From: Fictibacillus sp. FJAT-27399
GTDB lineage: Bacteria; Bacillota; Bacilli; Bacillales; Fictibacillaceae
Direction of reading: 5' to 3'
NCBI RefSeq assembly: GCF_001510655.1
Contig: NZ_LMVC01000002.1
Location: 1,656,388-1,720,387 of the forward strand
DNA length: 64,000 nt
The notes under the pieces were generated by a model. That model was given only the letters and a program-made list of their open reading frames with translations, made no database searches and was not told the DNA's origin. Made by a program: the position numbers and the translations under genes. This document shows, piece after piece, positions 1 through 64,000 of the stretch; positions within the stretch are counted from its first letter, which is position 1, and every line of letters begins with the position of its first letter.

Positions 1-805
1 AAACAACGGCCCCTAAAACAACCGCAAGCGTTGCACGGGCAATGGACTTTGTTCCGAACAAAGCTTCACCAATAATGACAGAAGCGAGTCCGATAATAAT
101 CATGCCAATCCCCATCCCGACGTCAGCAAAACCTCCATATTGGGCGATGAGTGCACCAGCAAAAGCGACAAGAGCGTTTGATAACCCCAGCCCAAGAACA
201 GTTAAGCCATCCGTGTTTGCCGAAAAACTTCGGATCATCCGCTTATTGTCTCCAGTCGCCCGGAGTGCCAACCCAATCTCCGTTTTCAGGAACCAATCAG
301 CTGCAAATTTGATAAGAATCGTCACGATCGCCATGACAAAAAAGATGCCCCAGGTTTTTGGAAGACTATCTCCCAGTCCAATAGCTGTGAACAGCTTATT
401 GAACATGCTGTCGAGCCCAAGTTTCTGCCAAAAGGAAGTGATTAAAGTAAATGCTGTATCTTCTCCCAGAAGCGGTACATTTGAACGCTGATCCATAATC
501 CGGAGGTTGATGGAGTAGAGGGCGATCATCATGAGAATTCCGGATAAGAGCGGATTAATTTTTCCTTTGGTATGTAAGATTCCTGTTATACAGCCTGCGA
601 TAAATCCAGCGAGTATTCCTGCCATCGTGGCAATAAAAGGATTCTGTCCGTGGACTATTAAACTGGCAGATATCGCTGCACCTGTTACAAAACTTCCGTC
701 TACCGTTAAGTCTGGAAAGTCCAGGATACGGAACGAAAGGTATACACCGAGTGCCATAATGGCATAGATCACACCTGATTCCAAAGCGCTAAAGAGTGCA
801 AACAT
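1..805 (-). CDS. ABC transporter permease, TrpY/LivH-like (partial, C-terminus beyond the left edge)
   Basis: I translated the minus strand from ATG at 805 and it stays open for 268 codons to the window edge, so the C-terminus is missing. The product is a hydrophobic inner-membrane permease of the BPD_transp_2 type. It starts MFALFSALESGVIYAIMALG, has a TVDGSF motif near residue 40 and a cytoplasmic loop with GLALRATGDN that should contact the ATPase. It follows the lipoprotein receptor gene on the same strand, the usual order of TrpXYZ-like importers of aromatic amino acids or similar small molecules. The substrate is inferred from the family only. The ATPase gene would lie to the left, outside the window. 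Confidence 0.85.
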   Translation of the reverse strand, partial: MFALFSALESGVIYAIMALGVYLSFRILDFPDLTVDGSFVTGAAISASLIVHGQNPFIATMAGILAGFIAGCITGILHTKGKINPLLSGILMMIALYSINLRIMDQRSNVPLLGEDTAFTLITSFWQKLGLDSMFNKLFTAIGLGDSLPKTWGIFFVMAIVTILIKFAADWFLKTEIGLALRATGDNKRMIRSFSANTDGLTVLGLGLSNALVAFAGALIAQYGGFADVGMGIGMIIIGLASVIIGEALFGTKSIARATLAVVLGAVV

Positions 806-875
806 CTGTATTCCTCCCCTAAAAAGCGTTTGTCTTTATAAACTGCATACGGTTTGCTCTTTCCCTTTGCCATCG

Positions 876-924
876 AAAAAAACGTGCTGGATTTGACCAA
901 AAGCGATGTGTCAAACCCAACACG
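876..924 (-). terminator. Intra-operon hairpin with T-run between receptor and permease genes
   Basis: On the minus strand a stem of about 15 bp (CGTGTTGGGTTTGAC against a matching arm ending CCAGCACG, with G-U pairs) is followed by seven T. It lies between the receptor stop at 931 and the permease start at 805. It is probably a partial terminator that keeps receptor mRNA more abundant than permease mRNA. Confidence 0.75.
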
Positions 925-930
925 GGAGAC

Positions 931-1920
931 TTACTTTGTATATTCAGCCATTGAGTCCCATTCAGTTTTCAGTTTGATGTTCATGGCTTTTGCAGCTTTC
1001 TTATTGATGACGAGTTTCAGCTTTTGAGGGTATTGCACCTTAATTTCGCTAGGCTTCTTTTTCCCTTTCAAAATGTCCGCTGCCATCTGCCCTGCTTCAT
1101 AGCCGATGTCATAATAATCGAATCCGTATGCGGCGAAGGCTCCGCGTTTTACAGAATCAAGCTCACCTGCAAACATCGGTATATCTTTGTCTTCAGCCAC
1201 ACTGATAACGGATTCGAGGGCAGATACTACTGTATTGTCGGTAACGATATAAAAAACATCCGCACGTCCAACGAGTGATTCTGCAGCCTGCTTCACATCC
1301 GCAGAGGTTGAGACACTGACTTCCACTGGTTTCAGATTAGATTTCTCAAGCGCTTTTTTCACAAGGTCTACCTGGGCAACAGAGTTCTGTTCTCCTTTGT
1401 TGTAAATCAAGCCCACTGTTTTTGCATCGGTCTGTTTGTCAATAAACTCTATCGTTTTTGGGATAGCATCAGGATGAGTATCCGTCGTTCCAGTAATGTT
1501 GTCTCCAGGTTTTTCAAAGCTTTGTACGAGCTTGGCTCCGACTGGATCCGTTACTGAAGTAAATACGATTGGAATGTCTTTTGTAGCGTTAAGAGCATGC
1601 TGGGCACTCGGTGTGGAGTTGGCAAAAATGAGATCTACTTTTTCACCCACAAGATTCTTGGCAATCGTCTGAGAATTGTTTGGATCTCCTTGCGCTAGCT
1701 GGACATCATACTTTACATTTTTCAGTCCGCTGGCAGAAATAGCTTTTTTAAAGCCCTTATAGGCCGCATCAAGCGACGGGTGCTCTACAATCTGAGTGAC
1801 ACCAATCTTGATTTCCTTGCCGCCTTTTTCCTCACTGTTCGTTTCTTTCGATGTTCCGCAGCCTGCCAGCAGCACCATACCAGCCAGTGAAACACCGAGT
1901 AAACCTTTCCACTTCTTCAT
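931..1920 (-). CDS. ABC transporter substrate-binding lipoprotein, TrpX-like (ABC_sub_bind family)
   Basis: The 329-residue product is an extracytoplasmic receptor of the ABC_sub_bind family, which includes TrpX-like aromatic amino acid receptors. The N-terminus has basic residues MKKWKG, a hydrophobic stretch and a lipobox LLAGC with the lipidated Cys at position 21. I chose ATG at 1920, preceded by AGGGGG, over the longer frame that opens at 1989, because only the shorter form begins with a clean lipoprotein signal. The mature domain shows family features such as IKIGVTQIVEHPSLD and a central ITGTTD segment. It is the first gene of an importer operon with the permease at 805. Tryptophan or tyrosine as ligand is inferred only. 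Confidence 0.88.
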   Translation of the reverse strand: MKKWKGLLGVSLAGMVLLAGCGTSKETNSEEKGGKEIKIGVTQIVEHPSLDAAYKGFKKAISASGLKNVKYDVQLAQGDPNNSQTIAKNLVGEKVDLIFANSTPSAQHALNATKDIPIVFTSVTDPVGAKLVQSFEKPGDNITGTTDTHPDAIPKTIEFIDKQTDAKTVGLIYNKGEQNSVAQVDLVKKALEKSNLKPVEVSVSTSADVKQAAESLVGRADVFYIVTDNTVVSALESVISVAEDKDIPMFAGELDSVKRGAFAAYGFDYYDIGYEAGQMAADILKGKKKPSEIKVQYPQKLKLVINKKAAKAMNIKLKTEWDSMAEYTK

Positions 1921-2049
1921 TCTCTTTTTCCCCCTTTTTACTAAAGCAGACATCTCCCTATCTCGTTGCGGCACTGGTTGAACGGTCATGCCTCTAGTAA
2001 ATTTTTCGAACTATTTACAAAATTAATTATATTATAAATTCTTTTCCTT

Positions 2050-3027
2050 TTAAAGGTCTGTTCCTTGTTTTTGCCAGCTAGAAAGCTCGCTGCTCTTGCG
2101 GCTGATGGCCAGTCCGGCATCTTTCATCATTTTCTGTATCAGCTCGCTTGCTGAAGGCATGTCTTTAATCAATCCTGCAATCTGCCCGCTGTTGATGAAT
2201 CCTTGCTCGAAGTCACCCTTTATTGCGCCTGCAATGTGCTGGTCTTCCGTCGTCAGTGCATTAAATTCTTCGAGCGTAATGCCTTCTGATTCCTTCGATA
2301 GCAGTCTCTCGGCATAAGGAGCTTTCATCACTCTGCGGATTCTTCCGACAGAACGGCCGACAACAACTGTATCCCGGTCATCTGCCTGAATGAGCGCTTC
2401 TTTATAGCGCAGGTGGAACGGAGCTTCTTTAACTGCTATGAATCTCGTACCGAGCTGCACACCCTCTGCCCCGAGCATCATGGCGGCCGCTACACCTCGT
2501 CCATCCCCGATGCCGCCAGCTGCGATCAGCGGAATCTTGATCACATCGGCTACCTGCGGAATGAGCGTCATCGTTGTTGTTTCAAAAGGAGAATTCAAAC
2601 CAGCTGCCTCATATCCTTCTGCGACAATGAGGTCTGCTCCGGCGTCTTCTGCCTTTTTCGCATGATAAACAGAAGCGGCCACGCAAATGACTTTAATGCC
2701 GTGTTCCTGCAGCTTGCGAATGTAGGGGGCGGGATTTCCAGCTGATAAAGAAACAACGGGTACATGGTGCTTGATGATCAGCTGAAAGATTTCTTTTACG
2801 TTGGATGCCACAGTGAGCGGAACATTGACAGCGAACGGCTTCGATGTTTTCGAAGCTGCCTCCACGATCATACCTTCTACTTCATCAGGGAGCACCGTCC
2901 CTACTCCAATTGTCCCCAGGGCACCTGCGTTTGAGATAGCCGCTGTCAGCTGTGCGTTGCTGACATTCCCCATTCCTCCTTGAATAATGGGATATTGGAT
3001 GCCTAAAATCTTGCATACAGTGTTCAT
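2050..3027 (-). CDS. Nitronate monooxygenase / 2-nitropropane dioxygenase-like flavoprotein
   Basis: The 325-residue FMN-dependent TIM-barrel protein carries the N-terminal IIQGGMGN motif, and a phosphate-binding stretch AAGGIGDGRG followed by GAEGVQLGTRF, typical of the NMO/FabK superfamily. ATG at 3027 has a good ribosome binding site, AAGGAG with 6 bases spacing. The longer open frame to 3291 overlaps the divergent carbonic anhydrase gene and was rejected. In canonical class I enzymes and FabK a catalytic His follows EAGG; here the segment reads AEGYEAAGLNS, so the His is absent. The substrate is therefore uncertain and the nitronate activity may not hold. It is monocistronic and divergent from the gamma-carbonic anhydrase. 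Confidence 0.82.
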   Translation of the reverse strand: MNTVCKILGIQYPIIQGGMGNVSNAQLTAAISNAGALGTIGVGTVLPDEVEGMIVEAASKTSKPFAVNVPLTVASNVKEIFQLIIKHHVPVVSLSAGNPAPYIRKLQEHGIKVICVAASVYHAKKAEDAGADLIVAEGYEAAGLNSPFETTTMTLIPQVADVIKIPLIAAGGIGDGRGVAAAMMLGAEGVQLGTRFIAVKEAPFHLRYKEALIQADDRDTVVVGRSVGRIRRVMKAPYAERLLSKESEGITLEEFNALTTEDQHIAGAIKGDFEQGFINSGQIAGLIKDMPSASELIQKMMKDAGLAISRKSSELSSWQKQGTDL

Positions 3028-3099
3028 TTTCTTACTCCTTCCTATGAATCTGTTATACTTTTTATAATCACAGTCAAAACAACAGGGAGGATCTATTCT

Positions 3100-3612
3100 A
3101 TGAATTACACATTTAACGGAAAAGAGCCGCAGATTGATGAAAGCGCTTTTATTGCACCAGGCGTACATATCATTGGCGATGTCAAAATCGGCAAAGAATC
3201 CAGTATCTGGTTTAACAGTGTCCTTCGCGGGGATGAAGGGCCGATCACCATTGGAGATCGCTGCAATGTCCAGGATAACTGCACACTGCATCTATACGAG
3301 CAGTATCCCCTCTTTCTTGAGGATGAAGTGTCGATCGGGCATAATGTTATCCTTCATGGCTGCACGGTCAGAAAGGGTGCACTGATCGGAATGGGTGCGA
3401 CAATCCTCGACGGTGCCGAGATTGGTGAACAAGCCTTTATCGGAGCAAACACCCTTATCCCTCCCGGAAAAAAGATTCCGCCCCGTACCATGGTCATGGG
3501 TTCTCCCGGCCAAGTCATTCGGGAGTTGAATGACAAAGACCTGGAGATTATCCGAATAACCATTGAAACGTATCAGCAAAAAGGGCAGCAGTTTAAGCAG
3601 GAGCTAAAATAA
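3100..3612 (+). CDS. Gamma-class carbonic anhydrase family protein (left-handed beta-helix)
   Basis: The 170-residue protein is built of hexapeptide repeats (for example IGDVKIGKESSIW and IGDRCNVQDNCTLH) and belongs to the YrdA/PaaY/gamma-CA group. Putative metal ligands His64, His81 and His86 are in the expected pattern, in TLHLYE and IGHNVILHGC. ATG at 3100 follows AGGGAGGATC. The family forms trimers that bind Zn or Fe; some members hydrate CO2, and PaaY acts as a thioesterase in phenylacetate metabolism. It lies next to the paa cluster but on the opposite strand and behind a shared terminator, so a role in that pathway is possible but not shown. Confidence 0.88.
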   Translation: MNYTFNGKEPQIDESAFIAPGVHIIGDVKIGKESSIWFNSVLRGDEGPITIGDRCNVQDNCTLHLYEQYPLFLEDEVSIGHNVILHGCTVRKGALIGMGATILDGAEIGEQAFIGANTLIPPGKKIPPRTMVMGSPGQVIRELNDKDLEIIRITIETYQQKGQQFKQELK

Positions 3613-3620
3613 TGGAAATA

Positions 3621-3656
3621 AAAAGCACTTTCCCGCTCAGGATGAAAGTGCTTTTT
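3621..3656. terminator. Bidirectional terminator between the carbonic anhydrase and paaX
   Basis: AAAAGCACTTTC pairs with GAAAGTGCTTTT around an 11-base loop, with A and T runs on both sides. It serves the plus-strand gene ending at 3612 and the minus-strand gene ending at 3667. Confidence 0.88.
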
Positions 3657-3666
3657 GTTTACAAAT

Positions 3667-4554
3667 CTACAGTTCCTGGATGAGCGGGTGGTTCAGCGCG
3701 TTGTAAGATTTGTCTCTTTTCAGTTCGTTTCCTTCTTGATAGATCTCCTCGAAAAAGCGGCTGGAAGGACCCGCGAGTGTTCTGTAATAATCTCCAAATA
3801 AGGAGGCTGCATAATCTCCGAGCCAGTCGGATGGAAGAAGTTCTTGAGGAAGCCCGGGATCAACAAACAGGAACTTGCGGTATTCATGGACGAGCTTTGT
3901 TCGTTCTACAAAGCACTCGCCATCTGTCATCTCCCCCTTTTCAATCTTATTCTTATCAATCACATACTTTTGGGAGTACGTCTTGATAAACTCATCATAT
4001 TTCCGGTTAGTATCCGCCAAGTCCCAGCACTCATTCACGAGCTGTGCGTTCTCATGAGGTCCTTCATAAGTTGCCGTGAAAAAGTGGACAAAATCCTGGA
4101 TCTCATATTTCTCCATCATCTGCTTGATCTGTTCTTTCTGGTTGTTGGGAGAAATCCAGAAGCTGTTGGCCAAAAGACCGAATCCGCTCCATACCAATTC
4201 TTTTCTTAACTCGTCCCTGATGCTTCTTTTTTCTTCGGGAATGGTATACGTAAACATGTACCAAGTACCGTCCCATTTTTCGGGCTGCAGCTTAAAAATC
4301 CGTTTTGCAGCTTCATCCATCCGTCTTGCTCCGCGCGGGGTTAAGTAATAATAGCTCTTGTTCCCCTGCTTGCGCGAAACGATCCAGCCCTGTTTGTTCA
4401 TACGGGAGATGGCTGCCCTTACCGCCTGTTCGTTATGGCCGAACTCCTCAAGAAGGCGGATCAGGCTTCCAATCCATATTTCATTGCCATAGTGGCGTAT
4501 GTAATCTCCATACAGCGTAAAAATCATTGAACGCGTGTTTAAACTGTTTTGCAT
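3667..4554 (-). CDS. paaX: PaaX family transcriptional regulator of phenylacetate degradation
   Basis: The 295-residue protein has the PaaX layout: an N-terminal winged helix (TLYGDYIRHYGNEIWIGSLI, then a segment with VRAAISRMNKQGWI), a middle domain starting near W115, and a C-terminal domain with LPQELLPSDWLGD. PaaX represses paa operons and is released by phenylacetyl-CoA. ATG at 4554 is preceded by GAGGG. The gene is the last of the minus-strand paa block, 87 bases downstream of the enoyl-CoA hydratase start region, so it may have its own promoter. Family membership is clear; control of this cluster is inferred from position. Confidence 0.9.
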   Translation of the reverse strand: MQNSLNTRSMIFTLYGDYIRHYGNEIWIGSLIRLLEEFGHNEQAVRAAISRMNKQGWIVSRKQGNKSYYYLTPRGARRMDEAAKRIFKLQPEKWDGTWYMFTYTIPEEKRSIRDELRKELVWSGFGLLANSFWISPNNQKEQIKQMMEKYEIQDFVHFFTATYEGPHENAQLVNECWDLADTNRKYDEFIKTYSQKYVIDKNKIEKGEMTDGECFVERTKLVHEYRKFLFVDPGLPQELLPSDWLGDYAASLFGDYYRTLAGPSSRFFEEIYQEGNELKRDKSYNALNHPLIQEL

Positions 4555-4641
4555 GACTGTCCCTCATTTGCTTTACTGTCAATTTAGATGACTCTTATCC
4601 TACCAAAACACATAGAGCAGAACAAGCTATCCAGGTAAAAT

Positions 4642-5421
4642 CTACTCCCCTTTAAAAACAGGAGGTCTTTTTTCACTGAAGGCATCAAGCGCCTCCACTC
4701 TGTCTTTTGTAGGAATGGTCACTTCATATGCTTTGGCCTCGATCGCAAGCCCTGTCTGCAGGTCGGTTTCCATACCGTGCTTGATGGAGTACTTTGCCTG
4801 CTGCACAGCGATCGGTCCGTTCTTCAGGATGGCGGCAGCATATTCTACACATGCCGGCAACAGTTCTTCTCTCGTCACCGCTTTATTCAGAATGCCGTAT
4901 TGCCAGGCTTCATCAGCCTTCATTTTCTTGGCTGTCAGAATAAGCTCCATCGCTTTAGCCTGCCCAATTAATCGCGGAAGCCGCTGTGTTCCACCTGCAC
5001 CCGGAATAATCGCCCAGCTAAGCTCAGTCAGACCCATGGAAGCTGAATCAACGGAAACTCTAATGTCGCATGCAAGCGCCAGTTCAAACCCGCCACCGAA
5101 CGCATGGCCGTTAATCGCGGCGATTGTAGGCTGCGGAAGCGCCTCAACCGCAGAAAATACATCACGGATTTTTCGTACGTTGCGTTTAACATCGGCCTCT
5201 GAGAGGGTGCGCCGCTCTTTGAGGTCCGCTCCTGCGCTGAAGGCTTTCTCTCCTGCCCCTGTAAAAATAACAACACGGACATTTTGATTATGATGGATCT
5301 CATCAACAACCTCACCGAGCCGCTGAAGTGTTCGATAGTTAAAGCAGTTCAGCACTTCAGGACGGTTTAACGTAACATAAGCGATATGGTCTTTTACTTC
5401 ATAAAGAATAGCTTCTGGCAT
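4642..5421 (-). CDS. Enoyl-CoA hydratase/isomerase family protein (paa cluster)
   Basis: The 259-residue crotonase-fold enzyme has the oxyanion-hole segments FSAGADLKER near 61-70 and NGHAFGGGFELALACD near 104-119. Catalytic glutamates are likely Glu113 and Glu133, the latter before IPGAGGTQRLPR, so hydratase activity is expected. It probably hydrates an unsaturated CoA ester in the beta-oxidation part of the phenylacetate pathway. ATG at 5421 follows AAGGGGAG. It is 12 bases downstream of the thiolase gene, so the two are almost surely co-transcribed. The cluster holds three crotonase paralogues, and which one is PaaF cannot be settled by reading alone. Confidence 0.88.
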   Translation of the reverse strand: MPEAILYEVKDHIAYVTLNRPEVLNCFNYRTLQRLGEVVDEIHHNQNVRVVIFTGAGEKAFSAGADLKERRTLSEADVKRNVRKIRDVFSAVEALPQPTIAAINGHAFGGGFELALACDIRVSVDSASMGLTELSWAIIPGAGGTQRLPRLIGQAKAMELILTAKKMKADEAWQYGILNKAVTREELLPACVEYAAAILKNGPIAVQQAKYSIKHGMETDLQTGLAIEAKAYEVTIPTKDRVEALDAFSEKRPPVFKGE

Positions 5422-5433
5422 TTCATTCTCCCC

Positions 5434-6639
5434 TTACTCCTCTATATTTTCAACGACGGCAGCGATGCCCTGGCCCACTCCGATGCACATCGTTGCCAGC
5501 CCATGCTTTACGTTTCGTTTCTTCATCTCATGAATTAGCGTCGTAAGGATTCTTGCACCGCTCGCTCCAAGCGGATGTCCAAAAGCAATCGCGCCGCCGT
5601 TTACATTTACCTTTTGCTGATCAAGCTCCAGCTGTTTTATGCACTCCAGAGATTGGGAGGCAAATGCTTCATTCAGTTCGATCAGACCAAGCTCCTCCAG
5701 CGTGATGCCCGCCCGCTGCACCGCTTTTCTGCTCGCTTCAATCGGCCCCAGCCCCATAACTGAAGGCTCCAGACCGGAAACAGCAGAAGCCTTATAGCGC
5801 GCCAGAGGTTTCACGCCCAATTCCTTTGCTTTTTCAGCGCTCATCATCAACAGCACAGCTGCACCGTCATTCACTCCGGATGCATTTCCTGCAGTGATCG
5901 TGCCGCCGGCAAACAAAGGTTTGAGCCCTGACAATTTTTCAGCTGTAGTACCTGGTCTAGGATGCTCATCCTTATCAAAAATGGTTTCATTGCCTTTTCT
6001 ATCCTTTAAAACTACAGGAATGATTTCTTCGTTAAACCGCCCTGCTTCTATCGCTTTCTGGGCCCTGTGCTGGCTCTCTGCCGCAAAGCTGTCCTGCGCC
6101 TCACGGGAAATTCCACAGCGCTGCGCCACATTTTCAGCCGTCTGCGGCATGGAGTCCGTTCCATACTTTTCATTAAAGAGCGGGTTGATGAACCGCCAGC
6201 CGATTGTTGTGTCAAACATCTTCATGTCGCCGCGCGGAAATTCCGCATCCGGCTTCGCCATTACGAAAGGTGCTCTTGTCATACTTTCCGTCCCGCCGAC
6301 AATGAAGATATCTCCCTCATTCGCCATGATGGCCCTTGCTCCATAGATGACGGCATCAAGTCCGGAACCGCACAATCGATTGATCGTCGTACCGCCAACC
6401 TCGACAGGAAGGCCTGCCAGTAACGCCGCCATGCGGGCTACGTTCCGGTTATCCTCTCCTGCACCATTTGCGTTTCCAAGAATAACTTCTTCAACCTCTG
6501 CAGCTGGTACATTCGGATTTCTCTCCAGTAACGCCTTAATGGCAATACTTGCAAGGTCATCCGGCCGGACGTTTTTCAACCCGCCTTTGTAGCGGCCGAT
6601 GGGCGTCCTCACTGCATCGACAATAACGGCTTCTCTCAT
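5434..6639 (-). CDS. paaJ: Acetyl-CoA acyltransferase (thiolase), PaaJ/PcaF-like
   Basis: The 401-residue thiolase has the acyl-accepting Cys90 in NRLCGSGLDA, the catalytic His355 in FGHPLGASGAR and Cys385 in MCIGVGQG. In phenylacetate breakdown it would cleave 3-oxoadipyl-CoA to succinyl-CoA and acetyl-CoA. Length and sequence match the PcaF/PaaJ subgroup. The start ATG overlaps the stop of the 3-hydroxyacyl-CoA dehydrogenase gene by four bases (ATGA), which indicates translational coupling. Other thiolases of fatty acid oxidation are similar; the operon context supports the paa role. Confidence 0.9.
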   Translation of the reverse strand: MREAVIVDAVRTPIGRYKGGLKNVRPDDLASIAIKALLERNPNVPAAEVEEVILGNANGAGEDNRNVARMAALLAGLPVEVGGTTINRLCGSGLDAVIYGARAIMANEGDIFIVGGTESMTRAPFVMAKPDAEFPRGDMKMFDTTIGWRFINPLFNEKYGTDSMPQTAENVAQRCGISREAQDSFAAESQHRAQKAIEAGRFNEEIIPVVLKDRKGNETIFDKDEHPRPGTTAEKLSGLKPLFAGGTITAGNASGVNDGAAVLLMMSAEKAKELGVKPLARYKASAVSGLEPSVMGLGPIEASRKAVQRAGITLEELGLIELNEAFASQSLECIKQLELDQQKVNVNGGAIAFGHPLGASGARILTTLIHEMKKRNVKHGLATMCIGVGQGIAAVVENIEE

Positions 6640-7505
6640 TTGGTTACGCCGCCCTTCTCGATCATATAATCATAGACGCCGCGTCCGGTCTTGCGGCCAA
6701 GTCTTCCCGCTTTCACATATTTAACAAGAAGCGGACATGGACGGTATTTTTCACCGAGGGTCTGATGAAGATAGTTTAAGTTGTTAAGCCGTGTATCCAG
6801 ACCGACAAGATCGCCAAGTTCAAACGGCCCCATCGGATAGTTTAAACCAAGCTTGATCGCTTTATCGATTTCTTCCGGAGTACCTACACCTTCCTGAAGC
6901 ATAAAGAACGCTTCGTTTCCGACCATCGCCGAAATCCGGCTCGTTACAAAGCCAGGAAACTCGTTAACAATGACAGTTTCTTTTCCCATCCGCTCTGCTG
7001 CTTCTTTTACCGCCGCTGCTGTTTCATCGCTCGTTTCATGCCCCCTTACAATCTCAACAAGCGGCATCTTGTGGACCGGGTTGAAAAAGTGCATAGCGAC
7101 TACCTTTTCAGGACGCTGCGTAAATGAACCGATTTCAGTCGGGCTCATAGTCGATGTATTTGTAGCTAAAAAGCAGTGATCTGGTGCTGCTTTGTCCAGC
7201 TCTGTGAATACAGCCTTTTTAATCTCAAGATTTTCCGGAACTGCTTCAATGACCAAGTCAGCCTGGCTTGCCGCTTCCGAAAGATGGGTGGAGTAAGAAA
7301 GCCGATTTTTCGCCGTTTCAGCTTCTTCTGCACCCAGCTTTCCTCTGGCAACACCTTTTGAAAAAATGGCTTCTATTTCACGTTCCGCGTTTTTTAGCGC
7401 TTCCTCCTGAACATCAACCAGCTGCACATGGAAGCCCCCTACTGCTGCACTGTAGGCAATTCCTCTGCCCATTACTCCTGATCCGACAACAACGATGGAT
7501 TGCAT
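6636..7505 (-). CDS. paaH: 3-hydroxyacyl-CoA dehydrogenase, PaaH-like
   Basis: The 289-residue NAD-dependent enzyme begins with a Rossmann motif, VVVGSGVMGRGIAY, has the family segment AMHFFNPVHKMPLVEI with the catalytic His, and a C-terminal domain with GPFELGDLVGLD. It would oxidise 3-hydroxyadipyl-CoA in the phenylacetate route. I chose ATG at 7505, which has GGAGGAG upstream and begins directly at the Rossmann strand; the longer frame to 7541 adds residues without a ribosome binding site. It is coupled by a 4-base overlap to the thiolase downstream. Confidence 0.9.
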   Translation of the reverse strand: MQSIVVVGSGVMGRGIAYSAAVGGFHVQLVDVQEEALKNAEREIEAIFSKGVARGKLGAEEAETAKNRLSYSTHLSEAASQADLVIEAVPENLEIKKAVFTELDKAAPDHCFLATNTSTMSPTEIGSFTQRPEKVVAMHFFNPVHKMPLVEIVRGHETSDETAAAVKEAAERMGKETVIVNEFPGFVTSRISAMVGNEAFFMLQEGVGTPEEIDKAIKLGLNYPMGPFELGDLVGLDTRLNNLNYLHQTLGEKYRPCPLLVKYVKAGRLGRKTGRGVYDYMIEKGGVTK

Positions 7506-7543
7506 CAATGGTATCTCCTCCACATTCCTTGAATGTTGCAAAA

Positions 7544-7571
7544 GCGAGCCCTGCTGCAGCCCGCTTTTTTT
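7544..7571. terminator. Hairpin in the paa operon between the paaG-like and paaH genes
   Basis: GCGAGC and GCCCGC form a short GC-rich stem around CCTGCTGCA. It is followed by seven T on the plus strand, but by only four T on the minus strand where the operon runs. In the direction of transcription it may act only as a weak terminator or RNA-processing stem within the 153-base gap. Confidence 0.4.
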
Positions 7572-7658
7572 ATTTTTCAGCTATATATAGATCCTCGAAT
7601 GATTGTCTTCCTGAAGGAATGGAATCTGGTTAGAACCAGCCACATTCCAGCATACAAT

Positions 7659-8429
7659 CTATTTCCCTGTAAACACGGGCTTGCGTTTTTCCATAAATGC
7701 GGTAACCCCTTCTTTATGGTCCTGGGTGCTGCCCGCTGTTTTCTGTGCAAGTGCCTCATATTCCAGCACTTCGTTTAAATCGCTCTCCCAGCTTTTATTC
7801 ATGTATCGTTTGATCAGACCGATTGCTTTCGTCGGCATATTCGCCAATCTCACCGCAAATGTCTCCACTTCCTGAACAAAAACTTCATCGGATACAACCT
7901 TTGTGACAAGACCCGACTCTTTTGCCTGTTCAGCAGAAATTTTCTCGCCTAAAACAGCAAGTTCCATGGCTTTCGCATGTCCGACAAGCCTCGGAAGGAA
8001 GTACAGATTGCCTGAATCGGGCACAAGCCCTACATGGATGAACGCTTCGATAAAGCTCGCTTTTTCAGAAGCCACCCTGAAGTCACAGGCAAGTGCCAGA
8101 CTCATTCCGGCGCCGGCTGCCACTCCGTTTACAGCAGCGATGACCGGCTTCTCAATGGAAACAAGCGCCTGGACCATTGGATTATAACCTTGGCGGAGAA
8201 CCTCTCCGTAGTCAGGATTGTCGCTTCCGCCGAGATCCTGGCCGGAGCAGAACGCACGCCCTGCGCCAGTGATAACGATGGCACGGACTTCTTCATCTTT
8301 GCCGGCCGTTTTTAACGCAGAAAGCATCTCTTTATGCATCACACTCGTGAACGCGTTGAGCTTGCCGGGCCTGTTCAGTGTAATCCAGGCTACTCCGGCT
8401 CTTGTTTCGTACATGATCGTTTCAAACAT
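7659..8429 (-). CDS. paaG: Enoyl-CoA hydratase/isomerase, PaaG-like
   Basis: The 256-residue crotonase has the oxyanion loop FCSGQDLGG, the segment NGVAAGAGMSLALACDFR and the signature HVGLVPDSGNLYFLPRLVG. In PaaG an Asp replaces the second catalytic Glu of hydratases, and VPDSG fits that. PaaG isomerises the epoxide of phenylacetyl-CoA to the oxepin and shifts the double bond of later intermediates. ATG at 8429 is preceded by AAGGAGGAG. It lies 12 bases downstream of the next crotonase gene, in the same operon. Confidence 0.88.
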   Translation of the reverse strand: MFETIMYETRAGVAWITLNRPGKLNAFTSVMHKEMLSALKTAGKDEEVRAIVITGAGRAFCSGQDLGGSDNPDYGEVLRQGYNPMVQALVSIEKPVIAAVNGVAAGAGMSLALACDFRVASEKASFIEAFIHVGLVPDSGNLYFLPRLVGHAKAMELAVLGEKISAEQAKESGLVTKVVSDEVFVQEVETFAVRLANMPTKAIGLIKRYMNKSWESDLNEVLEYEALAQKTAGSTQDHKEGVTAFMEKRKPVFTGK

Positions 8430-8441
8430 CAGCGCTCCTCC

Positions 8442-9218
8442 TTATTTCCCCTTGAAATTAGCCCGCCGTTTTTCAGCAAAAGCTTTCATGCCTTCCTTCT
8501 GGTCTTCAGAAGAAAACAGCAGATAGAAATTTTTTCTTTCAAACTGCATGCCGTCGAGAACAGAGTCATCGACCGCTTTATAGACCGTCTCTTTAATCAA
8601 CCGTAAGGAGAGCGGTGCTTTGGAGGCGATGGTACGTGCAAATTTCATTGCTTCTTCTAACACGAGTTCAGGAGCTACTACCCTGTTGATCACCCCGTGC
8701 TGATGAGCCTCCTTCGCAGTCATCGGTTCACCGAGCCACAGCCATTCCAGTGCTTTTTTCTGCCCCATGAGCTTGGTCAGCTTGACTGTTCCTCCTGCAC
8801 CAGGCATCACGCCAAGCTTGATTTCCGGAAAACCGAACTGTGCTTTTTCAGAAGCAAAAAGGATGTCACAGCACAGCGCAAGCTCAAACCCGCCGCCGAA
8901 ACAAAATCCGCTTACCGCTCCGATAATCGGCTTCTTGATGGTGTGCAGCTGGTCCCAATCCTTGAACTGGTTAAGCAGTTCAAGCGTAATGGCATCGTCA
9001 TTCATCATTTCATCGATATCGGCTCCGGCCGCAAATGCCCGGTCGTTTCCGGTTAGAACGATCGCTTTCACTTGGTCATTACGGTCATATTGCTCAAAAG
9101 CAGACAAAAGCTCTGACACCATGCTTCGGTTGATGGCGTTAAGCACTTTGGGGCGGTTAAGCTCAATCAGTGCAATACCCTCTTCTACTTTTGACGTTAT
9201 CGTTGTGAAATTACTCAT
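8442..9218 (-). CDS. paaF: Enoyl-CoA hydratase, PaaF-like
   Basis: The 258-residue crotonase has the oxyanion segment FAAGADIDEM and the pair GFCFGGGFELALCCD and FPEIKLGVMPGAGGT, which hold both glutamates needed for hydration. It is the most canonical hydratase of the three paralogues here and the best candidate for PaaF, which hydrates 2,3-dehydroadipyl-CoA. ATG at 9218 overlaps the end of the upstream EthD gene by 8 bases, and the SD GAGGAAGTGA lies inside that gene, so translation is probably coupled. Confidence 0.82.
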   Translation of the reverse strand: MSNFTTITSKVEEGIALIELNRPKVLNAINRSMVSELLSAFEQYDRNDQVKAIVLTGNDRAFAAGADIDEMMNDDAITLELLNQFKDWDQLHTIKKPIIGAVSGFCFGGGFELALCCDILFASEKAQFGFPEIKLGVMPGAGGTVKLTKLMGQKKALEWLWLGEPMTAKEAHQHGVINRVVAPELVLEEAMKFARTIASKAPLSLRLIKETVYKAVDDSVLDGMQFERKNFYLLFSSEDQKEGMKAFAEKRRANFKGK

Positions 9219-9516
9219 TCACTTCCTCACCGATCATCAATGTAACGAGGTCTCCGGCAAAAGACATCAAGTCTTTGCCCGAAGCTTTTCCTTCAGCTGA
9301 TTTCATCCCTGCTTTTAATGATTCATGATCGTCATAATACATTTCACAGAGCAAGTAGTATTTGCTTTCTCCCATTGGGGAGCCTACAATCTTTGTTACT
9401 TCCATTTTGCGAAGCCCTGGAATCTTTTTCGTTACTTCTGTATGTGTACCGAAATAATGGTCATCAAAGCCTTCTTTATTCTCCGGAGTTTTATAAAGTG
9501 CGATCAATTTCACCAT
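9211..9516 (-). CDS. EthD family small protein in the paa operon
   Basis: The 101-residue dimeric alpha+beta-barrel protein begins MVKLIALYKTPENKEGFDD and contains HTEVTKKIPGLRK, the pattern of the EthD family. Members bind small organic molecules; some are reductases, dechlorinases or of unknown role. It lies directly upstream of the crotonase genes and overlaps one by 8 bases, so it belongs to the phenylacetate operon. Its reaction there is not established. ATG at 9516 has GAGGAAG upstream. A 341-base gap that holds a repeat element separates it from paaD. Confidence 0.85.
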   Translation of the reverse strand: MVKLIALYKTPENKEGFDDHYFGTHTEVTKKIPGLRKMEVTKIVGSPMGESKYYLLCEMYYDDHESLKAGMKSAEGKASGKDLMSFAGDLVTLMIGEEVNE

Positions 9517-9614
9517 TTGTGTATCTTCCTCTCGACTATATTTTTTATGATTCTTTCATTATGAGACAGCATTAAACCATTTCTATAAAACTAGCTGTTC
9601 CCCTTTTTCTTTTT

Positions 9615-9850
9615 GGCTGTTTTCGTAACCTTTGGTGCTCTTGGAAGGCGGTTGATCTCCGTTTCAGGCTGCCCGCTTTAACCGGCGTAAACGCCTACTT
9701 TCGCGGGGCGTGCGGTGAGCCCCGTGGCGCAAGCGCCTCCTTGGTCTCACCTGTCACGCTTCATCCCGCCGGAGTCTCGCACCATGCACTCCAATCAACT
9801 TGTCAATGAAGCTCTTTACACTCATAAGCAACAATTTTTTGAAAAGAGCC
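9615..9850. repeat. GC-rich dispersed repeat, copy 1, inside the paa operon
   Basis: This 236-bp element lies in the 341-base gap between paaD and the EthD gene. It shares long identical blocks with copies at 24714-24935 and 50473-50716, such as CGGGGCGTGCGGTGAGCC, CTCACCTGTC and GGAGTCTCGCACC. Imperfect terminal inverted repeats GGCTGTTTT (9615-9623) and AAAAGAGCC (9842-9850) bound it. GCGTG-GGTGAG and CTCACC-CACGC arms would fold into a large hairpin. It resembles a MITE or other non-autonomous intergenic repeat. Open frames inside it are chance frames caused by its high GC content. The rest of the gap shows nothing else. Confidence 0.85.
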
Positions 9851-9857
9851 TTCTTTT

Positions 9858-10358
9858 TCAGTTCATATCCGCTACAGGCTTCATCGCTTCAAAAGGGTTT
9901 TTACAAGACTTGCAATATAGGATGCTGCGGCAAGCGGTCGGGCCGAAGATATTCTCCATGGTTACATATGAGGAGCCGCAATACGGACAATCGATGCTCC
10001 ACGGTTCCCCCATCACATGATTTGCCGGTGGAGGCGCAATCCCAAACTCTTTTAATCTCTCTTTGCCTCCTTCAGTAATCCGGTCTGTTGTCCAAGCCGG
10101 CGTGTAGACAAACTCCACATGAACTTCCTTCACACCTTCTACAGCACGGGCAGCCTGTTTAATATCTCTTTCAATGATATGAAGGGCCGGACAGCCAACG
10201 AACGTAGGCAGCGCTTTGATGAGTACAGAGCCTTCTCTTTCCTCAACGTCTTCAATCATTCCCAGGTCCAGTATGCTTACAGAAGCAATCTCCGGGTCTT
10301 TTACATCTTTGAGGGCTGAGATTACTTTTTCTTTGAGATTCATAGATTGTATAACCAT
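9858..10358 (-). CDS. paaD: Phenylacetyl-CoA epoxidase accessory subunit PaaD
   Basis: The 166-residue protein has an N-terminal MIP18/DUF59 domain with DVKDPEIASVSILDLGMI and a C-terminal zinc ribbon with CPYCGS and CKSC pairs. This is the PaaD architecture: a factor thought to help iron-sulfur cluster maturation for the multicomponent epoxidase. ATG at 10358 follows AAGGAGAG. It lies 30 bases downstream of paaC. Its stop is only 8 bases from a dispersed repeat, so the element entered directly behind the coding region. Confidence 0.92.
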   Translation of the reverse strand: MVIQSMNLKEKVISALKDVKDPEIASVSILDLGMIEDVEEREGSVLIKALPTFVGCPALHIIERDIKQAARAVEGVKEVHVEFVYTPAWTTDRITEGGKERLKEFGIAPPPANHVMGEPWSIDCPYCGSSYVTMENIFGPTACRSILYCKSCKNPFEAMKPVADMN

Positions 10359-10388
10359 GCTGTCTCTCCTTTCCGGTCCTGCGTTTTG

Positions 10389-11195
10389 TTACCAGCCGGA
10401 AGCCGGGTTAGTGGCAAACACTTCTGAAAGAGTGGAAAGGGCTTCAGCAAGATCAGGCGTATGCTCGCCTTTCCGGCCGTTACCGCTTTCAATCAGCGGC
10501 TCTCCTGGTACTGTTATACCGGTTTCCGAGAATACTTTCTCAATCCTGTTAAGCCAGCGTTTCTTCAAAAGCGGTTCATCTTCTATTAATCCAGCTTTTA
10601 CGATCTCTCCATAAAATGGTCCCAGCGTAAGTACTCCGCCAAAATCTCTCCATACTCTATCCACTGCTGACAGCATGCGTTGCTTCGCATCTTCTGTGCT
10701 CATTACAAGCTGCTTGAACCAAATATCCCAGTGCATCAAATGGTAATACTGCTCTGTCATGATTTTCTTCGCTGCATTGGCCAGCGGTTCGTAGGAAGAC
10801 ATTCTCAGCGATTCCAGACGGATGTGTTTGTGGACCGCATAAAAATAGTTTCTTACGACGGCAAATGCCCAGTCATAGTCCGGTTTATCAAGATAGGTCC
10901 CGCTTCCGTTCACCCTTTCAAGCAGGATGGCATTGCGGAACTCTTCGGGTTTTCTGAGATGCGCAATGCGGTCCGCTTCTCCTTCACCAAGGTCCTCCAA
11001 AAGGTGGTAGTACATTGAAGCATGCCCCATCATGTCCTGATTGATGGAAGAAAACGCAACGTCTTCTTCGATATGGGGGGCGAGTCCAAGCCATTCCGAT
11101 CCTCTGTAAGCCAGGATAAAGTCATCATCTGCCAGCTGATAGATCAATTCCTTGAGCGCTTTTTTTTCTTGTTGGTTTAATGTTTCTCCGGTCAT
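10389..11195 (-). CDS. paaC: 1,2-phenylacetyl-CoA epoxidase structural subunit PaaC
   Basis: The 268-residue all-helical ferritin-like protein starts with LKELIYQLADDDFILAYRGSEWLG and continues with APHIEEDVAFSSI, both typical of PaaC. PaaC pairs with the catalytic PaaA but lacks a working di-iron site. The start ATG overlaps the paaB stop by four bases. It belongs to the complex that epoxidises the aromatic ring of phenylacetyl-CoA using O2. Confidence 0.93.
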   Translation of the reverse strand: MTGETLNQQEKKALKELIYQLADDDFILAYRGSEWLGLAPHIEEDVAFSSINQDMMGHASMYYHLLEDLGEGEADRIAHLRKPEEFRNAILLERVNGSGTYLDKPDYDWAFAVVRNYFYAVHKHIRLESLRMSSYEPLANAAKKIMTEQYYHLMHWDIWFKQLVMSTEDAKQRMLSAVDRVWRDFGGVLTLGPFYGEIVKAGLIEDEPLLKKRWLNRIEKVFSETGITVPGEPLIESGNGRKGEHTPDLAEALSTLSEVFATNPASGW

Positions 11196-11539
11196 CGGCT
11201 CTCTTCCCTTCCGCCCATGATGTGCTGTTCTGTAAACTGTTCCTGATTGTAGTCACGCCATTTTTTCTTCAGGTAACCATATCCTTTAGTTTCTCTATAG
11301 TCTTTATCCAGTCTTTTCAGCATTACTCTTTCACTCTGTGTTAAGCCGCGGATGTTCTCCCGTTTGACGACCCAAATGTCAGCCACTGTCTCTCTGCGGA
11401 AGAAATTTTCCTTTGCCATGACAAGAGCCATATCTGCGTTCGGCGCAAGCAGGCTGAACTGATGCTGAAAAGGAGCTTTATCTGTCTTCTTGCTGAACAC
11501 TTCATACACGTTATAAAATTGGTTTCCTTGTTCGCTCAT
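11192..11539 (-). CDS. paaB: 1,2-phenylacetyl-CoA epoxidase subunit PaaB
   Basis: The 115-residue small subunit contains YEVFSKKTDKAPFQHQFSLL and ANADMALVMAKENFFRR-type family segments (the match is to the PaaB domain). PaaB bridges the catalytic complex and its electron supply. It lies 23 bases downstream of paaA and its last bases overlap paaC. It is about 20 residues longer than the E. coli form, with the extra at the C-terminus (residues about 80-115). Firmicute homologues I recall look alike. Confidence 0.92.
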   Translation of the reverse strand: MSEQGNQFYNVYEVFSKKTDKAPFQHQFSLLAPNADMALVMAKENFFRRETVADIWVVKRENIRGLTQSERVMLKRLDKDYRETKGYGYLKKKWRDYNQEQFTEQHIMGGREESR

Positions 11540-11562
11540 TCGTTATCCACTCTCCTCCGCTT

Positions 11563-12528
11563 TTAGATCGCCTTTTGGGCGGCAAGTGCCTCCCGAACCC
11601 AGCTGTTGTTGTCATATGAACTTCTTCTCAAATCCAATCGTTCCTGTGAACGCGGCCCATTTCCTGAAACAATCTGTTTAAATTCATTCCAGTCGACATC
11701 CTGATACACCCACATCTGTGTCTCTTCATCAAAGTGGATCGTTTCATCTGGAATGGTAAGGCCGAGCGCCCAGACGCGCGGAATATATTTGGTGAAGAAC
11801 TCCTGGCGAAGATCTTCATTCGTTTTCGTCCGGATTTTATACATGATGTTCTTATCGGCGTTCGAATTGCCCGTTTCTTTTGCTGACTTCGGACCAAAGA
11901 ACATGATCAGTGACGTCCACCAGCGGTTAAGGGAATCCTGCAGCAATGCTCGCTGTTCAGGCGTACCTTCAGCAAGGGCTAAAATAATGCTCTCGCCATG
12001 CTGAGCATGGAAGACTTCTTCTGCGCAAATACGCTTTAACGCTCTTGCGTATGGCCCGTATGATGAATCGAGCATCATGCTCTGCGAGATGATGGCTGCT
12101 CCGTCCACTAGCCAGGCGATCATTCCGGCATCCCCCCAAGTCGGTGCCTCCATATGAAAGACGTTGTGAAATTTCAGACGGCCGGAGAACAGATCCTGCA
12201 TGATGTCTTCCCTTGTTTTCCCGAGAGGAGCCATGAGATCCTCCGCAACACGCAATAAGAGCTGGCCGTGCCCCATTTCATCCTGCACTTTCGCCATAAT
12301 CGCTAATTTACGGTGAAGGGATGGTGCTTTTGGTACCCACTCCTTTTCTGGAAGCGCTCCCATAATTTCCGAAATGCCATGCATAGAAATGAGACGTATG
12401 AGATTTGTTCTATAATCATCCGGCATCCAATCATCGGCTTCTATCTTTTCACCGAGGTTGATTCGATCCATAAAATGCTGGTGCTTTTCATCGTTTGTTA
12501 ACTGTTCAAAGCTGAGACCTGCCTGCAC
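11563..12528 (-). CDS. paaA: 1,2-phenylacetyl-CoA epoxidase catalytic subunit PaaA
   Basis: The 321-residue di-iron oxygenase subunit has the ligand motifs QDEMGHGQLL and CAEEVFHAQHGES, the paired EXXH sites of the ferritin-like fold. It inserts one oxygen atom into the ring of phenylacetyl-CoA. The start codon is GTG at 12528 behind AGGAGGGG. It is first of paaABCD, 72 bases downstream of paaK, and that gap has a 16-bp motif also found upstream of paaK. No paaE reductase gene follows, so electrons must come from a reductase encoded elsewhere. Confidence 0.93.
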   Translation of the reverse strand: MQAGLSFEQLTNDEKHQHFMDRINLGEKIEADDWMPDDYRTNLIRLISMHGISEIMGALPEKEWVPKAPSLHRKLAIMAKVQDEMGHGQLLLRVAEDLMAPLGKTREDIMQDLFSGRLKFHNVFHMEAPTWGDAGMIAWLVDGAAIISQSMMLDSSYGPYARALKRICAEEVFHAQHGESIILALAEGTPEQRALLQDSLNRWWTSLIMFFGPKSAKETGNSNADKNIMYKIRTKTNEDLRQEFFTKYIPRVWALGLTIPDETIHFDEETQMWVYQDVDWNEFKQIVSGNGPRSQERLDLRRSSYDNNSWVREALAAQKAI

Positions 12529-12551
12529 AATAAGCCCCTCCTAATTATATT

Positions 12552-12567
12552 ACGTTTATTTACCGTT
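12552..12567 (-). promoter_or_regulatory. Candidate operator shared with paaK (AACG-N8-ACGT)
   Basis: The minus-strand sequence AACGGTAAATAAACGT lies 24-39 bases upstream of the paaA start codon. It matches the element AACGAAAATAAAACGT upstream of paaK at 12 of 16 positions. Being shared between two paa transcription units suggests a PaaX site. This is inference. Confidence 0.35.
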
Positions 12568-12600
12568 ATTATAAAATATCGTCATATAAATAACAACCAA

Positions 12601-13929
12601 CTATACACCTAATTGAGCGGTTTTATGTCTGACCACCCGAACTGCCTTCCCTTCAGACCTTGGAATGGAGCCCGGAGGAAGCAGATGGATATCCAGATTT
12701 ACAAGACAGCTGCTTTTAACCGCATGCTTGATTCGGTCTTTGAGCAATTCCAAATCCACATGGTCAAGGTTTTGTTCCATGCGTGTGAAACAAGCTTCTG
12801 TAATCTCTACGTGAAGCTGAACATTCTCTTTAAAACCGTCTGCATGAACGTGGAGCTGATAATGAGGAACAAGATCCTCTGCTTTCAGAAGACAGTTCTC
12901 AATTTCGGATGGAAAAACGTTGACACCGCGGATAATGAGCATATCATCAATCCGGCCTTTAACACGTGACATCCTGACGGAAGTGCGTCCACAGACGCAT
13001 TTTCCCGTACAAAGCGAAGCGATATCACCTGTGCGGTACCTTATGACAGGGAAGGCTTCTTTCGTTAAACTAGTAAACACAAGCTCGCCCGTTTCTCCCT
13101 CTGGAACTGGTTCAAGTGTGTCAGGGTCGATCACTTCAACAAAAAAGTGGTCATCCATGATGTGAAGTCCGTCCTGTGCTTCATGGCACTCCATGGCTAC
13201 ACCTGGCCCCATCACTTCACTGAGTCCATAGATGTCCATCGCTTTAATATTCAGCTTTTCTTCTAGAGCAGTCCTCATCTCTTCTGACCAAGGCTCTGCA
13301 CCAAATATGCCGTATTTTAAGGAAGTAGCGCGAGGATCCTTGCCCATTTTCTCCATCTTTTCTGCAATAGTCAGGATATAGGATGGAGTTCCGCAGATCA
13401 CCTCTGGCTTAAAGTCTTCAATGAGCAGGATTTGGCGTTCCGTGTTGCCTCCAGAAACCGGTACAGTCACCATCCCCAGGCGTTCTGAACCAAAATGAAG
13501 GCCAAGTCCTCCTGTAAAGAGGCCGTAACCGTATGCATTATGAAGGAATTTTCCAGACTCACCTCCGCCGATCGCGATACACCGTGCCACCATTTCGCTC
13601 CAGTTTTCAATATCTTTTGCCGTATATCCAACGACGGTAGGCTTCCCGCTCGTACCCGAAGAAGCATGAACGCGTGTCAGCTCTTTTGTATCCACGGCAA
13701 AAAGGCCAAAGGGGTAATGATCCCTAAGATCCTTTTTTACGGTGAATGGCAATTTTTTTATATCTTCCAGCGTATGAATATCCTCAGGCGCTATCCCTTT
13801 TTCCACAAATGCTTTTCGGTAAAAAGGCACACTCTCAAATACCTTCCCAGCTGTTTCCTTAAGTCTTGATAACTGAAGTTCCTGCTTTTCCCCTCGTTCC
13901 ATGCATTCCATTTCCCGATCAAAGATCAA
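12601..13929 (-). CDS. paaK: Phenylacetate--CoA ligase PaaK
   Basis: The 442-residue adenylate-forming enzyme has the P-loop HASSGTSGKPTVVGYT, the segment IYGLSEVMGPGVAMEC and the YRTGDIA motif near residue 305. It activates phenylacetate to phenylacetyl-CoA with ATP, the first step of the pathway. I prefer TTG at 13929, which gives the usual PaaK N-terminus MIFDREMECM and sits 7 bases after GAGGTG. The ATG six bases upstream is only one base from that SD. It is the first paa gene on the strand. AT-rich sequence at 13936-14040 upstream probably holds its promoter. Confidence 0.92.
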   Translation of the reverse strand: MIFDREMECMERGEKQELQLSRLKETAGKVFESVPFYRKAFVEKGIAPEDIHTLEDIKKLPFTVKKDLRDHYPFGLFAVDTKELTRVHASSGTSGKPTVVGYTAKDIENWSEMVARCIAIGGGESGKFLHNAYGYGLFTGGLGLHFGSERLGMVTVPVSGGNTERQILLIEDFKPEVICGTPSYILTIAEKMEKMGKDPRATSLKYGIFGAEPWSEEMRTALEEKLNIKAMDIYGLSEVMGPGVAMECHEAQDGLHIMDDHFFVEVIDPDTLEPVPEGETGELVFTSLTKEAFPVIRYRTGDIASLCTGKCVCGRTSVRMSRVKGRIDDMLIIRGVNVFPSEIENCLLKAEDLVPHYQLHVHADGFKENVQLHVEITEACFTRMEQNLDHVDLELLKDRIKHAVKSSCLVNLDIHLLPPGSIPRSEGKAVRVVRHKTAQLGV

Positions 13930-13985
13930 CTGCATTCACCTCTTCTTTAGTTAGTAAGCCCTTTCATTTTCAGTTATTACGTATG

Positions 13986-14001
13986 ACGTTTTATTTTCGT
14001 T
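13986..14001 (-). promoter_or_regulatory. Candidate operator upstream of paaK (AACG-N8-ACGT)
   Basis: The minus-strand AACGAAAATAAAACGT lies about 60 bases upstream of the paaK start and resembles the element before paaA. It is a possible PaaX binding site, by inference only. Confidence 0.33.
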
Positions 14002-14075
14002 TTAATTATATATGTAATACTATTTTCTAAAGCTTATCGTTTTACGACTATTCTGTCAAATGGAAGATGAACAAA

Positions 14076-14110
14076 AAAGACAGCTGTGGCCCCATGCCAT
14101 AGCTGTCTTT
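14076..14110 (-). terminator. Terminator downstream of lplJ
   Basis: AAAGACAGCTGTGGC pairs with GCCATAGCTGTCTTT. On the minus strand the stem is followed by TTTTTTG, so it ends the lplJ transcript before paaK. Confidence 0.85.
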
Positions 14111-14200
14111 ATTATTTGATTTTATTAAAGCAGATTGTATATATAGTGATTCGTGGAACAAATGAAACGCTCCATCATTTAGTCTTACAGAGCTTTTTAA

Positions 14201-15190
14201 TTAATAGAGCAGGTCCAAAAATTCTTCTCTCGTTACATTTCCAAAATAATGGCCCATGTCTGCATCTTCAAGCGCCTTTTCAATATCTCTTCTGTCATAG
14301 CGGGTGCCGATCAGCCGCTCTTCGATGTCACGTACATCGCCTACTCCAAAGAAATCACCGTAAATTTTACATTCACGCATGATGCCTTTCTCGATTTGAA
14401 GTTTCACATCTACTGAACCGCCAGCAAAACGGTTGGAAAGTTCCACGTTGGATTTTGGAGAGTTGCCATAGTTCCAATCCCAATTGCGGTATCTTTCTTC
14501 TGATAACTTATTAATTTGTTCCCAATCTTTCACGGTAAGTTCATAGCGCGGGATTTCCTCAAATTCTTCGAACAAATACGAAAGTAGAATCTGCTTGAAT
14601 TCTTCCATCGTCATTTCTTCATTCATATGCTCTTTAATATTCGTAACCCGGCTGCGTATCGACTTGATGCCTTTCGATTGAATCTTATCTAATTTTACAT
14701 TAAGAGCAGAGACAACATTTTCAATTTCGGAATCAAACATAAGTGTACCGTGGCTAAACATTCTGCCTCGGGTGGTAAACATAGCGTTTCCTGAAATTTT
14801 CTTCCCGTCAACGAGAATATCATTTCTTCCGCTAAGCTCCGCATTGAGACCTAGTTTATTCAGTGCCTTGACGACAGGATCGGTAAACTTTTTAAAATCA
14901 TGAAAAGAATTGCCGTCATCTTTCGTAATAAAGCTGAAGTTCAGGTTGCCGGTATCATGGTAGACCGCTCCCCCGCCAGATAGTCGGCGGACGACATGGA
15001 TGCCGTGCTCCCGAACATAATCGGCATTGATCTCCTCTACCGTATTCTGATTCTTCCCGATAATGATAGAAGGTTCATTAATATAAAATAAAAGATACGT
15101 TTCGTTAATATCCAGGTTTTTTAAAGCGTATTCCTCGATGGCAAGGTTTACTCTGGGATCCGTAATATTACGGTTATCAATAAACAGCAT
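14201..15190 (-). CDS. lplJ: Lipoate--protein ligase LplJ
   Basis: The 329-residue enzyme attaches free lipoate to lipoyl domains of 2-oxoacid dehydrogenases and GcvH, using ATP. It carries the family motif RRLSGGGAVYHDTGNLNFSF and the lysine segment DGKKISGNAMF, followed by the C-terminal accessory domain of the long LplA type. Length and order next to a yhfI-like gene match B. subtilis lplJ (yhfJ). ATG at 15190 follows AAGGAGAATAAG. It is transcribed after yhfI with a 117-base gap. Confidence 0.92.
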   Translation of the reverse strand: MLFIDNRNITDPRVNLAIEEYALKNLDINETYLLFYINEPSIIIGKNQNTVEEINADYVREHGIHVVRRLSGGGAVYHDTGNLNFSFITKDDGNSFHDFKKFTDPVVKALNKLGLNAELSGRNDILVDGKKISGNAMFTTRGRMFSHGTLMFDSEIENVVSALNVKLDKIQSKGIKSIRSRVTNIKEHMNEEMTMEEFKQILLSYLFEEFEEIPRYELTVKDWEQINKLSEERYRNWDWNYGNSPKSNVELSNRFAGGSVDVKLQIEKGIMRECKIYGDFFGVGDVRDIEERLIGTRYDRRDIEKALEDADMGHYFGNVTREEFLDLLY

Positions 15191-15307
15191 AGCTTATTCT
15201 CCTTCACTGCTCCGTTAGAAATAATTTCTCCTTTTTCGTTATACAACTCTTTTAGAAGAATAGCAAGCTGTCAGACTTCTCATTCCCTAACAATTTATGG
15301 TTGTATT

Positions 15308-16051
15308 TTATCCTTCCCACGTCCACCCGGCAGATGCAGTTTCCACTTTGCCGCTAAACCTTTCTGACGCCTGTTCGATTAGCTGGTTATGGTCACCGAA
15401 ATGCGGCAGATGCGTGAGAAGCAGATGAGGAATATCCGCTTTGGCTGCAATGTTTGCAGCATCATGAGAGTTCATATGTCCAGGGCCGCTTCCATCTTGA
15501 TCACTGTAGAAATTGCATTCTGAAATAAGCAGATCTGCACCTTTACTAAAGGGAACAAAGTCAGAGAGGTAAGCAGAATCTGCTGTATATACGAAGGTTT
15601 TGCTTCCATCTGTAATTCTCATCGCATAGCATGGTGCCGGATGCTTTGTCTCCATAAAGGAGATGTGAAACGGACCAATCTGGAGCAGCTGTTCCGGGAA
15701 GTAGGCTTTACCCGCAGTAGCTGAACGGTACGTTAAGCTCTGGAAACCCTTTTGATCTTTTGTGTGGCCATAAACCGGCAGTGTTGGAATACCTTTCTGC
15801 AAAAAGGATTGAACGAGCCGTCCATACTGAAGGACGCCAATATCTGCCACATGGTCATGATGATAGTGCGACAGGATCACAGCATTCATTTCCTCAACCC
15901 CTATATAGTTCTGCAGGCTGGACAAAACACCGCTCCCGCAGTCAATCAGCAGATTAAATCCCTCATGCTGCAGAAGATAACCCGAAGTAGCTTCTCCTTT
16001 TCCCGGATAGCCGCCCCAATAACCAATTACTGTTAACTTCACTTCATTCAC
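15308..16051 (-). CDS. yhfI: MBL-fold metallo-hydrolase, YhfI
   Basis: The 247-residue metallo-beta-lactamase-fold protein has the metal motif LSHYHHDHVADIG, and further His/Asp ligands in HMNSHDAANI and LLLTHLPHF. It resembles RNase Z-like hydrolases; the B. subtilis orthologue YhfI lies next to lplJ as here. The substrate is unknown. The frame is bounded by a palindromic repeat downstream of the sugar transporter block. ATG at 16051 follows AGGAAGTGA. Confidence 0.85.
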   Translation of the reverse strand: MNEVKLTVIGYWGGYPGKGEATSGYLLQHEGFNLLIDCGSGVLSSLQNYIGVEEMNAVILSHYHHDHVADIGVLQYGRLVQSFLQKGIPTLPVYGHTKDQKGFQSLTYRSATAGKAYFPEQLLQIGPFHISFMETKHPAPCYAMRITDGSKTFVYTADSAYLSDFVPFSKGADLLISECNFYSDQDGSGPGHMNSHDAANIAAKADIPHLLLTHLPHFGDHNQLIEQASERFSGKVETASAGWTWEG

Positions 16052-16085
16052 TTCCTTATGATTTTACTCCTAGTATAACCTTAAA

Positions 16086-16137
16086 AGGTGCCAGGCACCG
16101 CCTTTTGACATCTGTCAAAGGCGGGTGCCTGGCACCT
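16086..16137. repeat. Palindromic GGTGCCTGGCACC repeat, acting as terminator-like hairpin
   Basis: AGGTGCCAGGCACC and GGTGCCTGGCACCT flank a second inverted repeat (GCCTTTTGACA / TGTCAAAGGC). The unit is a 52-bp cruciform with a TTTT tail on the minus strand. The same core occurs many times at 33181-33419. It sits just downstream of the sugar permease gene ending at 16161. Confidence 0.85.
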
Positions 16138-16160
16138 AAACGAAAGGAAAGGAAAGCCTT

Positions 16161-16988
16161 CTATTCTTTTACGGCTCCGGATGTAAGGCCGGAAACAATT
16201 CTGCGCTGGAACAACAGAACCATGATAACGAGCGGAACAGTAACAATAACCGTTGCTGCTGTTATGTCGCCCCAAGGTACGGTGAACTGCCCTTCAAACA
16301 TTGCAATCCCGACTGGAACTGTTTTTAATTTATCATCGGTATTGATGGTTAAGGCGAACAGGAATTCATTCCACGCTGCGATAAATACGAGAATGGCTGT
16401 TGTAAAGATTCCCGGTACAGCCAGCGGCAGTATAACTTTCCAGTACGTCTGCATCAAGGTTGCTCCATCCATCTTTGCTGCTTCCTCCAGATCAAACGGG
16501 ATCTTGCGGAAGAAGGTAACCAGAATCCAGATCGACAGCGGAAGCGTAACCGTTGTATAGGGAATGATCAAACCTAAGTAGCTGTTGGTCAATCCAATAT
16601 TCTTCAACAGAATGTATATCGGTGAAATGGTAGCGATCTGCGGGAACATGGATACCGAGAGCACCAGCCCCAAAATGACTGTCTTCCCTTTAAATTGCAG
16701 CCTCGCGATCGCGTAAGCTGTGAATGATGCGATTAAAACTGTATACACCGTCGTAACACCCGAAACAACGAAGCTGTTCCATAAGTATTTAAGAAACGGA
16801 TAGTTAGTGAATACAGACACATAGTTTTTAAAAGTAGGATGGTCTGTAAACGGATGGAACGCCTTATCCCCAAACAGCTCTGAAACTGGCTTAATCGAGC
16901 TTAACAGCATCCATAAGAACGGGAACATGACGAAAAACACAAAGATTGCAAGAAAGATATAAAACAGCGGTCCTGCTTTTTTATTCAC
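16161..16988 (-). CDS. Carbohydrate ABC transporter permease, MalG-like
   Basis: The 275-residue inner-membrane permease has six predicted membrane segments and the EAA loop LEEAAKMDGATLMQTYWKVILPLA that docks the ATPase. It is typical of the MalG branch (CUT1 family). The start is GTG at 16988, behind AAGGAG with suitable spacing. It is the last gene of the operon lacI, receptor, MalF-like, MalG-like. No ATPase gene is present, so it probably uses a shared MsmX-type ATPase encoded elsewhere. Confidence 0.93.
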   Translation of the reverse strand: MNKKAGPLFYIFLAIFVFFVMFPFLWMLLSSIKPVSELFGDKAFHPFTDHPTFKNYVSVFTNYPFLKYLWNSFVVSGVTTVYTVLIASFTAYAIARLQFKGKTVILGLVLSVSMFPQIATISPIYILLKNIGLTNSYLGLIIPYTTVTLPLSIWILVTFFRKIPFDLEEAAKMDGATLMQTYWKVILPLAVPGIFTTAILVFIAAWNEFLFALTINTDDKLKTVPVGIAMFEGQFTVPWGDITAATVIVTVPLVIMVLLFQRRIVSGLTSGAVKE

Positions 16989-17018
16989 GAATTCTCACTC
17001 CTTTTTACAGTAACTGCC

Positions 17019-18356
17019 CTACTTGTCGTTTAACAGCTCACGGCCAAGAAACTTGATGAAAATCATGGAAATGACGGCAACACAGACAAAGACGATAACC
17101 GACAGTGCTGAACCGTCCCCGAAATTGGTCTGTTCGAACATTCTTTTGTACGCCAGGATCGATATCGTTTCCGTTGAGTTGGCAGGACCTCCGCCTGTCA
17201 GTACATAAACAAGGTCAAATACCCGGAAAGCATCGAGTGTTCTGAACAGCAGGGCTACCAGAATACTGGATTTCAACAAAGGCAGTGTAATGGTCGTGAA
17301 CTGCTTCCATTTGGTCGCTCCATCAATGGACGCGGCCTCGTAGAGTGAAGATGAGATTGTCTGCAGGCCGGCTAAGAGCAATAACGCCATATATGGAGTC
17401 GTTTTCCAGACATCCGTAAAAATAATAGAGAACATGGCTCCGATATTGCTTGTCAGGAGATCCGTCGCATTATCAACGAGTCCGATTTTTTCAAAAATCT
17501 TAGCGACAATCCCATTCTGGCCATCATATAAGAACTGCCACATTTTCGCAGAAACGGCGGTTGGAATTGCCCATGGAATGAGGATCGTCGCCCTGACCAG
17601 ACCTCTTCCAAAGAAAGCTTTATTGATCAATACAGCAATCGCAAGTCCAAGTACCAGTTCTATAAAAACGGAAATGATGGTAAACGCGCTTGTATTCCAA
17701 ATCGCCATCCACATCCGCTTATCCGTCAGATTGCTCTTGTAATGGTCAAATCCGATAAAGTTAGGCTTGATTACCGCTTCGTTCAGGGAAGAAGACAATC
17801 CGAGAGCATCGTCTTCATTCTTAAGCCCCTTAAGGTCCTTTACTTGTGTGGAAACTTTATGAAGCGTCTTATCGAGCTTCATAGCATCAGCTTTATCAAC
17901 CTTTACCGAGCTTAGATCCTCACTTACCGGCTCCATGTTCGTCAGCTTGTCATCGACTTGCTCATATTTTTTCTTAACGGCAGCATCACTTTGTATGCCT
18001 GTATCAACATCTTTTAGCTCTTTAATCAATCCATTTAGCGTATCAGCCGTTGACCCCTCTGCTTTCCCTGCCTCGTCTTCGAGTGTACTGATCAGAAAAG
18101 GGTAACTGTTTAAATACTTTTCAAGGTCAATATGGTAACTCAAGTTTACTTCGGATTTTGTCGGGTTATTTAACCTGAGGTCAAACAGGCTGTAATAAAA
18201 CGATTGAAGTACGGGCCATACTGCGATAAGAAGAATTAAAATCAAAGATGGGGCAACAAGCGTATAGCCCAATCTGCTTTCAGACGCTTTTCGTTTTTTT
18301 CCTGAAGAAGGCTTTACCTGCTTTGGCTGTTTCTCTGGATTTAGCTTTACTTCCAC
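17019..18356 (-). CDS. Carbohydrate ABC transporter permease, MalF-like, with large extracellular insert
   Basis: The 445-residue MalF-type permease is about 140 residues longer than usual Firmicute CUT1 permeases. The first membrane segment is near residues 30-52. A long polar, lysine- and glutamate-rich insert follows at about 65-200, and five more membrane segments end the protein. The insert's position matches the P2 loop of enterobacterial MalF. The EAA loop reads YEAASIDGATKWKQFTTITLPLLK-type and is intact. The start is GTG at 18356, behind AAGGAG. Partner genes are the receptor upstream and the MalG-like permease 30 bases downstream. Confidence 0.92.
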   Translation of the reverse strand: MEVKLNPEKQPKQVKPSSGKKRKASESRLGYTLVAPSLILILLIAVWPVLQSFYYSLFDLRLNNPTKSEVNLSYHIDLEKYLNSYPFLISTLEDEAGKAEGSTADTLNGLIKELKDVDTGIQSDAAVKKKYEQVDDKLTNMEPVSEDLSSVKVDKADAMKLDKTLHKVSTQVKDLKGLKNEDDALGLSSSLNEAVIKPNFIGFDHYKSNLTDKRMWMAIWNTSAFTIISVFIELVLGLAIAVLINKAFFGRGLVRATILIPWAIPTAVSAKMWQFLYDGQNGIVAKIFEKIGLVDNATDLLTSNIGAMFSIIFTDVWKTTPYMALLLLAGLQTISSSLYEAASIDGATKWKQFTTITLPLLKSSILVALLFRTLDAFRVFDLVYVLTGGGPANSTETISILAYKRMFEQTNFGDGSALSVIVFVCVAVISMIFIKFLGRELLNDK

Positions 18357-18500
18357 GTTTGTCCACTCCTTACATAACGAATGCCATCGATGGACTGGCG
18401 AAGCAACAGTCCATCCATTTCATTCTGGAATCGATACCACTAATAATTTTGCATAAGCCTCCATATACATGAAGGCTTATGCATTTACTTGTCGAGTCTA

Positions 18501-19799
18501 TTACTTTTCAAGCTTTGCAGAGATTTCTTTTTGCATGTTTTTCGCTGCTTGTTCCGGTGTGATTTCTTTAGCGATCGCTTTGGAAATCTGGATTTGGATG
18601 ATATCTGAGATCTCAGTGTAGTTCGGTGCTACCGGACGGGAAACCGCTGATTTAAGAGCGTTTACGAATCCTTCTTCTTTAAAGTAAGGATTTGCTTTTT
18701 GAACATCTGGATCGTCGAACAATTTGTTGAGCGTTGGAGCATGTCCGCCATTGATCGCATCAAGCTTCTGTCCTTCTTCACCCGCCATAAATTTAAGGAA
18801 TAACCAAGCTTCTTTCGGTACATCAGTATTCTTGTTGATACCCGCTTGCCATCCGCCAAGTGCAGCAGCAGGTCCTTTGTCACCAGCAGGAAGCGGTGCT
18901 ACGCCAATTTTGCCTACAATTTTAGATTGTGACTTATCATTAGCAAGAGCATATTGATACGGCCAGTTGCGGATGAACGCAGATTGTCCGTTAATGAACG
19001 CTGTATGGGACTCAGGCTCTGCGAATGTCGTTACGTTTTTAGGTACAACATCAGAAGTAGCAACTTCTACAAGTTTTTTGATCCCTTTTACAGCTTGTGG
19101 AGAATCTACGACAACTTCTCCTTTGTCATTGATGATCTCTCCGCCGTAAGAAGCGATAAATTCAACCGCGTTACATACAAGTCCTTCATATTGCTTTGCC
19201 TGCATCAAGTATCCGAACTTCGTGCCGCCTTTTCCTTTATCTGCTTTTGCCTGCTTCAAAAGATCATCCCACGTCTTCGGCGGTGATTTTACAAGGTCTG
19301 TACGGTAGAAAAGCATACCGGCATCAATGAACTTAGGAAGAGCCCATTGTTTTCCTTTAAATTTAGAAGCGCTTAATGCACCTTCGTTATACTCATCCAG
19401 CTTTACACCGTCTTTTTGAATGAAACGGTCAAGCGGCATAACGTAGCCAGCCTGCGCAAACTCTGCCGGCCACACAACATCCATATCAAAGACATCGATC
19501 TCATCAGATTTGGCGTTGAACGCTGTTACGTAAGCGTTATGCTGCTTTCCTGTGTCAGCAGGCATCTCACGAAATTTAACATCGATGTTCGGGTACTTCT
19601 TCTCGAACGCTGCTACCATCTTTTGCGTAGCATGTGTGTCATCTTTACCGCGGGCATAAATCAACTCGACCTTTTTCCCTTTGCTTCCAGAATCCTTTGA
19701 CTTTTCGTCTGTGCTCGCTTTGTTGTCACTGCACGCGGACAAAACGAGTGAAAGAGCGAGCGATGTTGTAATGACCTTTGAGATCTTTTTGATGTTCAT
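18501..19799 (-). CDS. Carbohydrate ABC transporter substrate-binding lipoprotein (CUT1 receptor)
   Basis: The 432-residue receptor has a lipoprotein signal ending LVLSAC (Cys23) and an extracellular solute-binding domain of family 1. Segments such as FEKKYPNIDVKFREMPAD, FDMDVVWPAEFAQAGYVMPL and GGWQAGINKNTDVPKEAWLF place it near trehalose/maltose-type receptors. The exact sugar cannot be read from sequence. I chose ATG at 19799; TTG at 19802 is also compatible with the GGGGG ribosome binding site. It lies 53 bases downstream of the lacI-type gene and is probably co-transcribed with it. Confidence 0.92.
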   Translation of the reverse strand: MNIKKISKVITTSLALSLVLSACSDNKASTDEKSKDSGSKGKKVELIYARGKDDTHATQKMVAAFEKKYPNIDVKFREMPADTGKQHNAYVTAFNAKSDEIDVFDMDVVWPAEFAQAGYVMPLDRFIQKDGVKLDEYNEGALSASKFKGKQWALPKFIDAGMLFYRTDLVKSPPKTWDDLLKQAKADKGKGGTKFGYLMQAKQYEGLVCNAVEFIASYGGEIINDKGEVVVDSPQAVKGIKKLVEVATSDVVPKNVTTFAEPESHTAFINGQSAFIRNWPYQYALANDKSQSKIVGKIGVAPLPAGDKGPAAALGGWQAGINKNTDVPKEAWLFLKFMAGEEGQKLDAINGGHAPTLNKLFDDPDVQKANPYFKEEGFVNALKSAVSRPVAPNYTEISDIIQIQISKAIAKEITPEQAAKNMQKEISAKLEK

Positions 19800-19834
19800 C
19801 AAGGTTATCCCCCTTTAATATAGTACGCGGACTG

Positions 19835-19856
19835 CTGATTCCATTAATGGAATCAG
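19835..19856. promoter_or_regulatory. Perfect 22-bp palindrome over the lacI-type stop codon
   Basis: CTGATTCCATT followed by its exact complement AATGGAATCAG spans the stop codon of the regulator (19853-19855), just ahead of the receptor gene. There is no T-run, so it is not a normal terminator. It could be an RNA stem for differential expression, or an operator. Confidence 0.5.
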
Positions 19857-20839
19857 GTAGACCGCCGTTTAACCAGTTTAAAATCAAGCTGTATTTCCTT
19901 TTTCTTGCTTGGCAGTTTCTTTTCTATCGTTTGAATCATTTGTTCCATTGCCCGCTTTGCAATTTCCTCTATCGGCTGCTCGATCGTCGTCAAACCGATC
20001 AAATCTGCAATTGGCTGGTCATCGAAACCTATGATCGCTAAATCATCCGGTACTCGCCATTGATGATTGACCGCTTCCTTCCAGATTCCTGCTGCTACTT
20101 CATCACTGCCGGTAAACACTGCCGTAGGAGGGTTCTGCATGCTTGCGATGGTTTGAAAAATTCGCTTTCCATCCTCTATGCTGTATGCACTTGTCAGGAA
20201 CCACTCATCGTTGAGAGGAAGCCCTGCCTCAGCCAATGCTTTCTTATAGCCTTTGTACCGGTCAGAAGCTACGCGCGATGCGGTGTTGTCCCCCGAGCAA
20301 TATCCAATTTTCGTATGGCCCTGCTCGATGAGATGCCGCGTCCCTATGTAACCGCCTTCAACTTGATTTAAATAAACGGTTGGTACAATAGCTTCATCAT
20401 TGTATTCATTGCATAGCATGATCGGCCCAAAGTTCATATACGGTTCAATGTCACTCCATTCATTCTCGATGGACGTGAGGATCAACCCGTCTACTTGCTT
20501 CGTTTTCAGCAATTCAAGATAATTGATCTCCTGATTGCGGCTGTAGCTCGTCTGGCAGAGAATAAGCTGGTATCCTTTATCGGACGCATAGTTTCCCATG
20601 ACCTCAACCATTTGGCTGAAGAAGGGATTTGTGATCCTTGGGACATAAACGGCAATGGTTTCAGTCTGCTGCTTTCTTAGCCGGCGTGCAGAAGAATTAG
20701 GTACATAATTTAACTCTTCCATCGCATTCATAACGAGTCTTTTCTTTTCATCCGTAACATATGGATGCTGATTGATTACTCTGGAGACTGTTGTTCTCGA
20801 TAATCCGGCCAGCTTTGCTACATCTTGAATAGTCGCCAT
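19853..20839 (-). CDS. LacI family transcriptional regulator of the sugar ABC operon
   Basis: The 328-residue regulator has an N-terminal helix-turn-helix and hinge (TIQDVAKLAGLSRTTVSRVI, residues 3-22) and a periplasmic-binding-protein-like effector domain from about residue 60. ATG at 20839 has GAAGGAG upstream. It is first in the operon with the receptor and two permeases, and two operator-like palindromes sit between its promoter and its start. The simplest reading is an autoregulated repressor released by the transported sugar. The effector is unknown. Confidence 0.93.
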   Translation of the reverse strand: MATIQDVAKLAGLSRTTVSRVINQHPYVTDEKKRLVMNAMEELNYVPNSSARRLRKQQTETIAVYVPRITNPFFSQMVEVMGNYASDKGYQLILCQTSYSRNQEINYLELLKTKQVDGLILTSIENEWSDIEPYMNFGPIMLCNEYNDEAIVPTVYLNQVEGGYIGTRHLIEQGHTKIGYCSGDNTASRVASDRYKGYKKALAEAGLPLNDEWFLTSAYSIEDGKRIFQTIASMQNPPTAVFTGSDEVAAGIWKEAVNHQWRVPDDLAIIGFDDQPIADLIGLTTIEQPIEEIAKRAMEQMIQTIEKKLPSKKKEIQLDFKLVKRRST

Positions 20840-20863
20840 TGCGTTTCTCCTTCATTTCTCACT

Positions 20864-20892
20864 ATGAAATCGAAATCATGAAATCGTTTTCA
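20864..20892 (-). promoter_or_regulatory. Tandem LacI/CcpA-type operators
   Basis: Two 15-bp sites, ATGAAATCGAAATCA (20864-20878) and ATGAAATCGTTTTCA (20878-20892), share one base and both fit the cre consensus WTGNAANCGNWNNCW. They lie just downstream of the promoter of the lacI-type gene. They could bind its own product, CcpA, or both. Confidence 0.7.
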
Positions 20893-20899
20893 TAAATTG

Positions 20900-20928
20900 A
20901 GTATAGGTGAAACTTCCTAGAAGGTCAA
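20900..20928 (-). promoter_or_regulatory. Sigma-A promoter of the lacI-sugar ABC operon
   Basis: On the minus strand, TTGACC (20923-20928) and TATACT (20900-20905) are 17 bases apart. Transcription would start in the operator region, which is ideal for repression. Confidence 0.72.
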
Positions 20929-21073
20929 TAAGTTTTCTAAAAATTTTTATAATAGTTTACATTAAAAGTTTTATTCATCGCATTCTCCCCTTTCAGAAGG
21001 TATAATCTAGTTAACATCAGGAAAACGATAAAGAGATCTAATAGGATATAAAAAAAGGGGGAACGAACTCTCA

Positions 21074-21796
21074 ATGATCAAAGTACGAAACTTAAAAAAA
21101 TCCTTTGGGGATTTAGAAGTGTTAAAAGATATAAACTCTGAAATCAAGGAACAGGAAGTAGTCTGCGTGATCGGTCCGTCCGGTTCAGGGAAAAGCACGT
21201 TTCTCCGCTGTTTAAATAAGCTAGAGGATATCACTGGCGGAGAAGTAGTGGTGAATGGCTATAATCTTGTTGATCCGAAGGTAAACATTAACCTTGTACG
21301 CCAGGATGTTGGTATGGTGTTTCAGCAGTTCAACCTCTTTCCACATAAATCCGTTCTGGAAAACGTGACGCTTGGGCCTATAAAAGTACGGGGAATGGAA
21401 CCAGCGAAAGCTAAAGAAAAAGCTCTCGCTCTTCTATCCAAAGTTGGCTTGAATGACAAAGCAGACAGTTACCCGGGACAGTTATCCGGAGGACAAAAAC
21501 AGCGTGTAGCCATCGCCCGCGCACTGGCTATGGATCCTAAGATCATGCTCTTTGACGAACCCACTTCAGCACTGGATCCCGAAATGGTTGGTGAAGTGCT
21601 CGAAGTGATGAAACAGCTTGCGAAGGAAGGAATGACGATGGTCGTTGTTACCCACGAAATGGGCTTTGCCCGTGAGGTCGGTGACCGTGTCATCTTCATG
21701 GATGGCGGCTATATCGTTGAAGAGAACATTCCGTCTGAAATATTCGGAAACCCGCAGCATGAGAGGACAAAATCCTTTTTAAGCAAGGTTCTATAG
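21074..21796 (+). CDS. Amino-acid ABC transporter ATP-binding protein, GlnQ-like (orphan)
   Basis: The 240-residue ATPase has Walker [10 protein letters not shown], signature [15 protein letters not shown], Walker [14 protein letters not shown] and the switch His in [12 protein letters not shown]. It matches polar amino acid ATPases of the GlnQ/HisP group closely. ATG at 21074 follows GGGGGAACG. No permease or receptor gene accompanies it: it has a TATAAT element at 21001, a strong terminator directly behind, and unrelated genes on both sides. It must energise a membrane complex encoded elsewhere, or be a relic of a larger operon. Confidence 0.92.
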
Positions 21797-21797
21797 T

Positions 21798-21838
21798 CCA
21801 ATAAAAAAAGCCTGGCTTCGCCAGGCTTTTTTTATTGG
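21798..21838. terminator. Bidirectional terminator between the GlnQ-like and OpuC-like genes
   Basis: A perfect 19-bp stem (CCAATAAAAAAAGCCTGGC and its complement) has a 3-base loop and T-runs on both strands. Confidence 0.95.
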
Positions 21839-21842
21839 ATGT

Positions 21843-23399
21843 TTATTTAACTAACCCTTTTTTCTTAAGGAAATCCCTTGCCACATCCCCTGGTTCTTCC
21901 TTATCGATGTCCACTTTCGCGTTCATTTCTGCCATATCCTTTTCACTTATTTTTCCTGCCAGCTGATTAACAGTATCCTTCAGCTTCGGAAATTTTTTAA
22001 GTGTTTCTTGTCTGACAACCGGTGCCGCATAATAAGGCGGGAAGAATTTCTTATCATCTTTTAACAGCTTGAGATTATAGCGCGCAATCCTTCCATCAGT
22101 TGTAAAGGCAGCTATGGTATCTACTTTTCCAGCCTTTACCGCTCCATACATCAAATTGGGATCAAGGCTTTTTTTATCTTTAAAGTTAAAGTTATACACC
22201 TTTTGGAAACCGGGATAGCCATCCTCACGTTCATAAAATTCGGTTGGAGCGCCGAACGTGACTTGTGATGATTTGCCTGCAAGCTCAGAGGTTGTTTTCA
22301 CTCCAAGTTCTTTATACTTTTGAGGCTGTAGAGCAAGAGCATACGTATTCTGAAAACCAAGGGGCTCAAGCCAGTCCAGTTTATATTTCTTTTTGTATCC
22401 TTCTTTCACACGGTCATAGATTTGATCGGGAGTAAGATTGGGAGAATACTTTTCCTTAAGGATGGTAAGCAGTCCAGTCCCTGTATACTCTACGTACATG
22501 TCGATATCACCCTTTTTGATGGCCTGGGTCAATATCGGGGTTTCTCCGAGCCCTTCTCCTACGTCTACTTTATAGTCTGTTTTTGCTTCTACATATTCCG
22601 CGATAACATAAGGAAGGATATACTGCTCTGTCCATTTCTTCCCTGAAATCTTAATCGTATCGTCTGATGTACCGCTCCTTATGGCGAAAAACAGAAGCAG
22701 CGCAGCGACGGGTATGAGAATAATAGACGCCTTCTTCCACGAAAACTTCCTTTTGCCGACCGGATTAGACGCGATTTCAATCCGCTTCAGAATATAATCG
22801 ATAACAAGCGCGAGCAGAGCAGCTGGTATAGCACCAGCAAGCACGAGCTCATTCCTGGTTGTTGAAAGCCCCCTGTAGATCAGGTCACCGAGTCCGCCAG
22901 CACCAATAAAGGCCGCCAATGTGGCTACCCCGATCGTTAACACTGTGGCGGTGCGCAAGCCTGCCATAATAATAGGAAGGGCAAGCGGGAGTTCGATCAT
23001 TCTTAAAATTTGATTCTTCGTCATCCCCATTCCCCGGCCCGCTTCAACCGCAGACTGATCCACTCCTGTAATGCCAGTATATGTATTTCTTAAAATGGGA
23101 AGCAGTGCATACACAGTCAATGCAATAATGGCAGTTGTGCTTCCGATGCCAAAGAGCGGAAGCAAAAATCCGAATAATGCTAAGCTTGGAATCGTCTGAA
23201 AGATAGCTGTTACACCGATTACAGGCTCCGCAATTCTAGCTCTTCTTGAAATATAAATGCCTAGTGGTATGGCAATCGCAGCTGCGATAAGGATCGACAC
23301 AAGAGAAAGAAATAAATGCTGCTGCAGCCCTTCCAGAATGTCCGGCCACCTCGTTTTAAACGTATCCACAAGTGTTGAGAAAAAGTTTTTATTGTTCAT
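21843..23399 (-). CDS. Osmolyte/quaternary amine ABC transporter, fused permease and substrate-binding protein (OpuC/OpuB type)
   Basis: The 518-residue fusion has permease membrane segments in residues about 25-215, with the loop SAVEAGRGMGMTKNQILRMIELPLALP, and an OpuAC-type binding domain from about residue 245. The latter includes KISGKKWTEQYILPYVIAEY and YVEYTGTGLL. In B. subtilis OpuB/OpuC the permease and receptor are separate; fused forms are common in other Firmicutes. It imports compatible solutes such as glycine betaine, carnitine or choline; the exact one is unknown. ATG at 23399 overlaps the ATPase gene by 11 bases, with GAAGGAGGG inside it. Confidence 0.92.
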   Translation of the reverse strand: MNNKNFFSTLVDTFKTRWPDILEGLQQHLFLSLVSILIAAAIAIPLGIYISRRARIAEPVIGVTAIFQTIPSLALFGFLLPLFGIGSTTAIIALTVYALLPILRNTYTGITGVDQSAVEAGRGMGMTKNQILRMIELPLALPIIMAGLRTATVLTIGVATLAAFIGAGGLGDLIYRGLSTTRNELVLAGAIPAALLALVIDYILKRIEIASNPVGKRKFSWKKASIILIPVAALLLFFAIRSGTSDDTIKISGKKWTEQYILPYVIAEYVEAKTDYKVDVGEGLGETPILTQAIKKGDIDMYVEYTGTGLLTILKEKYSPNLTPDQIYDRVKEGYKKKYKLDWLEPLGFQNTYALALQPQKYKELGVKTTSELAGKSSQVTFGAPTEFYEREDGYPGFQKVYNFNFKDKKSLDPNLMYGAVKAGKVDTIAAFTTDGRIARYNLKLLKDDKKFFPPYYAAPVVRQETLKKFPKLKDTVNQLAGKISEKDMAEMNAKVDIDKEEPGDVARDFLKKKGLVK

Positions 23400-24540
23400 C
23401 TAAAGACCCTCCTTCCTGTCTTGCGGAGGTCTTCATTCCTGCAAGGCCACGCATCATCGTGGATTGAGTAATCAAGCCTGCCAATTTTCCATTGTTCAAG
23501 ACCGGAATAAATGAAGCCCTTTTCTTGGCAAACACCTCAGCGACATCCGTATAGGGTGACTCCAGCTCTACGGCATGAAAGTCCTTGTCCATAATATCAC
23601 CAATCGTTTTGTCTTCCTCGTTATAAAACCGTTCCACCGCACCAATAGTTGCAATCCCAAGAAGCTGGTCTTCCGGATTGGTCACCATTAAGCTGTCTAC
23701 TTTATAGCGTTTCATCATCTTCAAAGCTTCCGCCAGTCCTCTTGAAGCCCTCGCAGTCACAACTTTATCAATCATGAGATCAGCTGCTGCCGGCTTATCG
23801 TTGCTTAAGTCTTCAAGCCTTTGTTCACCAATAAAGCCTTTGACAAAATCATCGGCTGGATGACGCAGGATTCTTTCCGGGGTATCAAACTGGACAATTC
23901 TGCCCTCGCGCATAATGGCGATACGATCAGCTATTTTTAACGCTTCATCCATGTCATGGGTTACAAATACAATCGTTTTCTGGATAGTATCCTGAAGCTT
24001 GATCAGTTCGTCCTGAAGCTGCTCCCTGCTGATCGGATCCAGCGCACTGAACGGTTCATCCATTAAAATAACAGGTGGTTCTGCGGCAAGAGCCCGGATG
24101 ACGCCTATTCTCTGCTGCTGTCCGCCGCTTAGCTCGGAAGGGTATCTGTCTTTGAACGTTTCTGGGTCAAGTCCGACCAAGTTCAGCAATTCATCAATTT
24201 TATGATCATACTTGTCTTTCTTCCAGCCTTTCAGCCTTGGTACGAGGGAGATGTTTTCACCGATTGTCATATGGGGCAATAAGCCGATCTGCTGAATCAC
24301 GTATCCTATATTTCGGCGAAGCTTAACTGGATCTTTTTCAGAAATATCTTCACCGTCAATTAGAATGGTTCCTCCTGTCGGTTCAATCAGGCGGTTAATC
24401 ATCTTCATTGTTGTCGTCTTTCCGCAGCCGCTCGGCCCGATTAATGCAATCAATTCTCCTTTCTTAATATGAAAATCAATGTTTTTAAGGGCTTCAAAGC
24501 CATCAGGGTACTTCTTTGCCACGTTTTTAAATGTGATCAA
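23389..24540 (-). CDS. Osmolyte ABC transporter ATP-binding protein with CBS domains, OpuCA-like
   Basis: The 383-residue ATPase has Walker A GPSGCGKTT, signature LSGGQQQRIGVIRAL and Walker B VILMDEPFSALDP, and a C-terminal tandem CBS pair from about residue 250 (KVVTARASRGLAEALKMM, then FHAVELESPYTDVAEVFAK). In OpuA-type systems the CBS pair senses ionic strength or c-di-AMP. The start is TTG at 24540 behind TAGGAG with 7-base spacing. It is first of a two-gene operon with the fused permease-receptor. Confidence 0.92.
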   Translation of the reverse strand: MITFKNVAKKYPDGFEALKNIDFHIKKGELIALIGPSGCGKTTTMKMINRLIEPTGGTILIDGEDISEKDPVKLRRNIGYVIQQIGLLPHMTIGENISLVPRLKGWKKDKYDHKIDELLNLVGLDPETFKDRYPSELSGGQQQRIGVIRALAAEPPVILMDEPFSALDPISREQLQDELIKLQDTIQKTIVFVTHDMDEALKIADRIAIMREGRIVQFDTPERILRHPADDFVKGFIGEQRLEDLSNDKPAAADLMIDKVVTARASRGLAEALKMMKRYKVDSLMVTNPEDQLLGIATIGAVERFYNEEDKTIGDIMDKDFHAVELESPYTDVAEVFAKKRASFIPVLNNGKLAGLITQSTMMRGLAGMKTSARQEGGSLDEQ

Positions 24541-24713
24541 GGTCTATCTCCTACTTTCTCTTTCCTTTTCTGTCACGGCATATTTTTATCATCATTCCTA
24601 TGTTTCCCTATTTGATCAAGCAAGAAACCAATTTAGCAAGCAAATTTAAGAAAAACTCTAGTAGTCTGTTAAGGACCGGCAAGTGCTGGAGCTAAACAAC
24701 GTTTTAAAGAAAA

Positions 24714-24935
24714 GGCTGTTTTCGTAACCTTTACTGCTCTTGGGAGTGGTTGATTTCCGTTTCAGGCTGCTCGCTTTCCGCGGGGCGTGCGGTGAGCCTC
24801 CTCGGCGCAGGCGTCTGCGGGTCTCACCTGTCCCGCTACTCCCGCAGGAGTCTCGCACCTTGCACTCCAATCAACTGATCAATGAAGTTTCTATACTTAA
24901 ATGCCCCCAAAGCAACAATCTTTTAGAAAAGAGCC
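24714..24935. repeat. GC-rich dispersed repeat, copy 2
   Basis: This 222-bp element has terminal inverted repeats GGCTGTTTT (24714-24722) and AAAAGAGCC (24927-24935), and the same core as copies 1 and 3, including CGCGGGGCGTGCGGTGAGCC and CCGCAGGAGTCTCGCACC. It lies between the yhgE terminator and the OpuC operon. Open frames across it are incidental. The remaining sequence at 24541-24713 is AT-rich and shows no gene. Confidence 0.87.
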
Positions 24936-24940
24936 ATAGC

Positions 24941-24976
24941 AAAAAAGCAGTCCCCTCATTAATAGATAGGACTGCC
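24941..24976 (-). terminator. Terminator of yhgE
   Basis: On the minus strand, GGCAGTCC pairs with GGACTGC around a 15-base loop and six T follow. Confidence 0.85.
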
Positions 24977-24982
24977 ATATTA

Positions 24983-27376
24983 TTAGATAGTGTTCGCAGC
25001 AGGTTCTTCGTTTCTGAACTTCTTCATTTTGATTCTGAAGAAGAGAAGGGAAGCTGCCAGAATTGGAACCATAAAGTACCCGAGTATGATCGCATTCTGC
25101 CACATAAGACTGTAATCCCCCGTCGTTATGACAGCACGCAGCCCGGCGATAGAATAGGACATCGGCATAAAAAAGTGAACCGTCTGAAGTGAGGAAGGAA
25201 TCATTTCTGTCGGGAATGTTCCTCCGCTTGATGTTAATTGGAAGATCAGCATCAGGATAACGATAAATCGTCCAGGGTTACCCATGGTTGTAACAAGGAA
25301 CTGAATAATGGCCATGAACGTTAAGCTGATGATGATACTGAACAAAACAAATCTGCCTGTGCTCTGTACTTCGAGATCAAGACCTTGCAGCAAGATCAGA
25401 TCCGCGATTAGAGCTTGAACAATGCCTGTCACTGCCATAAAAGCATATTTGCTGAAGAACCAGCTGAATGCATTTTTGGGTTTCATCGCTGGTTCAACGA
25501 GCGGGAACACAATGGTCAGCATGAGGGCACCTACAAACAGTCCCAGGGACAAGAAGTATGGAGCAAGCCCGGTTCCATAGGTCATATCTTTTACGGTGCT
25601 GGCGTTCAAGGTTTTTACCGGATTGGAAATCATTTTGACTTCATCATCCGTAGCTTTCGCTTTGTGAGCCTTTTCTGCCGCTTTGTTCAATTCTCCAGCC
25701 AGTTTTTCATTGCCGGATTTAATAGAATCGACACCGGAAGCCAGTTTACCAGCCCCATCATTCAGCTGGCGTGCTCCATCGCTCAGCTTCCCTGAACCGT
25801 CTTTTGCACTCTGCAGGCCATTCGTAAGATCAATGCTTCCTTTTGCCAGTTTAGACTGGCCTTGGCTGAGTTTGCCGACGTTATCGACAAGACCTGACCA
25901 GCCTTGGGACAACCCTGCTGTTCCTGCAGACAATTTAGCGGAGCCATCGGCTAATTGATCGGCACCACCTTTTGCTTCTCCGATTTTGGACATAAACGTT
26001 TTTGTTCCTTCAAGCAATTTCTGCTGTCCAGAAGCCAGCTGAGCCGTGCCGTCTACCAGTTTCTCCTGGCCGGCATGAAGGGCTTCTGCACCTTTTTGAA
26101 ACAGTGCCTGGCCAGCTGATAACTTGTTAGCTCCAGCAGAAAGTTGATCGGCACCAGCTTTTAAAGGCGCTGCCCCCTCGGCTACTTTTTGAGTACCTTC
26201 GCTGACTTGCTTGCTTCCAGCTTCAAGAGCTGCGACCCGGGCCAATATTTCAGCCTTTGGCATATCGGGATTTTTCGCCATATCCTCTTTTAAAGAAGCA
26301 AGGCCCTTGTTCACGGTTTTTGCTCCTGCTGCTGTTTTGTCAGCACCGTCTTTTAACGTTGTCATCCCGGAGGATAACTTTGCCGCTCCGTCCTTAATGC
26401 TGCGGGCGCCATCCTCTAAATCTTTCCCTTTATCATCGAGTACACCTGAGCCTTCATAAGCAGCCGCTGCTCCCGTCTTCAAGTCATCGGCGCCTTTGGC
26501 CAGCTGTTCCTGTCCAGACGTAATCTGATTTCCTTTTTGGTCAAGCTGATCCAGTCCCCCGGAGAGGCTGTTCAGGCCCTTTTCAAGGCTGCTTGCGCCG
26601 TTATTGAGCTGGTCGATCTCAGGGGATTTCTCTTTCATGCCTGAGTACAGCTTTCCAGCTCCGTCTTCGGATTGTTTCAAGCCCTCAGAAAGCTGTGACG
26701 ATCCTCCCGCCAGCTGGCCCAATCCATTGTGAAGGTCTTCTGTCTTGTTTGAAAAGGCTTCAGTGCCTTTAACAAGATCGTGTGAGCCGCCAGAAGCTTT
26801 TGAAGAACCATCTGCTAGTTTTCCCGCACCATCTGATGCTTTCTTGAAACCATCGCCCATTTCGCCAATTTTATCAAAAATGATTCCGGTATACTTTTTG
26901 GAAATTTCATTAGAGAGCTTGTTTTCAAGCTGTTCTACACCTTTTTTCCCGATTTGGGAGGCAAGATAGTTATAGCCAGAATTTGTTTTATAATTTAACT
27001 GAAGTTTATCAGGATGAGGATCCATCGCTGTTTTAGCTTTTTCTGAGAAGTTTCCCGGAACCTCAATGACCGCATAATACTGATTATCCTTTAAGCCCTT
27101 TTCAGCTTTATCCGAACTGACAAATTCCCACTTGAAGTCTGAGTTATCCTTCAGATCTTTTACTAAATCATCACCGATTTGAAGCTTTTCACCATCCAGC
27201 TTAGCTCCCTTATCCTCGTTTACTACAGCGACCGGCAGCTTATCCGTATGCGAATATGGATCCCAGAAAGCCCACAAGTAAATTCCACTGTACAAGATGG
27301 GAATAAACAAAATGGCTGCAACCGGAATCAGTAATTTCGGATTGCGGAGAACGGCCTGAAATTGTTTTCTTATCAT
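24983..27376 (-). CDS. yhgE: YhgE/Pip family membrane protein
   Basis: The 797-residue protein has one membrane segment near residues 12-35 (IPVAAILFIPILYSGIYL), a large extracellular domain of about 590 residues and five or so membrane segments at the C-terminus. This is the YhgE/Pip architecture (an ABC-2-like membrane part, also seen in phage infection proteins). The middle, residues about 180-580, is built of short degenerate repeats of the type LxxGxxxLxxGxxxL, probably a long helical rod. I chose ATG at 27376 after GGGTGA; the frame opens further upstream through a likely operator. It is paired with the TetR gene yhgD. The function is unknown. Confidence 0.85.
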   Translation of the reverse strand: MIRKQFQAVLRNPKLLIPVAAILFIPILYSGIYLWAFWDPYSHTDKLPVAVVNEDKGAKLDGEKLQIGDDLVKDLKDNSDFKWEFVSSDKAEKGLKDNQYYAVIEVPGNFSEKAKTAMDPHPDKLQLNYKTNSGYNYLASQIGKKGVEQLENKLSNEISKKYTGIIFDKIGEMGDGFKKASDGAGKLADGSSKASGGSHDLVKGTEAFSNKTEDLHNGLGQLAGGSSQLSEGLKQSEDGAGKLYSGMKEKSPEIDQLNNGASSLEKGLNSLSGGLDQLDQKGNQITSGQEQLAKGADDLKTGAAAAYEGSGVLDDKGKDLEDGARSIKDGAAKLSSGMTTLKDGADKTAAGAKTVNKGLASLKEDMAKNPDMPKAEILARVAALEAGSKQVSEGTQKVAEGAAPLKAGADQLSAGANKLSAGQALFQKGAEALHAGQEKLVDGTAQLASGQQKLLEGTKTFMSKIGEAKGGADQLADGSAKLSAGTAGLSQGWSGLVDNVGKLSQGQSKLAKGSIDLTNGLQSAKDGSGKLSDGARQLNDGAGKLASGVDSIKSGNEKLAGELNKAAEKAHKAKATDDEVKMISNPVKTLNASTVKDMTYGTGLAPYFLSLGLFVGALMLTIVFPLVEPAMKPKNAFSWFFSKYAFMAVTGIVQALIADLILLQGLDLEVQSTGRFVLFSIIISLTFMAIIQFLVTTMGNPGRFIVILMLIFQLTSSGGTFPTEMIPSSLQTVHFFMPMSYSIAGLRAVITTGDYSLMWQNAIILGYFMVPILAASLLFFRIKMKKFRNEEPAANTI

Positions 27377-27411
27377 GCTAATTTCACCCATTTCTATCAT
27401 TTCATACAATA

Positions 27412-27434
27412 TGACTATTTTGGTCAATCGGTCA
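27412..27434. promoter_or_regulatory. Candidate YhgD operator 1 (23-bp inverted repeat)
   Basis: TGACTA-N11-CGGTCA lies 36-58 bases upstream of the yhgE start. The same half-site geometry occurs at 27481 and 28130. Confidence 0.55.
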
Positions 27435-27480
27435 TTTTATTTCAAAAAAAGAGAGATCTTGCAATAAAGATCACTTAAAA

Positions 27481-27503
27481 TGACTAAAATTAAAATTTGG
27501 TCA
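27481..27503. promoter_or_regulatory. Candidate YhgD operator 2 (23-bp inverted repeat)
   Basis: TGACTA-N11-TGGTCA; 9 of 11 positions match between the half-sites. It lies between yhgD and yhgE. Confidence 0.6.
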
Positions 27504-27541
27504 TTCACAAAAATACCACGAATATAACAGGTTTGCAACTG

Positions 27542-28111
27542 TTACCTTTTAAGTCCCGTCATTAAAATATTTTCAATAATGTCCGCAATCTCTTCCTTGC
27601 TGAGAGGCTCATGTTCCTGCTCCCAATCAAATACGAGCGAAACGTACATTTTCAGCATCACAAAAGAAGTAATCTCTGTGTTGCACTTCCTAATTTCTCC
27701 TTTTTCAATGGCTTTCTGAAGCTCTTGTTTAATAAAAGTGATTACAGCCGTCTCAAGCATGACGCTTGCCTCTTTTACGGCAGGAGTATTCAGTTCTCTT
27801 CCTTCCTGTGCAATCTTGATTGCAAGCTGATGGGACTTGCGGAAATCCAGGACACCATATAATGCGGAATGAAGATTTTCATGAAATGCTCGGTCTTCCT
27901 TTATCGCATCTGCTGCGACATGCCGTATCTGCCTTACAAGATCGGTTACAATTTCCCTGAACAGTTCTTCTTTATTATCAAAAAAAGTATAAATTGTCCC
28001 TTTACCGACATTAGCAATTTTAGCTACCTGATCCATAGTGGTGGCTTTATATCCAAACAGCGAAAAAGACTTTGCTGCAGCTTCAATAATATTTTGTTTT
28101 CGATCAATCAT
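27542..28111 (-). CDS. yhgD: TetR family regulator YhgD
   Basis: The 189-residue protein has a TetR N-terminal helix-turn-helix in residues about 2-50 (IIEAAAKSFSLFGYKATTM and VAKIANVGKGTIYTFFDNKEEL) and a helical ligand domain with no recognised ligand. I chose ATG at 28111, preceded by AAAGGG, since it begins where TetR domains usually begin. The open frame to 28159 would run through an operator-like palindrome. It sits directly upstream of yhgE as in B. subtilis. Three 23-bp palindromes flank the pair, suggesting it represses both genes. Confidence 0.9.
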   Translation of the reverse strand: MIDRKQNIIEAAAKSFSLFGYKATTMDQVAKIANVGKGTIYTFFDNKEELFREIVTDLVRQIRHVAADAIKEDRAFHENLHSALYGVLDFRKSHQLAIKIAQEGRELNTPAVKEASVMLETAVITFIKQELQKAIEKGEIRKCNTEITSFVMLKMYVSLVFDWEQEHEPLSKEEIADIIENILMTGLKR

Positions 28112-28129
28112 GGGCTCATTCCCTTTCAC

Positions 28130-28152
28130 TGACCATTTTTCCCATCTGGTCA
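28130..28152. promoter_or_regulatory. Candidate YhgD operator 3 (23-bp inverted repeat)
   Basis: TGACCA-N11-TGGTCA has perfect half-sites and lies 19 bases upstream of the yhgD start codon. Confidence 0.62.
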
Positions 28153-28194
28153 ATTTCAAACTTTACCACGTTATTGCGGATCACACAAGTATCA

Positions 28195-29448
28195 TTAGGA
28201 AGATTTAACAGGCAAGGTCAATAAAACCTTCGTCCCTTCCTCCGGTGTACTTTCATACCGCACGCTCCCTCCAATACTACGGATGAGCCGGCTAATAATC
28301 ATTGTGCCCAAACCTGTGCCCTTAGTCTTTGTTGTATAAAAAGGAAGCCCGATCTGCTGAAGTTCTTCTTCAGACATGCCTTTTCCATTATCTTCAATCG
28401 CCAGTGTAATGGAGTCTTTGGAGAAAGAATGTTTATAAACTGTAATCAGCCCTTCTTTTCCATCCGTTGACTCAATGGCATTTTTAATAATATTGATCAG
28501 ACATTGTTTCACATGATGCTCATCAGCAACGATTTCATCATTCTCTCCAGTTAGCTCGTACGCAATGACTGTATTATGAAGAAATCCGTAAGGCCTTATC
28601 AGTGAGAGCGTATCCTGGATCAATTTATCCAGTTGAAGGACCTTTAGATCTGGCTTTCCGGGTTTGACCAAAGTTAAGTAATCAGTAATGATTTTATTGG
28701 TTCGGTCTAATTCATCCAATATTAAAGGAGCAAGCTCTTCCAGCTTTTTATCTTCCGTATCCTTTGCCAAAAATTGAATGAGACCCCGGACAGTAGTCAG
28801 CGGGTTCCTGACCTCATGAGCGATCGCTGCTGCCATCTGCCCTACCACAGAGAGTTTATCGAGATAGGCGGTTTCTTCAAGCCTCATATTAATGAACGTC
28901 AATCTTTCAATAAGGATGATAGAAGTAAAGAAAGACACATTAAAGCAAATGAAATAAACCCAATAAAAGTCTCTTGGAAGAAAATCCATCTCACTATGAA
29001 TAATCATCATATAGATGATCGTGTAAACGGCCGCAATAACTATTCCAGCTCTCCATTTTTTCATTTCCTCAGTAAAAAAACCTTTGTATGCCCCTGCAAT
29101 GACAAACGCCACTAAGGCAAGCACAACGCCAAGGAAAGCAAAATGGCCCCCGATGATAAGCCTCGCTATAGAAACAATGATCGTGCATATCGCACCTGGC
29201 AGCAATCCGCCGTAGAGAGTCGCAACAACAATCGGAACGTTTCTAAGGTCAAAAAAGGAGTCCTTCAGCGTTTCAATAGGATAGGCCATACAAAGCAAAG
29301 CACAGATGCCGGCAATCCCCCCATAAAGCATTTTGGCCTTTAGCGCCAGCTTCCGCTCAATAAGAAAAGGTACAATCGTATTGGCGATATAGGTTAAAGA
29401 AAAGATAACAGCTATATTCACAAACAGCGGCTGTAAAAAGTATTTCAT
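28195..29448 (-). CDS. Membrane sensor histidine kinase, KinB-like
   Basis: The 417-residue kinase has about six membrane segments in the first 180 residues (a 5TMR-LYT-like sensor), then a dimerisation H-box AAAIAHEVRNPLTTVRG, an N-box CLINIIKNAIEST, and G-boxes DNGKGMSEEEL and GTGLGTMIISRL. The H-box is of the sporulation kinase type, as in B. subtilis Kin proteins. I chose ATG at 29448 with GAAGGG upstream. No response regulator gene is adjacent, which fits a phosphorelay kinase feeding Spo0F. That role is inferred. Confidence 0.85.
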   Translation of the reverse strand: MKYFLQPLFVNIAVIFSLTYIANTIVPFLIERKLALKAKMLYGGIAGICALLCMAYPIETLKDSFFDLRNVPIVVATLYGGLLPGAICTIIVSIARLIIGGHFAFLGVVLALVAFVIAGAYKGFFTEEMKKWRAGIVIAAVYTIIYMMIIHSEMDFLPRDFYWVYFICFNVSFFTSIILIERLTFINMRLEETAYLDKLSVVGQMAAAIAHEVRNPLTTVRGLIQFLAKDTEDKKLEELAPLILDELDRTNKIITDYLTLVKPGKPDLKVLQLDKLIQDTLSLIRPYGFLHNTVIAYELTGENDEIVADEHHVKQCLINIIKNAIESTDGKEGLITVYKHSFSKDSITLAIEDNGKGMSEEELQQIGLPFYTTKTKGTGLGTMIISRLIRSIGGSVRYESTPEEGTKVLLTLPVKSS

Positions 29449-29547
29449 CACATAAGTCCCTTCAGTAAATCCCTGCAAACCAAGTATATCAAATTTATCC
29501 CTTTCATATGTTTTGAGCACAAAAAAGCGCGATAGGTCCGATGTGGC

Positions 29548-30966
29548 CTATCGCAAGGTTTTGATAATATGGGTAACCGCCTTTTCAGCTGAAGCTACAC
29601 AATCGGGAAGCCCTACACCTTCATAGGAGGCACCTGCAGCATATACACCCGGATAATGTGCTGAAAGATTGTCCTGTAGTTTTTGCCACAATTGTTTGTG
29701 GTTAACCTCATATTGAGGCATGGACTGAATCCAGCGTGAAACATAATAAAAATCAGGTTCAGAGGTAATGTCCATGATTTTATCCAGATCATTCAGGACG
29801 GCTTTCAGAATAGCTTCGTCAGACTCAAAAACAATTTCCTGGTTATTCGCCCTGCCCACGTAACAGCGGAGCAGAACTTTCCCTTCCGGCGTTGTATGCG
29901 GCCATTTTCGGTGTGTCCACGTACACGCGGTGATGGTTGTTGGTTCCTTCCGCGAAATAACGAAACCTGTACCGTTAATATCATTTTTCAGAGCTGAAGC
30001 CGGAAAAGCCATCGCTATGGTTGCAACTGATGTTGATGGTGTGGAATGGAACTCATCGACCCTGATTTGTTCTGGCAGCAGCTGCTTGGCTACTGAATAA
30101 GGAGAAGCCAGAATCACAGAATCACCATGCGTATTCGTTCCATCTTCCAATTCAATCCGGTATCGTCCTGTTTCTTCACGATCGATGCCTGAAACCTTTT
30201 TGTTTTTCCAGATACTCTCCGGCTCAAGAAGCTCCTCGAGTCTTTCTAAAAGAGATTCCAAACCGGAAGAAAGGGTCAAGAACTGGCCTTTCTTCTTTTT
30301 GCCATAAGTTCCCGGTCTTTCAGAAGCCTTTGGTATATTCTGTTTCATACCGAGTATAAGGCTTCTGGACTTTCTTTCCACATCCTGAAACTGAGGAAAT
30401 GTCGACTGCAGGCTCAGCCGGTCGATGTCTCCTGCGTAAATTCCAGACAGCAAGGGCTCGATCAAGTTTTCAACAACCTGGTCTCCAAGCCTTCTCCGGA
30501 AAAAATGGCCGACAGAAATATCCTGATCCGCTCCTTCACGGCGTGGAAGCACAAGATCCATTGCAGCCCTTGCTTTGCCGGCTTTGGAAAATAACTTGGT
30601 CTTGATGAACGGCCCCACTTTTGTTGGGACACCCATTACGGCTCCTTCAGGGATAGGGTGCAATTTGCCGCCTGACATTACATAGGCCTGACCTGTTTCA
30701 TTGGAAACCAGTTTTTCTTCAAGTCCGGCATGTTCAATTAGTTTCGTCAGGCTTTGCTTGCGTCCTAAATAAGAATCCGGACCACGTTCAATGACAAAAC
30801 CATCGCGATGAATGGTTTTAATTTTTCCACCGAGCCGGTCAGACGCTTCAATCAGCGTGTAAGTAATGGGGAGATTTCTTTCTTTCGCTTCCTTCTGCAA
30901 GTAAAAAGCGGCGGTCAATCCTGTTATACCGCCGCCGATAATTACTACATGCTTCCGCTCTGGCAT
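29548..30966 (-). CDS. hemY: Coproporphyrinogen III/protoporphyrinogen oxidase HemY (CgoX)
   Basis: The 472-residue FAD protein starts with the dinucleotide motif VVIIGGGITGLTAAFYL and has the family segment RLGGKIKTIHRDGFVIERGPDSYL. In Gram-positives the enzyme oxidises coproporphyrinogen III to coproporphyrin III in the coproporphyrin-dependent haem route. I preferred ATG at 30966 over GTG at 30975, which is too close to the SD. It is third of hemE-hemH-hemY, 5 bases after the hemH stop. Confidence 0.92.
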   Translation of the reverse strand: MPERKHVVIIGGGITGLTAAFYLQKEAKERNLPITYTLIEASDRLGGKIKTIHRDGFVIERGPDSYLGRKQSLTKLIEHAGLEEKLVSNETGQAYVMSGGKLHPIPEGAVMGVPTKVGPFIKTKLFSKAGKARAAMDLVLPRREGADQDISVGHFFRRRLGDQVVENLIEPLLSGIYAGDIDRLSLQSTFPQFQDVERKSRSLILGMKQNIPKASERPGTYGKKKKGQFLTLSSGLESLLERLEELLEPESIWKNKKVSGIDREETGRYRIELEDGTNTHGDSVILASPYSVAKQLLPEQIRVDEFHSTPSTSVATIAMAFPASALKNDINGTGFVISRKEPTTITACTWTHRKWPHTTPEGKVLLRCYVGRANNQEIVFESDEAILKAVLNDLDKIMDITSEPDFYYVSRWIQSMPQYEVNHKQLWQKLQDNLSAHYPGVYAAGASYEGVGLPDCVASAEKAVTHIIKTLR

Positions 30967-30971
30967 GATTA

Positions 30972-31913
30972 TCACTTTCCTTTTTGAGTTAAGGCTTCTG
31001 AAACGACATCAGCAAGTGAATCGATGAATTCATCCTTTGCATTCGGCATGGCCGGACGATAATAGTTTACGCCAAGCTCTTCTGTCACTACTTTGCATTC
31101 ATAGTCGTTATCGAACAGAACTTCCAAATGATCGGCAACAAAGCCTACCGGACAATAAACATAGGAAATATACCCGTGCTCTTTATACAGATCTCTTGTT
31201 AAATCCTGTACATCAGGACCAATCCATGGTTCTGGCGTATTTCCTGCGCTTTGCCAGCCGATCGTATAATGAGAGATGCCAGCCTTGGAGGCAATGAGAT
31301 CAGCTGTTTCCTTGAGCTGATCCGGATAAGGGTCTCCCATCTGCAAAATCCGTTCCGGAAGGCTGTGTGCGGAGAAAATAACAACTGTTTTTTCTTTCTC
31401 GCCAGATGGAATCTGATCCATAATCTTGTTGATTTCCTTCACCCAGTAATCTATAAACTTAGGGTTATCATACCATTGATCAATAGAGGTGATGTTTATG
31501 CCTCCTAGATTTCCCGCTTCCTCAGCTGCCCTTCCGTTGTATGATTTCACACTGAACGTAGAGTAATGCGGAGCAAGGACTAGTGAGACTGCCTCATTTA
31601 TTCCATCTTCCTTCATTTGTTTTACGGCATCTTCAATAAATGGATCTATGTGTTTTAAACCTAAATAACTCTTAAACTCAAGATCTTCATAACGGCTGTT
31701 CATCATTTCTTCAAGCCTTTGTGCCTGTTCTTCCGTTATTTTAGCGAGAGGAGAGATCCCCCCGATCATTTCATAACGGCGTGTTAAATCTTGAAGCTGC
31801 TCTTCTGAAGGCTTTTTTCCGCGTCTGATATGTGTATAATATGGCTCAACTTCTTCAAGGCTTCTTGGAGTTCCGTAAGCCATGACAAGCAATCCTACTT
31901 TTCGTTTTTCCAT
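30972..31913 (-). CDS. hemH: Coproporphyrin ferrochelatase HemH (CpfC)
   Basis: The 313-residue enzyme inserts iron into coproporphyrin III. It shows the catalytic His segment [10 protein letters not shown], a second conserved region with [13 protein letters not shown], and the C-terminal region [17 protein letters not shown] with the active-site Glu. ATG at 31913 has GGGGTG 6 bases upstream, and the hemE stop codon lies within that SD. The middle position in the hem operon matches B. subtilis. Confidence 0.94.
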
Positions 31914-31918
31914 CATCG

Positions 31919-32953
31919 TCACCCCAGTCTGTTAGAAGAATAGTCATGAATAAACGCGGTTAAACGCTGCAGGGTTTCCACTTGCACCTGTGGGAATATC
32001 CCTTTTCCAACGTTAAAAATGAAACCTGGTTCTTCCATTCCTTCGTCAAGGATCTGCTTCGCTTTTTCCTCAATGACCTTCCATGGGGCCAGTAAGATGG
32101 ATGGGTCCAAATTACCTTGCAATGCTTTAGTAATCCCCATCTGTCTGGCTTCTCTTGGAGAGGTTCTCCAGTCAAGTCCGATAACATCGATCGGCAGGTC
32201 GTTCCACTCGTGAAGAAGGTGCCGGGCTCCAGTACCATAGAGGATGAGGGGGACCCCTTCACTGCGAAGCGCTGTAAAGATGCGGTTCATTACTGGTTTG
32301 ATATATGTTCTAAAATCTTCTGCGTTCAGCGCACCGACCCAGGAATCAAATATCTGGAACGCCTGAGCGCCTGCAGCGATTTGTGCTTTTGCATAAGCAA
32401 TCGTCATATCTCCAAGCTTGTCCATAAGCAGGAACCATGCTTCAGAATCAGAATACATCAGTGCTTTTGTAAGGTGATAATCCCTGGATGGCCCGCCTTC
32501 GATCATATAGCTTGCTATCGTGAACGGCGCACCTGCAAATGTAATCAGCGGCACTTCTAGCTGCTGGCGAAGGAGTTTTATTGTGTCGAGCACATAAGGT
32601 ACATCCTTCTCCGGCTGGATAGCTCCAAGTTTTTCTACATCTTCCATTGTGCGTAAAGGACGGTCAATAACAGGCCCAACACCAGCTTTGATCTCAACGT
32701 TGATGCCCAAAGCGGGAACCGGCGACATAATATCCTTATAAAGGATCGCTGCATCTACACCATGCTGGTCGACAGGAAGCTTCGTGACCTGAGCACAAAG
32801 CTCGGGGCGGTGAGTAATGTCAAAAAGCGAATATTTCTCTTTCAGTTTTCGATACTCCGGCTGTGAACGCCCTGCTTGGCGCATATACCAAACCGGTACA
32901 AAACTGTTTTTCTCTTTTCGGCAGGCTTTTAAAAACTCATCGTTAACTGTCAA
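31919..32953 (-). CDS. hemE: Uroporphyrinogen decarboxylase HemE
   Basis: The 344-residue enzyme decarboxylates uroporphyrinogen III to coproporphyrinogen III. It has the signature [19 protein letters not shown] near the N-terminus, the substrate segment [17 protein letters not shown] and the C-terminal NVGKGIFP-type loop. A TTG start at 32953 is the likeliest: AAAGGTG lies 8 bases upstream and the protein then begins [14 protein letters not shown], as in homologues. The upstream ATG at 32995 gives an unusual extension without an SD. It is first of the hem operon. Confidence 0.92.
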
Positions 32954-33180
32954 AATCAACACACCTTTCTGCTTTGAAGCAAAAGCCCGATCCACGTTTC
33001 TTCCTATACTTTGTGTCCCGACCTACTATGAATTCCTGTAATTTAACGTTTAGAAACCCGTTCGCTCCATATCCATTAAACATTGTAAAAGAATTCACAA
33101 TAAATGTATAGCTTCCGGTTTTAAATGTCATGAATTTGACAATCAGCCACCGACAAACATCACAGCACCGGAGGCAAACA

Positions 33181-33419
33181 AGGTGCCAGGCACCAAAATG
33201 GCGGTGCCAGACACCGCTTCGAAGCTGGTGCTTGCAAAAGCTTCGTCGATTAGTGTCTGGCACTGCTCCGATGCGGGTGCTTGCAAAAGCTTCGTCGATT
33301 GGTGCCTGGCACTGCTCCGATGCGGGTGCCTGGCACTACCTTTTTAAACATAAACTTCGAAGTGAAGTGCCTGGCACCTTGTTTACTCCAATTGCGAGTG
33401 CCTGGCACCTTGTTTACTT
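33181..33419. repeat. Cluster of GGTGCCTGGCACC-type repeats with a 49-bp tandem duplication
   Basis: At least seven copies or variants of RGTGYCWGRCACY occur here, including AGGTGCCAGGCACC at 33181. Two 49-bp units (33227-33275 and 33276-33324) are tandem near-copies containing GGTGCTTGCAAAAGCTTCG. The block AGTGCCTGGCACCTTGTTTA appears twice at 33366 and 33397. The cluster fills the gap between pbpF and hemE. A similar core lies at 16086-16137. The rest of the gap (32954-33180) probably holds the hem promoter but shows no gene. Confidence 0.88.
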
Positions 33420-33427
33420 CGAAGATA

Positions 33428-35563
33428 TCATCTGAACCACTCCATGGAGACGGTGTTGGACGGTTCGCCTTCCTGATCGGTCTGCGGATTTAGCGGGACG
33501 ACATAAAACTTTGGCATGCTGAACAAATATTTGGCGGATACGTTGTAGCTTCCTTTGCCCGTTACGGTATCAATATGTGTTGCCTTTCCTTCTTTGACTG
33601 AGTAGATTTTATACTGCAATCGTTTATCAGCCGATGGAGTCCATGTCAGTTTTATTCCCGGAACACCGAAGGATCCCAATGCGAAATCAGCCTTCAGGTC
33701 CTTGATCTTAACGAGATCGACCGGAGGCTCCAGCTCTTTTACCCCTTTAGGCTTTTTAAAGGTCAGGCCCCGCTGTGAGGGCATCTGATTGATGACATCT
33801 TTAAAGAGCCTTGTTGCTTTTTCGCTGGACGTGTTGAGATAGCTTTCATTCGTCGTTTTATCGTATCCAATCCATGCTGCTCCTACTACTTTCGGGGTAT
33901 ATCCTACAAACCATGCATCTTTGTTGGCATGCGGCACACCTTCATAGTTTGTTGTACCGGTTTTGCCCGCCAGCTCTGTATTAACCGTGCCGTATCTCCC
34001 CGTACCTTTTTCCACTACTTGCTGAAGCATACGGGTCATGTACCATGCGGTTTGTTTTTTAAATACTTTCTTTTCCTTGTGGCTTGCCTTTCCTACCAGT
34101 TCGCCGTTTCGGTCATAAATTTTGGCGATGACGTACGGTTTGACAGTTTTCCCTTCACGTGCAAATGAACGGTAGGCTGCCATCATCTGATAAGGGGTTA
34201 CACCATGATCCAGACCTCCGAGTGCAATGCCGAGACTTTTATCTGGAATATCCATCCCCAGACTGCTCAACGCTGCTTTTGATTGATCGACTCCCAATTC
34301 GTTGAGCAGCCAAACAGCAGGAGCGTTGATGGAATCTCGGATCGCTTCTGCCATGGACACCCTTCCCCTGTATCGTCCATCGTAATTTTTCGGTTCATAG
34401 CCGTTGTAGCTGAGCTGTTCATCTTTTAACATCGAATATGGTTTATAGGCCTTTGACTCCAATGCAGGCGCATAAACTGCAAGCGGTTTAAAGGATGAAC
34501 CCGGCTGCCGGTTAACATATACCCGGTTCAGCCCCTCCGTGAGATAGCCTCTTCCTCCCTGCGCAGCAATAATTCCGCCTGTATCAGCATCCATGAGCAC
34601 CATGGCTCCTTCAGGACGCTCTTTCCCTGTTCCTACAAAATAATCCGGCTTTAAAAAGGTCTGGTACATCGCCTCTTGTGTACTTTCTTTCAGCGGCACG
34701 ACAACTTTGTAGCCGCCTTTTCTCATTTCTTCCCTGGAAAGGTGATATTTCTGTTTAGCCTCATGGAGCACCATATCAATGTAAGTAGTAAGTGCTGGAT
34801 TCCGCTCTTCCTTGTGGATATTAAGAGCAATTGTCTTCCCTTTCGCCCTTACCGCTTGTTCGGCTGAAATAAAATGATGCTTTGCCATCAGGTCCAATAC
34901 GAGGTCTCTTCTTTTTTTACTCGCTTCTTTATGTTCGATCGGAGAGTAATAGCTTGGGGCTTTGGGCATTCCGGCAAGCATGGCCCCTTCTTCAACCGTC
35001 AGATCGCTGACATCTTTATTAAAATAAAATTTGGACGCTGCCTGGATCCCGTATGCGCCATGCCCAAAATAAATCTGATTTAAATACATCTCCAAAATCT
35101 TGTCCTTGCTGTATTTTCTTTCAAGATTGATAGCGATTACTGCTTCCTTCGTTTTTCGGAGCAATGACTTCTCATGTGATAAAAAAACGTTCTTAGCAAG
35201 CTGCTGAGTGATCGTGCTGCCTCCCTCAACTTTATGGCCTGCCGCGATATCACGGTAAACTGCACGGGCGATCGAGCGAAAATCCAGCCCGTGATGCTCA
35301 TAAAATCTTGTATCCTCAACCGCAACAAAAGCATCCTTCACTTCATCTGGGATTTCATCAGCTGAAACCAGCTCCCGATTTTCAGAATAAATCCGGGTGA
35401 TTGTGCTGCCCTTCATATCAACAAGTTTAGAGGCAGAGCTCATTACAAGATCTTTCTCATCGACGACATAGTCGCCAGCCATAAGTATGAATAAATAGCC
35501 CATGAAACCTGCTATCAATATTCCTATTAATAAACCGATGCCAAGCATTCCGTTTTTAAACAC
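33428..35563 (-). CDS. pbpF: Class A penicillin-binding protein PbpF (PBP2C-like)
   Basis: The 711-residue bifunctional peptidoglycan synthase has an N-terminal membrane anchor (residues 5-30), a glycosyltransferase domain with EDTRFYEHHGLDFRS, GGSTITQQLAKN and KILEMYLNQIYFGHGAYGI, and a transpeptidase domain with QPGSSFKP (active Ser), RDSINAP and AGKTGTTNYEG. A beta-rich C-terminal tail follows. I chose GTG at 35563 with GAGGT 6 bases upstream. Length and position beside hemEHY match B. subtilis pbpF, which acts in spore germ-cell wall synthesis. Confidence 0.93.
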   Translation of the reverse strand: MFKNGMLGIGLLIGILIAGFMGYLFILMAGDYVVDEKDLVMSSASKLVDMKGSTITRIYSENRELVSADEIPDEVKDAFVAVEDTRFYEHHGLDFRSIARAVYRDIAAGHKVEGGSTITQQLAKNVFLSHEKSLLRKTKEAVIAINLERKYSKDKILEMYLNQIYFGHGAYGIQAASKFYFNKDVSDLTVEEGAMLAGMPKAPSYYSPIEHKEASKKRRDLVLDLMAKHHFISAEQAVRAKGKTIALNIHKEERNPALTTYIDMVLHEAKQKYHLSREEMRKGGYKVVVPLKESTQEAMYQTFLKPDYFVGTGKERPEGAMVLMDADTGGIIAAQGGRGYLTEGLNRVYVNRQPGSSFKPLAVYAPALESKAYKPYSMLKDEQLSYNGYEPKNYDGRYRGRVSMAEAIRDSINAPAVWLLNELGVDQSKAALSSLGMDIPDKSLGIALGGLDHGVTPYQMMAAYRSFAREGKTVKPYVIAKIYDRNGELVGKASHKEKKVFKKQTAWYMTRMLQQVVEKGTGRYGTVNTELAGKTGTTNYEGVPHANKDAWFVGYTPKVVGAAWIGYDKTTNESYLNTSSEKATRLFKDVINQMPSQRGLTFKKPKGVKELEPPVDLVKIKDLKADFALGSFGVPGIKLTWTPSADKRLQYKIYSVKEGKATHIDTVTGKGSYNVSAKYLFSMPKFYVVPLNPQTDQEGEPSNTVSMEWFR

Positions 35564-35806
35564 GTCTGTACCTCTTTTCAATACAAAGTTTCCCTATCAA
35601 CGTGCCCATACCTGATTGCTTATTTTACTATATTATTACAGAATCCGCTAAAACAAGGATAAAGTCTTTTTAATTGCAGACCCTAGTAAAAATTGCTTAC
35701 GCTGCCTGCTGTTCGTTTTTGCTTTCGTTTATTATTTGCTTTCCGCGGGTAAATCATGAATTAAAGATGACTGCATTTCAAACATAAAAAACAAGGAGCG
35801 GATTAT

Positions 35807-36307
35807 ATGAAGCTATATATCACGTATGGAACCCAGCACTATTTAGAAAATCTTCCAGAAGCCTCTTCTGATCACTCCATTCTGCTGGAAAGCAGCGGCG
35901 ATGCGGCACTGATCGCAGAGCTTGAAGGAGAAAATCCCTTCCAAGAGGGCCATGGCTATGAGATTTTAAATGCAAGAGGCCAATTGAAGGAAGGCTCTTT
36001 CGCTGTCTTAAACCACATACAAGTAACTGAAGAAGGAAAATCGCTCTTTGAAGAACGTTTTAAGCAGCGCGCAGGTCTTGTTGAACAGGAATCGGGCTTT
36101 GCTGCCATCAGGGTACTGCGACCAGAAGAAAACGACCCTTATATTGTGATGACCCTTTGGAAATCACAAGGAGATTTTACGAACTGGCAGCAGTCGAATG
36201 CCTATGCCGAAGCCCACAAGAACAGAGGCACCGGCTCAGGACTGCCCCAGACTCTATTTTCCGGTCCCTCTTTTGTAAAAGAATATGATGTCGTTTCAAA
36301 ATCGTAA
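35807..36307 (+). CDS. hmoB: Haem-degrading monooxygenase HmoB
   Basis: The 166-residue protein has a divergent N-terminal half and a C-terminal antibiotic-biosynthesis-monooxygenase fold (residues about 65-160) with FAVLNHIQVTEEGKSLFEE and IVMTLWKSQGDFTNWQQS. B. subtilis HmoB (YhgC) has the same length and neighbours pbpF and hemEHY. It opens the haem ring to release iron. ATG at 35807 follows AAGGAG. It stands alone, divergent from pbpF. Confidence 0.9.
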   Translation: MKLYITYGTQHYLENLPEASSDHSILLESSGDAALIAELEGENPFQEGHGYEILNARGQLKEGSFAVLNHIQVTEEGKSLFEERFKQRAGLVEQESGFAAIRVLRPEENDPYIVMTLWKSQGDFTNWQQSNAYAEAHKNRGTGSGLPQTLFSGPSFVKEYDVVSKS

Positions 36308-36457
36308 AACTGCTTTTAAACATTGGCGTCCCGAAAAGCCCGCGGGCAGAATTGCTGCTCTGCAGGCTTTTTCCTGACTGAAATATACAATGGCAATCGT
36401 ATTATAAACAAAAAAGTCATTTCGAATTTCTAGTAACAAGAATGGGGAGGCGCGGAT

Positions 36458-37348
36458 ATGAATAAAGCCGCCATTATCGTAAATCCGAATGCCGGAAATA
36501 AGCAACTTGTTGAAAACATAAATGAAGTCGTACAAAAACTAGAAGAAAAATACAGCGAAGTCATCGTCCATCAAACGCAGGATGTTGGAGATGGAGGAAA
36601 CTATCTGACGAAGATTGCAGGTGAAGTCGATCTCGTGATTGGAGCGGGAGGAGACGGTACCATTCACGAGCTCGTAAACGCGCTTTGCCCTCTGGAAAAA
36701 AGGCCTTTGTTTGCTATACTTCCCGGAGGTACATGCAACGACTTCTCAAGGGCGATCGGCATGAATCAGAATCCCTTCAAAGCTGTTGAGCAGATCTTGG
36801 AGCATAAGGTCGAGCAGCTGGACGTTGGACACTGCAATGCTCACTATTTTCTTAACTTTTGGGGAATCGGTCTCATTACACAAGTGTCTACCAATATAGA
36901 CAGCCAGATCAAAGATAAATTCGGACGGCTCTCCTACTACCTTTCAGCCGCACAAACATTAAAAAATTATGAACCGTTTCAACTTGATATCAAGAGCCCC
37001 GACTTTACGTATCAAGGGGAAGCCGCCATGCTTATCGTTGGAAATGGCCCTTTTACTGGAGGCATCAAAGCCTTTTTCCCAGATACCGATATACAGGACG
37101 GAAAATTCGATATTCTTATCGTAAAAGAACCATCTCTGCGTTTAATCTGGGATACGATTCAATCCAAAATGCTGAACCAGAATCCCGCCAATGACGATAT
37201 CAAATACTATAAAACCAGCCGCCTTATGGTGAATACAGCGCCTGATCAACTGATCGACTGTGATGGTGAACGAAATGTCCATACACCCGCTGAACTGGTT
37301 AACCTGGAAAAGTATTTGTCAGTCATCGTCGGCAATTTTCCAGTCTGA
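36458..37348 (+). CDS. Diacylglycerol kinase family lipid kinase (YegS/YtlR-like)
   Basis: The 296-residue cytosolic kinase has the nucleotide motif GAGGDGTIHELVNAL and the second motif LPGGTCNDFSRAIG of the DAGK catalytic family. It probably phosphorylates a lipid such as diacylglycerol, returning it to phospholipid synthesis. ATG at 36458 has GGGGAGG upstream. It converges with a PAP2 phosphatase gene with three bases between the stops, so lipid kinase and lipid phosphatase face each other. Confidence 0.88.
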   Translation: MNKAAIIVNPNAGNKQLVENINEVVQKLEEKYSEVIVHQTQDVGDGGNYLTKIAGEVDLVIGAGGDGTIHELVNALCPLEKRPLFAILPGGTCNDFSRAIGMNQNPFKAVEQILEHKVEQLDVGHCNAHYFLNFWGIGLITQVSTNIDSQIKDKFGRLSYYLSAAQTLKNYEPFQLDIKSPDFTYQGEAAMLIVGNGPFTGGIKAFFPDTDIQDGKFDILIVKEPSLRLIWDTIQSKMLNQNPANDDIKYYKTSRLMVNTAPDQLIDCDGERNVHTPAELVNLEKYLSVIVGNFPV

Positions 37349-37351
37349 GTA

Positions 37352-38035
37352 TCATCTCCTTGGCTGTTTATAAAAATAAACAGCCTCCAGGGCTGCTATG
37401 CATAAGAGAAGCCATACCAATCCTGCAGAGTAACCGGCAATAATATCAGAGGGATAATGAACACCGAGATAAATGCGGCTGATGCCGATTCCAATTATGG
37501 CGACCGCAAATAATAAGGTCCACCCTGTTTTTCTTAAGGGCTTTCTCTTGCTCCTTACAACCAAATATCCCAGGAATCCGTAATACACCATACTGCCCAT
37601 TGCATGCCCGCTTGGAAAACTGAAGCCGAGTGCTTCTACCAAAGGATCTGCATTGGGCCTTTTTCTTTGAAAAGCATTTTTGAGCAGCAAGTTCAATAAG
37701 CCTCCCCCGCCAACAGCCAGCAGGAAGAATACCATCCCCCATAGGTTCTGCCGTTTGAACCACAGCCACAGCATACCCACAGCAAGCAGAATGCCAAGAG
37801 CCAGTTTGGACCCTATTTCTGTGAAAAATAACATCACACGATCCAGCCCCGGTGAGGAATAAGAACGTACGGCATCAATAATTACCGGATCAAATTCAAA
37901 AGGTTCCTTTTCAACAATTTCCTCAGAGAGGGAAGCAAAAATAAAAATAGCAGCCGCCGCCAGCAAAAATCCAATCACAAGCAGAACAGCCGGGACGATA
38001 GGGAAGGATATTTTTTTCATCCATTTTTTCAGCAT
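37352..38035 (-). CDS. PAP2 family membrane phosphatase
   Basis: The 227-residue protein has about six membrane segments and all three PAP2 signatures: KNAFQRKRPNADP, FPSGHAMGSMVYYG and SRIYLGVHYPSDIIAG. It probably dephosphorylates undecaprenyl pyrophosphate, phosphatidylglycerol phosphate or phosphatidic acid on the outer membrane face. I chose ATG at 38035 with AGAGGTG upstream; the frame to 38101 runs into the preceding terminator region. Confidence 0.9.
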   Translation of the reverse strand: MLKKWMKKISFPIVPAVLLVIGFLLAAAAIFIFASLSEEIVEKEPFEFDPVIIDAVRSYSSPGLDRVMLFFTEIGSKLALGILLAVGMLWLWFKRQNLWGMVFFLLAVGGGGLLNLLLKNAFQRKRPNADPLVEALGFSFPSGHAMGSMVYYGFLGYLVVRSKRKPLRKTGWTLLFAVAIIGIGISRIYLGVHYPSDIIAGYSAGLVWLLLCIAALEAVYFYKQPRR

Positions 38036-38078
38036 TTTAACACCTCTTGCTTCATCAGTCATAACATCTGGCAATAAG

Positions 38079-38112
38079 AAAAAGCTGCTGAGAGCAATCA
38101 AAGCAGCTTTTT
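38079..38112 (-). terminator. Terminator of the DUF3243 gene
   Basis: AAAAAGCTGCT pairs with AGCAGCTTTTT around 12 bases. T-runs occur on both strands; it lies just behind the gene ending at 38120. Confidence 0.85.
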
Positions 38113-38119
38113 CTGCGTC

Positions 38120-38458
38120 CTATTGTACAAGTTTTACAAGCATATGCGCCAATTGATGCCTTTGATTTTCGTCGCCTGCCTTCCAAAGCTCTTTCAGAAG
38201 GTTTTCTTCAGCATTGCGCGGCTCTTCGGTCTCAGCCAGATGATCTGCAACTTTTTGTGCAGCTTTAGCAAGTGTTTCTTCATTTAATCCAAGTTTCTCA
38301 CCAAGCGCCACCCTTGTATGAAGATACGATTTAAATTCAGAAAAGTTCCGTAAAATTTCATCTTTGCGTTCATCACTGATGCGTCCAACAGTATCATCTA
38401 CTTTGTTGATGTTCACTGTATCGTCTTTGTGCAGGATATGCTTTTCTTCATTGCCCAT
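38120..38458 (-). CDS. DUF3243 domain protein (YmfJ-like)
   Basis: The 112-residue soluble protein contains ILRNFSEFKSYLHTRVALGEKLGLNEETLAKAAQ-type helices, the DUF3243 pattern. A charged N-terminal extension of about 30 residues precedes it. The function is unknown. ATG at 38458 follows AGGAGAAG. It is 14 bases downstream of the PfpI-like gene and likely co-transcribed with it, which hints at a general stress role. Confidence 0.82.
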   Translation of the reverse strand: MGNEEKHILHKDDTVNINKVDDTVGRISDERKDEILRNFSEFKSYLHTRVALGEKLGLNEETLAKAAQKVADHLAETEEPRNAEENLLKELWKAGDENQRHQLAHMLVKLVQ

Positions 38459-38472
38459 AGCTTTCTTCTCCT

Positions 38473-38997
38473 TTATTGATTTAATTTTGAAAGAATGGAA
38501 AGGGACTTCTTGTTGAATGCCGGGATGTCATCAGGCTGTCGGCTGGTCACAAGGTTGCCTCCGCAAACTGCCACTTCTTCATCGACAAAATTAGCTCCCG
38601 CATTTTTCAAATCCACTTTAATGGAGTTATAGCCTGTTACTTTTCTGCCCTTTAATACTTCTGCTGTAATTAACAGCTGAGGGCCGTGGCAGATCGCAAA
38701 GATTGGTTTTCCGTTATCAGCAAAATCTTTTGCGAACCTCACAAACCGTTCATCATCCCTAAGTTGATCAGGCGAGAAGCCGCCGGGGATGAAAAGAGCA
38801 TCAAAATCAGAAGGGCTGACATCGCCAATGCCTGCGTCAGCAGTAACAGTTGCTTCTTTCTGCTTTCCTTCCAGCTGTTTTCCTTTTTCCGAGCTGATCA
38901 CTACTACCTCGTGACCCGCTTCTTTATAAGCTTTCGCTGGGTCTGTATATTCAACATCTTCAAATAAATTGGTAAGTACAGTTGCAATTTTAGCCAC
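38473..38997 (-). CDS. DJ-1/PfpI family protein (general stress protein 18-like)
   Basis: The 174-residue protein has the nucleophile elbow IFAICHGPQLL with the reactive Cys, the acidic residue in FIPGGFSPDQLRDDERF, and C-terminal VVCGG-like segments reading VAVCGGNLVTSRQPDDIPAF. The family includes YfkM of B. subtilis and deglycases/proteases of the PfpI type. The start is GTG at 38997 behind AAGGAG. It probably acts in repair or stress protection; the substrate is not known. Confidence 0.88.
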   Translation of the reverse strand: MAKIATVLTNLFEDVEYTDPAKAYKEAGHEVVVISSEKGKQLEGKQKEATVTADAGIGDVSPSDFDALFIPGGFSPDQLRDDERFVRFAKDFADNGKPIFAICHGPQLLITAEVLKGRKVTGYNSIKVDLKNAGANFVDEEVAVCGGNLVTSRQPDDIPAFNKKSLSILSKLNQ

Positions 38998-39144
38998 TGA
39001 AATCCACGCTCCTTTACATTTCTATCTGTCTACACCTCTTAACATTTCCTTTTGCCAACTGAAGTAAACCCTTTTTTCCATAGTTTATCCATTATGCAAA
39101 CGGGGAAGAATAACACAGAATGAATTTTGGGAGGTAATGTAAAG

Positions 39145-39576
39145 ATGGAAAAAGATTTACAAGCACTAATAGATGGACTAAACGAGGATCTAGCCAACGA
39201 ATATTCAGCGATCATTATGTACAATCACAACGCAGCAACGGTTTCAGGAATCTTTCGCCAAGTGCTAAAGCCATTCTTTGAGTCAGAAATTGGCGATGAA
39301 CAAGGCCATGCCCTTTACCTTGCAGAAAAGATCAGCACACTCGGAGGAATACCTACAACAACTCCAAAAGAAGTCAAACAGGTAACAGATGTACGCCAAA
39401 TGCTTGAAGAAGCAAGAAATGCAGAAATTGACACCATTCGCCGATACGAAGAACGCAAAGAGCAGGCAGCTCAACTGAAACTGACGGAACTGGTTGTCCA
39501 GCTCGAAGACATGATTGCTGATGAAACCAAACATAAAGAAGAAATGGATCGTCTCTTAAAAGACAACCGATTCTAA
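39145..39576 (+). CDS. Ferritin-like domain protein
   Basis: The 143-residue four-helix protein has carboxylate and His residues spaced as in bacterioferritins: LANEYSAIIMYNHNA, FESEIGDEQGHALYLAEKI, and DMIADETKHKEEMDRLL. It probably binds two metal ions and handles iron or peroxide. ATG at 39145 is preceded by GGGAGG; TTG at 39127 was rejected because it lies upstream of that SD. It is monocistronic, bounded by a long palindromic terminator. Confidence 0.83.
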   Translation: MEKDLQALIDGLNEDLANEYSAIIMYNHNAATVSGIFRQVLKPFFESEIGDEQGHALYLAEKISTLGGIPTTTPKEVKQVTDVRQMLEEARNAEIDTIRRYEERKEQAAQLKLTELVVQLEDMIADETKHKEEMDRLLKDNRF

Positions 39577-39584
39577 AATAAAAC

Positions 39585-39636
39585 AATAAAGCTGCCCCCG
39601 GATAAACCAATTGGTTTATCCGGGGGCAGCTTTATT
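39585..39636. terminator. 52-bp perfect palindromic bidirectional terminator
   Basis: Two exact 26-base arms meet without a loop: AATAAAGCTGCCCCCGG then ATAAACCAA, and the complement. It ends the ferritin-like gene and ecsC, and its last base is the first base of the ecsC stop codon. Confidence 0.9.
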
Positions 39637-40397
39637 TATGTCTCTTTCAGCCAGCCTTTTTCCTTTAATTGATTGATTGTCCTCAGCCGGAAACAATTCT
39701 TCGCTGTTTTTCCAAGTTCATCCAAAAAGCGATAGTTCGCATAAGCACCCACTACTGCTCCAAAACCGGGGATCATCTGCAGCATTTTTACTAGATCGAT
39801 ATGATCTCTGTAATCCTGCTGCAAAGATTGCCAATCAATATTCTGCAAATATTGCTGCTCAGACGGAAAATCTGCAATGGTCAGTTCCCAGTTCATGATT
39901 TTCTCCAAGAGTTCTTTTCTCTTAAACGGGCTTGAGTAAGAAAGCTGAAAGATATACAAAATATACAGGCGTTCACGATAATCTTTTACATTGTATCCGT
40001 AGACTCCAGCCACATCGAACAGAAATTTCATTTTAATTCCTAATAAGATTGGAAAATCCGCAAGGCCCAGCAAAAATCCCCCTGCCCCTGTCCCCGCCCC
40101 CTCAACTGCAGCTGTCCGGCGGTAAGCGGTGATTAACGAATCTGCCGCTTGATCACTTTCCCTGAGGGCAAGAGGAGCAAGCGGCTGCTTTTTCGAGGTA
40201 TATTCTGAACCAATCAGTGTGCCGTGCACCATGCTTTTGATGCTTTTCGTGATCACCTGATGAACCTTTTCGGGCAGAAGTTCATTTATGCGGGTTTGCA
40301 GTTTTTTAGCAGATCGGTCCCAGAGAGAGGGATTTTTGTTGATCTCTTTTTCCCATCTGTTCAGTTCAGCCAGAATTTGTGTTTCATACTTTCCCAT
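39636..40397 (-). CDS. ecsC: EcsC family protein
   Basis: The 253-residue protein has the EcsC domain, including LITAYRRTAAVEGAGTGAGG, a hydrophobic stretch FLLGLADFPILLGIKMKFLF and PGFGAVVGAYANYRFLDELG. Position after ecsA and ecsB matches B. subtilis, where it is dispensable for Ecs transport. ATG at 40397 has GAGGGGAAG upstream. The function is unknown; membrane association is likely. Confidence 0.9.
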   Translation of the reverse strand: MGKYETQILAELNRWEKEINKNPSLWDRSAKKLQTRINELLPEKVHQVITKSIKSMVHGTLIGSEYTSKKQPLAPLALRESDQAADSLITAYRRTAAVEGAGTGAGGFLLGLADFPILLGIKMKFLFDVAGVYGYNVKDYRERLYILYIFQLSYSSPFKRKELLEKIMNWELTIADFPSEQQYLQNIDWQSLQQDYRDHIDLVKMLQMIPGFGAVVGAYANYRFLDELGKTAKNCFRLRTINQLKEKGWLKET

Positions 40398-40443
40398 TCA
40401 GCTTCCCCTCAATCCTTCCCAGCCTTGCTTGGTTGTATTACTA

Positions 40444-41661
40444 CTACATTACTCGCAAAAGCTGTTTTTTAGTATAGTAAGCGGTAAACAGCCAAACAAA
40501 GATAACTGCAGCCACTCCTGATACAGCTCCAATCATCCAAGTCCCTCCCGTCAGAAGCAGAAAGGCAATATAAAGGACGGCCTGGATGGATAAAAGGATA
40601 CGAAGCCATTTTTGAAAGGCCTGAAAACGCCATTGGTGTTTGACAGGATACAGCTCAAACCATACGTTTCCCCTGTGGTGACCGTAAAGCGGCAGCAATT
40701 GTACGCCTGTTGCATGCATAAATAACAAGACGAGTAAAGGATGCCACCACCCGGAGGGGATCCAGAAAAGGAAAAGAACGCCGATGATGATCAGTCTAAT
40801 GTAGATTCCATAATAATCATTGGATCGAAAAAACGTCTTGCGGTATAAACCGTCAAACGTATGTCTCTGTTTATAGGCCACTTTGGAAAGCAGTGACAGC
40901 CACTTTCTCGGCTTTACTTTTTGAGACAGCTGAGGGACGTCTGTGAACAAGTTGGCAATCCGATAAAGCTTCATCATCATGCCATTTTCCACTTCAAGCA
41001 AATGCTCCCACTTGTAGCCGTGCACTTTCTTGATGTAACCAAACACAAAATTTGATAAAACGTACATAATGGCAAGAATAGCGATGATAAACACATAAGC
41101 CTTCTGAAAAAGAAGATACAGGAACACTGCATTAACAGCCAAACGGATGGCCATATAGTTCCTCCTGCTGCGGTCAAAGGGCAGCCGCTGTTCTTCCCAT
41201 GAGGTTTTGACGTTCCATATTTTTGCTGACAGCAACAGAATTAAGGTCAGCAACATCTCAAACGGCCTTCCGGAAATGAACTTTGAAAACAGCGGCCCGA
41301 ATGCGAGAAACACAACGACGATCACGAAGCATTGAATGATGATCGTATAGCGCAAGGAATTCCTGAAATATTCTTTCATTCTCGATTCGACAGGCAGGAG
41401 AAACACGAGGTCGCCTTTTTTCAAAAACGTCCGTACTGGGCTTTTTGTCAGCAAATAGGCAAACACCGCTACAAGCAGCCAGGACGCTGGAAAGTTTTCA
41501 GGCAGCTTTTTAAGGATCCTGGCATAATAGAAGCTTCCCATCACAAACAAAATGTAAAGCGAGAGCATGAACCCGCTGTTTCCAATCAATCTGAAGTAGC
41601 GGAGCGCTATTGTAAAATACTGGTCCTTCCTGCTCTCCCATATCTTTGTGAAATCCATCAT
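40444..41661 (-). CDS. ecsB: ABC transporter permease EcsB
   Basis: The 405-residue membrane protein has about eight to ten hydrophobic segments, with a basic N-terminus ESRKDQYFTIALRYFRLIG and the EcsB-type segment LLPVESRMKEYFRNSLRY. With EcsA it forms an exporter that affects protein secretion, competence and RasP-dependent intramembrane proteolysis in B. subtilis. The start ATG overlaps the ecsA stop by four bases. Confidence 0.93.
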   Translation of the reverse strand: MMDFTKIWESRKDQYFTIALRYFRLIGNSGFMLSLYILFVMGSFYYARILKKLPENFPASWLLVAVFAYLLTKSPVRTFLKKGDLVFLLPVESRMKEYFRNSLRYTIIIQCFVIVVVFLAFGPLFSKFISGRPFEMLLTLILLLSAKIWNVKTSWEEQRLPFDRSRRNYMAIRLAVNAVFLYLLFQKAYVFIIAILAIMYVLSNFVFGYIKKVHGYKWEHLLEVENGMMMKLYRIANLFTDVPQLSQKVKPRKWLSLLSKVAYKQRHTFDGLYRKTFFRSNDYYGIYIRLIIIGVLFLFWIPSGWWHPLLVLLFMHATGVQLLPLYGHHRGNVWFELYPVKHQWRFQAFQKWLRILLSIQAVLYIAFLLLTGGTWMIGAVSGVAAVIFVWLFTAYYTKKQLLRVM

Positions 41662-42401
41662 GGCCTGTTTCCTCTGCTGGTATAAATATAGATCTCATCG
41701 AGCGTAGCCTGAGGATTTCCGACCTGATTTTTCAATTCCGCTAACGTCCCTTCCAAAGCGATCTTGCCTTCATGCAGGATGATGAAACGATCGCAGTACC
41801 GTTCCGCCGTTGCCAGGATATGTGTTGACATCAGGATGCCTGCTCCGTTATTTTTAAACCTTTCCATCAGTTCCAGAAATGAATGAATGCCGAGCGGGTC
41901 CAGTCCGACGAATGGTTCGTCAACGATGTAGAGTTCAGGCTCTACCAGGAAAGCGCACAAGATCATGACTTTCTGCCGCATACCTTTTGAAAAATGTCCA
42001 GGAAACCATTTGATTTTATTTTCCATGTTAAATTCCGTAAGCAGGGGCCTTACTCTTGTTAAAAACGTCTGCTCCTCCAGGCCATAAGCCATGGCAGTCA
42101 TCTCGAGGTGTTCCCAAAGAGTAAGCTCTTCGTACAGGATAGGTGTCTCTGGTATGTATGATAACTGTCCGCGATATTCCTCCGGTTCCTCCTGAAAGGT
42201 CTTCCCATTAATTCTGGAAGTACCTTTATTCGGCTCCATAAGACCTAAAACATGCTTGATGGTCGTACTTTTACCCGCTCCGTTCAAACCGATCAGCCCT
42301 ACGATTTCATTGGCATGCACATTAAAGGAAACATCATGCAGCACAGGCCTGTCAGGTGAATAGCCTCCTGTTAATCCGTTGACTTCAAGAATTTTTTTCA
42401 T
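41658..42401 (-). CDS. ecsA: ABC transporter ATP-binding protein EcsA
   Basis: The 247-residue ATPase has Walker A GLNGAGKST, signature-like FSKGMRQKVMILCAFL, Walker B LYIVDEPFVGLDP and the switch His in MSTHILATAERYCD. Length and partners match B. subtilis EcsA exactly. I chose ATG at 42401 with GAAGGGG upstream; the longer frame to 42524 has no support. First gene of ecsABC. The 550-base region upstream, up to hit, holds the ecs promoter and a possible small RNA. Confidence 0.93.
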   Translation of the reverse strand: MKKILEVNGLTGGYSPDRPVLHDVSFNVHANEIVGLIGLNGAGKSTTIKHVLGLMEPNKGTSRINGKTFQEEPEEYRGQLSYIPETPILYEELTLWEHLEMTAMAYGLEEQTFLTRVRPLLTEFNMENKIKWFPGHFSKGMRQKVMILCAFLVEPELYIVDEPFVGLDPLGIHSFLELMERFKNNGAGILMSTHILATAERYCDRFIILHEGKIALEGTLAELKNQVGNPQATLDEIYIYTSRGNRP

Positions 42402-42639
42402 GTTCGACCCCTTCTTTCCCAGCTTCTCCTCTATTTTACCGAGATTGTCCATTTTATATGAAAAACCGCACCGCGAACCACGTTTTAAAAAAGCTGTCCT
42501 TCCTTTCAGGAACAGCTGCGACACCTCTAATTTGTTATCAATTCCGCCTTTATTTCATCTTCATCATACTATGTTTCTTTTTTGTTTTCCAACGGCTGCA
42601 TTTTTTATGGATAAACTTCTTGATTCTTGGCAAACCTAT

Positions 42640-42875
42640 ATTTGAAGAAGGCATCCCCCCTTCTTCGAGGGAGATTTTAGGTGCTATATAACGATTTGAA
42701 CAACCAAATTCAGGGAGATGATTCTCTTGGAAAGATTATTGCTTACCTAAGCTTTTAATCCAACAGAATGAGGTGTTCGCAAAAAAATCGAAATGTATGT
42801 TTCCAGGTTCTCCTTTCTTCTCTAACCTCTATAAGGAAGAGGGCTCTACAAACGTAGGGTCCTCTTTCTTTGTTT
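42640..42875 (+). ncRNA. Candidate small RNA ending in a terminator upstream of hit
   Basis: A strong plus-strand terminator at 42837-42875 (13-bp stem AAGAGGGCTCTAC/GTAGGGTCCTCTT with loop AAAC, then TTTCTTTGTTT) lies upstream of the hit promoter with no plus-strand gene before it. Ahead of it are an AGGTT/AACCT stem at 42805-42828 with a C/U-rich loop, CTCCTTTCTTCTCT, and a hairpin GAAGAAGG/CCTTCTTC near 42645-42667. The 5' end and promoter are not clear. It may be an independent small RNA. No protein gene is seen in 42402-42951. Confidence 0.4.
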
Positions 42876-42913
42876 AAATTTTTAAATGTTCCAATAACAT
42901 ATTGTCCGCACTT

Positions 42914-42923
42914 ATGCTAAAAT
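42914..42923 (+). promoter_or_regulatory. Extended -10 promoter of hit
   Basis: ATGCTAAAAT is a TGn-extended -10 element 29 bases upstream of the hit start codon. A -35 box is weak. Confidence 0.45.
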
Positions 42924-42951
42924 GAGAAAAAACATTTTCAGAGGTGATGAA

Positions 42952-43380
42952 ATGAACCATGACGAGCATTGTATTTTTTGTAAAATCGTGAAGGGCGAAA
43001 TACCAGCCTATAAAGTATATGAAGACGAAAACGTTCTGGCCTTTCTCGATATCAGCCAAGTCACAAAAGGGCATACCCTCGTAATCCCAAAGGAACATTA
43101 CAAAGATATTTATGCCCTGCCTGCTGAAGCAGCAGGAAAACTGTTCGCAGCTGTTCCGGCCGTTGCCGAAGCGATTAAAGAGTCATTTGATCCCATCGGT
43201 CTTAATGTACTGAATAATAACGGAGAACCTGCAGGACAATCCGTTTTTCATTACCATGTACATATCATTCCCCGCTATGGCAAAGGAGATGGCTTTGGAG
43301 CGGTGTGGGAAACCCATGATTACTCACAGGAAGAGTTCAGTGAGATTTCCAGCTCGATTGCTTCCCATCTTTCTTCATAA
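42952..43380 (+). CDS. hit: HIT family nucleotide-binding protein Hit
   Basis: The 142-residue protein begins with the Zn-binding CIFCKIVKGE segment and ends its core with the histidine triad HYHVHIIPR. HIT proteins hydrolyse nucleotide phosphoramidates and similar compounds. ATG at 42952 follows AGAGGTGATGA. Divergent from ecsABC as in B. subtilis, and followed by its own terminator. Confidence 0.94.
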   Translation: MNHDEHCIFCKIVKGEIPAYKVYEDENVLAFLDISQVTKGHTLVIPKEHYKDIYALPAEAAGKLFAAVPAVAEAIKESFDPIGLNVLNNNGEPAGQSVFHYHVHIIPRYGKGDGFGAVWETHDYSQEEFSEISSSIASHLSS

Positions 43381-43394
43381 CATTTGTATATCTG

Positions 43395-43418
43395 CTGCCT
43401 GAATCAAGGCAGTTTTTT
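43395..43418 (+). terminator. Terminator of hit
   Basis: CTGCCT-GAATCA-AGGCAG is followed by six T. Confidence 0.88.
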
Positions 43419-43616
43419 GTTTTATAAGCTCTGTTAGTCCATGTTGTTGATTTTTGGTGGGGTGTGATTGAACCGCCAGCTATCACCCCTTCTTATTGGA
43501 GAAAAAGACTTGAGGGCCTTTTTTAAGTATCAGTATGCGATTTCCAATATGATTGAAATCAACAATCTGCTTTAACAAAGCATTGAAACCACTAAATAAG
43601 GGGAGGAATTGTATTC

Positions 43617-44702
43617 ATGAAACAGGTATATAATTTTAACGCAGGACCTGCAGCTTTACCCCGGCAGGTATTGGAAAAAGCAAAAGAAGAATTTTTGGAT
43701 TTCCAGGACACGGGGATCAGCATTATGGAACACAGCCATCGCGGAAAACACTATGAGGAAGTTCATGAAGAAGCAAAAAAACTTTTAAAAGAACTGCTTT
43801 CTATACCCGATCAGTATGAAGTTCTATTCTTGCAGGGCGGTGCGAGCCTGCAATTTGCGATGATACCCATGAATTTTATGAAGCCCGACGAACAGTCCGG
43901 CTATATCTTAACCGGTTCCTGGTCTGAAAAAGCGTTAAAAGAGGCCAGTAAATTTGGAGATGTAAAAGAGATCGTATCAGGAAAAGCTTCCAACTACGCC
44001 TCTATTCCTGATCTTCCTTCTTTTTCTCCTGAAGAATATTCGTATGTTCATATAACATCCAACAATACCATCTATGGTACACAATGGGCTTCATTCGACG
44101 GTATTGACCACCCTTTTTTGATCGCTGATATGTCCAGTGATATTTTAAGCAGAAGGATTCCCGTAGATAAGTTCGGCCTTATTTATGCAGGAGCTCAAAA
44201 AAACCTGGGCCCTGCCGGTGTGACGGTTGTAATTTTTCGAAAAGATGCAGCCGAACTGGCAAATGAAGGGCTTCCGGCCATTCTTTCGTATGAGACACAC
44301 ATTAAAAACCGTTCGCTCTATAACACCCCGCCTACCTTTTCCATCTATCTCTTGAAACTCGTTCTTGAATGGGCGAAAAATCTGGGCGGTCTGGGGGAAC
44401 TCGAAAAAAGAAACCAGGAAAAAGCGCAGCTCATCTATGAAGCCATTGATCAAAGCAGCGGCTTTTATTCAGGACATGCTGCCGAGGACAGCCGTTCATT
44501 GATGAATATTACGTTCACCTTACAAAATGAAGATTTGACGAAGCAGTTTTTAAAAGAAGCAAATAAACAAGGATTTTACGGGCTGGCCGGCCACAGGTCC
44601 ATCGGCGGATGCAGAGCATCAGCCTATAATGCAGTTCCTCTTGAGGCCTGTCAGGCACTTAGGAATTTCATGGAAAATTTCCAGAAAAAACATGATAAAT
44701 AG
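43617..44702 (+). CDS. serC: Phosphoserine aminotransferase SerC
   Basis: The 361-residue PLP enzyme starts VYNFNAGPAALPRQVLEKA and has the PLP-lysine segment LIYAGAQKNLGPAGVTVVI. It makes phosphoserine from 3-phosphohydroxypyruvate and glutamate for serine synthesis. ATG at 43617 has GGGGAGGAAT upstream. The 236-base upstream gap holds the hit terminator and an unassigned GGGGTG...CACCCC stem at 43459-43489; I saw no T-box. Confidence 0.95.
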   Translation: MKQVYNFNAGPAALPRQVLEKAKEEFLDFQDTGISIMEHSHRGKHYEEVHEEAKKLLKELLSIPDQYEVLFLQGGASLQFAMIPMNFMKPDEQSGYILTGSWSEKALKEASKFGDVKEIVSGKASNYASIPDLPSFSPEEYSYVHITSNNTIYGTQWASFDGIDHPFLIADMSSDILSRRIPVDKFGLIYAGAQKNLGPAGVTVVIFRKDAAELANEGLPAILSYETHIKNRSLYNTPPTFSIYLLKLVLEWAKNLGGLGELEKRNQEKAQLIYEAIDQSSGFYSGHAAEDSRSLMNITFTLQNEDLTKQFLKEANKQGFYGLAGHRSIGGCRASAYNAVPLEACQALRNFMENFQKKHDK

Positions 44703-44794
44703 TCTTTAATTACTGTTCAAAAAGCTCCAGATTTGTTATTATAGTGATAACTTCTTTGCATAGGGCAAAAGTGCACCTATGAAAGATGAATTAA

Positions 44795-44817
44795 GAGTTG
44801 AGTTGAGGAGAGATGAG
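44795..44817 (+). promoter_or_regulatory. TRAP (MtrB) binding site on the trpP ribosome binding site
   Basis: Five GAG triplets start at 44795, 44800, 44805, 44810 and 44815, each separated by exactly two bases, and the ATG follows at 44820. This is the pattern bound by tryptophan-activated TRAP, and it covers the Shine-Dalgarno region. Bound TRAP would block translation of trpP when tryptophan is plentiful. Confidence 0.88.
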
Positions 44818-44819
44818 TA

Positions 44820-45350
44820 ATGAAAACTAAATCATTAGCACTAACAGGTGTTTTATTAGCATTGGGGTATGTTCTTCATGCTATTATGCCGCCATTCTTT
44901 TTAGGCATGAGGCCTGATATGATGCTTACTATGCTTTTTCTAACGATTATCATGTTCCCGTCGCTTTCTAACGTCATTGTAGCTGCGCTGGCAACAGGAG
45001 TCATTACAGCCATAACAACAACTTTCCCGGGCGGGCAGATCGCCAACCTGGTCGATAAACCAATAACCGCACTCGTTTTTTTAGGACTATTCCTACTCGT
45101 TTCGCGCTTTAAACTAAATGCATTAACAGCTGCGATATTAACTTTCGCTGGAACGATTGTGAGCGGATCGATTTTCCTCGGTACAGCTCTTCTCGTTGCC
45201 GGCCTGCCTGGGACGTTTTTGTCCATCTTCCTGGCGGTCGTATTGCCGACAGCTGCCGTAAACTGTGTCGTCATGTTCGTCTTGTATCCGGTAGCACACA
45301 GCATCAGAAAGCGTTCAATGCCTCCGCAATCGAAAGAGGCACAAGTATAA
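44820..45350 (+). CDS. trpP: Tryptophan transporter TrpP
   Basis: The 176-residue membrane protein has about five hydrophobic segments and the N-terminal ALGYVLHAIMPPFFLGMRPD followed by a MLTMLFL stretch, typical of TrpP (YhaG). It imports tryptophan. Translation is probably shut by TRAP, whose GAG-repeat site overlaps the SD immediately before the ATG. It sits between serC and the yhaH/scoC region as in B. subtilis. Confidence 0.93.
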   Translation: MKTKSLALTGVLLALGYVLHAIMPPFFLGMRPDMMLTMLFLTIIMFPSLSNVIVAALATGVITAITTTFPGGQIANLVDKPITALVFLGLFLLVSRFKLNALTAAILTFAGTIVSGSIFLGTALLVAGLPGTFLSIFLAVVLPTAAVNCVVMFVLYPVAHSIRKRSMPPQSKEAQV

Positions 45351-45372
45351 TTCATTTTAATAAGCCATAAAA

Positions 45373-45404
45373 AAAGCCGGTACCTGATTTAAGGTGCCGG
45401 CTTT
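45373..45404. terminator. Bidirectional terminator, trpP and DUF1232 gene
   Basis: AAAGCCGGTACCT pairs with AGGTGCCGGCTTT around six bases, with A/T runs on both sides. The stop codon of the DUF1232 gene (45389-45391) lies inside the hairpin, so the last five codons form one arm. Confidence 0.9.
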
Positions 45405-45805
45405 ATGGTTTGCTCTTCTTCTTCCCATTCCATGTAATGATCGATTTCTTTTTTAATCGTTTTATATAAAAAAGCCAAAACAGCAGCATCATCCAATAGG
45501 CCAATGCCTACCAAAAAGTCTGGAACAGCATCGATTGGACTGACAAAATAAAGCAGGGCCGCAACAATAAGCATCATCGATTTTTTTGATACATGCCGGT
45601 ATGAGCCATCGCGATAATGCTTCACCAGCCTGATTAACGCTTTCACCTGAGAAGTCAGTTCCCGCAAGCTGCTGTTGTTTTGTGCAGATTCTGTTTTTTT
45701 CTCGGCATTGGTGATCAGTTCACCTGTTTGATGATCATCATCCAGAATAACAGAGGCCTTGCTTTTCATTCTGTTAAAATAATTACCGATGGTGTGACGC
45801 TCCAT
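45389..45805 (-). CDS. DUF1232/YkvA family membrane protein
   Basis: The 138-residue protein has the DUF1232 core LLYFVSPIDAVPDFLVGIGLLDDAAVLAFLY with one or two hydrophobic segments, after a polar N-terminus. The function is unknown. I chose ATG at 45805 with GGAGGAGGG upstream. The 3' end is embedded in the shared terminator with trpP. Confidence 0.85.
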   Translation of the reverse strand: MERHTIGNYFNRMKSKASVILDDDHQTGELITNAEKKTESAQNNSSLRELTSQVKALIRLVKHYRDGSYRHVSKKSMMLIVAALLYFVSPIDAVPDFLVGIGLLDDAAVLAFLYKTIKKEIDHYMEWEEEEQTIKPAP

Positions 45806-45862
45806 AATACCCTCCTCCTGACTTGTTGTTATTATACCTTTATCTATTATATTTCTAACATA

Positions 45863-45890
45863 AAAAAGCAGATTCAAAAAGAATCAGCTT
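45863..45890 (-). terminator. Terminator of the 64-residue membrane protein gene
   Basis: On the minus strand, GCTGATTC and GAATCTGC form a stem (one mismatch) around TTTTT, followed by TTTTTT. Confidence 0.72.
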
Positions 45891-45903
45891 TCCCTATTTT
45901 TCG

Positions 45904-46098
45904 TTATTTTGTGACAAAAGTGAGCAAACAGACAACTAGCCCCGTAATCCCGATCAAGCCGAAAACGACAGCTGTTTTTCTCTTTTTTTTGATGGAAGTG
46001 TTACGAAAGGAATACTGGCGGGTAGTGTTTAAGGAGTACATCATGCGCATAATTAAAAGCAGTCCTGCAATCAGCAATATTATAGTTTTCCAATTCAT
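45904..46098 (-). CDS. Small two-helix membrane protein, unknown function
   Basis: The 64-residue product has hydrophobic helices at about 4-20 (TIILLIAGLLLIMRMMY) and 42-61 (TAVVFGLIGITGLVVCLLTF), separated by a very basic loop with KKKRK. The SD GGGGGGATGG precedes ATG at 46098 and a terminator follows, so the gene is probably real. I do not recognise it. Confidence 0.65.
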   Translation of the reverse strand: MNWKTIILLIAGLLLIMRMMYSLNTTRQYSFRNTSIKKKRKTAVVFGLIGITGLVVCLLTFVTK

Positions 46099-46251
46099 TG
46101 TCCATCCCCCCCATTTTATAAATATGCAGGTGCCTGTCCAATCATGCCGAAAATCATCGTTAAATATTTATGTTTTCGTGAAATTTCTCAATAGGAATTC
46201 TTCTGATCCACCAAGAATGTAATACTAACTATAAAAGAGGAGGAATTATTT

Positions 46252-46608
46252 ATGTCTAAAGCAAAATCTTTACTTTACGGCTTCGCCATCGGAACAATCG
46301 TTACAGGTGCAACTACCCTGCTGTCTGCGCCTAAGTCAGGCAAGGATGTCAGACAGGACATTAAAGACAGTGCGAATAAGTTAAAGAACTCTGTCTCCCA
46401 AATGAAACGTGAGAGTATTACTCTTAAAGAAAAAATTATGTTTGTTTCCAAAGAAGGAAAGGACGCGTTCAAACAGGCTTCTGCTGACTTAAAGAAGGAT
46501 ATTGATCATTGGAAGGAAGATGTTCAGCCCAACATGGAAAGTATCCAGGAGAACGTAAAAGAGATCCAGGACACGCTTGAGGAAAGCAAAGCTACCCTGG
46601 CTAAATAA
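46252..46608 (+). CDS. yhaH: YtxH domain protein YhaH
   Basis: The 118-residue protein has one hydrophobic helix, LLYGFAIGTIVTGATTLLSAP, then a long charged amphipathic region likely to be coiled coil. This is the YtxH/gas-vesicle-like architecture found in general stress proteins. Length and position match B. subtilis YhaH. The SD is GAGGAGG. A terminator at 46626 follows. Confidence 0.87.
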   Translation: MSKAKSLLYGFAIGTIVTGATTLLSAPKSGKDVRQDIKDSANKLKNSVSQMKRESITLKEKIMFVSKEGKDAFKQASADLKKDIDHWKEDVQPNMESIQENVKEIQDTLEESKATLAK

Positions 46609-46625
46609 TCACTGTACAATTGGGG

Positions 46626-46654
46626 ATCTCCCTTGAACTGGGAGATTTCTTTTA
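46626..46654 (+). terminator. Terminator of yhaH
   Basis: ATCTCCC-TTGAACT-GGGAGAT is followed by TTCTTTTATT. Confidence 0.85.
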
Positions 46655-46820
46655 TTATTTAACTATTATGATCTTCCATATCTTATCATGCTTAAGTTTC
46701 ATGCCTTTATTACCAATTTTTCTTTTAGTTTTGAAAAATTTTACTTTCTTATTATAGAAAATACTGGCATAATGGGGGGTAGATTGATGTTCTTATATGT
46801 AGTAATGGAGGGCATTTAGT

Positions 46821-47405
46821 ATGGAAAAGGACAATTTGTACAGTGTAAAGGAAGCGATGATTTTCAGTCATAAATTCGCGCAGATCAGCAAAGCATTATG
46901 GAAGAGTGTGGAAAAAGACTGGCAGAATTGGATTAAGGATTACGGATTAAACATCAACGAACATCACATTTTATGGATTGCACATCAATTGGAAGGAGCC
47001 AGCATTTCCGATATTGCAAAATTCGGAGTCATGCATGTGTCGACTGCTTTTAACTTTTCGAAAAAGCTGGAGGAACAAGGCTACCTTTCATTTTCCAAAA
47101 AAGAAAATGACAAGCGCAATACATACATTCAATTGACGGATAAGGGTGAAGAGCTTCTCCTAAAAACAATGGAAACCTATGATCCGTCAAGCTTCGGTGT
47201 CTTTTCATCCGCTTTACCGATCAAGGAACTCTTCGGAAAGTTCCCTGACTTCCCTGAGATCATGTGCATGATCCGAAACCTCTACGGTGAGGACTTCATG
47301 ACGATCTTTAACAAACTTGAGTTGAAAGTTGAAGAAAGCTTGGAGGAAAAGCCCCCAAGCAATGTCATACCAATGACTCCTGAGCTGGCAGGCATTCACT
47401 CGTAA
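46821..47405 (+). CDS. scoC: MarR family regulator ScoC (Hpr)
   Basis: The 194-residue protein has a MarR winged helix (residues about 35-115, with [20 protein letters not shown] and a wing at [17 protein letters not shown]) and the C-terminal extension of Hpr/ScoC. In B. subtilis it represses extracellular protease genes, opp/app peptide transport and sporulation entry. ATG at 46821 has TGGAGGGC upstream. Its 3' end overlaps the convergent yhaI by 10 bases. Confidence 0.94.
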
Positions 47406-47743
47406 CGCCGTGCCAAATCATACAGTTTATCCATAAGTTCAGGATAGACGCCTTGGGTACGAAGAGCTTGAACGGTTTCTCTTGGCTTCAGCTTTGGATT
47501 CAGCATTCCTGCAAAATGGAGAAGAAGAGGAAGGTATTGCACATAACCACTCTCCGTCTGGACCTCAAAACGTCTTTGGAGTTCATCGCACAATGAAAGG
47601 ACATCTCCCACCTCGTCTTCGCTCAGGTGGTTTTCCATCACCAGCGTATAGAAGGGATATGTCCTTAAATTAATCGATTGTACAGTAAGCCGGTTATAAT
47701 ATTCCAGCCGTTCAACACGTTCTTCAATCGTTTCCATCTTCAT
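47396..47743 (-). CDS. yhaI: DUF1878 family protein YhaI
   Basis: The 115-residue acidic helical protein contains [20 protein letters not shown] and [15 protein letters not shown], the YhaI/DUF1878 pattern. The position next to scoC matches B. subtilis. The start may be ATG at 47743 or the in-frame ATG at 47737, which suits the AGG SD better. The function is unknown. It is convergent with scoC with a 10-base overlap. Confidence 0.85.
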
Positions 47744-47784
47744 CCTGCTTTCTTATAGTCGATCTTTAGTTTCTATTGTATAGT

Positions 47785-47812
47785 AAAGCCGCCTTTTTTG
47801 TAAGGCGGCTTT
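47785..47812. terminator. Terminator between yhaI and the YpmS-like gene
   Basis: AAAGCCGCCTT pairs with AAGGCGGCTTT. T-runs are short on the minus strand. Confidence 0.75.
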
Positions 47813-47841
47813 CTTCTTATCTTCTAAAATTCTCCATCTGT

Positions 47842-48411
47842 TTATTTTCCAAACACGTCTATCGAAATATTATTATGCGGCAGATCGACCTCTTTGGCCT
47901 TTACCTTAATGTGCTTCTTTATGTTCATCTTGGTCAGCTGCACGTGAATCATTTCTTCCTGCGGGTAAACCTTCACCCATTTGGGGAGGTCTACACTGTT
48001 TGAAACAAGATTAAGCACCTGCTCGCCCGGCAGATTCAAACGTCCGACCTGTACATTTTTTTCATGCAGAGCCAGATCTCCATTTGGAAGAACTTCTGGC
48101 GCCATCGACATCTGGTATACTACTTCTCTTCCAAAAACGTCTATCCGCCCGAACAGTTTCATCTGATTCGTAAGCTTTACCTTTAGGTCCAGGTTTTTTT
48201 GTTCCTCAATTTGTTTGTTCATTAGAAACGCAGCCTGTTCTTTCCCCGTATGTATAGTGAATAGTTTCTTCCCCGCCAGTGATCCACCGGTTTGTTCAGC
48301 TTTATCAAAGTCCTTTTCTCCTCCTGAAAAAATCAACGAAGCAATGACAATGATAACGATGACGATAACGGCAGCCAGAGCAAAGAAGCTCCATTTCCAT
48401 TTGTTTTTCAT
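47842..48411 (-). CDS. YpmS family membrane-anchored protein (DUF2140)
   Basis: The 189-residue protein has an N-terminal anchor (SFFALAAVIVIVIIVIASL, residues 9-27) and an extracytoplasmic domain of the YpmS/DUF2140 type with KLFGRIDVFGREVVYQMSM and LNLVSNSVDLPKWVKVYP. The function is unknown. ATG at 48411 has GGAGG upstream. It is divergent from the small plus-strand gene at 48501. Confidence 0.83.
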   Translation of the reverse strand: MKNKWKWSFFALAAVIVIVIIVIASLIFSGGEKDFDKAEQTGGSLAGKKLFTIHTGKEQAAFLMNKQIEEQKNLDLKVKLTNQMKLFGRIDVFGREVVYQMSMAPEVLPNGDLALHEKNVQVGRLNLPGEQVLNLVSNSVDLPKWVKVYPQEEMIHVQLTKMNIKKHIKVKAKEVDLPHNNISIDVFGK

Positions 48412-48500
48412 TTTCGTCCTCCAATAGTTGCATTTTTCTATTCTTATTCCCCAACTTTTGTTAAAGTAAGAATGGTAGCTTTTTATGGAGGTATTGTACC

Positions 48501-48686
48501 ATGCCAGATGTGATATTTGTAATTCTTGCCCCTGTTTTTTTATTTGTTTTTAATACCCTCACCAATGAACTCTGTTCACGTAAATCCATTCCTGCTGAAA
48601 CACAGCCCAATGTGTTCCGTACCATAAATGTTCTGATTACCATTCTTTTAATCAGTGCTTATGTAGAAAACATCTTTACATACTAA
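48501..48686 (+). CDS. Small hydrophobic protein, unknown function
   Basis: The 61-residue product has two hydrophobic stretches, VIFVILAPVFLFVFNTL (residues 4-20) and INVLITILLISAYVENIF (residues 42-59). The SD TGGAGG lies 9 bases before ATG at 48501. Length, SD and hydrophobicity suggest a real membrane peptide; I do not recognise the family. It faces the three minus-strand YjcZ-type minigenes. Confidence 0.6.
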   Translation: MPDVIFVILAPVFLFVFNTLTNELCSRKSIPAETQPNVFRTINVLITILLISAYVENIFTY

Positions 48687-48709
48687 TGAGGCATCCCTAT
48701 GCTTCTACG

Positions 48710-48738
48710 AAAACAAAAGGGATGGCAGATGCCACCCC
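48710..48738 (-). terminator. Terminator of the first YjcZ-type minigene
   Basis: On the minus strand, GGGGTGGCA-TC-TGCCATCCC is followed by TTTTGTTTT. Confidence 0.8.
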
Positions 48739-48751
48739 TCTCTAGTTTTCG

Positions 48752-48835
48752 TCAACAGAAACAAATGCATCCGATAATAATGAGTAGGATTATCAATACA
48801 ACAATCAGCTCAAAGCCGCCAGAAAAACCGTTCAT
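48752..48835 (-). CDS. YjcZ family sporulation minipeptide 1
   Basis: The 27-residue peptide translates as MNGFSGGFELIV, then a hydrophobic helix ending IIIGCICFC. The GGF..IVVLIILLIIIG core is that of the YjcZ family of tiny sporulation proteins. The SD CGGAGGAGG is 6 bases upstream, and a CCGGC/GCCGG stem ends right at that SD. A terminator follows. Too short for normal gene callers. Confidence 0.78.
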   Translation of the reverse strand: MNGFSGGFELIVVLIILLIIIGCICFC

Positions 48836-48889
48836 TGAAATACCTCCTCCGGCAGAAAAAGCCGGTTTACTACCGATTATGAGGAGTGA

Positions 48890-48985
48890 TTAACACCATC
48901 CTCCCCAACATACACATCCGACGATGATCAACAGAATAAACAACACAACGATTAACGCAAAGCCTCTTCCATGTGTAGAACCCAT
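48890..48985 (-). CDS. YjcZ family sporulation minipeptide 2
   Basis: The 31-residue peptide starts MGSTHGRGFALIVVLFILL and ends GCVCWGGWC. GFALIVVLFILLIIVG is almost the family consensus. The SD AAAGGAGGTGG precedes ATG at 48985. CATAGGATA on the minus strand at 49011-49020 resembles a sigma-K -10 element about 27 bases upstream. Cys-rich C-terminus. Confidence 0.83.
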   Translation of the reverse strand: MGSTHGRGFALIVVLFILLIIVGCVCWGGWC

Positions 48986-49096
48986 GATGCCACCTCCTTT
49001 ATTTCTTACGCTATCCTATGCAGCCCACCTATTGCTCGCATAGGCGAATGCCTGTAAATCGAAATAAATTTTAAACTTTTGCCTACGTCCTTGTCC

Positions 49097-49195
49097 TTAC
49101 CACGTGAAGCAAGTACAGCCAATTATTATTAATAAAATGAAAAGAATGATCAGAATTAAAAAGCTATGTCCGAAACCAGCACCGCATCCCATCAT
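49097..49195 (-). CDS. YjcZ-like sporulation minipeptide 3
   Basis: The 32-residue peptide starts MMGCGAGFGHSFLILI, runs into a hydrophobic helix and ends GCTCFTW. The SD AAAGGAGGAG precedes two adjacent ATGs (49195 and 49192). It is the most divergent of the three tandem minigenes, but has the same Gly-rich head, hydrophobic core and Cys tail. Confidence 0.75.
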   Translation of the reverse strand: MMGCGAGFGHSFLILIILFILLIIIGCTCFTW

Positions 49196-49406
49196 CAATC
49201 TCCTCCTTTTTTCTTCTCCACATCATATAGTGATATGTCTTGGTTTGATTAGACGAATGTCCCGGTTTATAAAAATTTCCTTGCTCAATGAAACAGTAAA
49301 TTTGTGTAATTTTTCTCATAATTCCGAGTATGAATAGGATTTTATCCAATGTTTATGCTATAGTAGATACTGTGAAAATATTACTCGAACAGTGGGAGTG
49401 TGTCAG

Positions 49407-50288
49407 ATGAAAAAATGGTTATTATCCCTTGGACTTGCTGCGGGAGTGTTGTCGCTGTCAGCGTGCAACTCCGGTGCAGGATCAGAGAAGGTTGTTGAAT
49501 CCAAAGCTGGAGACATCACCAAGGATGAATTCTACAATGAGCTTAAGGCACAGTACGGAGATCAAGTTCTTAAGCAAATGGTAGATAATAAACTTCTCGA
49601 AAAAGAGTACAAGGTTACCGATAAAGAGATTGACAACGAGATCGCTAAAATCAAAAAACAGCTTGGCAGTGAAGACCAGTTCAAGCAAGCCCTTCAACAG
49701 AACGGCATTAAAAACGAAAAAGATTTACGAAAACTCGTTAAGACACAGCTTCTAAATAAAAAGGCAGCAACTGATGGTATTAAAGTTACCGATGCTGAAA
49801 TGAAAAAAGTATTTAACGAAAAATATAAAGAAGAAGTAAAAGCAAGCCACATCCTGGTGGATGATGCTAAAACAGCAAAAGAAGTAAAAGCGAAACTTGA
49901 TAAAGGTGAAGACTTTGCCAAACTTGCTGAAAAGTATTCCAAAGATCCTGGTTCTAAATCAAAAGGCGGAGACCTCGGCTACTTCGGTAAAGGCCAAATG
50001 GTTCCTGAATTTGATAAAGTGGCATTCAAGCTTAAACCTGGACAAGTCAGCGACCCTGTAAAATCTCAATTCGGCTACCACATCATTAAAGTCGTAGACA
50101 AGAAAACCAACAAGTTTGAAGACAAGAAGAAACAAATCAGCGAAGAACTGAAACAGCAAAAAGCAAAACCAACAGACCAAGTCATCACTAAGCTTCAGAA
50201 AAAAGCTGACATCAAGATCAAAGATAAAGACCTAAAAGACGCACTTAAAAAACAAGACACTCAAATGCCAGCACAGCCACAGCAATAA
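49407..50288 (+). CDS. prsA: Foldase lipoprotein PrsA (peptidyl-prolyl isomerase)
   Basis: The 293-residue lipoprotein has a signal ending LSLSAC (Cys20), an N-terminal chaperone region, a parvulin domain (residues about 145-235: KASHILVDDAKTAKEVKAKL, SKSKGGDLGYFGKGQMVPEF, FGYHIIKVVDK) and a lysine-rich C-terminal tail. It folds secreted proteins between membrane and wall and is essential for penicillin-binding protein stability in Bacillus. ATG at 49407 with GGGAG upstream; a TGCTATAGT extended -10 lies near 49357. Confidence 0.95.
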   Translation: MKKWLLSLGLAAGVLSLSACNSGAGSEKVVESKAGDITKDEFYNELKAQYGDQVLKQMVDNKLLEKEYKVTDKEIDNEIAKIKKQLGSEDQFKQALQQNGIKNEKDLRKLVKTQLLNKKAATDGIKVTDAEMKKVFNEKYKEEVKASHILVDDAKTAKEVKAKLDKGEDFAKLAEKYSKDPGSKSKGGDLGYFGKGQMVPEFDKVAFKLKPGQVSDPVKSQFGYHIIKVVDKKTNKFEDKKKQISEELKQQKAKPTDQVITKLQKKADIKIKDKDLKDALKKQDTQMPAQPQQ

Positions 50289-50311
50289 TGAATGGCTGAA
50301 TCGCTTTGCTC

Positions 50312-50390
50312 AGAGCCCCGTTGAACTGGAGCTCCTGAAATTCAACACGTTTTTTGTGTTGGGTTGAGGGAGTGAAGTTGGCGGGGCTCT
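50312..50390 (+). terminator. Nested hairpin structure downstream of prsA
   Basis: AGAGCCCCG (50312-50320) pairs with CGGGGCTCT (50382-50390). CAACAC/GTGTTG (50343-50361) forms an inner hairpin with a T-rich loop. No T-run follows the outer stem, so it may be an mRNA 3'-end or processing structure and not a plain terminator. Confidence 0.55.
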
Positions 50391-50472
50391 AAGCGTTGAA
50401 GTTGGATCGATGAAAAGCTGAAGGACCCGTTCAAAGCCGATAGACGGTGGAACTTTTACACAGCAACAAAAA

Positions 50473-50716
50473 GGGGCTGTCCAAGAAGTCTGTAAGCTGT
50501 TGATTTCCGTTCCAGGGTGCTCGCTTTCCGCGGGGCGTGCGGTGAGCCTTACCGGCGTGAACGCCTACTTTTTGGCGCTAGCGCCTGCGGGAGTCTCACC
50601 TGTCACGCTAGTCCCGCAGGAGTCTCGCACCTTCCACTTCAATCAACTTTTCATTGAAGATTTTCAAGCCGAAAAGGAGCTGCTGAAGGTCAATTTTCGA
50701 CTTTCAGGACAGCCCC
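50473..50716. repeat. GC-rich dispersed repeat, copy 3
   Basis: This 244-bp element has terminal inverted repeats GGGGCTGTCC (50473-50482) and GGACAGCCCC (50707-50716), extended by A and T runs so that the ends form a terminator-like stem. It shares the core of copies 1 and 2, including CGCGGGGCGTGCGGTGAGCC. The ends differ from the other two copies, so the core is conserved more than the termini. An 81-codon frame across it is incidental. Confidence 0.87.
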
Positions 50717-50783
50717 TCTTTTTTTATATGGTTTGGAATAAATGAATGGGTCGAAATTTATCGAATTGCGTTAATATAAACGG

Positions 50784-50880
50784 TTCGATAATAAAATAGA
50801 GTGTTTCGATTATAAAACAGTTTTTTCGATAATAAAATTACCCGTTTCGATAATAAACTTCTAATATCGATAATATATTC
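50784..50880. repeat. Phased array of TCGATAATAAA boxes
   Basis: TCGAT motifs start at 50785, 50806, 50826, 50847 and 50867, spacings 21, 20, 21 and 20, each within TTTCGATAATAAAA or a close variant. Linkers differ. The stretch lies in the 872-base gene-free gap between prsA and yhaL. The remaining part of that gap, 50881-51160, shows no gene or motif I can name. Confidence 0.8.
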
Positions 50881-51160
50881 TTTTAGCACTCCTAAATAAA
50901 TGATAAATCATAATTTCCAAGTTGAATAATCTCTAAATGTCTGCTCTGACCAGCTATATTTCAACTAAAAAGAGAAAAAATACATAGAACTGGCAGATTT
51001 TTAACGCTTTTTACACCGATTTACTCGTTTTTCAGCCTGGTTAAGTGCTTTTCCACATCTCCACTACTGTTTACCAACCTTTCCCGCCCGCAAAAACAAA
51101 AAACCGCCCAACAAGGTTTCATACACAGTACCTTGCCGGCCGGCTTGTTAAACATTTACC

Positions 51161-51421
51161 CTATTTACTTCTGCGTTCACGTTCTTCAGCGATTCGTTTC
51201 ATGAATACTTCCCCTTCTTGTTCAATCACCTTCAGGTCGAGAAGCTTTTGTTCAGAACCTAAATTGTAGCTCCGGTATCCGCTGAAGATGATGCCTGCGA
51301 CCACAAAGTATACCCAAAATGGCGTTAAATCAAAGAAATATTGAAGAGGAGCAACAAATTCTTTTAAAACAAAAGCAACAATGAGTAAGACTCCAAGTCC
51401 CAGGGCTACATATCCTTTCAT
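51161..51421 (-). CDS. yhaL: Sporulation protein YhaL
   Basis: The 86-residue protein has two hydrophobic segments (residues about 4-19 and 32-48, WVYFVVAGIIFSGYRS) and ends in the conserved IEQEGEVFMKRIAEERERRSK-type tail of YhaL, a sporulation protein of unknown biochemical function. I chose ATG at 51421 with AGGAGG upstream. It lies near prsA and yhaM as in B. subtilis, 81 bases downstream of the MFS gene. Confidence 0.85.
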   Translation of the reverse strand: MKGYVALGLGVLLIVAFVLKEFVAPLQYFFDLTPFWVYFVVAGIIFSGYRSYNLGSEQKLLDLKVIEQEGEVFMKRIAEERERRSK

Positions 51422-51502
51422 TCCTATTCCTCCTAAAGACAAGCTTCGTATTCCCATCTTATGAAGCATGGAAAAAAGATATGTCATTTGATTATTGTTT
51501 TT

Positions 51503-52813
51503 TTAACCTGCCGCGTTGGGAGCAACTGACTTTTGTTTTTCTGTCCCTGCCATTTTTCTATCATGCAGACGGAACATCACGTGATATAAGCCTGCACTGA
51601 TTACGGTTAGAACGAACAGCATAAAGAACGTCCATTGAAAACCAATCCACATGGTAAGCGGAATTGCTAACGGTGCTAAGCTTCGCCCGATGGAGAAACG
51701 CAGTCCTGCTGCGGCAAAATATTGTCCGCGCATATGTTCCGGAGCCAACTTGGAGATAAAGCTCTCCTGAATGCCGACGACCATCAGCTCAGCAGCTGTA
51801 AAGACGGTAATAGCCAGGAAAAGGAACCAGATGACTGTCGTGTTGCCGTAAAGCAGCATACCTACTCCATATAAAAGAGAGGAAATGACAAAGATGTTTC
51901 CTTCTTTGTATTTGTTCATCCACTTTGACATAAAAACGGTAAACAGCGCGACCAATAAACCATTTGTTGATACGATGTAACCGAACGCTTTTTCACCTGA
52001 AAGCGATAGTGACCAGTCACCGAGATGAAGCAGCGTCTGTACAGGAACCTTTTCTGTCGTATACACCGCAATCAATAAATCAAGCTGCATAAAGGTCTGT
52101 GCGACGAGCACACCTGCCAGAATAAACAATAGGAAAAGTTTATCTTTTGCAATTACCCGGTAATCTCTCAACTGATTCCAGACGACCTCGGACCATTTTT
52201 TCGGCTCGCCGTTCTTGTCTTCAACAATCGGCTTCTTCTCCGGCACGGTTTCCCTGATAAACCTCTGCAGGACAAAAGTCAGGATAATGCCAACAATCGT
52301 ACAGGCCAGCAGCAATTCAAACCGGTAGTCGAAAAAGAAGATGCTTCCCAATGCCGGTCCGAACACAACTGAAATGTTAATGCTCGTATAAAAGACAGCA
52401 AACACTTCACTGCGGTTCTTCTCAGGCACTACATCCGCGATCATTGCATGGCTTGCCGGCCAATACAAAGATCCGAACAAACCTAATGCCGTAAACGCCA
52501 AAAAAGTCAGCACAGGCGAATTCAGCCAAGGAGAATTGGCCAGTGCGAACAGAGCAAAGGAAACTGCCTGCCCTGCACCGGCAACCACCATCATTTTCTT
52601 TCTTCCGAATGTATCGGCACAATAACCGCCGACCAGGTTGGTTACGACTCCCACCAACTGGGAAGCGACCAGCAGCATACCGGCTTGTTCTTTTCCAAGT
52701 TCATCGGAAAAATAAATCGCCATATACGGGAAAAACATCCAAAACAGCAGATTAATTACAAACTCTCCCAAAAGCCGAACTTTAATATTTCTGTCCCAAT
52801 CTTTCCACTTCAT
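51503..52813 (-). CDS. MFS transporter, probable drug exporter (YttB-like)
   Basis: The 436-residue protein has 12 predicted membrane segments and the MFS loop motif GGYCADTFGRKKMM between helices 2 and 3, with a long central loop near residue 200 (ETVPEKKPIVEDKNG). It begins MKWKDWDRNIKVRLLGEFVI. Related proteins are annotated as multidrug efflux; the substrate here is unknown. I chose ATG at 52813; its SD is weak. A 380-base structured leader with a small ORF and a terminator precedes it, suggesting induction by translation inhibitors, which would fit an antibiotic exporter. Confidence 0.88.
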   Translation of the reverse strand: MKWKDWDRNIKVRLLGEFVINLLFWMFFPYMAIYFSDELGKEQAGMLLVASQLVGVVTNLVGGYCADTFGRKKMMVVAGAGQAVSFALFALANSPWLNSPVLTFLAFTALGLFGSLYWPASHAMIADVVPEKNRSEVFAVFYTSINISVVFGPALGSIFFFDYRFELLLACTIVGIILTFVLQRFIRETVPEKKPIVEDKNGEPKKWSEVVWNQLRDYRVIAKDKLFLLFILAGVLVAQTFMQLDLLIAVYTTEKVPVQTLLHLGDWSLSLSGEKAFGYIVSTNGLLVALFTVFMSKWMNKYKEGNIFVISSLLYGVGMLLYGNTTVIWFLFLAITVFTAAELMVVGIQESFISKLAPEHMRGQYFAAAGLRFSIGRSLAPLAIPLTMWIGFQWTFFMLFVLTVISAGLYHVMFRLHDRKMAGTEKQKSVAPNAAG

Positions 52814-52903
52814 CCCTATCACTCTCTTTTCATATGTTTCAATCAAATAACAATCAACCGATCTCTTGAGCGCTTATTATTGGAAAGTGCTGAAATTGGG
52901 CAT

Positions 52904-52945
52904 AAAAAAGCCTATAGCTGCGCATTCCACGTCAACTATAGGCTT
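52904..52945 (-). terminator. Terminator within the MFS leader
   Basis: On the minus strand, AAGCCTATAG pairs with CTATAGGCTT around an 18-base loop, and the T-run TTTTTT overlaps the end of the stem. It stands 91 bases before the MFS start. Confidence 0.85.
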
Positions 52946-53089
52946 CTATTACGTGCTGAAGGCTATAGCATGACAAATGGGTCCATCGCTCAAGAGAAAA
53001 GGTCATAACTAAATAAATCACACTTGTACGCTATAACGTAAGGAAACAGAGCTCCTTCAGCCGTCCGGTACAACATTTGATTTAGTTAG

Positions 53090-53128
53090 TTATTTAGCAG
53101 ACACCTTTTCTTGAACAATGGGTTTCAT
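53090..53128 (-). CDS. Leader peptide of the MFS attenuator
   Basis: The 12-residue frame MKPIVQEKVSAK starts at ATG 53128, nine bases after GGAGG, and ends TAA. Its coding sequence forms one arm of the long inverted repeat. An overlapping ATG at 53136 is too close to the SD. Translation of this ORF would disrupt the hairpin. Confidence 0.65.
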   Translation of the reverse strand: MKPIVQEKVSAK

Positions 53129-53164
53129 TTGTCATTGCCTCCATCTCATTTATCTCTCTCTCTA

Positions 53165-53193
53165 AATTTACCATATTCAAATTGTTACGACAA
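53165..53193 (-). promoter_or_regulatory. Sigma-A promoter of the MFS leader
   Basis: TTGTCG (53188-53193) and TAAATT (53165-53170) are 17 bases apart, with TG before the -10 (TGGTAAATT). The -35 box begins immediately after the yhaM stop codon. Confidence 0.68.
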
Positions 53194-54153
53194 TTACTTT
53201 TTTGCTAATTCTTTTTCAAAAAGCGGTTTGTAGAGGCTGCGGTTTTCCAGAGGGAAGATTTTTTCCGTGAATTCCCCTGGTTCCACCTTGACCAGCGCTC
53301 TGTCCATCATGTTGATTTTCGCATCGAAATTATCAATCATATGAAGGATCTCCGCTTCACGGATCATCGGTGCTTTCGGGCTTCCCCATTCTGGTTTGCT
53401 ATGATGGCTTAACACGAGATGCTGAAGGACCGTTACTTCCTCTCCTTCAATTTCCAGTTCTTTTGCGATAATCCCGATCTCATTCACCATAATGGAAATG
53501 TGGCCGAGGAGCTTTCCTTCCAGCGTATAGTTGGCAGCCACAGGACCGGACAGTTCAATCACCTTGCCCAGGTCATGAAGGATGATGCCGGAATAAAGCA
53601 GATCAGTATTAAGCGAAGGATACAGGGTTGATATTCCCCTGGCCAGATCAAGCATGGACACGACATGGTAGGCAAGACCAGAAACGAATTCATGGTGATT
53701 TTTCACGGCTGCAGGGAACTTTAGGAAATCATCCTGATATTTCTTTAAAAGGTTCCTTGTAATTCTCTGGATGTTAGGATTTTGCATCTCAAAAATGTAC
53801 TGTGTGATTTTCTCCATCATCACATCTTGTGTAAGCGGTGCTGTTTCTACAAAATCACTAATCTTCACGCCGTCAATCTCAGATGCCGGACGGATATGTT
53901 TGAGCTTGAGCTGCATCTTTCCTCTGTAGTTGCTCATATCACCGGTAACTTTGATCAAAGCCTGTGGAACATATTGCTGTTCGTCCTCCGGGGAGCAGTC
54001 CCATAGTTTTGCATCGATATCTCCTGTCTGGTCCTGCAGGATTAGGTTTAAAAAGGGTTTACCGTTGCTTGCTGTAGATTTTGTGGATGATTTTATCATT
54101 AAATAGGAGTCTACCACTTCTCCCACTTTATATTGAGCAAGACCTTTTTTCAT
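53194..54153 (-). CDS. yhaM: 3'-5' exoribonuclease YhaM
   Basis: The 319-residue enzyme has an N-terminal OB-fold (residues 10-90, [16 protein letters not shown]) and an HD domain with [16 protein letters not shown] and a metal-binding [13 protein letters not shown] segment. It trims RNA 3' ends in a Mn-dependent way. ATG at 54153 follows GAGGTGGC. Close in length to the B. subtilis protein. The MFS leader promoter starts right behind its stop. Confidence 0.94.
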
Positions 54154-54189
54154 TATGCCACCTCATATTTTATTTTATATTGTTTAAAC

Positions 54190-55542
54190 TTATGTCTGCC
54201 TGTCCTTTGGAAGAATGACTTCGAATAGAATACCATCTTCAATATTGGTCACTTTGGGTATTCCGCCATGCAGCTCGGCAATTCGATTCACGATCGCTAA
54301 TCCAAGACCGAACTGCCCTTTATTGCCTTTACGGAAAGGCAGGAAAAGATTTTCACGGTCCCGGTCTGAAAGCTGCTCTCCATCATTCCATACGCCAAGG
54401 GTGATGTTGTTTCCTTCTTCTTTTGCCGATAATATGATCTCGGATCGTGCATACCTCATCGCATTTTGGATAAAGTTCTCAAAAACGATTGTGATCTGCT
54501 CACGGTCACCCCAGAATAAAACTTCATCACCAATGATGGAAAGCTCAATATCATCCCGCTGAAAACGGAAACGGCTGATAATTTCTTCCGCAAGGACTCC
54601 AAAATAGATCATTTCCCACTGAAGGGTCTGTTGTTTCAGTGTATCAAGCTTTGTATAATACAGCATGTTTTTTACCCTGTTTTCCATCCGGTCGGCTTCA
54701 CTTAAGATTACATCCATCATATCTTCAATGTTATTTTTCGGCATGATGCCGTCCTTGACCGACTGGGCATAACTCTTAATGGTCATGACCGGTGTTTTCA
54801 GTTCATGTGAAGCATGCTGGATAAACGTCTTTTGAGCAGTATCGTATCGGATCAGATTCTGGCGCATGGATTCAAACTGCTGCGAAAGCTTCTGGAATTC
54901 ATCGTCTTCATGCCAGATGAAGGGCTCTTTCCAGTTTCGCTTGGCGATCTGTTCAAACCGTCTGCCCAATATCGTCAATGGAGCGCGAAGATAGCGGGCC
55001 ATCCAAAGGGCCGGGATAACGGCAATCATCCCTGTGAAGAATAAGATCCAGAGAAGCCGTGTCCATAGCCGGTCCACCATCTGGTCACGGTACGTATCCC
55101 ACATATAGGAAATTAAATAAAAGTTGCCATGTGAATCAGTTTCCAGTCTTTTAACGATGTAAAACAGCGTGGCATCGCCATACGTCAGTTCATACTTCTG
55201 CTGGTCAGACTTCTGCTTATAGGCATGTGAACCCATTTCAGCCAATACGCGATCGGGAATATAGTCTCCTTTTGTGCCAAGATAATCATTTTTAATGATC
55301 ACATGTCCGACAGAACGGCCTAATTTTCTGCGCTCAATAAAATCAATCGATGTATCAGGCTGAGGAATCTCTTTATCCTGATCCATAAGTTTATCCTGTT
55401 CGATTTTGATAATCTTATAGGTTTCATCTGTCATCGTTTTTTTAATAGATAGCGGAAAGATAATAGCAAGAATAAGCCCTATGAGAAGAATTAAAAGGGC
55501 GAACGATATCCAGATTCTCTGTGTCAGGTTTAAACGGATCAT
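54190..55542 (-). CDS. Sensor histidine kinase, CssS-like
   Basis: The 450-residue kinase has two membrane segments (residues about 11-32 and 160-182) that frame an extracellular sensor, a HAMP-like linker, the H-box FIQHASHELKTPVMTIKSY, the N-box ENFIQNAMRYA and the G-box GQFGLGLAIVNRI. Overall layout and motifs resemble CssS, which senses misfolded secreted protein. Similar kinases exist, so the name is tentative. It overlaps the response regulator gene by four bases (ATGA). Confidence 0.85.
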   Translation of the reverse strand: MIRLNLTQRIWISFALLILLIGLILAIIFPLSIKKTMTDETYKIIKIEQDKLMDQDKEIPQPDTSIDFIERRKLGRSVGHVIIKNDYLGTKGDYIPDRVLAEMGSHAYKQKSDQQKYELTYGDATLFYIVKRLETDSHGNFYLISYMWDTYRDQMVDRLWTRLLWILFFTGMIAVIPALWMARYLRAPLTILGRRFEQIAKRNWKEPFIWHEDDEFQKLSQQFESMRQNLIRYDTAQKTFIQHASHELKTPVMTIKSYAQSVKDGIMPKNNIEDMMDVILSEADRMENRVKNMLYYTKLDTLKQQTLQWEMIYFGVLAEEIISRFRFQRDDIELSIIGDEVLFWGDREQITIVFENFIQNAMRYARSEIILSAKEEGNNITLGVWNDGEQLSDRDRENLFLPFRKGNKGQFGLGLAIVNRIAELHGGIPKVTNIEDGILFEVILPKDRQT

Positions 55543-56210
55543 GAGGTAACGATCCTATACCCGTTACCATAGACCGTTTCAAGATTTAAGCGCGGCATCT
55601 TCTTTCTTACCCGCCGGATGACATCATCAACCGCACGTTCAGATCCGAAGTAATCAGAGCCCCACACGTGAGCTAGGATCTCTTCCCTGGCTTTTGAGGT
55701 ACCAAGATTTTCAATCAAATACAGCAAAACGTCCATTTCTTTTGATGTCAGATTGATCAGTTCCTCGTCAAAGGTAATCTTTCTCGCGACCGGATCAATG
55801 ATATACCCCGTGATTTCTATTTTTTTAGGAACCATTGCTCCGCTTTCATATACCCGAATCAGAAGTTTTTTAGCACGTATGACAAGCTCCCTTGGCATAA
55901 ATGGCTTTGCAAGATAATCATCACTGCCTAATTCCAGACCGACGATCCGGTCGAGGTCCTGATCCCTGGCTGAAATAAAAATAACCGGAGTATCGGAATG
56001 CTGTTTAATCTTTCGTAATACTTCATATCCGTCAATTCCAGGCAGCATAATGTCTAATATCCAAAGATGAGGGGTATCTTCTACGTTTTTCGCGGCCTCT
56101 TCGCCATTGTCAAAAACGGTCACGTTCCAGCCTTCCTGTTCCATATACGCTTTTAAAACCTGTGAAAGATTCTCTTCATCTTCCACCAGGTAAACATTAT
56201 AGTCACTCAT
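55539..56210 (-). CDS. Response regulator, OmpR family, CssR-like
   Basis: The 223-residue regulator has a receiver domain with acidic pocket EDEE near residue 10, phospho-acceptor Asp53 in WILDIMLPG, Lys in YLAKPF, and a C-terminal winged helix with LTSKEMDVLLYLIENLG and VDDVIRRVRKKM. I chose ATG at 56210 with AGGAGGGG upstream. With the downstream kinase it forms a two-component system; a secretion-stress role is inferred from similarity to CssRS and from the nearby prsA. Confidence 0.92.
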   Translation of the reverse strand: MSDYNVYLVEDEENLSQVLKAYMEQEGWNVTVFDNGEEAAKNVEDTPHLWILDIMLPGIDGYEVLRKIKQHSDTPVIFISARDQDLDRIVGLELGSDDYLAKPFMPRELVIRAKKLLIRVYESGAMVPKKIEITGYIIDPVARKITFDEELINLTSKEMDVLLYLIENLGTSKAREEILAHVWGSDYFGSERAVDDVIRRVRKKMPRLNLETVYGNGYRIVTS

Positions 56211-56287
56211 TGGTCGTTCCCCTCCTGTGTGCAGGTTCAGCTCTGAAAGCACTTCTGCTACTCTTTTTATATCATAAACACGTCAAT

Positions 56288-59200
56288 TTATAAAAACGCA
56301 CCGTCGCCCGGTCTGACAGGCTGCGGTTCCTTTAAATGGATGACCGGTACGGAAGGCCTGTCACTGAATAGCGTTTCATGGCACGTAAAGAAGATGATCT
56401 GATGCTTTTCACCGATCTCCATGAGCAGGTCCAAGGTCTGTTTTGTACGGACAGGATCAAAATTAACGGTCACATCATCCAAAATCAGAGGCATTCCTTC
56501 TCTCTGGTATAAAGAAGCTAGTGAAAGCCGCACACATAAGTATAGCTGTTCGGCTGTCCCGCGGCTTAACTCCACGGGATTGAAACGGACACCGTCATTC
56601 CGCTCAATGATTAAACTTTCCTTTTCCCCTGCCAGGAATAAATCCACGTATTTTCCAGCGGTGATGCGGGAGAAATATACTCCTGCCTTTTTTATAATGG
56701 CAGGCAGCCGCTCCGCATGAAACCGTTCTTTCGTTCGTTTCAGCAGATCCGCAGCAGTCCTGTAAACGGCCCACTTTCTTGCTTGATCCTGCAGAATATC
56801 CTTTAACGTTTCATATCGCTGCAGGCATTCCGAGTAGCTGCCCTCTTCCTGCAGCTGCTGCAGGCGAAGGGACAGTTCAGCACTTTTGCCCTTGAAGCTT
56901 TCTAACTCCTGCTCACTTTCTTTAAGATAGGCTTCTGCCGCAGCAATCTCCTTTTCCAGATTAAAAGATTTGTCCAGCAGCCTGTCCGAAAGATTGAAAA
57001 TTTCTTCATCGCTGTATCCAAAAGCATAAAGCTGCAGCGAAGCCTGTGACAGTTGCTCCTGTATCTTTTTCCTTGAATCTGCCGCTTCTCCCTTTTTTCT
57101 GTAACTCTCTTCGTTATCAGCACCGGCTTGTTGAAAGAGCCGGGTTCTTTCTGCTGTGTAACTTAAACGCTTCGTCAGTAATTCCTGTTCATTCTCAACA
57201 GCTGCCCGTTTTGCTTCCTGAAGCAATTCAAGCTTCCGCTGCTTTTCCTTTTCCTGCTGAAGCAGCATACGCGCTTGCATTATTCTCTCATGATAAGAGG
57301 CATGCTCTGAAAGGCCGAGCTGTTTTGAAAGCTGGTTCACATCTTCTAAAATAACGGAAATATTAACTTGAAGCTGCGAAAGCCTTTCTTCCAATTGATA
57401 TTTTTCGATCAATAGTTCCTTCAGTCTTTCAATCTTTTCAAAATAGCCAGGCAGAAGCAGGTGCTGCCAGGGTCCATTAAATCCATTTTCCCTGCTCCAC
57501 TCCTGGATGCTGGCCTCGTTGTCAAACTCCTCCAGCTCCAGCTTGTCATAGCCGGCTGCGGTTTGCTGGTAGGACTGTTCCAGCCGCTTTGTTTCTTCCT
57601 GAAGCCTATTGTACTCATTGCGCTGCGCTTGCTCCTCGATCCATTGCTGCTGTAGACGGTCAAGCTCTTCAAAATTTGAAATGCCTGCAAGCTGTTCTTC
57701 AAGCTTTTGCAGCTGCACCAAGAGAGCCTGAAGATTTTCCTTCCCCGTATGGCTGCCTCTTTCTTTCGTTCTGCTTTTCATCCAATACAGGAAACTGGCA
57801 CCCAGCGCCAAAGCTGAAAGCAAAGCTCCAGCCATTTCGCCTTTACTAACAAGATAGATGATAATGACGGCAATAAAAACAAATAAGGCTCCTGCCGGAA
57901 TCCAGTTCTTTTTCCGGGGAACTGAGCGTGACGAACTATTCCCCTCTGCATTTTTGATCTGCATCTGAAGCTGTTCTTTTTCGAGCATGAGCCTTCGATA
58001 GGTTCTATCCTGATCAGCATGTTCCTTCAGTTTCTGAAAATCCGCTTCATGGAGCAGCTTTCCTTTTGCAAGCTTCAGCCGCTCCTCTGCTGATTCAAGA
58101 CGGCTGCGGGAGGCTGTCAGCTCCTGTTCCATCCATTCTTTCTTCTGCTGCAGCAATTCATGGTTTTTTGTCATGAGAACAAGGCCGTTTTTTGCTGCAA
58201 TTCCATTGTTCAATTCAAAAAGGTTATTGTCTTCTCCTTCATAGCCTGTTTCATGAATAAGACGATGAATTTCTTTGCTTAGCAATTCAGCCTTTTGGAG
58301 CAAGCCAGCTTTGTCGTTCAAGAGACTCTCAAGATAATGGATTTTCTGTCCAACGGCTTCAATACGCGCCCCTTCTTTCAGTACTTGTTCATCGATAGCC
58401 AGAATTGCAAGCTGCTTTTCAACTTCATCGTTCTTATTCTTGCAAACTGCCAAGTCTCCTTCAAGATCAAACAGCTTTTCCTGCAAATACTCCAGCCGCT
58501 GCAGTCCATTTTCAGGAAACTCACCCTCTTGCAGCTGATCGAGCGCCAGTTTATTTTCTTTCCACTTCTGCAGAGGCGGAAGCACCGATTTCCACTTTTG
58601 AGCCTGATACCATTGTTCCTGATGATGAGCCTTTTCTTTCTCCGATCTTTGTATAGAGTCCTTCACTTCTTTTAATTCCAAAGCGGCGGGCTGAAATTCT
58701 TCGTTTTTCCTTTTCCACTTCAGCAGCTCTTCTTCTGCCCTGTGGAGCTCCTGAAGCATTTCGTTGATCACCGGCTTCCTGCCGCCAGGTTTAAAAAGCG
58801 CCGCCTGCTTTTTTTCCAGCAGGGCTTCAAGCTCCTGCAGCTCCTTACTGCCTGTCATACCCGCGCCGAGCAGATAGCTCCCCAGCTGATCCCGGCTGAT
58901 CTTTTCGATTTCCTGGAGTCCATCGATGTCAAAACAATAGATTCCTTGAAAAAGCGAACGGTCCAGCCCTTTCAGCAAGCTTTGCAGAAAATCTTCACCG
59001 GCCTGTTCACCATTCTCCAAATAGACTGTAACATCACCTGCCGCTTTTCCTGCTACGCGCTCAATGGCCAGTTCTCCGTGTGATTCTGTCATTAATGTAA
59101 GAGATCCGCCCATCCGGTTCCCATCTTTTGGCTCATACCTTCTTTCGCTGGTAAGCTTAGAAGGAAAACCAAAAAGCATACATTTAATAAAACTCATCAA

Positions 59201-59317
59201 GGTAGATTTACCCGCTTCATTTTCTCCAGAAATAAAGCCCGCTCCCTTGGACAAATCCTTTATTTTGAGGTTTTGAAACTTGCCAAAATGATAGATGTGC
59301 AGTTGTTTAATCCACAT
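56288..59317 (-). CDS. yhaN: SMC/Rad50-like AAA ATPase YhaN
   Basis: The 1009-residue protein has an N-terminal ATPase half with Walker A FISGENEAGKSTLMSF, long coiled coils (residues about 170-870), a central hydrophobic pair near 470-510 (AGALFVFIAVIIIYLV) that could enter the membrane, and the C-terminal half with LSRGTAEQLYLCVRL and Walker B LILDDVTVNFDP. It pairs with the nuclease-like YhaO 13 bases upstream, an SbcCD/Mre11-Rad50-like arrangement. The DNA-end processing role is inferred. Confidence 0.92.
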   Translation of the reverse strand: MWIKQLHIYHFGKFQNLKIKDLSKGAGFISGENEAGKSTLMSFIKCMLFGFPSKLTSERRYEPKDGNRMGGSLTLMTESHGELAIERVAGKAAGDVTVYLENGEQAGEDFLQSLLKGLDRSLFQGIYCFDIDGLQEIEKISRDQLGSYLLGAGMTGSKELQELEALLEKKQAALFKPGGRKPVINEMLQELHRAEEELLKWKRKNEEFQPAALELKEVKDSIQRSEKEKAHHQEQWYQAQKWKSVLPPLQKWKENKLALDQLQEGEFPENGLQRLEYLQEKLFDLEGDLAVCKNKNDEVEKQLAILAIDEQVLKEGARIEAVGQKIHYLESLLNDKAGLLQKAELLSKEIHRLIHETGYEGEDNNLFELNNGIAAKNGLVLMTKNHELLQQKKEWMEQELTASRSRLESAEERLKLAKGKLLHEADFQKLKEHADQDRTYRRLMLEKEQLQMQIKNAEGNSSSRSVPRKKNWIPAGALFVFIAVIIIYLVSKGEMAGALLSALALGASFLYWMKSRTKERGSHTGKENLQALLVQLQKLEEQLAGISNFEELDRLQQQWIEEQAQRNEYNRLQEETKRLEQSYQQTAAGYDKLELEEFDNEASIQEWSRENGFNGPWQHLLLPGYFEKIERLKELLIEKYQLEERLSQLQVNISVILEDVNQLSKQLGLSEHASYHERIMQARMLLQQEKEKQRKLELLQEAKRAAVENEQELLTKRLSYTAERTRLFQQAGADNEESYRKKGEAADSRKKIQEQLSQASLQLYAFGYSDEEIFNLSDRLLDKSFNLEKEIAAAEAYLKESEQELESFKGKSAELSLRLQQLQEEGSYSECLQRYETLKDILQDQARKWAVYRTAADLLKRTKERFHAERLPAIIKKAGVYFSRITAGKYVDLFLAGEKESLIIERNDGVRFNPVELSRGTAEQLYLCVRLSLASLYQREGMPLILDDVTVNFDPVRTKQTLDLLMEIGEKHQIIFFTCHETLFSDRPSVPVIHLKEPQPVRPGDGAFL

Positions 59318-59330
59318 AGCTTCATACCTC

Positions 59331-60545
59331 CTATTCTTTCAGCAAAAACCGTAATAGAAATGTTTCTGCCTCCTTGATGATTTCTTCTTCCTCTTCTGAT
59401 TCAAGAGGCTTTAAATATCGTCTGGCTCTTTTGTGCAAAAACAGCTCTCTCGTGGTTTTCAGCATCTCTTCGTATTCACTGCTGTTGTGCAAAAGGGCTC
59501 CGACGAACCCTCCATCGTTCAATAGCTGATCACGATTCCAGCTTCTTCTTAAACTATTTACAACAGCGAACGGGTAAACAAAAGATGAGTTCTCCTCTTC
59601 ACCGTCCTGAAGGGTCTCCATTAAGTCATCCAGGAACAGTTCATCACTCAGCTCATGAAATAAAGAAGAATCGCCCTCTAAAATCAGTTTAAGAAGTATA
59701 CCCTTTCCTTCTGTTCTGGCATTCTCTTTCACTTCGATACACGTTTCAATCACTTCCGACATGGCCGAACATCCCGTAAGATCAATGAATTCTTCCTTCC
59801 ATAGGATGTCTGCCATTGCGTGGAAGTCCCGTAGTCCGTTATTAGTGTCGACGATATAACAGCCTTTCTCACCCGTTTCCTTTTGATTTCTGCCTTGAAT
59901 GTTTCCAGGATAGATAACAGAAGGATCCTGGCAAAGCTCCATTTTCTTATGAATATGCCCGAGAGCCCAATAGTCATATCCCTTCACTAAAAGCTCCGTC
60001 ACTTTAAACGGCGCATAGGATTCATGTTCGCTTTGTCCATCTGCGTTTCCGTGCAGAATACCGATATGATAAGCTTCATCCTTTTTCTCCGGAAAATGAG
60101 GCACACGGTTCTCGGCTACAGACCGTTTCTCATAACTGAATCCATGCAGCATGGCTGCCAGCTTTCCGTTTTTATAAAAGGGCACCGAGCTTGGAAGCCC
60201 TCCCTGAAAAATATGAACAGTCATCGGCCATTCAATATCTATCCATGAACCTTCAAGATGATCATGATTTCCATGAACCATAAAGGTGTAAATATCGTGT
60301 TTTTCCAGTCTCTCAAGCTCTTTCCGAAAATAAGTCTGCGCTCGTAAACTTCTGGAATCCCCATCATATATATCACCTGCAATCACAACAAAGTCCACCT
60401 TCTCCTTTATTGCAAGGTTTACTGTTGCAGTAAAGGATCGGAAGGTGCTGTTTTGTATCCGTTTAAAAATAGGTTTGGGCAAATATTTCAATCCTTTGAA
60501 AGGGCTGTCCAGATGAAGGTCAGCACAATGCAAAAACTTCAACAC
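59331..60545 (-). CDS. yhaO: Mre11/SbcD-like metallophosphatase YhaO
   Basis: The 404-residue protein has all five metallophosphatase motifs: HCADLHLDSPF, AGDIYDGDS, VHGNHDHLEG, GILHGNADG and YWALGHIHKK. A C-terminal domain of about 150 residues should contact YhaN. I chose GTG at 60545 with AAGGAGAG upstream; TTG at 60542 is also possible. The frame to 60629 lacks support. First gene of yhaO-yhaN. Confidence 0.92.
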   Translation of the reverse strand: MLKFLHCADLHLDSPFKGLKYLPKPIFKRIQNSTFRSFTATVNLAIKEKVDFVVIAGDIYDGDSRSLRAQTYFRKELERLEKHDIYTFMVHGNHDHLEGSWIDIEWPMTVHIFQGGLPSSVPFYKNGKLAAMLHGFSYEKRSVAENRVPHFPEKKDEAYHIGILHGNADGQSEHESYAPFKVTELLVKGYDYWALGHIHKKMELCQDPSVIYPGNIQGRNQKETGEKGCYIVDTNNGLRDFHAMADILWKEEFIDLTGCSAMSEVIETCIEVKENARTEGKGILLKLILEGDSSLFHELSDELFLDDLMETLQDGEEENSSFVYPFAVVNSLRRSWNRDQLLNDGGFVGALLHNSSEYEEMLKTTRELFLHKRARRYLKPLESEEEEEIIKEAETFLLRFLLKE

Positions 60546-60736
60546 CCATCTCTCCTTTTTCTTACACATTCTAACCTTTATTTTACCATATATACGAAAG
60601 CACGTTCTCGTATTTGGGAAAATACCCATAATTGTGGCAGCTGTTTTGAAAAGTGAAGGAAAACATAAAAAAAAGCAGGGAATTTGGCGAAAAACAAGAA
60701 ATATAATTTAAGAATCTTGAAGGGAGTTTTCACACC

Positions 60737-60922
60737 ATGAATAAGTATTTTCTTACCGTATACGATAAGAGCGGCGAAAAACTGCTCGACGAAACCATTC
60801 AGGCCCAAGACGACCAGCAAGCCAAAACACTTGGAGAAGAGCGATTGAAGGAGAAAGAGTACAGCGAGCGCACTCATCGCCTCACTTCTCCAGCTGGTGC
60901 CCTGCTTCTCTTTCATCGCTGA
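60737..60922 (+). CDS. yhzD: YhzD-like small protein
   Basis: The 61-residue soluble protein reads MNKYFLTVYDKSGEKLLDE and ends SPAGALLLFHR, with the alpha/beta pattern of the YhzD family of Bacilli. The function is unknown. SD GAAGGGAG. It lies divergent from yhaO, as I recall for B. subtilis. Confidence 0.82.
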   Translation: MNKYFLTVYDKSGEKLLDETIQAQDDQQAKTLGEERLKEKEYSERTHRLTSPAGALLLFHR

Positions 60923-61018
60923 TCATAGTTTCCGCAGGCCGATCTGGCTGCATATAAGCCAGACATCTCTGTATGTTCATTTCCTAATTTTCTTATCTTA
61001 CTAAAAAGAGGTGCGAAG

Positions 61019-61453
61019 ATGAGTGAAATTTTCATTCGGAGGGGGACGATTGAGGATAGCCTGTCTCTCTCTTATTTAATGGGCGATCTCGGCTATCCTA
61101 CCACCGAAGAAGAAATGAGAGACCGATTAACGTATATTCTTCAGGATCCTTCCTACATCTGCTTTGTCGCTTGCTATAATGATCTTGTCATTGGAATGAT
61201 CGGTCTCGTTAAGGGCTATTATTTCGAGAAGAATGGGACATATTTGAGGATTATTGCCCTCGTGGTCTGTGAGGAGTATCAAGGAAATGGATTCGGCAAA
61301 TCGTTAGTGCGCCATGCGGAAGAGTGGGCAGAGGAACAAGGGTGCACATCCATCGTTCTCCACAGCGGAAAACACCGTACAGATACCCATGAATTCTACC
61401 GTAACCTTGACTATGACGATACCGGACTTCGCTTTATAAAAGTTATGATTTAA
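61019..61453 (+). CDS. GNAT family N-acetyltransferase
   Basis: The 144-residue enzyme has the acetyl-CoA loop EYQGNGFGKSLVRHAEEWA (motif A) and the C-terminal beta segment HEFYRNLDYDDTGLRFIK. The N-terminal segment RGTIEDSLSLSYLMGDLGYP helps shape the substrate site. The substrate is unknown. ATG at 61019 after AGAGGTGCG. A terminator follows. Confidence 0.88.
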   Translation: MSEIFIRRGTIEDSLSLSYLMGDLGYPTTEEEMRDRLTYILQDPSYICFVACYNDLVIGMIGLVKGYYFEKNGTYLRIIALVVCEEYQGNGFGKSLVRHAEEWAEEQGCTSIVLHSGKHRTDTHEFYRNLDYDDTGLRFIKVMI

Positions 61454-61464
61454 AAACAACATAA

Positions 61465-61500
61465 AAAAGCCCGGCTGCTGGATCTAGCAGCCGGGCTTTT
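61465..61500. terminator. Bidirectional terminator, GNAT gene and aldehyde dehydrogenase
   Basis: AAAAGCCCGGCTGCT pairs with AGCAGCCGGGCTTTT around GGATCT. Confidence 0.92.
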
Positions 61501-61593
61501 CGTTACCGTTCAGTTATTGACCCCTTAATCATGTATATCTATTTGCCTATGCCGAGTCGCTTCCCTGGATCACACATGCTTTTGCTTGTCTTT

Positions 61594-63078
61594 TTATTTT
61601 AGGTTAACCCACACACTTTTTACTTCTGTGTAGTTATTTAGCGCATAAGAGCCCATCTCACGGCCCATTCCGGATTGCTTGTATCCGCCGAATGGAGAAG
61701 CTGCATCAAACGCATTGTAGCAGTTAATCCAGACTGTACCGGCTTTTAAATTATTGGATACATAGTGAGCCGTTTTTAAGTTTTCAGTCCACAATCCTGC
61801 AGCAAGACCATACTCAGAACGGTTCGCACGCTCGATAACTTCGTCCAGGTCTTCAAACGGCATCGCCGCTACAACCGGTCCGAAGATCTCTTCTTTAGCG
61901 ATCGTCATCTTATCGTCTACATCCGCAAAAATAGTAGGCTCTACAAAGTAACCTTGCTCAAACGGCCTCGTTCCTCCCGTTAACAGTTCGGCTCCTTCAT
62001 CTTTCCCTTTTTCAATGTAGCTCATGACACGGTTATGCTGCTCTTCTGATACAAGCGGCCCCATCGTAGTGTCGGGATCAAGGCCAGGACCCTGCTTAAT
62101 GTTCTTCGCATGGGAAACCATGTCCGCCATTACATTGTCAAAAGCTTTCTTTTGAATGAACAAACGGGAACCTGCACAGCAAACTTGTCCTTGGTTGAAC
62201 ATGATTCCGCCCAATGCACCAGGAATAGCACGTGTCATGTCTGCATCCGGAAGAATGATATTCGGTGATTTACCGCCAAGCTCAAGCGTTACACGTTTTA
62301 GTGAATCTGCTGCATTTCTCATGATCATCTTACCGACTTCAGTTGATCCGGTAAAGGCGATTTTGTTCACTTCCGGATGATCAACAAGAGCTGCTCCTGT
62401 TTCACCCGCACCTGTTACTACATTCAGAACACCCTCTGGGAATCCTGCTTCTTGAGCAAGCTGTGCAAGATAAAGAGCAGACAGCGGAGTTTGCTCAGCT
62501 GGCTTCAGCACAACTGTACAGCCTGTTGCAAGTGCTGCACCAAGCTTCCATGCAGCCATTAAGAGCGGGAAGTTCCAAGGGATGATTTGTCCTACAACCC
62601 CAACCGGCTCGTGGCGGGTATAGTTAAAGAAACTCCCTGCAACCGGGATGGTTTGTCCGACGATTTTAGTTGCCCAGCCAGCATAGTAGCGGAAATGCTC
62701 AATTGCTAGGGGAACATCTGCATTCATCGTTTCGCGGATCGGTTTCCCGTTATCCAGCGTATCAAGCTGTGCAAGCTCTTCTTTGTTCTGTTCCATCAAG
62801 TCTGCAAGCTTATAGATTAAATAACTGCGCTTCGCTGCGCTCATTTTAGTCCAATATCCAGAATCAAAAGCTTTTCGCGCCGCATCAACCGCAAGATCGA
62901 TATCTTCTTTTCCACCTTCTGCAACAAGCGCCAAAACCTCTCCTGTTGAAGGATTAAGTGTTTCAAACGTTTTTCCTGATTTAGATGTTACCCATTCACC
63001 ATTGATAAAAAGTTTCTTCGTGCCGTTTAGAAATTCTGCCACCTTTGGCTTCAAATTCAGGTTAACTGTTTTTTCCAT
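61594..63078 (-). CDS. NAD-dependent aldehyde dehydrogenase, DhaS-like
   Basis: The 494-residue enzyme has PWNFPLLMAAWKL, the general-base Glu in VTLELGGKSPNI, and the catalytic Cys in FNQGQVCCAGSR. It oxidises aldehydes to acids with NAD. The sequence resembles B. subtilis DhaS over its length (YTRHEPVGVVGQIIPWNFP and NCYNAFDAASPFGGYKQSG). I chose ATG at 63078 with GAGGAGG upstream. It is monocistronic. The physiological aldehyde is unknown. Confidence 0.92.
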   Translation of the reverse strand: MEKTVNLNLKPKVAEFLNGTKKLFINGEWVTSKSGKTFETLNPSTGEVLALVAEGGKEDIDLAVDAARKAFDSGYWTKMSAAKRSYLIYKLADLMEQNKEELAQLDTLDNGKPIRETMNADVPLAIEHFRYYAGWATKIVGQTIPVAGSFFNYTRHEPVGVVGQIIPWNFPLLMAAWKLGAALATGCTVVLKPAEQTPLSALYLAQLAQEAGFPEGVLNVVTGAGETGAALVDHPEVNKIAFTGSTEVGKMIMRNAADSLKRVTLELGGKSPNIILPDADMTRAIPGALGGIMFNQGQVCCAGSRLFIQKKAFDNVMADMVSHAKNIKQGPGLDPDTTMGPLVSEEQHNRVMSYIEKGKDEGAELLTGGTRPFEQGYFVEPTIFADVDDKMTIAKEEIFGPVVAAMPFEDLDEVIERANRSEYGLAAGLWTENLKTAHYVSNNLKAGTVWINCYNAFDAASPFGGYKQSGMGREMGSYALNNYTEVKSVWVNLK

Positions 63079-63209
63079 TACAATCCTCCTCATATACTTG
63101 TTCCTTACATCAAAATGATTCGACAGCACTTTATGAAAACCCTTTCAAAATTTGTCGTTTTTTCAATCTGTAATAAAAATGAAATATATTTTACATTTAA
63201 ACCCAAAGA

Positions 63210-63236
63210 AAAAAAGCCCCGTTTCGGAGCTTTTTC
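63210..63236 (-). terminator. Terminator of the yhaX-like gene
   Basis: On the minus strand, AAAAAGC-CCG arms pair across TTTC (stem AAAAAGCTCCG/CGGGGCTTTTT) and a T-run follows. It ends one base before the stop codon region of the gene at 63238. Confidence 0.75.
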
Positions 63237-63237
63237 G

Positions 63238-64000
63238 TTAATATAGTCCCACTCTCAGCTGCTTTCGGAAAACTTCTTTTATCATATATGGCACTCCGAG
63301 CTGATCGTTCGTCCTGGTGATCCAATTAGCAGCCTGTTTCACATCTTCAGGAGCATTGCCCATGGCCACTCCAAGCCCCGCCATCTCAATCATTTCCCTG
63401 TCATTATGAGAATCACCGACAGCCACCATCTCCTCAGGGGTCACATCAAGCTTCAAGCCGAGCAGTCTTAGTGCATTGGCTTTCGTGACATTGGGGGAAG
63501 TAATTTCGAAATTGCACTTCGTCGAGGAGGTATACTCAAAATTGGCAAAATGCGTCCTCAAATGCTGTTCCGCTGACCGCCGTTCTCTTTCCTCAAAGAA
63601 CTGAACATCAATCTTAGACGGGGTAATATCTTTTTCCAGTACATTACTGCTCAGGCTCTCCTGAAACGTTACCGGATAGAAAAGCGGATCCCCCGCACCC
63701 AATGTTACCTTCGCAACGAGCTGGTTTTTCTGCTGAACCTGGTTTCCGACTGAGAAACGTTCATGCACGAGCCGGATATGGCAATTGTAATTCTCTAAAA
63801 TATTGACGATCCGATACGTGTCTTCTTTTGAAATATGTGATTCAAAAAACGGTTCATCCACACTAGAAGCGATAAACCCGCCGTTTTGGCTGATTAAATA
63901 ACCATCAAGTTTCAATGCCTTAGCGATCTTTTTTGTAGATGGAAAATTCCTCCCTGAGGCCAGTGTGATATAAACACCCTTCTTCTTCACATAATCTATC
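63238..64000 (-). CDS. yhaX: HAD family phosphatase, YhaX-like (partial, N-terminus beyond the right edge)
   Basis: The frame is open from the right edge; codons before the first possible start (GTG 63990) translate IDY and continue the family sequence, so the gene begins outside the window. The visible 253 residues have HAD motif II in VYITLASGRN, the Cof-type cap domain, and the C-terminal motif GDSHNDREMIEMAGLGVAMGNA that binds Mg. The catalytic DxDGT motif is missing only because of the cut. It belongs to the Cof/YhaX sugar-phosphate or flavin-nucleotide phosphatases. Confidence 0.88.
   Translation of the reverse strand, partial: IDYVKKKGVYITLASGRNFPSTKKIAKALKLDGYLISQNGGFIASSVDEPFFESHISKEDTYRIVNILENYNCHIRLVHERFSVGNQVQQKNQLVAKVTLGAGDPLFYPVTFQESLSSNVLEKDITPSKIDVQFFEERERRSAEQHLRTHFANFEYTSSTKCNFEITSPNVTKANALRLLGLKLDVTPEEMVAVGDSHNDREMIEMAGLGVAMGNAPEDVKQAANWITRTNDQLGVPYMIKEVFRKQLRVGLY

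Follow-up and report, generated by a model that had tools for sequence, protein, structure and literature searches.

The question raised by this locus is whether a ribosome working on a short upstream open reading frame (ORF) decides if RNA polymerase reaches the exporter gene behind it. A first-pass annotation of the window (the whole 64,000-nucleotide stretch of Fictibacillus sp. FJAT-27399 DNA analyzed here) had postulated a leader-peptide attenuator ahead of a major facilitator superfamily (MFS) exporter, consisting of a promoter, a Shine-Dalgarno (SD) sequence, a 12-codon ORF, a long inverted repeat, a terminator, and an 11-bp alternative pairing that was thought to compete with the first stem. 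Each of these elements was found on the minus strand where it had been placed (Table 1), and the idea of an attenuator is supported by the comparative results below. The protein encoded downstream matches Pfam MFS_1 (E 1.6e-49), and its nearest relative of solved structure is LmrP (PDB 6t1z; E 2.5e-25, residues 5-410); among the matches listed for it (25 of 26), none reached an NCBIfam cut-off. LmrP of Lactococcus lactis is a related exporter but a distant one, and the substrates ascribed here to the window protein are presumptive. On the other side of the leader, a gene at 53194-54153 (minus strand), which we take to be yhaM-like, ends immediately before the leader promoter.

Table 1. Positions of the leader elements and the exporter gene in the window
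Feature	Coordinates	Strand	Details and basis
Promoter TTGTCG-17-TAAATT	53165..53193	-	-35 TTGTCG 53193-53188, -10 TAAATT 53170-53165
SD GGAGGC of leader ORF	53137..53142	-	can also pair with GCCTTC 52963-52958
Leader ORF MKPIVQEKVSAK	53090..53128	-	12 codons + stop, ATG to TAA; sequence
Anti-antiterminator hairpin (1:2)	52957..53143	-	arms 53143-53090 and 53016-52957; holds SD, start, and ORF
Candidate RNA polymerase pause hairpin	53014..53084	-	inside the 1:2 loop; shuffles over 17 loci
TTATTT, candidate NusG pause motif (TTNTTT)	53011..53016	-	recurrence over 17 loci
Arm 2 segment pairing with element 4	52987..52997	-	exact 11-bp helix
Antiterminator (2:3)	52927..52980	-	52980-52958 with 52946-52927
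Intrinsic terminator + T run	52904..52946	-	stem 52946-52907, T run to 52904
Element 4, 11-bp complement to arm 2 downstream of the terminator	52862..52872	-	shuffles and alignment
LmrP-like MFS transporter gene, 436 aa	51503..52813	-	Pfam and structure-database similarity

The leader as a whole (53165-52814) folds to -108.3 kcal/mol, compared with -79.5 +/- 5.8 for shuffled sequences (z -5.0; 0 of 100 shuffles as good). A TG sits one base upstream of the -10 element, and a promoter of the pattern TTGNNN-16/18-TA(A/G)ATT begins 63-74 nt upstream of the ORF in all 16 Fictibacillus leaders and in that of Salirhabdus (L056). This pattern is absent at -63 to -74 in the other nine leaders from outside Fictibacillus; L100 has a similar site at -80. 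A simple consensus scan of 52700-53400 called neither the leader promoter nor the terminator, the former because it has 8 of 12 consensus matches where the scan required 9, and the latter probably because of an internal bulge in the long stem.

To place the leader among its relatives, genome contigs were scanned with the window MFS protein, and the best 80 of 206 loci were taken. The genus set of the window genome comprises seven genomes, and its nearest named relatives are Fictibacillus. The leader layout is present at 24 of these 80 loci: 14 in Fictibacillus (L032-L044, L046), two each in Scopulibacillus, Pullulanibacillus, and Sporolactobacillus, and one each in Tuberibacillus, Caenibacillus, Terrilactibacillus, and Salirhabdus euzebyi. 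Together with the window and a genome of the same species (L003), they give 26 leaders, in which ORF, hairpin, and terminator follow one another in a constant order across genera. Recognition of a leader relied partly on the ORF, and in some cases on inspection by eye, so that finding the ORF in 26 of 26 leaders partly reflects how they were chosen. Conservation of ORF and stems, which the first-pass annotation had suggested looking for in relatives, was also found at a locus of the same genus that had been held out of the RNA model: L008 matches the model with E 1.4e-10 and possesses, at the equivalent place, an ORF encoding MKINVQVKVPVIK, the ORF hairpin, and the terminator. This held-out locus confirms most of the leader layout.

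The same RNA model was run against 199 genomes of the order, where 11 match at E <= 0.01 and nine at <= 3e-7, and against 398 genomes of the class, an overlapping sample in which 18 match; two of these lie below 1e-6, and both were already among the order matches. Of the nine strong matches, the window and L117, L119, and L124 were read with the same MFS gene next, and the other five lie in reverse orientation; no match below E 1e-4 stood ahead of a gene other than this MFS gene among the four for which the next gene was read. Matches between E 1e-4 and 0.01 were set aside as ordinary terminators by their appearance to the eye, and plasmids and phages gave no match for the leader. In a tree of the MFS proteins (the window plus 79 of the selected loci; L089, with a translation shorter than 300 aa, is not included), 24 leader-bearing rows and six divergent Sporolactobacillus rows form one 30-row clade (99/97), and Salirhabdus euzebyi is the one leader-bearing row outside it. 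No leader of the same kind was recognized for the other 49 rows, the survey of upstream regions having covered the loci listed up to L075 and from L084. Some of the leaderless MFS genes also closely follow what appears by eye to be a yhaM-like gene.

Competing pairings involve arm 2 and the terminator. The 1:2 duplex, formed in the window by 53143-53090 with 53016-52957, has a predicted energy of -52.7 kcal/mol, and 0 of 300 shuffles are as good. In most of the leader rows seen (all 26, except parts of L043 and L044), 0 or 1 of 300 shuffles are as good; the duplex is weaker in L047, L050, and L053 (44, 36, and 41 of 300, respectively). The antiterminator, which joins the 3' portion of arm 2 to the loop and 5' arm of the terminator, reaches -24.3 kcal/mol in the window (4 of 300 shuffles as good), close to the -22.8 kcal/mol of the terminator hairpin. 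Since GCCTTC both pairs with the leader SD and serves the antiterminator, a ribosome on the ORF would free it. In a 15-row MAFFT alignment of Fictibacillus, which leaves out L003 and in which slid pairings served as controls, all cells are paired for the SD pairing (90 of 90) and for the stem of the terminator (150 of 150). For the antiterminator the count is 123 of 156, which only slightly exceeds the best slid version (100). Its upper part (32 of 60) falls under the best slid version (35), and the codon 8-9 part of hairpin 1:2 (68 of 135) falls under two slid versions (78 and 84). The sequence around the leader start resembles the terminator loop, as would be expected of two segments that share one partner within arm 2; the loop is GACGUGG in the window (52933-52927), and Sporolactobacillaceae often have GGGCGUGGU or a GCAUGGU-like form.

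Folding in two states, which the first-pass annotation had also proposed, gave an answer that depends on how much of the terminator has been made. When the terminator 3' arm is still unmade, occupying the ORF lifts the predicted probability of the antiterminator by 0.2 or more in 17 of 26 leaders, with the window going from 0.23 to 0.91; in the other 9 of 26, and in L008 (0.78 to 0.80), occupancy hardly shifts it. Once the terminator has been made in full, however, equilibrium favors it in 21 of 26 leaders despite an occupied ORF (0.98 in the window), and the antiterminator in only five. The proposed switch must then be kinetic, because the terminator beats the antiterminator at equilibrium. 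In these models, anti-antiterminator, antiterminator, and terminator are mutually exclusive, and the window antiterminator is predicted to be favored kinetically only.

A candidate pause motif recurs among the leaders. Of 17 chosen loci, 15 have TTNTTT somewhere downstream of the stop codon and upstream of arm 2 (8.5 expected); in 13 of them its first base lies 24-34 nt ahead of the arm-2 bases that pair with codon 5 (2.4 expected), a place that was fixed after the offsets had been seen. The motif is missing at that place in L032, L047, L049, and L052, and missing altogether in L008. Across the 17 loci, hairpins immediately preceding the motif's place outdo shuffled sequence (Fisher 1.4e-9), although the window hairpin taken alone is not significant (25 of 200 shuffles). 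For this and the other Fisher sums given below (element 4 and ribosome-binding site helices), 17 of the 26 loci were picked as less alike, and the values are only indicative because these loci are not fully independent. A pause at TTATTT would allow a ribosome to load before arm 2 is made.

Taken together, these results make it likely that the leader is a ribosome-mediated transcription attenuator built like those of vmlR and tlrB in Bacillus subtilis. From the sequence, its conservation, and the competing pairings, we infer the following course of translation, pausing, stalling, termination, and induction. RNA polymerase would start at the promoter, transcribe the 12-codon ORF, and probably pause at TTATTT. 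If the ribosome completes the ORF and departs, ORF and SD would pair with arm 2 as the anti-antiterminator, the terminator would form, and transcription would end near 52904. If instead the ribosome stalls on the ORF, arm 2 would be left free, its 3' part could pair with the terminator's 5' arm and loop, and polymerase would continue into the gene for the LmrP-like exporter. Stalling would probably be brought about by one of the pump's own substrates, an antibiotic binding to the large ribosomal subunit. After read-through, element 4 and arm 2 would pair and so seal the antiterminated fold, perhaps also aiding the exporter ribosome-binding site (RBS), which is speculative.

What the ribosome senses might be sought in the peptide. 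The ORF is 12-14 codons long in all 26 leaders (12 codons in 15, 13 in two, and 14 in nine), a length expected for 8.5% of random ORFs. Codon 5 encodes Val in 24 of 26 leaders, codon 6 Gln in 20, and codon 9 Val in 20. In-frame amino-acid agreement among 22 ORFs (the set excludes L003, L033, L038, and L041) exceeds column shuffles, 4 of 500 being as high; the corresponding counts are 9 of 500 for ten ORFs outside Fictibacillus and 11 of 500 for eight within it. Variability by codon position shows no third-position excess of the kind expected from coding constraint only, the likely reason being that these nucleotides are engaged in pairing as well. The macrolide arrest motif R/K-X-R/K was tried as an explanation and dropped, being absent from the window peptide and present in 6 of 26 leaders only. 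This lack of a conserved known arrest signature would suit the same attenuator with stalling caused by a metabolite, amino-acid shortage, or generally slow translation rather than by an antibiotic. We consider such a cause unlikely: a run of at least three identical residues, as in amino-acid leaders, is absent from all 26 peptides, the gene downstream is LmrP-like, and the described leaders of the same build considered here sense drugs (PMC9226507, PMC6851288, PMC4335068, PMC4191407).

The proposed attenuator assigns the 11-bp pairing a place other than the one first given to it. The pairing itself is real and largely conserved; however, it does not overlap the terminator stem, as the 2:3 antiterminator does, and as an antiterminator it is ruled out, since its 3' side lies downstream of the terminator and it closes only after read-through. 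Element 4 thus cannot decide the first termination event. In the window, 52997-52987 and 52872-52862 form an exact 11-bp helix (3 of 1000 shuffles as good), and it also exceeds shuffles when loci are combined (Fisher 4e-12 for the 17, 9e-6 for the ten from outside Fictibacillus). The 15-row Fictibacillus alignment has it paired in 153 of 165 cells, with double changes at 4 of its 11 base pairs, compared with 75-83 cells and 1-3 pairs for slid controls. L008 forms 11 bp too, in another register (13 of 1000 shuffles), and the helix is weak in L039, L047, L049, L051, L052, and L101 (147, 530, 422, 475, 105, and 369 of 1000 shuffles, respectively). These values come from a gap-free helix score, adopted for 2:4 in place of a gapped duplex score. 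The latter is weak (89 of 300 shuffles as good in the window) because that program tends toward long duplexes with gaps. In the window fold predicted with the terminator arm excluded, the element 4 helix closes over the antiterminator, and in some Fictibacillus loci element 4 lies in the loop of a helix over the exporter RBS. Element 4 may be a lock on the antiterminated fold or, as has been suggested for vmlR (PMC9226507), a second translational layer.

It has to be asked whether control is then mainly translational, as in erm genes, with the region after the terminator hiding the exporter RBS and arm 2 releasing it. Some Fictibacillus loci point this way, the RBS helix being matched by only 2, 1, and 2 of 1000 shuffles in L037, L038, and L041, and reaching Fisher 0.0045 over 17 loci. 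Furthermore, the RBS opens in the predicted read-through fold of L032 (0.47 to 0.80), L044 (0.36 to 0.68), and L056 (0.43 to 0.82), and a second layer of this kind is described for vmlR (PMC9226507) and tlrB (PMC6851288). However, in the window 309 of 1000 shuffles are as good as the helix, and loci from outside Fictibacillus give no significance either (Fisher 0.34); on these grounds SD sequestration was not taken to be a general feature. RBS openness is also near-constant in the window (0.39 to 0.43) and drops in others, among them L045, L047, and L053. Mainly translational control is slightly less likely still than stalling by something other than an antibiotic.

Returning to the transcriptional switch, a more elaborate form of it can be imagined. 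The peptide (Val at 5, mostly Gln at 6, mostly Val at 9) could be a new inducer-dependent arrest peptide without R/K-X-R/K, specific for the pump's substrate class, and at the same time arm 2 could be a three-way switch, with element 4 copying the pairing face of the ORF beyond the terminator to allow a second decision after read-through. We put this combined proposal forward tentatively and regard it as rather doubtful.

Conserved terminators and antiterminators are also found in riboswitches, and the short ORF might be incidental to a ligand-binding RNA. This is very improbable, because no Rfam covariance model reaches its gathering score in the window or, with the limit set at E 1, matches the leader of any of 11 relatives (five matches fall elsewhere in those loci), and because the conserved 5' element is an ORF with its own SD, start, and stop. 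Least credible of all is an ordinary terminator of the yhaM-like gene followed by an independent exporter promoter, for although that gene ends directly before the leader promoter, the constant order of ORF, hairpin, and terminator across genera speaks against coincidence, as does the lack of a consensus-type promoter in 52700-53400 by a scan that misses the leader promoter too.

Among known systems, the proposed attenuator is close in build to that of vmlR, with a looser likeness to tlrB. vmlR (PMC9226507) shares the upstream ORF inside an anti-antiterminator hairpin, the antiterminator, the intrinsic terminator, the TTATTT NusG pause motif, and a long-range pairing predicted in the read-through RNA. 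It differs in being an ABCF gene with a 3-codon ORF (MIN), whereas the window leader precedes an MFS gene and its family has ORFs of 12-14 codons, and its pause motif belongs to a separate stem-loop after the ORF hairpin rather than to the start of arm 2. tlrB (yxjB; PMC6851288) shares a short leader peptide (9 aa) and a terminator. It is subject to NusG pausing with a pause hairpin and to ribosome stalling at RYR, and in these the window leader may resemble it; however, tlrB is a methyltransferase gene, and the window family has no conserved R/K-X-R/K. In bmrB-bmrCD of B. subtilis (PMC4191407), a leader peptide likewise governs transcription of a multidrug exporter through a terminator and antiterminator, but the leader has 53 aa, the terminator lies inside the ORF, and the exporter is an ABC transporter. 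cplR of Clostridioides difficile (PMC10201436) shares an upstream ORF in a 5' hairpin, and a terminator and antiterminator, and it is under combined transcriptional and translational control, in which the window leader may resemble it; it differs in being an ABCF gene with the ORF MRI, whose terminator itself hides the SD of the gene.

The first-pass annotation had considered the coupling of such a leader to this YttB-like MFS gene and this peptide undescribed. An MFS efflux gene behind a leader-peptide transcription attenuator is already known from mef(E)/mel (PMC4335068), with another peptide (MTASMRLR) and on a mobile element rather than at a chromosomal place. For the LmrP-like case, no description of this leader was found within the open-licence PMC literature, nor any of a leader peptide in Fictibacillus. 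Thus, the kind of antibiotic-sensing switch is known, and what appears to be new is the family and the LmrP-like gene downstream. If the attenuator operates as proposed, the LmrP-like MFS exporter of Fictibacillus and Sporolactobacillaceae would come under direct ribosome sensing, as do vmlR, tlrB, bmrCD, and mef(E). The conserved leader peptide is a candidate to probe for drug-dependent arrest, and an inducer, if found, would also indicate the natural substrate of the pump. The related leaders, in addition, offer a comparative system for the joint evolution of antiterminator, pause site, and leader ORF.

Several loci at the edges of the family deserve mention. Six divergent Sporolactobacillus loci lay outside the set from which the RNA model was built; L063, L067, L059, and L064 match it with E 1.7e-5, 4.8e-4, 0.04, and 0.56, respectively, and L071 and L104 have no match at E 1. 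All six retain a terminator of the same look, and L064 was joined to the group by its place in the MFS tree and its upstream terminator. In the other five, which were omitted from later counts as divergent, the ORF was chosen by eye; it is longer (33-39 codons) and may extend into arm 2, and no convincing 1:2 duplex was found (88 to 210 of 300 shuffles as good). These Sporolactobacillus loci may represent a diverged variant of the switch. A Bacillaceae-1 RNA (RF01690, 49.2 bits) lies at 2047-2111 of L053, on the strand opposite the Terrilactibacillus leader and upstream of it. In Salirhabdus euzebyi (L056, 2064-2501), a Fictibacillus-like promoter and the leader MKSDVQGKVIAC accompany an exporter from outside the leader clade, and its sister L048 has no RNA-model match; transfer of the leader and its repeated loss are both possible. 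In three Thermoactinomycetaceae loci (L075, L086, L098), the 330 nt upstream of the MFS gene contain a strong terminator of another type, accompanied in L075 and L098 by a short ORF downstream of a GGAGGTGGAA stretch; these loci possibly represent an independent attenuator ahead of the same exporter family. Finally, L109 bears the name Chryseobacterium sp. ISL-80, yet its exporter falls with those of Mesobacillus in the MFS tree, so that a labelling error or contamination of the record is probable.
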